A stretch of DNA of 24,224 nt from positions 1-24,224 of the IMG/VR virus record IMGVR_UViG_3300025131_009159. One strand, given 5' to 3'. Position numbers and translations under genes: made by a program. Below the pieces are notes generated by a model. It ran no database searches. It saw only the letters and a list, made by a program, of their open reading frames with translations, and was not told the origin of the DNA. This DNA is from a virus. Of this stretch, positions 1 to 24,224 are shown one piece after another; position 1 is the first letter of the stretch; the number at the start of each line of letters is the position of its first letter.

Positions 1-1
1 T

Positions 2-946
2 GACGCCCTCAACGCCTATTTCAGGGCGTTTATCGTCACCCCGAGCCTGTCTACTCACGGGCAGCCCATCGGTGGCCTCAAGGGCTTCCTAGGCATCCTG
101 CAGAAGCTCTGTCGAGACATCAAGCCAGACACAGTAATGATTATCTGGGATGGTCCGGGCGGCAGCAGAAAGCGCCGCGAACAAAACAAGAATTATAAGG
201 CAGGAAGAAAGCCGATTCGTGTCAATCGGCAAACCGATATGACTGACGAACAACAGCGCTCCAATATGGTGTGGCAACAACTGCGTCTTATGGAATACCT
301 TAATGAACTACCGGTCGTGCAACTCCGCTTTGATGAAGTGGAGGCCGACGACGTCATAGCATATGCTACGCAAGTCGAGCAACTCAAGGGCTGGGAGAAG
401 GTAATTGTGTCGAGCGACAAGGACTTTCTTCAGCTGTGCAATGATGAAACCGTGTTGTTTCGACCCATCCAAAAGAAGGTTCACAACAAGCTGAACATCG
501 TGGAGGATTTTGATATCCATCCTCGTAACTTTGCGATGGCCCGAGCAATTGCCGGAGACCCTTCCGATAATCTTAAGGGTGTTCCCAGAGCAGGCCTGAA
601 AAGTATTTCAAAAAACTTAAAATTTCTCAAAGAGGATAAGGACGTGACATTGCAGGAGATTTTTGATTTTTGTCTCAAAAGCGACTCCAAAGCCAAGTTT
701 TTCACGAACGTTTTGTCTCATAGAGATGTAATTATAGAGAACTATAAATTGATGCAACTGTGTGCTCCGGCGCTCTCTTTACAATGTCGGGATAAGGTAC
801 ATTATACACTGGATAATTTTGAGTATGATTATAACAAAACCGAGGTCATTCGTATGATGAACCAGGATGGTTTTGGCGTATTTAATTGGGATGACCTTCA
901 CGCAACAATGAATAGAATTTGTGTTGACAAAGCACTTAGGAGCTAG
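2..946 (+). CDS. 5'-3' exonuclease (FEN/RNase H family), 5'-truncated by window edge
   Basis: The open frame runs from base 2, so the N-terminus and start codon lie upstream of the window; an internal ATG at 137 is not the start because family sequence (ALNAYFRAF, GGLKGFLG) precedes it. The family removes RNA primers and flaps from 5' ends during replication. Visible signatures are WDGPGGSRKRRE followed by NYKAGR, the acidic metal-site motif EADDVIAY, SSDKDFLQL, and GDPSDNLKGVP, which matches the helix-three-turn-helix DNA-binding motif of FEN nucleases. The acidic residues needed for two-metal catalysis in the visible part are present. It ends 11 bases before a helicase gene, and a strong promoter is embedded in its last codons, so it sits at the head of a replication cluster. 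The assignment is firm. Whether its primary role is primer removal or another 5' exonuclease function cannot be told from sequence. Confidence 0.93.
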   Translation, partial: DALNAYFRAFIVTPSLSTHGQPIGGLKGFLGILQKLCRDIKPDTVMIIWDGPGGSRKRREQNKNYKAGRKPIRVNRQTDMTDEQQRSNMVWQQLRLMEYLNELPVVQLRFDEVEADDVIAYATQVEQLKGWEKVIVSSDKDFLQLCNDETVLFRPIQKKVHNKLNIVEDFDIHPRNFAMARAIAGDPSDNLKGVPRAGLKSISKNLKFLKEDKDVTLQEIFDFCLKSDSKAKFFTNVLSHRDVIIENYKLMQLCAPALSLQCRDKVHYTLDNFEYDYNKTEVIRMMNQDGFGVFNWDDLHATMNRICVDKALRS

Positions 947-952
947 TATTAT
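924..952 (+). promoter_or_regulatory. Sigma70-type promoter inside the 3' end of the exonuclease gene
   Basis: TTGACA (924-929), a 17-nt spacer and TATTAT (947-952) give a 6/6 and a 5/6 match at ideal spacing. Transcription would begin near 959, just upstream of the helicase start at 970, leaving a leader of about 10 nt that still contains the AGGGAAG ribosome site. Not experimentally supported. Confidence 0.6.
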
Positions 953-969
953 TAGCCATGAGGGAAGCT

Positions 970-2337
970 ATGAAATTGAACGGTGAGCCTGTAAACTTTT
1001 CCAAGTACGGAAAGTCTTTCCAAGAGAAGCTGTGTATGGTGATCCTCGATGATCGAGCGTTCGCTGATCAAATTGAAGAAGTGCTTGATGTAAATTTCTT
1101 AGAGTTAAACTATCTTAAATTATTTTTAAACAAGGTGTTTGATTATCGTAAGAAGTATGAAGTTCATCCTTCTAGGGATATTATGAAAACTATCCTTCGT
1201 TCGGAACTTGATGACGAAAACGAGCTTACCGCAAAACAAACTCGCGAGTTTTATGTTCGCAGTCAAATTACAGATCTCACAGACGTGGCATATATTAAAG
1301 ATACTTCCCTCGACTTTTGTAAGAAACAGAATTTAAAGTCGGCGATGATTAAGTCTATCGGGTTGCTGCAGAATTCATCTTTTGATGAGATCTCTCAGGT
1401 TATTAATGACTCGCTCAAACTTGGTATGAACAACGATGAGGGCTACGATTATAAAAAGGATTTTGAGGAACGCTTTAAGCCTCGCTTTCGCAACCCATCT
1501 ACAACTGGGTGGGACCTAATTGATAATGTTTGCAAGGGGGGCTTGGGACAAAAAGAATTGGGTGTGGTCATTGCGCCTACCGGCGCCGGGAAATCAATGG
1601 CTCTTGTTCATTTGGGTACACAGGCTCTCAAAGAGGGAAAGACGGTGGTTCATTACACCCTAGAACTACAAGATATGGTGGTAGCTTCTCGCTATGATTC
1701 GTGCCTTACTAAAATTCCCATTCAAAATCTCGCCGCCTTTAAAGAACAAATTTATGAAGAGGTACAGGACATTGAAGGCAGACTTATTGTAAAAGAATAT
1801 CCCACAAAGACTGCCAGCACTCAAACTATTCGGAATCATTTAGAAAAGTTACGGATGAGAAGCATTGAAGTAGATATGATCATCGTTGACTACGGCGATT
1901 TACTTCGCCCAGTTCGGTATTTAAAAGAGAAGAGGAACGAACTCGAATCTATTTATGAAGAACTACGCGGTATTGCCGCAGAATACGAGGCTCCAGTGTG
2001 GACAGCATCCCAGACTAATCGGTCTGGACTAAACGCAGAAGTCATTACGATGGAATCAATTTCTGAGGCATTTAATAAATGCTTCATTGCAGATTTTATT
2101 TTTACTATTTCTCGTACGATAGAAGATAAAAATATTAATGGTGGACGAATGTTCGTTGCCAAGAATCGGAATGGCCCCGATGGTCTAGTATTTCCGCTTT
2201 TTATGGATACGAGTAATGTATGTATTAAGGTGCTTGAGCCATCTGAAGAAGCCGGAATGGTGGAAGTAAGTGCTAAGAAACAAAAAGAAGATCTGTTTGA
2301 AAAGTATAAAAAGTTTAAGCAGAGTAAGGGAGGATAG
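970..2337 (+). CDS. DnaB-like replicative DNA helicase
   Basis: This is a RecA-fold hexameric helicase that unwinds the replication fork. Counting from the upstream ATG at 958 (459 aa), Walker A is APTGAGKS at residues 206-213, Walker B is MIIVDYGDLL around 307-316, and the DnaB-family motif TASQTNRSG is at 349-357. The N-terminal 170 residues are helical and divergent, as in many phage primase-binding helicase N-domains. I choose ATG 970 (455 aa) because AGGGAAG lies 2-9 nt upstream and because the promoter at 924-952 would start RNA near 959. ATG 958 has its nearest AGGAG 15 nt away and would be nearly leaderless. The tail is Lys-rich. It is followed 2 nt later by the reductase gene. No separate primase gene is visible in the window. 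Confidence 0.93.
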   Translation: MKLNGEPVNFSKYGKSFQEKLCMVILDDRAFADQIEEVLDVNFLELNYLKLFLNKVFDYRKKYEVHPSRDIMKTILRSELDDENELTAKQTREFYVRSQITDLTDVAYIKDTSLDFCKKQNLKSAMIKSIGLLQNSSFDEISQVINDSLKLGMNNDEGYDYKKDFEERFKPRFRNPSTTGWDLIDNVCKGGLGQKELGVVIAPTGAGKSMALVHLGTQALKEGKTVVHYTLELQDMVVASRYDSCLTKIPIQNLAAFKEQIYEEVQDIEGRLIVKEYPTKTASTQTIRNHLEKLRMRSIEVDMIIVDYGDLLRPVRYLKEKRNELESIYEELRGIAAEYEAPVWTASQTNRSGLNAEVITMESISEAFNKCFIADFIFTISRTIEDKNINGGRMFVAKNRNGPDGLVFPLFMDTSNVCIKVLEPSEEAGMVEVSAKKQKEDLFEKYKKFKQSKGG

Positions 2338-2339
2338 GG

Positions 2340-4763
2340 ATGTACGAAGAAAGCAGCGTAAGAGAGGCCACTCTTGAATATTTTAATGGTGACGAACTGG
2401 CCACTAACGTTTTTATGACCAAGTATTGTTTGCGCGACAAGAAGGGTAATTTTATTGAGAAGACTCCAGACGACATGCACAGACGCATTGCCAAAGAGTT
2501 TGCAAGGGTAGAAGACAGGTTTGAATCGGGCAAAAATTTTTATCTTACTGAAAATGAGATTTACTCCTTCCTGAAAGATTTTAAATATATCGTGCCCCAA
2601 GGATCCCCGATGATGGGTATTGGCAATGATCACGTTAATGTATCTTTATCTAATTGTGTTGTGGTTGACAGCCCTCAAGACAATGTTTCGTCTATTATCG
2701 ATACTGGGAGAGATTTGGCTAATTTGTTCAAACGTCGTTGTGGCGTTGGTCTTGATATTTCTAATCTTCGCCCTGAAGGAGCGCCTGTACATAATTCGGC
2801 GCGCACCACCACTGGTGCTTGGAGTTTTGCTGACTTCTATTCTTACATTTGTCGGATGATTGGCCAAAATGGACGTCGCGGCGCTCTTATGATTTCTATG
2901 GACGTCCGTCATCCCGATATATTTAAGTTTGTCAAGATGAAACGAGACCTTTCGAAGGTTACGGGCGCAAATGTCTCGGTTAAAATAAGCGATAGCTTTA
3001 TGAAGGCTGTCGAGAATAATGAATCGTTTACACTGCAGTTTCCAGTCGACGGCGACCCGGAATTTGTTGATGAAATTGAGGCCAGCGAGTTATGGAGTGA
3101 AATTATTGAGTCTGCCACCAAAACAGCCGAACCTGGGCTTCTAATGTGGGACAATATTATAAATAATTTGCCGGCGCACGAGTATGCTGGATTTAAAACG
3201 ATTTGCACGAACCCTTGCGGGGAGATACCGCTATCAGCCTATGATTCGTGCCGTTTAATCTCCTTAAATCTCAAGCATTTAGTAGAAGACGCTTTCACGA
3301 AGAAAGCAAAGTTCGATTTCAATAAGTTAAAAGAAATAACAACTGTAGGAATGCGTCTCTCTGATAACCTGGTAGAACTTGAGCTGGAAAAGTTAGATAA
3401 AATTAGGGCTGCAGCCGACAGTAAAGATGAGAAACAATTGTGGGAAAAGTTGTGGGATGCCGCCTACCACGGGCGCCGCACTGGCCTAGGTACTCACGGT
3501 TTGGCAGATGCTATTGCGCGACTCAACCTAGCATACGACTCGCCCGAAGCTATTGAAATCATTGATAAAATTTATGCCACTGTTCGTAACGCCGCTTATG
3601 AGGAAAGTGTATGCTTGGCCCGAGAGCGCGGCGCCTTCCCGGCATTCTCCTGGCCACAGGAGAAAGAAAACTCATATATAAAAAGGCTCCCGAAAAATCT
3701 TTCTAAAAAAATTGAGACTTTTGGTCGCCGCAACATATCTATTCTTACAAATGCTCCAACGGGCTCCGTATCAATTATGAGCCAGACTTCTTCAGGGTTA
3801 GAGCCCGTGTTCCGTAATTCTTATATTCGGCGCCGCAAACTCTCTCATAATGAACAACACCTCGAAGCCGATTTCGTGGACGACTTGGGAGACAAATGGG
3901 TGGAGTATGAAGTGTTACACCACAATGTTCAGGAATGGCTAAATTTGCAAACGGATAAAAACTCTAAAATCCCTGATTTTTTTATGGAATCAGATAATAT
4001 CGACGGTTTTGCACGTATTGCTGTACAAGCAGCAATTCAGCGGCATATAGATCATAGCATTAGCTCTACAATTAACCTCCCAAAGGGAACAGCGCCAGAA
4101 GTGGTGGGTTCCCTTTATACTGAGGGGTGGAAACGAGGCCTTAAAGGACTTACAGTGTATGTGGAGGGATCTCGCAGTGGTGTTCTCGTGGCTCCGAAAT
4201 CAGAGGGTGGTGGGGCGTTTCCTCAACATCGTGCCCCCAAACGCCCCATTGAATTAGATTGTAATATTCATCATACTACTATTCAGGGAGAGAAGTGGAT
4301 TATCGTTGTTGGTTTGATGGGTGGGAAACCGTACGAAGTTATGGGCGGTCTTTCAAATCTGATCGAGATCCCTCGCGACAAGGCCGAGGGTATTCTAGTT
4401 AAAAATCCACGTAAAACAGTTAATTCTATTTATGACTTGAAAGTTGGAAAGAATGGTGATACAGTAGTAATAAAGGATCTCGTTAAAGTTTTTGATAATC
4501 CTAATCATTCAGCCTTCACCCGCATGATTTCACTCGGGCTCCGCCATGGATCCAACATTCAATACGTAGTTGAGCAACTACAAAAGGATCGTGATAGTGA
4601 TATGTTCAGTTTTGCCAAGTGTATCTCGCGCATTTTAAAGAACTATATTCCCGATGGCCAGACAGCCACCGAGAAGACTTGTTCGGAATGTGAAACTGAA
4701 GGCCTTATTTATGTGGAAGGCTGCGTGACCTGTAGGAACTGCGGCTTTGCAAAGTGTGGATAG
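2340..4763 (+). CDS. nrdJ: Adenosylcobalamin-dependent (class II) ribonucleotide reductase
   Basis: This enzyme reduces ribonucleotides to deoxyribonucleotides for phage DNA synthesis, using a B12-derived radical and so needing no NrdB partner or oxygen. It is 807 aa. Landmarks are SNC (Cys106) and DSCRL (Cys304) as the likely active-site redox pair, NPCGEIPL with the thiyl-radical Cys293 and Glu295, the phosphate-site motif TNAPTGSVS followed by SGLEPVF, and a Cys-rich C-terminal tail (Cys781, 784, 795, 798, 801, 806) typical of NrdJ, where it shuttles electrons. There is no obvious ATP-cone at the N-terminus. The start is preceded by AAGGGAGG at 6-nt spacing and the gene is tightly coupled to the helicase. 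Substrate level (di- or triphosphate) cannot be assigned by eye; the sequence style resembles diphosphate-reducing NrdJ. Activity would depend on host or environmental cobalamin. Confidence 0.93.
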   Translation: MYEESSVREATLEYFNGDELATNVFMTKYCLRDKKGNFIEKTPDDMHRRIAKEFARVEDRFESGKNFYLTENEIYSFLKDFKYIVPQGSPMMGIGNDHVNVSLSNCVVVDSPQDNVSSIIDTGRDLANLFKRRCGVGLDISNLRPEGAPVHNSARTTTGAWSFADFYSYICRMIGQNGRRGALMISMDVRHPDIFKFVKMKRDLSKVTGANVSVKISDSFMKAVENNESFTLQFPVDGDPEFVDEIEASELWSEIIESATKTAEPGLLMWDNIINNLPAHEYAGFKTICTNPCGEIPLSAYDSCRLISLNLKHLVEDAFTKKAKFDFNKLKEITTVGMRLSDNLVELELEKLDKIRAAADSKDEKQLWEKLWDAAYHGRRTGLGTHGLADAIARLNLAYDSPEAIEIIDKIYATVRNAAYEESVCLARERGAFPAFSWPQEKENSYIKRLPKNLSKKIETFGRRNISILTNAPTGSVSIMSQTSSGLEPVFRNSYIRRRKLSHNEQHLEADFVDDLGDKWVEYEVLHHNVQEWLNLQTDKNSKIPDFFMESDNIDGFARIAVQAAIQRHIDHSISSTINLPKGTAPEVVGSLYTEGWKRGLKGLTVYVEGSRSGVLVAPKSEGGGAFPQHRAPKRPIELDCNIHHTTIQGEKWIIVVGLMGGKPYEVMGGLSNLIEIPRDKAEGILVKNPRKTVNSIYDLKVGKNGDTVVIKDLVKVFDNPNHSAFTRMISLGLRHGSNIQYVVEQLQKDRDSDMFSFAKCISRILKNYIPDGQTATEKTCSECETEGLIYVEGCVTCRNCGFAKCG

Positions 4764-4775
4764 AAAGGAAAACAA

Positions 4776-5054
4776 ATGACACTAACACCAGTAAATAACT
4801 ACCTCTCGGTACGAACAGTAGAGGACACCGAAACAGAAGATAGCGGCATCCTGCTGCCCCAGGACTACCGGGCGGTAGAAAGCCCATTTGCGGTGGTTGA
4901 GGTAGTCAACTGCTCAGGCGAAAACGGCACCTTGTGGGGCACCGGATTGCAGATCGTAGTGGAGGCACATATGCTCCGAGACATCCAGCATAACGGCGAG
5001 ACTTTCACCGTCATCAAGGAAAACCACGTAATCGGTATCTTATCGGATAGTTAG
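4776..5054 (+). CDS. GroES-like co-chaperonin
   Basis: This 92-aa protein has the GroES/T4 gp31 layout. It opens with LTPVNNYLSVRTVEDTETEDSG, in the position of the canonical PLHDRVIVKR strand; residues about 16-36 form the mobile-loop segment ending GILLPQD, which contacts the chaperonin. The core FAVVEVVNCSGE (39-49) replaces the usual GxVLAVG, and TVIKENHVIGIL (79-90) ends it as in GroES. It would cap a GroEL chamber and tune it for phage protein folding, possibly the large capsid protein as gp31 does. The partner may be the phage GroEL gene at 21535 or the host GroEL. An AAGGA site lies 6 nt before the ATG. Divergence is high, so the call rests on overall pattern and length. Confidence 0.8.
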   Translation: MTLTPVNNYLSVRTVEDTETEDSGILLPQDYRAVESPFAVVEVVNCSGENGTLWGTGLQIVVEAHMLRDIQHNGETFTVIKENHVIGILSDS

Positions 5055-5055
5055 A

Positions 5056-5074
5056 CTATTTATAATACGCGGAG
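5056..5074 (+). promoter_or_regulatory. CTATTTATAATA...CGGAG element upstream of a small gene
   Basis: The 28-nt gap before the gene at 5083 holds CTATTTATAATACG and then CGGAG as ribosome site. A similar CTATTTATGTTATAG...CGGAG occurs before the gene at 23140, and ACTATTTA before 17755. TATAAT (5061-5066) has no recognisable -35 box. This may be a phage-specific (late?) promoter; that is inference from three sites. Confidence 0.25.
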
Positions 5075-5082
5075 ATACCACG

Positions 5083-5448
5083 ATGAGCAAGTATACCAGT
5101 TTTAAAAGTCACCAGTTAATCACAGAAAGTTGGAGAAAGTTCCTTAATGAGCAGATCTCGTTCCCACTAGAAGAGGCCTACATCGAAGACAGCGGAGAGG
5201 CGATTCTTCAGATTGCGGATGCCTTCTTAAATTCGGTGGGGTGGAAGCCTGGCGCTGAGGTACCCCCGGTGGATGATGCATTTCTTCAAAACCTTGGGGA
5301 TGCGATTGCGGAGAAGGTCGCGCGACGTGCCGCTGCCCTTTCGGAGCCCGACGAAGAGTGGACAGCGGCCGGCGTCGACCCCGAGGGTGCACGGAAGTAT
5401 TTTGCGGGCGGAGGAAAAGATTATCTCAGCCCCGAAGACAGAGAATAA
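5083..5448 (+). CDS. Small acidic protein, possible head-targeted (cleavable N-terminus)
   Basis: This 121-aa protein has no domain I can name. The N-terminus SFKSHQLITESWRKFLNEQ contains LITE at residues 12-15, which fits the (L/I)-x-E cleavage rule of T4-type prohead proteases and resembles the capsid-targeting peptides of T4 internal head proteins. Similar short N-terminal motifs occur in the proteins at 17755 and 19740. The rest is acidic, with a predicted helix around FLQNLGDAIAEKVARRAAAL and a Gly-rich tail. The codon composition is more GC-rich than its neighbours after codon 40. CGGAG lies 8 nt before the ATG. The gene stands alone between a co-chaperonin and a promoter. The head role is inference only. 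Confidence 0.75.
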   Translation: MSKYTSFKSHQLITESWRKFLNEQISFPLEEAYIEDSGEAILQIADAFLNSVGWKPGAEVPPVDDAFLQNLGDAIAEKVARRAAALSEPDEEWTAAGVDPEGARKYFAGGGKDYLSPEDRE

Positions 5449-5456
5449 ATAATCCC

Positions 5457-5485
5457 TTGACCTAACCATTCATCGGTGCTATACT
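5457..5485 (+). promoter_or_regulatory. Sigma70-type promoter directly on the start codon of the next gene
   Basis: TTGACC (5457-5462), a 17-nt spacer and TATACT (5480-5485) are in the only gap between genes here. Expected transcription start is about 5491-5493, while the downstream ATG is at 5495, so RNA from it would be leaderless or nearly so. Confidence 0.65.
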
Positions 5486-5490
5486 AGCAC
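5476..5490. promoter_or_regulatory. Perfect inverted repeat covering the -10 box (candidate operator)
   Basis: GTGCTA-TAC-TAGCAC has perfect 6-bp arms around a 3-nt centre, and contains the whole TATACT box. A repressor bound here would block the promoter at 5457-5485. Six-base arms arise by chance several times per 24 kb, so position is the main argument. Confidence 0.35.
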
Positions 5491-5494
5491 TATA

Positions 5495-6220
5495 ATGGAA
5501 CTGCCTCCTCTTAGATATACGCTGGACAATGTTGTGGTGGGCTGGCGAGAGGAGGCAGTTTCGTTTGCGCGAGAGCACGGCTATCCTTTAATCGTTAATA
5601 GCGAGCAACGCCCCTTTCACTATTTTGTGGGATACCAAGATGTGAAGCATAAATGGTATGAGGGGATTTTTGATTTGGGCATGCGGTCTCTGTTGCCAAT
5701 TCCCTTTGATGTTCAGAGTCTAGGTTTTGAAGACGAGCACCTTAAGATTATAACCAAAAATAATACTAAGGTGCTGCTGGCATTTAAGGAGCTTCATCTT
5801 TTCGATGTAGATAATTTTACCAATCTAAATGTGGAAGAAGTTGTTGAGAATCATATAGTCCATGACATGTTTGACATCGTACAGGGCTCGCGTTTGGGAG
5901 TGGATCTCAGTATTTTTCTCCACGACGAATTCCTTAAGGTTATAAAATTTGTAACATCAAACAGAATCGATCGCAATGCGGGGGGGGACTTTAAAGACAT
6001 TATAACTAAGAGTGTGCTGCGCGATGAAGATATTATAAATTTTGATTTTTCTGAAACGGTCGTCCGTCTTCTGGTAGAACGCAAGCTACGCGATAGGAAC
6101 ATCAAACAACCCAACGGCCGTAGTCTTAAGCTCCGTCACTCCCTCAGACACTCGGCGAAAAATGAATTTTCGTTTAATGTGGTGGGGCCTCTGGATGAAC
6201 GGATAGTTCTGCATGAGTAA
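5495..6220 (+). CDS. Protein of unknown function, 241 aa
   Basis: I do not recognise this family. The N-terminal 100 residues look like mixed alpha/beta sequence (ITKNNTKVLLAFKELHLFDVD); the middle holds acidic helices (NVEEVVENHIVHDMFDIVQGSRLG), and the C-terminal third is basic (VRLLVERKLRDRNIKQPNGR...LKLRHSLRHS), which could bind nucleic acid. No membrane segment or signal peptide is seen. The first codon lies about 3 nt from the predicted transcription start of the promoter at 5457, and no ribosome site precedes it; no better in-frame start with a ribosome site was found downstream. It overlaps the next gene by 8 nt, so the two are probably co-expressed. Confidence 0.8.
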   Translation: MELPPLRYTLDNVVVGWREEAVSFAREHGYPLIVNSEQRPFHYFVGYQDVKHKWYEGIFDLGMRSLLPIPFDVQSLGFEDEHLKIITKNNTKVLLAFKELHLFDVDNFTNLNVEEVVENHIVHDMFDIVQGSRLGVDLSIFLHDEFLKVIKFVTSNRIDRNAGGDFKDIITKSVLRDEDIINFDFSETVVRLLVERKLRDRNIKQPNGRSLKLRHSLRHSAKNEFSFNVVGPLDERIVLHE

Positions 6221-7064
6221 ATTGAATATGCCTGCAATCATTCCGGTGGCAGGCATGAATACAGAGTTTGGTATGGAATGGGACTCCTCTTTGATTCCGG
6301 TGGGGTCCAATTATACAGCAATTGAGGCAACTATCTATGAGTGTTTACACGCTGGTTGTTCGTCTATTTGGATTGTCGCCAATGATGATATAGCTCCTCT
6401 TATTAAGCATAGAATTGGTGAATGGGCAACCGATGTAGAGAGCATTGAGCGCGGCACATATATTCGATTTGGTAATGAAAAGCACAAAGAAGTTCCAATT
6501 TATTATGTTCCGATTCATCCTAGGCATAGAGACAAAGTAGATTGTTATTCTTGGTCTATAATTTACGGAATTAACGTTGCCTATTGGGTTATGATTAAAA
6601 TGGGTCGCTGGATCGAGCCTGATCAATATTATGTGTCGTTCCCTATGGGTGCCCTTGACCCTAGGGAAGTATACAAGTATAAATCAACTCTTAAAAAGAA
6701 TGTGCCATTTTATTTTTCACATAACGGAAAAACAGTTAAAGATGGGGCGCCCATTAGTTTCGTCTTGGAAGCCGAAGAATGGCGTCGAGCAAAAAGAACG
6801 ATAACCACAAATGCAGCTTTATATAAACTCCCCCCACCGGGCGAAATGCCAAGCGAGAAGCTTCCTCCGGAGGAAAGACGCAAATCGCTCAGCTTTTCAT
6901 TGGAAGACGTTTTTGGCGACGGCCCCAAGGGCTATGAATTAGAAATCAAGGAGTTTTATGACTTGACAACGTGGGCTGAATATGTTAAATTTATATCATC
7001 GGATCTAGGAAAAAGAACTAAGCGTCCTGGAACCAAAACTATGTATAGAGGGAGAAGTAAATGA
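6213..7064 (+). CDS. Nucleotidyltransferase-like (sugar-nucleotide pyrophosphorylase fold) protein
   Basis: The 283-aa protein begins MPAIIPVAGMNTEFG...SSLIPVG, followed by a helix (AIEATIYECLHAGC) and a strand (SSIWIVAND). This matches the start of GalU/RfbA-type nucleotidyltransferases, which join an NTP to a sugar phosphate. YYVSFPMGALDPREV around residues 137-151 may correspond to the family's metal-binding strand region. The usual G-x-G-T-R loop and its basic residue are degenerate here (GMNTEFGMEW), so activity is uncertain; it could be a divergent or non-catalytic member. The C-terminal 90 residues include a Pro-rich linker (LPPPGEMPSEKLPPEE). No sugar or glycosyltransferase gene is in view. 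It overlaps the upstream gene by 8 nt and the polymerase gene by 4 nt (ATGA). Confidence 0.6.
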   Translation: MSKLNMPAIIPVAGMNTEFGMEWDSSLIPVGSNYTAIEATIYECLHAGCSSIWIVANDDIAPLIKHRIGEWATDVESIERGTYIRFGNEKHKEVPIYYVPIHPRHRDKVDCYSWSIIYGINVAYWVMIKMGRWIEPDQYYVSFPMGALDPREVYKYKSTLKKNVPFYFSHNGKTVKDGAPISFVLEAEEWRRAKRTITTNAALYKLPPPGEMPSEKLPPEERRKSLSFSLEDVFGDGPKGYELEIKEFYDLTTWAEYVKFISSDLGKRTKRPGTKTMYRGRSK

Positions 7065-10000
7065 CAGATAAAAAGATTCCTTTCGTGGGGCTACACGCCC
7101 ACAGCGTGGCAGGCTCAATCTTCGATGCTATTGGGTATCCAGATGAGCATATGGATTTTTGCTATGAGAACGGAGGCGAAGCTCTCGCCTTGACGGACCA
7201 CGGGAATATGAATGGCTTTTCACACCAGTTTTTACACTGGCAGAAGATGAAGGCCGAAGGAAAAGAATTTAAGCCAATCTATGGTGTCGAGGCATATTTC
7301 TTGCCTTCCATTGATGAGTGGCGCGAGGATTATAATCGTATTAAAGAAGACGCGAAGCTCGCCAAATCATTGGCAAAAGAGGGCGACACCTCCGGCGCAA
7401 CCGTTGAGGATGAAGAGGCCTCCAAGAAAGCCATCAAGTCTGTTATCAATCGTCGACGACATCTCGTCCTTCTGGCACAGAATCAGACGGGGCTTAACAA
7501 CTTGTTCAAATTAATCTCAGCTTCATATAGAGAGGAGAACTTCTATCGCTACCCACGTGTAGATTATAAGATGCTCGCTGAGCACTCTGAGGGCGTCATC
7601 GCTGCGTCTGCCTGCTTGGGAGGCCCTTATGCTGGCAACTACTGGGAGAACCGTGAGGAGGGCCCAGAGGCTGTGAGAGAGGCGATGAGGGAAACGACTC
7701 GACGCTTCGTGGAGGTCTTTGGTGACCGTTGGTACGGGGAACTCCAATGGAATAACATTCCAGAGCAACACGAACTAAACCAGCACATCATCGAGGTATG
7801 CAAGGAGTTTGATGTTACATTAATTTCAACAGTGGATAGCCACTATCCCAATCGCGAAGCTTGGAAGGATCGGGAGCTTTATAAGCGCTTAGGTTGGCTA
7901 GGCAAGGGAACCCCGGCGTGGGCGGAAGACAATACGGAACTGCCCCGGGGCGTAGAAGAGATCGGTTATGAACTCTATCCTAAGAATGGAAATGAAATCT
8001 GGGAATCATATAAGCAATACTCCGAGAACCTAGGAATGGAATACGACGATGACTTGGTAATGAATTCAATTACCGAAACACACAACATCGCATTCAATCG
8101 GATTGAGACTTTTGTCCCCGATACTACCGTAAGGCTACCTGACTTTGTGGTGCCCGCGGGATTCACAGATGCGGAAGCACTGGTGAACTATGCTTTGGAG
8201 GGCCTGCGAGAGCGCGGCCTCCACGAGAACGAAGAGTACACCACTCGACTGCAACAGGAACTTGATGTTATTGGGGATCGAGGATTCAGTAAGTACTTCC
8301 TGACAATGAAGGCGATCGCCGACAAGGCCAATGAGGCTCAGTTGACTGGCCCAGGCCGAGGGTCTGCTGCTGGTTCGCTGGCTGCGTATGTGCTAGGCAT
8401 CACACAGATTGACCCAATCAAGTACGGACTCCTTTTCGAGAGGTTCCTGCGCAAGGATGCGACGGACTACCCCGACATTGATTATGATGTTGCGGAGCCG
8501 ATGGAACTCAAGGAAATGCTGATGGAAGACTGGGGCAAGAACTCGGTCATTCCAATTTCAAACTGGAACACACTACAACTTAAGTCTTTGATTAAAGATA
8601 TTTCAAAGTTTTATGGAGTGGAGTTCGGAGAAGTTAACAGAGTTACTTCTTCTATGATCGCAGAAGCAACACCAGCAGCAAAGCAACTACACGGCATTAA
8701 GGCGGGCGTCTACGCTCCAACCTGGGAAGAAGTAATGGAATTGTCTCCATCCCTGCGCGGCTACCTAGTAAAGTATCCACACATTAAGACACACGTCGAG
8801 GCGCTGGTTGGACAGGTTCGTTCCTGCTCCCGTCACGCAGGGGGCGTTCTGATTGCCGACGACTTGAACGAGCATATGCCAATCATTAGTTCGGGGGGAG
8901 TGCGCCAGTCACCGTGGGCGGAGGGCCAGCACGTTCGGCACCTGGAGCCTCTTGGGTTCATTAAGTTTGATTTGCTGGGCTTGTCTACACTTCGTATGAT
9001 CGAGGGCGCAATTCGCCACATTTTAAAGCGACACCATAATAATCCAGACCCCACATTTGAGGACGTAAAGGCGTTCTACAACAAACATCTGCATCCTGAC
9101 AAAATTGACTTTAACGATCAAAAAGTATACAAGAACATTTTTCAGAAAGGTAATTTCGCGGGTATTTTTCAATTCACAGAGCAGCGGGCACAGGAATTCT
9201 GTGCGAACGCAAAGCCGAAGTCCTTGATTGATATCTCTGCCATCACTTCGATCTATCGACCCGGCCCACTGTCGGCCAATGTGCACGAGCAATATGTTCA
9301 AGCAAAGGCTAGCCCGGGCAACATCGATTACATTAATGAGCACGTGAAGGATGTGACCAAGGAAACGTACGGGTTCCTTATCTTCCAAGAACAGATTGCC
9401 CTCCTGGCGCACAAGTTAGGAAAGGGACTCACCCTAGATGAGGGAAACTTGCTAAGGAAGGTACTCACCAAGAAGGGAACGGGGAAGGAAGCGAGAGTAA
9501 AGAAAGCGCTCCGCACCAAGTTTATCGATGGGTGCGTTGAGAAAGGGATCCGCCATAGCGAGGCCGACGATATGTGGGAGAGGTTCGAATACTTCTCTGG
9601 CTATGGTTTCAATAAGTCGCACGCAGTATCATACTCGGCAATCTCGTTCCAGTGCGCGTGGCTCTATAACTACTATCCAGTTGAGTGGATGGCGTCGTTT
9701 CTTGATAAGGAACCAGAGAAGCGCAAGGAGAAGGCTATCAACATTGCGAAGTCTAATGGCTTTAAGATTGTGGAGGCGGACATTAATACGTCGTCGTTCG
9801 TGTGGGAGATCGATCCCGACAACCCGAAGCGTTTGGTACAACCTTTGGCGGGCTTGAAGGGATTGGGAGACGCAGCAATTGAACAAATTGTTAACAACCG
9901 ACCATTTAACGATATTGAGGAGTTCCTCTTCCATGACGACATTATATATTCAAAGTTGAACAAGAAGGCTCTGGATGTACTCGTTCGTTCTGGGGCGTTG

Positions 10001-10501
10001 AATAAACTAATCGATGAGAGGTTCACTGGACGTAAGCACTTCTGGTCTGCTGTAGCAGTTGATCGCGTCTATAGCAAGAAGAAGTTCCTTGAGAACATCG
10101 AGAACTATAAGGACGAAGGCGATTTCACCAACGAAGAAGAGATTGATAATCTTACAACACTAACCGGTATTTTTCCAATGCATCTAGTGATGACTGAGGA
10201 TGTCAGACAGAGATTGGATAGCTACTACGTGCCGCCGGTTTCGGATTATGACCCAGAACTTGGGCTTGTGTGGTTCATTCCGCGCGAAGTTATTAAAAAG
10301 AAAACAAAGCATGGGAAGCCCTATTGGATTGTTGCAGTAATTGATTCTAACTCAGTGTTGACAAAGTTCCGGTGTTGGGGTATTATAGAGGGTAAGGATA
10401 GGATTCACATTAACCGTCCATATATGGGCAAGTTAGACTTTGATCCGGCGTGGGGATTTTCCACACGATCCATTAGAAGAAATTTAAGATTATTGGGTTG
10501 A
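7061..10501 (+). CDS. dnaE: DNA polymerase III alpha-type (C-family) replicase with PHP domain
   Basis: This 1146-aa protein is a full-length bacterial-type replicative polymerase. The PHP domain shows all the metal-ligand motifs I know: HAHS (His12, His14), TDHGN (His47), GVEAY (Glu77), HLVLLAQN (His134), SACLGG (Cys185) and DSHY (Asp259, His261). The palm has GPGRGSAAGSLAAY, then PDIDYD with catalytic Asp472 and Asp474, and KFDLLGL with the third catalytic Asp637, followed by a thumb/fingers region, a helix-hairpin-helix (LAGLKGLGDAAIEQIV) and an OB-like C-terminal segment (KTKHGKPYWIVAVID). No intein or frameshift was found. I see no QxxLF-type clamp-binding motif. It starts in a 4-nt overlap (ATGA) with the previous gene, with GGGAG 6 nt upstream. 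No proofreading epsilon subunit is encoded in the window. Confidence 0.96.
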   Translation: MTDKKIPFVGLHAHSVAGSIFDAIGYPDEHMDFCYENGGEALALTDHGNMNGFSHQFLHWQKMKAEGKEFKPIYGVEAYFLPSIDEWREDYNRIKEDAKLAKSLAKEGDTSGATVEDEEASKKAIKSVINRRRHLVLLAQNQTGLNNLFKLISASYREENFYRYPRVDYKMLAEHSEGVIAASACLGGPYAGNYWENREEGPEAVREAMRETTRRFVEVFGDRWYGELQWNNIPEQHELNQHIIEVCKEFDVTLISTVDSHYPNREAWKDRELYKRLGWLGKGTPAWAEDNTELPRGVEEIGYELYPKNGNEIWESYKQYSENLGMEYDDDLVMNSITETHNIAFNRIETFVPDTTVRLPDFVVPAGFTDAEALVNYALEGLRERGLHENEEYTTRLQQELDVIGDRGFSKYFLTMKAIADKANEAQLTGPGRGSAAGSLAAYVLGITQIDPIKYGLLFERFLRKDATDYPDIDYDVAEPMELKEMLMEDWGKNSVIPISNWNTLQLKSLIKDISKFYGVEFGEVNRVTSSMIAEATPAAKQLHGIKAGVYAPTWEEVMELSPSLRGYLVKYPHIKTHVEALVGQVRSCSRHAGGVLIADDLNEHMPIISSGGVRQSPWAEGQHVRHLEPLGFIKFDLLGLSTLRMIEGAIRHILKRHHNNPDPTFEDVKAFYNKHLHPDKIDFNDQKVYKNIFQKGNFAGIFQFTEQRAQEFCANAKPKSLIDISAITSIYRPGPLSANVHEQYVQAKASPGNIDYINEHVKDVTKETYGFLIFQEQIALLAHKLGKGLTLDEGNLLRKVLTKKGTGKEARVKKALRTKFIDGCVEKGIRHSEADDMWERFEYFSGYGFNKSHAVSYSAISFQCAWLYNYYPVEWMASFLDKEPEKRKEKAINIAKSNGFKIVEADINTSSFVWEIDPDNPKRLVQPLAGLKGLGDAAIEQIVNNRPFNDIEEFLFHDDIIYSKLNKKALDVLVRSGALNKLIDERFTGRKHFWSAVAVDRVYSKKKFLENIENYKDEGDFTNEEEIDNLTTLTGIFPMHLVMTEDVRQRLDSYYVPPVSDYDPELGLVWFIPREVIKKKTKHGKPYWIVAVIDSNSVLTKFRCWGIIEGKDRIHINRPYMGKLDFDPAWGFSTRSIRRNLRLLG
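10358..10386 (+). promoter_or_regulatory. Sigma70-type promoter inside the 3' end of dnaE
   Basis: TTGACA (10358-10363), 17 nt and TATTAT (10381-10386) give the same boxes and spacing as the site at 924. The expected RNA start near 10393 would make a leader of about 155 nt for the endonuclease-like gene. It lies fully inside coding sequence. Confidence 0.45.
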
Positions 10502-10526
10502 CACTCACTAAAGAAAGTGATACTAT
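10498..10526 (+). promoter_or_regulatory. Sigma70-type promoter of the restriction-modification-like cassette
   Basis: TTGACA (10498-10503) overlaps the dnaE stop codon; 17 nt later is TACTAT (10521-10526, 4/6), with TATAAG overlapping it. RNA would start near 10533, 15 nt before the endonuclease-like ATG. The spacer contains the inverted repeat TCACT-aaagaa-AGTGA (10505-10520), a possible operator that would fit the need to control a restriction cassette. Confidence 0.5.
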
Positions 10527-10547
10527 AAGGATACGGATACAGCACAT

Positions 10548-11066
10548 ATGACACCCGAACAAGAATACAAATACCTTTATGAAAGAATGGGGCGACTCTG
10601 CGAAGAACAAGAATGGGGCGACCCTTTTAGTTACGCGCGCAGTAAGGAGATTTATGCAGCAATTGTACTGGAACACCAAATTGCTCCGGACTATTCAGGC
10701 GCCGATGCTATCAACCAAAAGAAAGAGGAAGTAGAATATAAATCAACCATTGCCAAGAACTGCAAGGGCGCATACACAGGTATCTCAGTGCAGCCTACAC
10801 GGGAAGAACAGGAGCGTTATCTCATTGAAGAGAAGATCGTGAAGTACCCCGAGCACTATTTCAACCGCTTTGAAAAAAGTAGGCTAATGGAGTCTTGGAT
10901 GTTGACAGGACAGAAGGTATATGATATTCTAGAACCCAAGCTTAGCAAGAAGTTTAATACAGTTTTAAGCAAGAAAGATCCACGCCTTAGTGCCACCGTT
11001 TCGTGGAGAGATATACAAAACAACGGCGGAGTTCAAATTATTAAGAACGGAAAGAAGATAAAGTAA
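10548..11066 (+). CDS. PD-(D/E)XK restriction endonuclease-like protein
   Basis: This 172-aa protein shows the arrangement of a type II restriction enzyme core: a helix with Glu34 (SKEIYAAIV), then DYSGADAI with Asp53, a short turn, and the strand EVEYKST with Glu63 and Lys65, giving E...D...ExK. GAYTGISVQ follows as the next core strand. The rest (EEQERYLIEEKIVKY, HYFNRFEKSRL) is a conserved-looking helical and basic part that may bind DNA. It is the first gene of a promoter-linked set with a ParB-like gene (1-nt overlap) and a DNA methyltransferase. Together these suggest sequence-specific cutting of unmethylated DNA. The fold is inferred from motif spacing only and the recognition site is unknown. 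The ribosome site is weak (AAGGA 16 nt upstream). Confidence 0.65.
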   Translation: MTPEQEYKYLYERMGRLCEEQEWGDPFSYARSKEIYAAIVLEHQIAPDYSGADAINQKKEEVEYKSTIAKNCKGAYTGISVQPTREEQERYLIEEKIVKYPEHYFNRFEKSRLMESWMLTGQKVYDILEPKLSKKFNTVLSKKDPRLSATVSWRDIQNNGGVQIIKNGKKIK

Positions 11067-12187
11067 TGACAGCAAAAGCAAAGAACCAGGTACATCTACA
11101 AGTGGCCTCAGATCCTACATCCCTCGTGGTGTCGCCTCCGCTCGCGAGGTATAAGCCCAAGAAGCAGACTTGTCCTGTACGAACGATCTTTAATGGCAAG
11201 CCCCATCGTGAGAAAATGTATGAGATTCCTTTGGATGATATCGAAAGACTTTCACAAGACCAGATGCGTATTCAAGACTCTCAAGATTCCTCTGTCTCCG
11301 AGAAGCAAGATGACATGGAACAAAATGGTCAAGAAAACGGTATTGGGCTGAAATGGAACCCGACTAGTCAAAAATTCAGGGTGGTGTGGGGCCACACCAG
11401 GTTCCGTGCTGCGGTTAAGACAGCAGCGCAGGGTGGGACAATTCCGGGTAACCAAGATGGACACATCTGGGGTTATGTTTTGGATGAATCCTCCGCTGTT
11501 ATTGAACAACTAAAGGGTATTGAGAACACCAATTTTTCCCACGCCGTCGCCGCAACCAAAGAAGACGTTGCCAACAGCCTAAAGGAGATGGTCCGAAAGG
11601 GGGTTTTTGGATCCCCTTCAGACTTTGAAGACCTGGAGGAGGCCCAACAGAGAAAGTGTCTTAAAGACTGGGTGGACAAGTATGCCAACAGCTATGGAGG
11701 GAGAAAGTTTCAAGGAATTTGGAATATAGCGAAACGCGATATCTCCCAGGTAGCAAAGAAGCTCAAGACCTGGGATAAAGCCACTAGCCTTGTAGACTGG
11801 TTCAATAAGTTTAATCCTTATGGCCTTACTAATCCTTTAACACCCGGTAAAGAAGTGTCCGGAACGATAGTGCTGCTGCCAAACGGGAAACGACTAGCAG
11901 TCTATTTTGTGACTGCCTTCAAGGAACTCCACACCAATGTTCCAGCGAACACCCAGTGGAAGAAAAATGTAAATAACGAAGTTGATGAAGTTGTAGTGGT
12001 AGCTTGCTTTAACGAATCGGCTGTTTCTAAGCTTCCCGCCAAGCGTATCGAAGGTATCGATAAGATTCGTAAGTGGAATAGTGGGGTCTCCCCTAACTCA
12101 GTTGACCGGCTGCTGATACCCCCCACGACTGAGTTGGAACAACAGGATGAGATTCAAACTCCTTGGGTAATAGACGTGACATTTTAA
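11066..12187 (+). CDS. ParB/Srx-like domain protein in the restriction-modification-like cassette
   Basis: In this 373-aa protein, residues about 50-140 carry a ParB N-terminal-like fold: MYEIPLDDIERL, then IGLKWNPTSQKFRVVWGH and GHTRFRAA (109-116), equivalent to the G-x-R-R signature region of ParB, which binds or cleaves nucleotides. ParB-like domains are commonly paired or fused with phage DNA methyltransferases, and here the next gene is one. The C-terminal 230 residues are unassigned, with Trp/Lys-rich helical stretches (KCLKDWVDKYANSYGG, VAKKLKTWDKATSLVDWF) and a beta-rich part (SGTIVLLPNGKRLAVYFV). Start and upstream stop overlap (TAATG). The gene could be a specificity or regulatory subunit; nothing in the sequence proves that. 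Confidence 0.65.
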   Translation: MTAKAKNQVHLQVASDPTSLVVSPPLARYKPKKQTCPVRTIFNGKPHREKMYEIPLDDIERLSQDQMRIQDSQDSSVSEKQDDMEQNGQENGIGLKWNPTSQKFRVVWGHTRFRAAVKTAAQGGTIPGNQDGHIWGYVLDESSAVIEQLKGIENTNFSHAVAATKEDVANSLKEMVRKGVFGSPSDFEDLEEAQQRKCLKDWVDKYANSYGGRKFQGIWNIAKRDISQVAKKLKTWDKATSLVDWFNKFNPYGLTNPLTPGKEVSGTIVLLPNGKRLAVYFVTAFKELHTNVPANTQWKKNVNNEVDEVVVVACFNESAVSKLPAKRIEGIDKIRKWNSGVSPNSVDRLLIPPTTELEQQDEIQTPWVIDVTF

Positions 12188-13075
12188 ATGGCCACTCTTC
12201 CACCACAAAACATGGAAGGTCTTGAGTATCTTCGCACAATCGACGATAATTCTATCGACTTGGTGCTGACTGACCCTCCTTATATTACTTCCCGCGATTC
12301 GGGAATGGATAAGTGGGTTGATTGGGTCGATAACGTAAAAAAGAACAATCTTCAGATGCGCACAGAAGCCCAGTGGCGCGCCTTCAAGACTGCCACAGAG
12401 TGGAAAAAGTGGGCGCGCCAAGGTGGTTACGCGCCGGGCAAAGAGCGCCTCAAAGCTTTAAAGAATGCCAAAAGAAATTATCTTAAGTATGGTTCTATCT
12501 ATGGAGAGAAATATGCTGTTCGTACTGATTATGGTAAGTGGGATTCAGAATTTACGATGCAGACAATGGATAAGTTCGTGGAAGAATTCTATCGCGTCTT
12601 ACGTCCTGGAGGCACTTGTATTATTTTCTTTGATATCTGGAAAATATCTTACCTTAAGGAAATGATGGAATGTCACAAATTCAAGCAACCTAGGTTTATT
12701 GAATGGGTTAAAACAAATCCTCAACCGTTAAACAGCAGTCGCAATTACCTCACCAACTGTAGAGAGATAGCGCTGTTGGGAGTTAAAAAGGGAAGTCCCA
12801 CCTTCAACAGCAAATATGATAACGCGATATACGAGTATCCGATTCAGGGAGGGAAGTGGCGCATTATGCCTACCCAAAAGAGCTTGTCCTTATGTGAGGC
12901 CTTAATTAAAAAGCATTCCAACGAAGGAGATCTTATTATTGATCCTTTCCTGGGTGCCGGCACAACCGCGGTTGCTGCAGCCAACACAGGACGAAAGTTT
13001 AAAGGCTGTGAACTAAGAGAAGATATGTTTAACCAAATGATGGAAAGGATCGAAGGTGAATTAAATGAAAGCTGA
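12188..13075 (+). CDS. Beta-class DNA methyltransferase (likely N6-adenine)
   Basis: This 295-aa enzyme transfers a methyl group from S-adenosylmethionine to a DNA base. Motif IV DPPY is at residues 29-32, followed by a 100-residue target-recognition region rich in Lys/Trp (KKWARQGGYAPGKERLKAL), and motif I DPFLGAGTT is at 252-260 near the C-terminus. This IV-TRD-I order defines the beta class; DPPY favours adenine-N6 over cytosine-N4, though both occur. RVLRPGGTCIIFFD and WVKTNPQP are further family motifs. The ATG directly follows the ParB-like stop with no clear ribosome site, so translation is probably coupled; an ATG at 12212 is an alternative start. It overlaps purA by 11 nt. As partner of the gene at 10548 it would protect phage DNA. 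Confidence 0.9.
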   Translation: MATLPPQNMEGLEYLRTIDDNSIDLVLTDPPYITSRDSGMDKWVDWVDNVKKNNLQMRTEAQWRAFKTATEWKKWARQGGYAPGKERLKALKNAKRNYLKYGSIYGEKYAVRTDYGKWDSEFTMQTMDKFVEEFYRVLRPGGTCIIFFDIWKISYLKEMMECHKFKQPRFIEWVKTNPQPLNSSRNYLTNCREIALLGVKKGSPTFNSKYDNAIYEYPIQGGKWRIMPTQKSLSLCEALIKKHSNEGDLIIDPFLGAGTTAVAAANTGRKFKGCELREDMFNQMMERIEGELNES

Positions 13076-14072
13076 TATAGTAATAGGATTGTCTTATGGT
13101 GACGAGGGCAAAGGAAAAGTAACTCACCACCTACTCAAATCGGGGGGGTATACCCACTGTCTTCGTTTTAATGGAGGATGTAACGCGGGGCACACCATTT
13201 ACCACAAGGGCAAGAAGTTTGTAACACACCATATACCTGCTGGAGTATTCTTCGGAATACGATCTATTATTGGGCCCGGGTGTGTCGTAAATCTTGAACA
13301 GTTTAAAAACGAGATTGCTGATTTAGAAGAGAGTGGGGTTCAAACTTCGGGTCTTGTTTTTATTGCCAAAAACACTCACGTTATCACTAGCGCACACTTA
13401 GAAGAGGATGGTCGCGAAAGCGCAATCGGAACCACCAAGCGAGGCAACGGGCCCGCCTATAGGGATAAGTATGACCGTACAGGCACCCGGGCGCAGGATG
13501 TTCCCGAGTTAAAGAACAGTCCTTATCTTATTGATTTATACAGTGAATTTTATAATGGACTAGTAGATCCGTGGATTCTTTGCGAGGGCGCACAAGGGTT
13601 TGGCTTGGACATTGACTGGGGAGATTATCCTTTCGTAACCTCAAGTCATTGCACAACGGCCGGCGCACTTTTAAATTGTATTCCACCTCAAGTAGTTCGT
13701 AGAGTATTTGGGGTTACGAAGGCTTATGATACCTATGTGGGGTCCAAGAAGTTCCATGGCAACGGCCGCGCGTTCGATCTTTTACAACAGGTTGGCGATG
13801 AATATGGTTCCACAACTGGGCGCCCACGACAGTGTAATTGGCTTGACGCAAGAATGCTGAGAAAAGCAATCATCGTTAACGGGGTTACTGATTTGATCAT
13901 TAACAAAGTAGACGTCCTACGAGAAGTTGGAAAGTGGAACTTGCGTTCCTACACCGACGATCGTATTTTTATACAAACAGGAAACGAGCAGGCGTGGAAA
14001 CAATATCTTAAAAAGTATCTAGAAGATACGGACGTTAATATCATATTTTCAGAAAGCCCAGAAAGGATTTAA
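13065..14072 (+). CDS. purA: Adenylosuccinate synthetase, short phage/archaeal-like form
   Basis: PurA joins aspartate to IMP using GTP, making adenylosuccinate on the way to AMP. At 335 aa it is about 95 residues shorter than E. coli PurA and close in length to archaeal PurA and phage PurZ. The P-loop-like YGDEGKGK keeps the catalytic Asp13, NAGHT keeps catalytic His43, and AIGTTKRGNGPAY, CEGAQGFGLDI, TTGRPR and NKVD (280-283) match IMP- and guanine-binding motifs. NKVD argues for GTP as donor. The usual TRVGxGPFP stretch is altered to TYVGSKKF (223-230). PurZ, which makes the 2-aminoadenine precursor, normally lacks the Asp, so ordinary PurA chemistry is favoured, but a dGMP-using variant is not excluded. 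No PurB is seen. An AGGTGA ribosome site lies 6 nt upstream. Confidence 0.88.
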   Translation: MKADIVIGLSYGDEGKGKVTHHLLKSGGYTHCLRFNGGCNAGHTIYHKGKKFVTHHIPAGVFFGIRSIIGPGCVVNLEQFKNEIADLEESGVQTSGLVFIAKNTHVITSAHLEEDGRESAIGTTKRGNGPAYRDKYDRTGTRAQDVPELKNSPYLIDLYSEFYNGLVDPWILCEGAQGFGLDIDWGDYPFVTSSHCTTAGALLNCIPPQVVRRVFGVTKAYDTYVGSKKFHGNGRAFDLLQQVGDEYGSTTGRPRQCNWLDARMLRKAIIVNGVTDLIINKVDVLREVGKWNLRSYTDDRIFIQTGNEQAWKQYLKKYLEDTDVNIIFSESPERI

Positions 14073-14073
14073 A

Positions 14074-14538
14074 ATGATTTTACAATACCATATGTTACGA
14101 GGGAGGGATTTCCCCCCCGTTAGAGCAAACCCCAGCGACGCTGGATTAGATTTGCGTTGGACTCCCGGCGAGGAGTCCGAGACACTCTTCAAGATTGCAC
14201 CAGGAGAAAGCGTCCTGATTCCAACGGGGTGCACCTTTGCAGTCCCGCACGGCTATATGATGGAGATAAAAAACAAATCGAGTGTAGCCCACAAGCGACA
14301 ACTTTTGGTGGGGGCGTGTGTGGTGGACAGCGGTTACAAGGGCGAAGTTTTTGTGAATCTTCACAACGTTGGTTCAGAAGTACAAATTTTGGAACCCGGA
14401 GATAAGGTAGCACAAGCTGTTGTTTTGCCCGCAATACCAATTCGTTTCTTAGCGTCAGAGGACCCCAATATTTATGATTGGTATCCAATCACTATTTCAG
14501 ATCGCGATGCGGGCGCACTTGGAAGTACGGGAAAATGA
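14074..14538 (+). CDS. dut: dUTP diphosphatase (dUTPase), trimeric type
   Basis: This 154-aa enzyme hydrolyses dUTP to dUMP and PPi, keeping uracil out of phage DNA and feeding dTMP synthesis. All five motifs are visible: I around ANPSDAGLDL (18-27), II NKSSVAHK (67-74), III VVDSGYKGE (83-91) with catalytic Asp85, IV GDKVAQAVV (109-117) and V RDAGALGSTGK (144-154). A longer linker (ASEDPNIYDWYPI) separates IV and V. AAAGGA precedes the ATG, 1 nt after the purA stop. Its last bases overlap the next start as ATGA. The assignment is firm. Confidence 0.95.
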   Translation: MILQYHMLRGRDFPPVRANPSDAGLDLRWTPGEESETLFKIAPGESVLIPTGCTFAVPHGYMMEIKNKSSVAHKRQLLVGACVVDSGYKGEVFVNLHNVGSEVQILEPGDKVAQAVVLPAIPIRFLASEDPNIYDWYPITISDRDAGALGSTGK

Positions 14539-15053
14539 GCCAGCTTCGAACCGGACTATGGAAACAGTCACTGGGTGCTGTAGGTTTTAGTTCGGCAAGT
14601 AGCGAATGGGATACGCCCCAAGGCTTTTACGATAAGCTCGATAAACAATTTAACTTCACTTTAGATCCTTGTGCTACATCCAAGAGCGCTAAGTGTAAAA
14701 AATATTATACCGAAGAGGACGATGGTCTCGCCCAAGATTGGAAGGGCCAGACTGTCTTTGTAAATCCCCCCTATGGCCGCGGCATAGGTGTGTGGCTTAA
14801 AAAGGGATATGAAGAATCAAAGAAACATAACACCGTTGTTGTAATGTTGATTCCATCCAGAACCGATACCAAGTGGTGGCACGATTACGTAATGAAAGCA
14901 AAAGAAGTTCACCTTGTTCGTGGTCGATTAAAGTTTGGCACCTCCGCCAATGCTGCCCCCTTCCCGTCGGCAGTTGTAGTGTTTCATTCTGATATGCTCT
15001 ACAAATCGCCAGTTGCGCTAGCGCCTGATTTTTATCCATTGGAAAGAACGTGA
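14535..15053 (+). CDS. Phage Dam-family DNA N6-adenine methyltransferase
   Basis: This 172-aa protein fits the phage N6-adenine methyltransferase family (Pfam DNA N-6-adenine-methyltransferase). EWDTPQGFYDKLD (24-36), LDPCAT (43-48), a Cys/Lys patch, FVNPPYG with catalytic NPPY (77-80), MLIPSRTDTKWWHDYV (104-119) and the closing KFGTSANAAPFPSAVVVF are all family landmarks. I start at ATG 14535, which overlaps the dut stop (ATGA) and is followed at once by family sequence; an upstream in-frame ATG at 14478 would run 19 codons through dut. It may protect phage DNA or regulate it. Its relation to the other methyltransferase at 12188 is unclear; they belong to different classes and probably methylate different sites. 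Confidence 0.9.
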   Translation: MSQLRTGLWKQSLGAVGFSSASSEWDTPQGFYDKLDKQFNFTLDPCATSKSAKCKKYYTEEDDGLAQDWKGQTVFVNPPYGRGIGVWLKKGYEESKKHNTVVVMLIPSRTDTKWWHDYVMKAKEVHLVRGRLKFGTSANAAPFPSAVVVFHSDMLYKSPVALAPDFYPLERT

Positions 15054-15310
15054 GTAGGCCAAAATTAAGAAAAGTAAATACAACTAAAAGAAAAGAGAAA
15101 CGCAAAGAGGCCCAGGAACGGCTAGCCTCTCAGGCTTCTCTAATGATGAATCACCCTACAGAGTGTTGCGTTTGTAAAAAACTATTTACGAGGGATCACA
15201 CAACAGTTAAAACTTGGATGATCACCGTGTTGGAAGAAAAGAAAGCCGTGCACTTGACATGTCCTGATTGTTGGGGTACAATAGAAGAGGTAATAGAATG
15301 TCAAGAATAA
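15050..15310 (+). CDS. Small zinc-ribbon-like basic protein
   Basis: This is an 86-aa protein starting at GTG in a 4-nt overlap with the methyltransferase stop (GTGA). The N-terminal 25 residues are very basic (RPKLRKVNTTKRKEKRKE). Two Cys pairs, CCVCKKLF (about 39-46) and CPDCW (about 71-75), are spaced as in a zinc ribbon. Such proteins may bind nucleic acid or RNA polymerase, but no specific function is recognisable. Its 3' end contains the promoter at 15254-15282. Confidence 0.75.
   Translation: MSRPKLRKVNTTKRKEKRKEAQERLASQASLMMNHPTECCVCKKLFTRDHTTVKTWMITVLEEKKAVHLTCPDCWGTIEEVIECQE
15254..15282 (+). promoter_or_regulatory. Sigma70-type promoter upstream of the YkuD-like gene
   Basis: TTGACA (15254-15259), 17 nt and TACAAT (15277-15282) lie in the end of the zinc-ribbon gene. 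RNA would start near 15289, inside the ribosome site AGAAGAGG (15283-15290) and 9 nt before the ATG at 15298, giving a nearly leaderless message. Confidence 0.5.
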
Positions 15311-15921
15311 GAGGCTTTCACGCCGAGATCATTAAAGAGAGATTTAAAGGAATTTTAGAAGGGAAAGATTACGGTTTTTTTGATGGAAATCTTTCCCATA
15401 ACGTAAATATTATCGGTATTAGAAATATGGATGGTCGCGTCAACAAGTTTGATGATGGTTTGCTTACCATATATCGAGATACCCATAAAAGGTGGCTCGT
15501 GGATTCATATCAGATCACCACCGACCCTGGTTTATATTGGCTCAGGAAGCCCATGAATGTAAATGGGACTGCTATACTTTGCCCGGGCCAGTATCGGGGC
15601 GCTTATAAGATTGATAAGCATCGGGGTAAATATGATGCTTTGTGTCAGCGGGGATCCCCACTTTCAGTGTGGCGCGACGGCAATCGCGATTCTATCCACG
15701 ATATGAACGACGATACGATAGCTACAGGATATTTTGGAATTAATATCCACAAAGCGGGCCGTAACTCTACCCAAGTAGACAAATGGAGCGCAGGTTGTCA
15801 AGTCTTTAAAAACGATGGTGATTTCAAGGAGCTTATGATGACTGCTCGGGCCGCTGAAAAACAATTTGGGAATTCGTTTACTTATACTTTGCTCGAAAGC
15901 ACAGATTTAGAGAGCAAATGA
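15298..15921 (+). CDS. YkuD (L,D-transpeptidase)-like protein, possible cell-wall enzyme
   Basis: This 207-aa protein carries near its C-terminus NIHKAGRNSTQVDKWSAGCQVF, with His151, Ser164, Gly166 and Cys167. The H...S-x-G-C order and spacing match the catalytic signature of YkuD-type L,D-transpeptidases, which cut and rejoin peptidoglycan peptides. Upstream, LTIYRDTHKRWLVDSYQITTDPG and KPMNVNGTAILCPGQYRG suggest a beta-rich sandwich as in that fold. No signal peptide or membrane segment is seen, so it would need a holin or delivery in the virion. It could serve lysis or cell-wall passage at infection. I start at ATG 15298 (AGAAGAGG 7 nt upstream) in preference to 15268, which lies inside the previous gene. 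The Cys-based catalysis is inference. Confidence 0.6.
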   Translation: MSRIRGFHAEIIKERFKGILEGKDYGFFDGNLSHNVNIIGIRNMDGRVNKFDDGLLTIYRDTHKRWLVDSYQITTDPGLYWLRKPMNVNGTAILCPGQYRGAYKIDKHRGKYDALCQRGSPLSVWRDGNRDSIHDMNDDTIATGYFGINIHKAGRNSTQVDKWSAGCQVFKNDGDFKELMMTARAAEKQFGNSFTYTLLESTDLESK

Positions 15922-16118
15922 AGACGGGTGATTTTGTAGCAAGCCACCGCCGAGACGGAGATGCCCCCGCGATGACTGGAATTGTAATTGAAGTGTTTGA
16001 AATACAACCATTACCTCAACATTTCCGGGTTGAACCATTGCCAATGGTTAGGGTCGCTACGAAAAATGGGGCACAATGTTGGAAAAGAAGAAAGTTAAAA
16101 GTTATAAATGAATATTAA
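15918..16118 (+). CDS. Small beta-rich protein (SH3/KOW-like), 66 aa
   Basis: A 66-aa protein with ATGA overlap to the upstream stop and an 11-nt overlap with the next gene. MKTGDFVASH, then GIVIEVFEI and MVRVATKNG, ending CWKRRKLKVI, read as short beta strands of a small barrel, with a basic end. A similar arrangement (GDLV...GVITHV...W...) appears in the protein at 23799. The function is unknown. Confidence 0.65.
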   Translation: MKTGDFVASHRRDGDAPAMTGIVIEVFEIQPLPQHFRVEPLPMVRVATKNGAQCWKRRKLKVINEY

Positions 16119-17148
16119 AGGTCACGCAGCAAAAGGGTTGACATACGATGATGTATTACTTGTCCCACAATATTCTGATATTAAGAGTCGCAAAGAGATT
16201 AACATAGGAAATTCTTTTCCGGGGCCCCATGCCACCGTACTGCTCGACTTACCCATCATCGCCAGTCCCATGGATACTATCTCAGAATCTCGAATGGGAA
16301 CTGCTATGTGGCAGCAGGGAGGCCTCGCGATCATCCATCGTTATAATACTGTTGAGCGTCAGGCTGCCTTGGTCGACGAGGTTATTGTGGGAGCAAATGG
16401 TAACGTTGCTGCAGCAATAGGTGCCTCTGGTGACTATTTAGATAGAGCACGCGCCCTTGTTGGTGCTGGCGTTAGAATCTTATGTGTTGATGTGGCCCAC
16501 GGCCACCACATTTTAATGAAAGAGGCGTTGGCGACCCTGCGGCAAGTGTTTGGCGACGGGGTCCACATTATGGCTGGCAACGTTGCAACCTTGGAGGGTT
16601 ACAATGACTTGGTCGATTGGGGAGCCGATAGTGTGCGCTGCAATATTGGCGGCGGTTCTATTTGTTCAACTAGGATTCAGACTGGCCACGGTATTCCGGG
16701 CCTTCAAACAATTATTAATTGTGCTAAATCAAACCGGCGAGCGCCCATCATTGCTGATGGAGGATTGCGGAACGCTGGAGATATTGTCAAGGCTTTGGCG
16801 GCTGGTGCTGACTTCGTTATGCTTGGGTCTGTGCTTGCAGGTACTGATGAAACTCCTGGCGATGTAATTAATACGCGTAAAGGTAAGTTTAAGTCTTATC
16901 GAGGAATGGCCAGCAACGACGCTCAAGTGGAGTGGCGCGGAAAGACGTCTTCAGTCGAGGGAATTGCCACCACTGTGCCTTGTAAGGGCCCTGTAAAAAA
17001 TGTATTAGAGGAATTGGCCAGAGGGATTCGCAGCGGGTTTTCATACTCGGGCGCTCGAAGCATTAAAGAACTTCAGGGCAAAGCACAATTTATAAGACAG
17101 ACTGGCAGCGGCCAGCTTGAAAGTTCAACGCATATTTTGAAACGATGA
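16108..17148 (+). CDS. IMP dehydrogenase/GMP reductase family enzyme, without CBS domains
   Basis: This 346-aa TIM-barrel enzyme starts with [15 protein letters not shown], as in GuaB. It has the catalytic loop GGGSICSTR with Cys186 and Thr188, [36 protein letters not shown] and YRGMAS. IMP dehydrogenase oxidises IMP to XMP; GMP reductase turns GMP into IMP. The evidence is mixed. Size, missing CBS domains and a short flap (about 18 residues between YRGM and EGI) resemble GuaC. The LTxDDVLL start and the C-terminal [10 protein letters not shown] resemble GuaB. The Glu that follows GMSS in GMP reductase is Asn270, and the Arg-Tyr pair of IMP dehydrogenase is not evident. Direction of the reaction is therefore open. 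It sits near purA, so it balances A and G nucleotides in either case. Confidence 0.88.
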
Positions 17149-17477
17149 GTGATCACAGAGAAAATTATTCAATCTTAAGTTTTGGTATAGATTCCAAATT
17201 GCATGAGAATTTAAAGATAAGGCTCTACTACGATCAAATTCGAAATCAAAGTGAATTTTTTAGATATTGCGTTGAATCATACTTGGAGCAGAATCCGTTA
17301 TTTATGGAGTTCTTAGACGATTATAAAATTAATAAGAAGGTCCAATCTAAAGCGAGAACCACAAAGTCCCGCAAGTTGCGTGCAAAGGGAGAAAAAATGT
17401 TGCAAGATTTGGCGCTGACCGAAACAGAAATTGAAAATATATTTGACATATTAGAAGAGGAATTACCAGAATTATGA
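17145..17477 (+). CDS. Possible ribbon-helix-helix DNA-binding protein, 110 aa
   Basis: The N-terminal half (ILSFGIDSKLHENLKIRLYYD, then QSEFFRYCVESYLEQ) looks like a strand followed by two helices, as in MetJ/Arc-type ribbon-helix-helix regulators. The centre is basic (KKVQSKARTTKSRKLRAKG) and the C-terminus acidic and helical (LTETEIENIFDILEEEL). The family is not recognised. It starts in a 4-nt overlap with the IMP dehydrogenase-like gene and overlaps the sigma-like gene after it, so two potential transcription factors are translated together. Confidence 0.7.
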   Translation: MSDHRENYSILSFGIDSKLHENLKIRLYYDQIRNQSEFFRYCVESYLEQNPLFMEFLDDYKINKKVQSKARTTKSRKLRAKGEKMLQDLALTETEIENIFDILEEELPEL

Positions 17478-17716
17478 GAGATTGTGCAAAAGAGTGCTAC
17501 CTAGCAAAAACAAGCTGTAAAAACAGAGAATGTCGCTTATTTATAGAGTATGAAGAAGATTTGAACTGCACCATTCTCGCAGTTAAGAAGCATGGTCCGA
17601 TGACTTTAGAAGAAATAGGGAAGAGACACGGAGTTAGTACCGTTAGGATAAAACAAATTGTTGATGCTACTCTTCTTAAATTAAAAAAGACATTACTAAG
17701 GGAAAATACTATTTAA
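17474..17716 (+). CDS. Sigma factor region 4-like mini-protein with Cys-rich N-terminus
   Basis: This 80-aa protein carries an HTH at residues about 42-70: MTLEEIGKRHGVSTVRIKQI followed by a helix DATLLKLKK. That pattern is sigma70 region 4.2, which contacts the -35 box. The first 32 residues hold five Cys (4, 8, 15, 20, 32) that might bind zinc. There is no region 2, so it cannot act as a full sigma factor; it might be an adaptor that redirects RNA polymerase, as phage co-activators do. ATGA overlap with the upstream gene. The late-transcription role is inference. Confidence 0.7.
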   Translation: MRDCAKECYLAKTSCKNRECRLFIEYEEDLNCTILAVKKHGPMTLEEIGKRHGVSTVRIKQIVDATLLKLKKTLLRENTI

Positions 17717-17722
17717 AAGTAG

Positions 17723-17737
17723 CATATTCGCGATATG
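17723..17737. repeat. Inverted repeat upstream of the acidic-protein gene
   Basis: CATAT-TCGCG-ATATG has perfect 5-bp arms, in the 38-nt gap between the sigma-like gene and the gene at 17755, close to the ribosome site GGAG (17741-17744). It could be a protein-binding site; no other support. Confidence 0.25.
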
Positions 17738-17754
17738 TTAGGAGATAATCGACG

Positions 17755-18591
17755 ATGTCAAACAAAAAGAATCTATTAAATGAATCACAAATCCGTCAGT
17801 TTATGAAACTGGCAAAGCTGGAGCCGCTGACTCCCGGCTTCGTTAAGGGACTCACGGAGAGTAATACTACCGAGGAAGACCTTGAGGAAAGCCATGGCCG
17901 CGGCCGCGGCGAAGGGCCCGCTGGATATGGCGCGCCTGTTGACGCTGGCCGAGCCGGCGCTCGTTTGCGCGAAATCGAGGATCCCGAGGCCGAGCTTGGT
18001 GCCGATCCGGGCCTTGAAGGCGACGAAGCCGTCGATCTTCCTGTTGTCGACCCGGAAGCCGAAGAGGTTATGGAACCCGGTGCTGAAGATGTTCCCTCCG
18101 AGGAAGAGGTACTCGCTGCGTTGCAGGTTATTGCCCGCGCTGCTGGTGTTGAAGGTCTTGAAATCGAAGCGACGTCCACCGGCGAGCCGTCGGACCTTGA
18201 GCCGGAAGTTGGACTTGAGCCTGAGCTTCCTGGTGAAGAGGGCCCGGAAGAGCCAGGCCTTGAAGAGCTTGAAGAGGGCGATGAAGACGAACTCGAAGAG
18301 GCGACTGCATCAGGCCTTTCTCGAGCAGCGCAGGCTGTACTCGACGAGCCCGAAGGCCCGGCGGATGTTGCCAGTAAGAAGAAGCGCGCGGCGCACATCC
18401 AAGCGACCAAGCACGAGACCCCGGGCCGTATTACCAGCGTTATGCCCAAGTCGACGCCAAAGAAATCCCCAGCTGGGTCCAGGGGCTACGGCTTCGAAGA
18501 GGGCCTCACCGCGAACACCAACGAACTCGTCGAACAGATCACCAAGCGCGTTGCTGCACGAATTTTGAAGAGTGCGCTTTCGAAGAAGTAG
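17755..18591 (+). CDS. Acidic low-complexity protein, possible head-targeted (cleavable N-terminus)
   Basis: This 278-aa protein begins KKNLLNESQIRQFMKLAKLEPL; LLNE (7-10) fits the (L/I)-x-E rule for prohead protease cleavage, and the segment resembles N-termini I associate with marine T4-like phage proteins. Residues about 45-200 are a Glu/Pro/Gly/Leu-rich acidic tract (EPELPGEEGPEEPGLEELEE), probably disordered. The basic part near 205-240 (SKKKRAAHIQATKHETPGR) is followed by a C-terminal helix (NELVEQITKRVAARILKSAL). GC content is visibly higher than in the neighbours, which leaves long stop-free stretches in two other frames; those are composition shadows. A scaffold or internal-head role is possible but unproven. 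GGAG lies 10 nt before the ATG. Confidence 0.8.
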   Translation: MSNKKNLLNESQIRQFMKLAKLEPLTPGFVKGLTESNTTEEDLEESHGRGRGEGPAGYGAPVDAGRAGARLREIEDPEAELGADPGLEGDEAVDLPVVDPEAEEVMEPGAEDVPSEEEVLAALQVIARAAGVEGLEIEATSTGEPSDLEPEVGLEPELPGEEGPEEPGLEELEEGDEDELEEATASGLSRAAQAVLDEPEGPADVASKKKRAAHIQATKHETPGRITSVMPKSTPKKSPAGSRGYGFEEGLTANTNELVEQITKRVAARILKSALSKK

Positions 18592-18597
18592 AATAAA

Positions 18598-18614
18598 CGC
18601 TTGACTTTCAAGCG
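18598..18614. promoter_or_regulatory. Perfect inverted repeat over the -35 box (candidate operator)
   Basis: CGCTTGA-CTT-TCAAGCG has perfect 7-bp arms around 3 nt and contains the TTGACT -35 box at 18601-18606. A repressor here would block the promoter. Its sequence differs from the repeat at 5476-5490, so a common repressor is not implied. Confidence 0.35.
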
Positions 18615-18629
18615 CTCTTAACGTATACT
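18601..18629 (+). promoter_or_regulatory. Sigma70-type promoter upstream of the membrane-protein gene
   Basis: TTGACT (18601-18606), 17 nt and TATACT (18624-18629). Start expected near 18636, inside the 5' arm of the terminator hairpin at 18633-18656. It would drive the membrane protein and clpP. Confidence 0.65.
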
Positions 18630-18632
18630 AAG

Positions 18633-18663
18633 GACTGTGAGGGAAACCTCGCAGTCTTTTTTT
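18633..18663 (+). terminator. Intrinsic terminator with GAAA tetraloop
   Basis: GACTGTGAGG-GAAA-CCTCGCAGTC forms a 10-bp stem with one G-T wobble and a GNRA loop, followed by seven T (18657-18663). It should stop transcripts arriving from the acidic-protein gene. RNA begun at the promoter just upstream starts within the stem and would lack the full hairpin. Confidence 0.85.
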
Positions 18664-18674
18664 ATGGGGTCTTT

Positions 18675-19103
18675 ATGTATGAAGTAACAACCGGAGAATT
18701 AATGGTTTTTGTGGTCTTGGGCTTTGGCGCTGGCATCTTTGCCAGTGTTTACTTGTCCAAAATATTTGAAGTTGTTCATATGTGGCGCCTTGTACAAGAA
18801 GTTGTTGCTCATTGTTTACTGATGTGTGTGAAGATTATTGAGGATATATCATTTCTTACGGAGCTAAAACGGAAGCATATGAAAAAGTCCGACCTTACCG
18901 ACGATCAAATTCGCAGCTTTGAGGAAGTTGACCAAAGAACCTTGACAAACTGGAAAAATTCAGTTATACTATCCTTAATAGATGGGGCTCCCAAGCGGTT
19001 TCGTACGCTGATGCCGTTCACCAACTGGAAGGAAGCAATTAAGTTTCTGGAAGAATCCAAGAAAGCCTCAATAATTGAGAGAAAGAAAAATTATGATTTA
19101 TGA
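18675..19103 (+). CDS. Single-pass membrane protein, unknown function
   Basis: This is a 142-aa protein. Residues about 8-30 (LMVFVVLGFGAGIFASVYL) form one transmembrane helix near the N-terminus; the rest is helical and charged (FLTELKRKHMKKSDLTDDQIRSFEEVD) and presumably cytoplasmic. The family is not recognised. The only ribosome-site candidate is GGGG about 4 nt before the ATG, right after the terminator T-run. Its coding sequence contains the promoter at 18942-18970 and overlaps clpP by 11 nt. Confidence 0.75.
   Translation: MYEVTTGELMVFVVLGFGAGIFASVYLSKIFEVVHMWRLVQEVVAHCLLMCVKIIEDISFLTELKRKHMKKSDLTDDQIRSFEEVDQRTLTNWKNSVILSLIDGAPKRFRTLMPFTNWKEAIKFLEESKKASIIERKKNYDL
18942..18970 (+). promoter_or_regulatory. 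Sigma70-type promoter inside the membrane-protein gene, upstream of clpP
   Basis: TTGACA (18942-18947), 17 nt and TATACT (18965-18970), the best pair of boxes in the window. RNA would start near 18977 and give a leader of about 115 nt before the clpP ATG at 19093. Confidence 0.55.
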
Positions 19104-19713
19104 TAGCACCCACGAAGAAGAGGGTATAAAAGAAGTAACAGAAGAGGAGGAAAAGACAGAAGAAGAGGAGGAAGAAAGCTCTCTTCTGGGGCTGTGTTCC
19201 GAAATTAACGAAGAGTCTATGAAGGAGATTGCACTCAGTCTTCTTACCCTTAACGGTGGTCAGATATTACACGAAGATCCAAGTTCTATAAAAGAGACCA
19301 AGGATGTTGAATTCTTTATTTCCTCCAACGGGGGCTCTGTCAATGACATGTTTGCCATCTATGATTTAATGGAACTGGTAAAGTGCAATCGAGACATCGC
19401 CACTTTTGGCTATGGGAGAATTGCTTCTGCAGCTGTCCCTCTGCTTGCCTTTGGAACACCCGGAAAGCGCCACATTTCTAAGCACGCGCGCCTTATGATC
19501 CACCACTGTTCTAGTGAGGTGGGAGGCACCCATCCTACTATTCGTACAAGTTTTGCGGAACTTAAGAAAGTGGAAGCAATGATGATTGAAGCACTCGCAG
19601 CGAACTCCAATCTTTCAGTTGGTGAATATTACAGTATTTTCTCTAAGAATACGGATGAATATTTTTCAGCCCAACAAGCAGTAGAAATGGGTCTTGTTGA
19701 CAAAATCATCTAA
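19093..19713 (+). CDS. clpP: ClpP-type serine protease subunit
   Basis: This 206-aa protein is a ClpP-fold peptidase. The oxyanion region ISSNGGSVND (76-85) is followed by GRIASAAVP with nucleophile Ser112, ARLMIHH with His137, and NTDEYFSAQQAVEMGLVD with Asp188, so the catalytic triad is complete. ClpP forms a two-ring barrel and needs a Clp ATPase for protein substrates; none is encoded here, so it would borrow the host's or cleave folded or peptide targets itself. Residues 8-30 are a run of Glu/Thr not found in host ClpP. I use ATG 19093; the TTG at 19075 is a weaker option. Neighbours with possible cleavable N-termini raise the idea of a role in head maturation, but protein turnover is equally likely. 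Confidence 0.92.
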   Translation: MIYDSTHEEEGIKEVTEEEEKTEEEEEESSLLGLCSEINEESMKEIALSLLTLNGGQILHEDPSSIKETKDVEFFISSNGGSVNDMFAIYDLMELVKCNRDIATFGYGRIASAAVPLLAFGTPGKRHISKHARLMIHHCSSEVGGTHPTIRTSFAELKKVEAMMIEALAANSNLSVGEYYSIFSKNTDEYFSAQQAVEMGLVDKII

Positions 19714-19739
19714 TTAGTATTAGCGCCCGAGGATAAATT

Positions 19740-21473
19740 ATGAATATTGATACGCTTGTTGAGAGTTTTTATAAGAAAGCGGAGAATGAAAACCTCATTA
19801 ACGAGGTATTAAAGTTTCTGTTATCTGAGGCAGATGTAAATATGCCCCCTAAGGCCACTTTTGATTGGTCGATGATCCCAGATATTCCAATCTCTGAGAT
19901 TGGGTGGTCGGATGTAAGCACCGGCGAGGAGGGGGAACAAATCCTTGGACCCCAGCGCGCGTTGCTTGAGCAGTACCTTGAGAATATTGGAATAGAGGAC
20001 GGAACCTTCCAGCAACAAATCGAATCATTGGAAACATTCTATAAGAATGGGCCGTCCCAAATTGTGGCAGACGCCGGCGACGATCGAGTAGAAGTAATCA
20101 AGAAACTGATATCTTATTTGGTTTTCTATAAGACCTTGACCAAGGTGGTCACCAATTTTAATGCTGCCTCTGCCGGCTTCACCTTTGAATCATTTCTCGC
20201 CACCCTGTTAAAGGGAACGCAGATCCCTACCAATTCCAATACGATTGCTGACTTCACCACGGGTAAGAATATACCAATTTCTTTGAAGTTGTATGCCGAA
20301 ACGACCCTAAAAGTTGAAGGCAGTTTCACAGATCTAGTTAACGATTTGGTAGAGCCCAAGTATAACCATCCCGACGGCAATGCGATGAGGTATGTCTTGT
20401 GCACCAAGCGCATTACCGGAGACGGTCTCAAGCAGACGGGAACCATTGGTTTCTATCAGTTTGATTTCACGTTGGATAACGTGTTTGCAATTCTTGCTGT
20501 CTCTATGGACAAGTCCAAGAAATGCTTGTATCTCCCAATGGAGTTTGTAGAATCAGTTCGTGGTGGCGCCGCCAAAGATTATAGCGCAGGATTGCCGGCA
20601 CGAGAAAACTTGCCATCGGCTGAAGTATTAGAGAGCGAATGGCGTGCCAACGCGATGGCGCGACTTAAGCAGCTGCCGCCCGATCACCCTGTTGTTCCCA
20701 GCGCTGAGGAGTTTGAGCAGATGTTGGATACCATCGATTATGCGAAAAGTGACCGATATTTTGCGCCTAGCGAACGTGGGGATGTGATAGTTGTGCTTCG
20801 CGGGATGTCTAAGCTCCCCCACTCAAAAGAACTTAAGCAAGTGGTAAGAGACGTGTATAGTGAGAGTCACCCCAAAGTAGGCGCGAGTGCACTTAATATA
20901 ATCAGTAAAATTCTTCATCTCGCCAACGAAGATATCCTCGAGCGTCTGAAGGCATCCGAACTTAAGAAGCAACGTAAGGCGGCACTAGATGCCACGGAGT
21001 GGATGACCGACATGGGAGAGCTTGTTGAATTTTATAAGGGCCTCCCGGCAGCACACAAGGCGCTCGCCCTCAAGAATACCCTCGGCTATATGGATACGTT
21101 CCAGTTTGCACTTAACCGTGCGCAGTCGACCACAGACAATCCCCCCATTAACACCCAGAAGTTTGGCGTCCTGAGTATCGGCGGCAAAAACGTTGAAATA
21201 ATGCTCAAGCAAGTGTCAGAGATTCTTAACGACGAGATCTTTACGGTTTTTACTTCCCTTAAAACTCTATCGGATAGTCTTAACGGCTTCTTTGCCGGAG
21301 GGCTTAGCGATAAGGACAGTGGACTCGCCATCCAGGCGATCGCCAGCGCTGACGAGATTCAGAAGAAGACGGCTGAACATAGCGGCCAGAAGACTGGCGC
21401 ACCAGCGGGATCTGCTTCGTCGATGGCTGGGCCAGTTCCCGCCGGACAACGACGATATATCCAAGAAGAATAA
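19740..21473 (+). CDS. Large phage protein with possible PD-(D/E)XK nuclease-like core
   Basis: This 577-aa protein has no recognised family name. Residues 146-205 read AGFTFESFLATLLKG, then IADFTTG and PISLKLYAE: Glu150, Asp171 and Lys183 have the order and spacing of a PD-(D/E)XK nuclease, although the usual acidic residue before x-Lys is Ser181. SFTDLVNDLVEPKYN follows. The C-terminal half is helical with no membrane segment, and the last 30 residues are Gly/Ala/Ser-rich. The N-terminus contains LINE (19-22), a possible prohead protease site like those at 5083 and 17755. The gene follows clpP by 26 nt with CGAGGA at 6-nt spacing. It could be a packaged nuclease or a structural protein; I am unsure. 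Confidence 0.75.
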   Translation: MNIDTLVESFYKKAENENLINEVLKFLLSEADVNMPPKATFDWSMIPDIPISEIGWSDVSTGEEGEQILGPQRALLEQYLENIGIEDGTFQQQIESLETFYKNGPSQIVADAGDDRVEVIKKLISYLVFYKTLTKVVTNFNAASAGFTFESFLATLLKGTQIPTNSNTIADFTTGKNIPISLKLYAETTLKVEGSFTDLVNDLVEPKYNHPDGNAMRYVLCTKRITGDGLKQTGTIGFYQFDFTLDNVFAILAVSMDKSKKCLYLPMEFVESVRGGAAKDYSAGLPARENLPSAEVLESEWRANAMARLKQLPPDHPVVPSAEEFEQMLDTIDYAKSDRYFAPSERGDVIVVLRGMSKLPHSKELKQVVRDVYSESHPKVGASALNIISKILHLANEDILERLKASELKKQRKAALDATEWMTDMGELVEFYKGLPAAHKALALKNTLGYMDTFQFALNRAQSTTDNPPINTQKFGVLSIGGKNVEIMLKQVSEILNDEIFTVFTSLKTLSDSLNGFFAGGLSDKDSGLAIQAIASADEIQKKTAEHSGQKTGAPAGSASSMAGPVPAGQRRYIQEE

Positions 21474-21480
21474 AAATAGT

Positions 21481-21508
21481 TTGACTTTATAAATAAGTGT
21501 GTTATAAT
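21481..21508 (+). promoter_or_regulatory. Sigma70-type promoter of groEL, overlapping a T4-late-like box
   Basis: TTGACT (21481-21486), 16 nt and perfect TATAAT (21503-21508). Start expected near 21515, 20 nt before the GTG. The spacer contains TATAAATA (21488-21495), identical to the T4 late promoter box. Confidence 0.7.
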
Positions 21509-21534
21509 AAACCTAACTGGAAGAGAGGTGACGT

Positions 21535-23109
21535 GTGCCCAAGTGTAAATTTGAGTCTCGTTTTGGACTAAGCGCAAAAGTATTAAAGGGAGTAAATACC
21601 CTAGCCGATAATGTAGCGGCAACTCTGGGCCCCAAGGGTCGCAACGTCATCCTTCACGAGAAGGGTAAAGAGCCCTTCATCACCAAGGATGGAGTAACTG
21701 TTTCAGCTTTTGTGCATGCGGATGATGAATTCGAGAATGCCGCCATTCAAATTATAAAGCAGGCAACCTCTCAGACTAATACGATGGCTGGCGACGGTAC
21801 TACAACCGCAACTGTATTGGCTAGAGAGATTCTTGTGGGCGCCCAAAGATATATTACTGCCGGCGCATCCCCCGTAGAGCTTAAACGAGGGATTGATGCT
21901 GCAGTCGAGAAGCTTGTGATCGAACTTAAGAAGAGTGCCACGCACGTTGAAACTCTGGATGATGTTGAAAACATTGCAACTATTTCAGCCAACAATGATC
22001 GAACGATTGGCAAGCTCGTGGCCACGGCAGTTGATAAGGCAGGCAAGGACGGGAGCATCACGATTGAGGAATCGAGGACTGTTGACACGAGTCTAGATAT
22101 TATTGAGGGTTTTCGGCTGGAGTCTGGATATGCGGCGTCTGCTTTCGTAACAGACGAACGACGCGGAGCAGCACACTTTGATTCACCACTCTTGCTTATC
22201 ACCGATAATAAAATTGATAGTGTGGATCAGATTCTCTCAGCGCTTGAGATTGTATCGCGGGACGGAAGGGCCCTCGTTATTGTGGCCGAGGACATTGAAG
22301 GGCAAGCGCTCGCTGCTCTGATTATGAACACAGTTCGAGGTACGCTGAAGATTGCTGCTGTGAAGGCGCCTTTCTATGGCGAACGACGACGAAACATTCT
22401 TGCAGATCTGGCGTTGTCGACAGGCGCTGAATATATCTCACGCGATAGCCAAGTGCGCCTAAAGGACATTAAACTTCAACACTTTGGCCAATGTCGTTCG
22501 ATCGATATTACCAAGACCAACACAACTATTATTGGTGGTAAAGGCAATTTTAAGGAAATTGATAAGAAAATCGAATTACTGAAGGCTGAGCTTCAAGCAT
22601 TGGATGAACTTCGTGAATGCGAAAAGATTCAGGAGCGTATTACAAAGTTGGCTGCCGGAGTGGCGGTTATCAACGTTGGAGCAGCAACCGAGGTTGAAAT
22701 GATTGAGAAGAAACATCGAATTGAAGATGCACTGGAAGCGGTGATGTCTGCACAGCAGGAGGGTATTGTACTCGGGGGTGGTGTTGCACTTTTACGAGCG
22801 TGTAACGCTCTCACCGCCGTGGGGGTTGAGAATGAGGATCAGCAATTTGGCGTTGATATAGTAACGGCGGCCGCAACTGCTCCGCTACGACAGATGGCGA
22901 CAAATTGTGGATTATCACCTGATTTAACTTTGCACCAGGTAGAGGAGCTGGAAGGGAATTTTGGATACGATTTTAGAAATGATGAGGTAGTTGATATGTT
23001 AGAGGCGGGCATCGTGGACCCTGTAAAAGTAACAAGAACAGCCCTCCAGAACGCTGCTTCGGCGGCGGGCACCTTAATTACAACTTCGCATGCGATTATA
23101 GAGGTATAG
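21535..23109 (+). CDS. groL: GroEL-type chaperonin, phage-encoded
   Basis: This 524-aa protein aligns by eye over the whole length of GroEL. The ATP site has TLGPKGRNV, DGVTVSA, AGDGTTTATVLA and, near the C-terminus, VGAATEVEMIEKKHRIEDAL, where Asp in RIEDAL corresponds to the catalytic Asp398 of E. coli. The apical-domain stretch VKAPFYGERRRNILADLALSTGAEYIS is conserved. The Gly-Gly-Met tail is missing; it ends in IIEV. It folds proteins inside a double-ring chamber and may pair with the GroES-like protein at 4776. The start is GTG with AGAGAGG 6 nt upstream. The gene has its own strong promoter, suggesting high output separate from its neighbours. Confidence 0.96.
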   Translation: MPKCKFESRFGLSAKVLKGVNTLADNVAATLGPKGRNVILHEKGKEPFITKDGVTVSAFVHADDEFENAAIQIIKQATSQTNTMAGDGTTTATVLAREILVGAQRYITAGASPVELKRGIDAAVEKLVIELKKSATHVETLDDVENIATISANNDRTIGKLVATAVDKAGKDGSITIEESRTVDTSLDIIEGFRLESGYAASAFVTDERRGAAHFDSPLLLITDNKIDSVDQILSALEIVSRDGRALVIVAEDIEGQALAALIMNTVRGTLKIAAVKAPFYGERRRNILADLALSTGAEYISRDSQVRLKDIKLQHFGQCRSIDITKTNTTIIGGKGNFKEIDKKIELLKAELQALDELRECEKIQERITKLAAGVAVINVGAATEVEMIEKKHRIEDALEAVMSAQQEGIVLGGGVALLRACNALTAVGVENEDQQFGVDIVTAAATAPLRQMATNCGLSPDLTLHQVEELEGNFGYDFRNDEVVDMLEAGIVDPVKVTRTALQNAASAAGTLITTSHAIIEV

Positions 23110-23139
23110 TTCTATTTATGTTATAGCGGAGGGCTTGCT

Positions 23140-23427
23140 GTGAGCGACGACGAACAATATAGTCAGCAACTTACTGTAATGATGACCGAGATTGCAACCA
23201 AAATGCAAGTACTTCTTGATAAACAAGACGAGTTGGCGGAGAATATCAATAAAATTAAAGAAGCGGTTTACAACCCCGACAAAGGATTATATGCGAGATT
23301 GAGCAGACTAGACGCCAGACTAGATCTGTTAGAAGCTTGGAAGAACAATAATACTAAAATCCTATGGATTGTGGTCACAGTAGGGCTTGGCTTGGTTCTC
23401 TCCACAATTTGGCAAACAATATTTTAG
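23140..23427 (+). CDS. XhlA-like coiled-coil membrane protein (possible holin-associated)
   Basis: A 95-aa protein starting at GTG with GGAGGG 6 nt upstream. Residues 10-70 are coiled-coil-like (EIATKMQVLLDKQDELAENINKI, LYARLSRLDARLDLLEAW) and 73-93 a single transmembrane helix (KILWIVVTVGLGLVLSTIW) at the C-terminus. This layout is that of the XhlA/hemolysin family found beside phage lysis genes. No other lysis gene is adjacent, so its lysis role is uncertain. Confidence 0.7.
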   Translation: MSDDEQYSQQLTVMMTEIATKMQVLLDKQDELAENINKIKEAVYNPDKGLYARLSRLDARLDLLEAWKNNNTKILWIVVTVGLGLVLSTIWQTIF

Positions 23428-23439
23428 AAAGGAATAAAA

Positions 23440-23799
23440 ATGAGAGTTAAATTATCTTACACAGTTGAGGAGGAGGACGTCTTGGCGGAGGCAGCTAAAC
23501 TCGTTAGTTTGTCTGCTGATGATATGCAACAAACAATTGGAATGTTTAATGATGTTCAAGCAGAGTTAAAGGGCGAAAACGACGAGGACAAGGTTGTTAA
23601 TGTAAACAAGTGTCTCGAAATGGTAGAAGAGTTTCGAAAGGCGCTTTTTAATTTGGACACACGATTGAGTGAAGTAGTAGAGATTGTCAAGGGATATGAT
23701 GAATACCAGAGAGCCGTCAGCGATCCTTCCGTTTCAGCACCCGCTGCGTCACCCTCTCTCAATCTTACTGAAAACTCAGAAGTGGCCAGCGCCGATTAA
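23440..23799 (+). CDS. Small acidic helical protein, unknown function
   Basis: A 119-aa protein. Residues 8-85 are predicted helical and heptad-like (ADDMQQTIGMFNDVQAEL, NVNKCLEMVEEFRKALFNL), and the last 30 are Ser/Ala/Pro-rich and disordered. AAAGGA lies 6 nt before the ATG. The stop overlaps the next ATG (TAATG). I recall similar short proteins in marine phage contigs but know no function. Confidence 0.75.
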   Translation: MRVKLSYTVEEEDVLAEAAKLVSLSADDMQQTIGMFNDVQAELKGENDEDKVVNVNKCLEMVEEFRKALFNLDTRLSEVVEIVKGYDEYQRAVSDPSVSAPAASPSLNLTENSEVASAD

Positions 23800-24032
23800 T
23801 GGATACTCAATATCAAATAGGGGATCTTGTACACATCCCCCAGGCTGTTACACTTCTAGATTGTGAAGTTATAGGAGGCCGAAGCGAGCAGTTTAATATT
23901 CCCACAAGGGTTATGGAAACCCCGAGTCCAATGTTGGGCGTTATAACTCATGTATTGGGAAGCGGGTATATCAAAGTTTACTGCGGGGGAGATTGTTGGT
24001 CCGTGAGAGATGAAAGTGTTTACAAAATTTAG
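23799..24032 (+). CDS. Small beta-rich protein (SH3-like), unknown function
   Basis: A 77-aa protein with strands QIGDLVHIP, LDCEVIGG, SPMLGVITHVLG, YIKVYCGGD and CWSVRDESVYKI, suggesting a small beta barrel. It shares the GDLV...GV/IV...W outline with the protein at 15918. It is translationally coupled to the previous gene. Confidence 0.7.
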   Translation: MDTQYQIGDLVHIPQAVTLLDCEVIGGRSEQFNIPTRVMETPSPMLGVITHVLGSGYIKVYCGGDCWSVRDESVYKI

Positions 24033-24040
24033 GAGTTATG

Positions 24041-24224
24041 ATGATAGAATTTATAGAGTTAAAAAAATTTCCACCCAGGAATCCTGGTGATTCTAAATAT
24101 GGACTGGTGGAGCTTTGGATTAATGAGGCTCACGTTTTTAGGTTAAGTTCGGCACACAAGTATAATACTTTTTTACAGGAAGGGAGGCTTCCCAATGGTT
24201 TAGATGCCGCGCTTGAATTTACAG
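24041..24224 (+). CDS. Start of an unidentified gene cut by the window end
   Basis: The frame ATG at 24041 (or 24038, an adjacent ATG) stays open to the last base, giving at least 61 residues (IEFIELKKFPPRNPGD..., VELWINEAHVFRLSSAHKY). AGGAG at 24031-24035 favours 24041. It is too short to assign a family. Confidence 0.65.
   Translation, partial: MIEFIELKKFPPRNPGDSKYGLVELWINEAHVFRLSSAHKYNTFLQEGRLPNGLDAALEFT

Follow-up and report, generated by a model that had tools for sequence, protein, structure and literature searches.

Organization of the locus

The window (the whole stretch of DNA analyzed, 24,224 nt, which is an entire virus record) is probably a genome fragment, since the first of its reading frames runs open to the edge. 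Its central part contains three adjacent plus-strand genes. The first (10548–11066) encodes a 172-aa predicted PD-(D/E)xK endonuclease of the PvuII fold, with D53, E63 and K65 as predicted catalytic residues and E34 also invariant. The second (11066–12187) encodes a 373-aa ParB-fold protein with partial boxes I–III and a C-terminal region, and occupies a position that we refer to as the exchangeable slot. The third (12188–13075) encodes a 295-aa putative beta-class amino-DNA methyltransferase with a DPPY motif; among curated families, it is closest to those of adenine-N6 enzymes (CcrM, PRK11524 type). The compact spacing noted in the first-pass annotation is correct: the nuclease and ParB-like genes overlap by 1 nt, and the ParB-like and methyltransferase genes abut with 0 nt between them. 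All three reading frames have relatives, so they are genes and not chance frames.

The cassette is not isolated, as same-strand genes flank it on both sides. A gene for a DnaE-like polymerase ends at position 10501 upstream, and the end of the methyltransferase gene overlaps by 11 nt the next gene (13065–14072), which encodes a PurA-like protein and is followed by dUTPase and Dam-type genes. The PurA/PurZ-like protein (335 aa) matches PHROG 1211, ‘2-aminooxy adenylosuccinate synthetase’, yet NCBIfam PurA models outscore PurZ, and the Asp of GDEGKGK is kept. The window also encodes a phage IMP dehydrogenase (16108–17148), so that this phage has, beside dUTPase and ribonucleotide reductase, both of the purine branch-point enzymes, the other being the PurA-like protein. 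A ClpP-type protease (19075–19713) and a Cpn60 chaperonin (21535–23109) are likewise phage-encoded.

A promoter-like element, TTGACA-17-TACTAT (10498–10526, plus strand), lies 5′ of the nuclease gene. The TTGACA-17-TAYTAT arrangement, i.e. the −35 and −10 elements, and the AAGGATA that follows it are kept at this position in four relatives, L004, L005 and L009 among them, while neighboring positions vary. The region contains 12 promoter-like sites versus 11.1 in shuffled sequences, so it is conservation alone that lends credibility to the promoter at 10498. The inverted repeat in its spacer (TCACT-aaagaa-AGTGA, 10505–10520, with no strand assigned) is present but probably a chance occurrence: its folding lacks significance (z = −1.46, with an equal or better fold in 21 of 200 shuffles), and none of the three relatives that were compared (L004, L005 and L009) has it intact. 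The repeat was thus rejected as an operator; of the promoter and repeat reported earlier, only the former is credible, and regulation of the cassette through the repeat is not supported.

Two features of the relatives concern this upstream region. In L004, a small ORF (7737–7968) is inserted between the DnaE gene and the nuclease promoter, and the insertion is flanked by a duplication, relative to the window, of ∼32 bases comprising the DnaE end and the promoter start. In L004, L005 and L009, the nuclease gene starts at an in-frame ATG right after AAGGAT. The corresponding codon of the window (10533–10535) is ACG, so either the window gene starts at the ATG five codons later or the sequence contains an error.

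Fold and active site of the nuclease

The proposal that the first gene encodes a restriction-type endonuclease was originally based on an E34, D53, E63-x-K65 core. This core is present and does not vary among the distinct relatives (64 of 64). The AlphaFold model of the 172-aa protein (mean pLDDT 94.7, pTM 0.89) has a PD-(D/E)xK fold of the PvuII type, and in a Foldseek search of the PDB, PvuII accounted for each of the 10 best matches (E values from 4e-5 to 2e-4, probability 1.00). The next matches were the BisI-family enzymes Eco15I and NhoI, with a TM score of 0.36 versus 0.56 for PvuII. When a profile of 55 relatives was compared with the PDB, PvuII (3ksk) was matched over 63 ungapped residues (E 0.005); in this alignment, D53, E63 and K65 superpose with identical spacing on D58, E68 and K70, the catalytic residues of PvuII. 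The window nuclease itself has no match in Pfam, the PvuII family (PF09225) included, or in NCBIfam. PF09225 is matched weakly by 20 of the 55 relatives (best E 3e-4), and its curated cut-off is not reached by the relatives whose scores were seen (e.g. 18.5 bits versus a cut-off of 25 for the P-TIM68 relative, E 0.002). The structural model places the 172-aa protein among PD-(D/E)xK nucleases of the PvuII fold, and the evidence as a whole goes well beyond a chance occurrence of the motif. Residues 83–85 of PvuII, a histidine cluster, contact its recognition site. This cluster has no counterpart near G78–Q82 of the window nuclease, so the latter is likely to have a recognition site other than the CAGCTG of PvuII.

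Distribution of the nuclease family

A scan of IMG/VR with the nuclease family gave 349 matching stretches, from which 80 loci were kept. In the isolated-phage collection, relatives were found only in P-SSM2, P-SSM5 and P-TIM68, where they are annotated as ‘hypothetical protein’. One scan of contigs from bacterial genomes produced a single match (L086), on a contig of only 3.3 kb from a Flavobacteriales MAG; this contig is possibly of phage origin. A literature search, for which most subscription journals were out of reach, found no paper on this nuclease family. The family has a PvuII fold and is apparently unannotated, although uncultivated phages contain hundreds of its members and well-known isolates have it too.

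Association with methyltransferases

The assignment of the third gene to beta-class DPPY methyltransferases was confirmed by its match to PF01555 (E 7e-30) and by the order of its motifs; both the DPPY and the C-terminal F-x-G-x-G-type motifs of the 295-aa protein are intact. The partners of the nuclease were then counted in 85 loci, which correspond to 53 clusters. A DNA methyltransferase gene lies within 2.5 kb of the nuclease gene in 76 of the 85 loci and in 47 of the 53 clusters. The partner is a beta-class enzyme in 51 loci and a small, unrelated enzyme of phrog_799 in 25, and neither is found in the remaining nine. Loci with no recognized methyltransferase nearby include L049, L057, L058, L061, L062 and L067; several of them are short, and some of the nine lie at contig ends. 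The gene orders R-M, R-x-M, M-R and M-x-R (R, nuclease; M, methyltransferase) all occur, and the methyltransferase partner has changed at least four times on the nuclease tree. Such repeated switching of partners, between methyltransferase families that are unrelated to each other, makes a chance neighborhood unlikely.

The nuclease and the phrog_799 methyltransferase also co-occur in the isolates: among Prochlorococcus phage records, both are confined to the same six, which belong to P-SSM2, P-SSM5 and P-TIM68, and in P-SSM2 the two genes are ∼7 kb apart. The SPPY methyltransferase of P-SSM2 was considered as a cognate partner and is disfavored because this enzyme is common in cyanophages without the nuclease, which makes the phrog_799 enzyme the better candidate in these three phages. 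The small phrog_799 methyltransferase (SNPPF; L002:6509–7036) is 75–93% identical to the P-TIM68 copy in loci with much more strongly diverged nucleases, and thus seems to be more conserved than its partner.

The ParB-like protein and the exchangeable slot

The GHTRFRAA motif that led to the description of the middle protein as ParB-like is present, and the ParB fold is backed by structure searches. For the AlphaFold model of the 373-aa protein (pLDDT 82.5), the best 21 Foldseek matches were all ParB, Noc, KorB or PadC, which share with it the N-terminal fold and the helical domain. Residues R68, G109, R112 and N154, at box I–III positions, are invariant in 19 of 19 ParB-like slot proteins, and the usual arginine of box III is absent. 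The window protein belongs to a branch of eight members, to which a second, divergent branch is related by hhalign (98.3%, E 1.8e-14). All eight members of the window branch adjoin both the nuclease and the methyltransferase genes, and ParB–methyltransferase pairs that regularly occur without the nuclease were not seen. One locus of the sister branch, L098, lacks both partners: its ParB-like slot protein (3722–4750) is encoded between dUTPase and Dam-type genes, with neither the nuclease nor a beta-class methyltransferase, and is perhaps a remnant. No ParA ATPase gene adjoins the ParB-like gene on the 24-kb fragment, where the neighbors are the nuclease, methyltransferase, DnaE and PurA-like genes.

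Across the loci, the slot contains a ParB-like gene of either branch, a gene for an HNH-containing protein (a weak match, E 0.02), a GHKL ATPase gene similar to MzaB (L019; PF13589, E 2e-18; MzaB, E 6e-10) or a gene for a helicase-like protein (a DEAH-like motif recognized by eye, with no solid family match), or it is empty. On the nuclease tree, a quick tree with moderate support, slot content changes 16 times, the least possible number being 5. In close relatives, the divergent stretch runs precisely from where the nuclease gene ends to where the methyltransferase gene starts. The DNA of L021 and L048 is 91% identical until 16 bases past the nuclease stop codon, unalignable in the slot and 87% identical from the methyltransferase gene's first base onward. 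The same pattern is observed for L012 and L015 (93% before the slot and 95% after it) and for the window and L004 (82% and 89%); in the latter pair, flanking proteins are 90–95% identical, the nucleases 81%, the methyltransferases 79% and the slot proteins only ∼13%. These sharp breaks of identity at the slot borders in three pairs of relatives indicate that the slot is replaced as a unit. The fixed R–ParB–M operon envisaged in the first-pass annotation is thus not borne out. The suggestion that the ParB-like protein serves as a specificity or control subunit fares little better: because many relatives lack its gene or have an unrelated one in its place, the protein is unlikely to be required for such a role, and as a general rule an obligate subunit is rejected. 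The exchange of the slot suggests accessory functions on which selection for change is strong.

A probable phage-borne restriction–modification pair and alternative explanations

The fold, the invariant catalytic residues, the association with methyltransferases and the exchange of the slot, as obtained from sequence and structure prediction, make a phage-borne type II-like restriction–modification pair a well-supported assignment. We consider it quite probable that the nuclease and methyltransferase are such a pair of a marine tailed phage and that the middle gene is an exchangeable accessory. The methyltransferase would mark, probably at adenine, a sequence in the DNA of the phage, and a dimer of the PvuII-fold nuclease would cut the same sequence where it is unmarked. 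Cutting would degrade host DNA, DNA of competing phages, or both, and spare the carrier. The middle gene would be an accessory (here ParB-like, elsewhere a GHKL ATPase, HNH-containing or helicase-like protein) that is swapped by recombination at gene borders. A site common to both enzymes, an active and dimeric nuclease, and the DNA that it attacks are points that we infer. Counting against the pair are the weakness of the Pfam PvuII matches, the few loci with no recognized methyltransferase nearby and the ∼7 kb that separate the two genes in P-SSM2. The earlier idea of a phage system that cuts unmodified host or rival DNA while protecting its own is thus supported in part, by the restriction fold and the methyltransferase linkage in 76 of 85 loci, but not in its form of a fixed three-gene operon. 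A bolder version, which we regard as speculative and rather unlikely, is a modular phage weapon with a fixed nuclease–methyltransferase frame and a plug-in third gene that contributes a separate activity against DNA or phages. In the ParB-like variant, this would be a CTP-switched DNA clamp coupled to restriction. We know of no such use of a ParB protein.

A related explanation is that the nuclease, ParB-like protein and methyltransferase form one complex, in which the ParB-like protein, loaded at sites as a clamp with a CTP switch, would gate or direct both cutting and methylation. It would account for the ParB fold, for the partial retention of boxes I–III in 19 of 19 proteins and for the nearly exclusive co-occurrence of the protein with the nuclease–methyltransferase pair. 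However, the slot is empty or unrelated in many loci in which the nuclease and methyltransferase are equally conserved, PvuII-type nucleases recognize their own site, and the usual arginine is missing from box III, so we view a single complex as unlikely. It is even less probable that the PvuII-fold protein is a nuclease of phage DNA metabolism (junction resolution, packaging or host shut-off) with methyltransferases as chance neighbors in a replication cluster. Although the cassette is set among DnaE, dUTPase and PurA-like genes, nuclease-only loci exist and phages with REase-fold resolvases are known (PMC7824862), the nuclease pairs with two unrelated methyltransferase families in varied gene orders and contexts, and its nearest structures are those of sequence-specific PvuII, not of resolvases. 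A modification-dependent nuclease like NhoI and Eco15I, which would cut modified host or rival DNA, is suggested by the rank of these enzymes directly after PvuII in the Foldseek search. Their structural match is clearly weaker (by the TM scores given above), and an adjoining methyltransferase could create targets in the phage's own DNA. The invariant ExK (E63-Y64-K65) also counts against modification dependence, since NhoI and Eco15I have QxK (PMC11347163); we consider this explanation very improbable.

Comparison with known systems

The restriction–modification pair proposed here resembles the PvuII system in the nuclease fold, in active-site spacing and in the location of a beta-class methyltransferase gene beside the nuclease gene. 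It differs in that structural identity of the nucleases is only 15–17%, the window protein not being matched by the Pfam PvuII family, and in that the cassette lacks a C-protein gene and has a variable third gene between R and M. M.PvuII is an N4-cytosine enzyme, whereas the DPPY methyltransferase of the window has its closest relatives among adenine-N6 enzymes. The BisI family shares the PvuII-like PD-(D/E)xK fold; NhoI and Eco15I, with their QxK active site, require methylated sites (PMC11347163), in contrast to the ExK and partner methyltransferase of the window system. The middle protein is similar to ParB, Noc, KorB and PadC in the fold of its N-terminal and helical domains, the GxTR box and the box III Asn, but it has no ParA partner in sight, a different C-terminal region and a location inside a restriction cassette, and ParB-like slot proteins diverge fast, down to ∼13% identity. 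For the Mza defense system, the component compared is MzaB, which is matched by the slot gene of L019; that gene has no counterpart in the window. The Mom-REase fusions of jumbo phages have been proposed to modify the phage's own DNA and attack that of the host or a superinfecting phage (PMC7824862). The logic proposed for the window system is alike, but the fusions use another modification chemistry and are fused, unlike the type II-like pair of the window. A 2014 survey reported that phages almost entirely lack complete restriction–modification systems (9 in 831 genomes; PMC4176335). In summary, type II-like restriction–modification in a mobile element is known in kind, while there seems to be novelty in the nuclease family, in its spread among marine phages and in the exchangeable slot, and whether phages direct restriction against hosts or rivals becomes directly testable in cultivated cyanophages.
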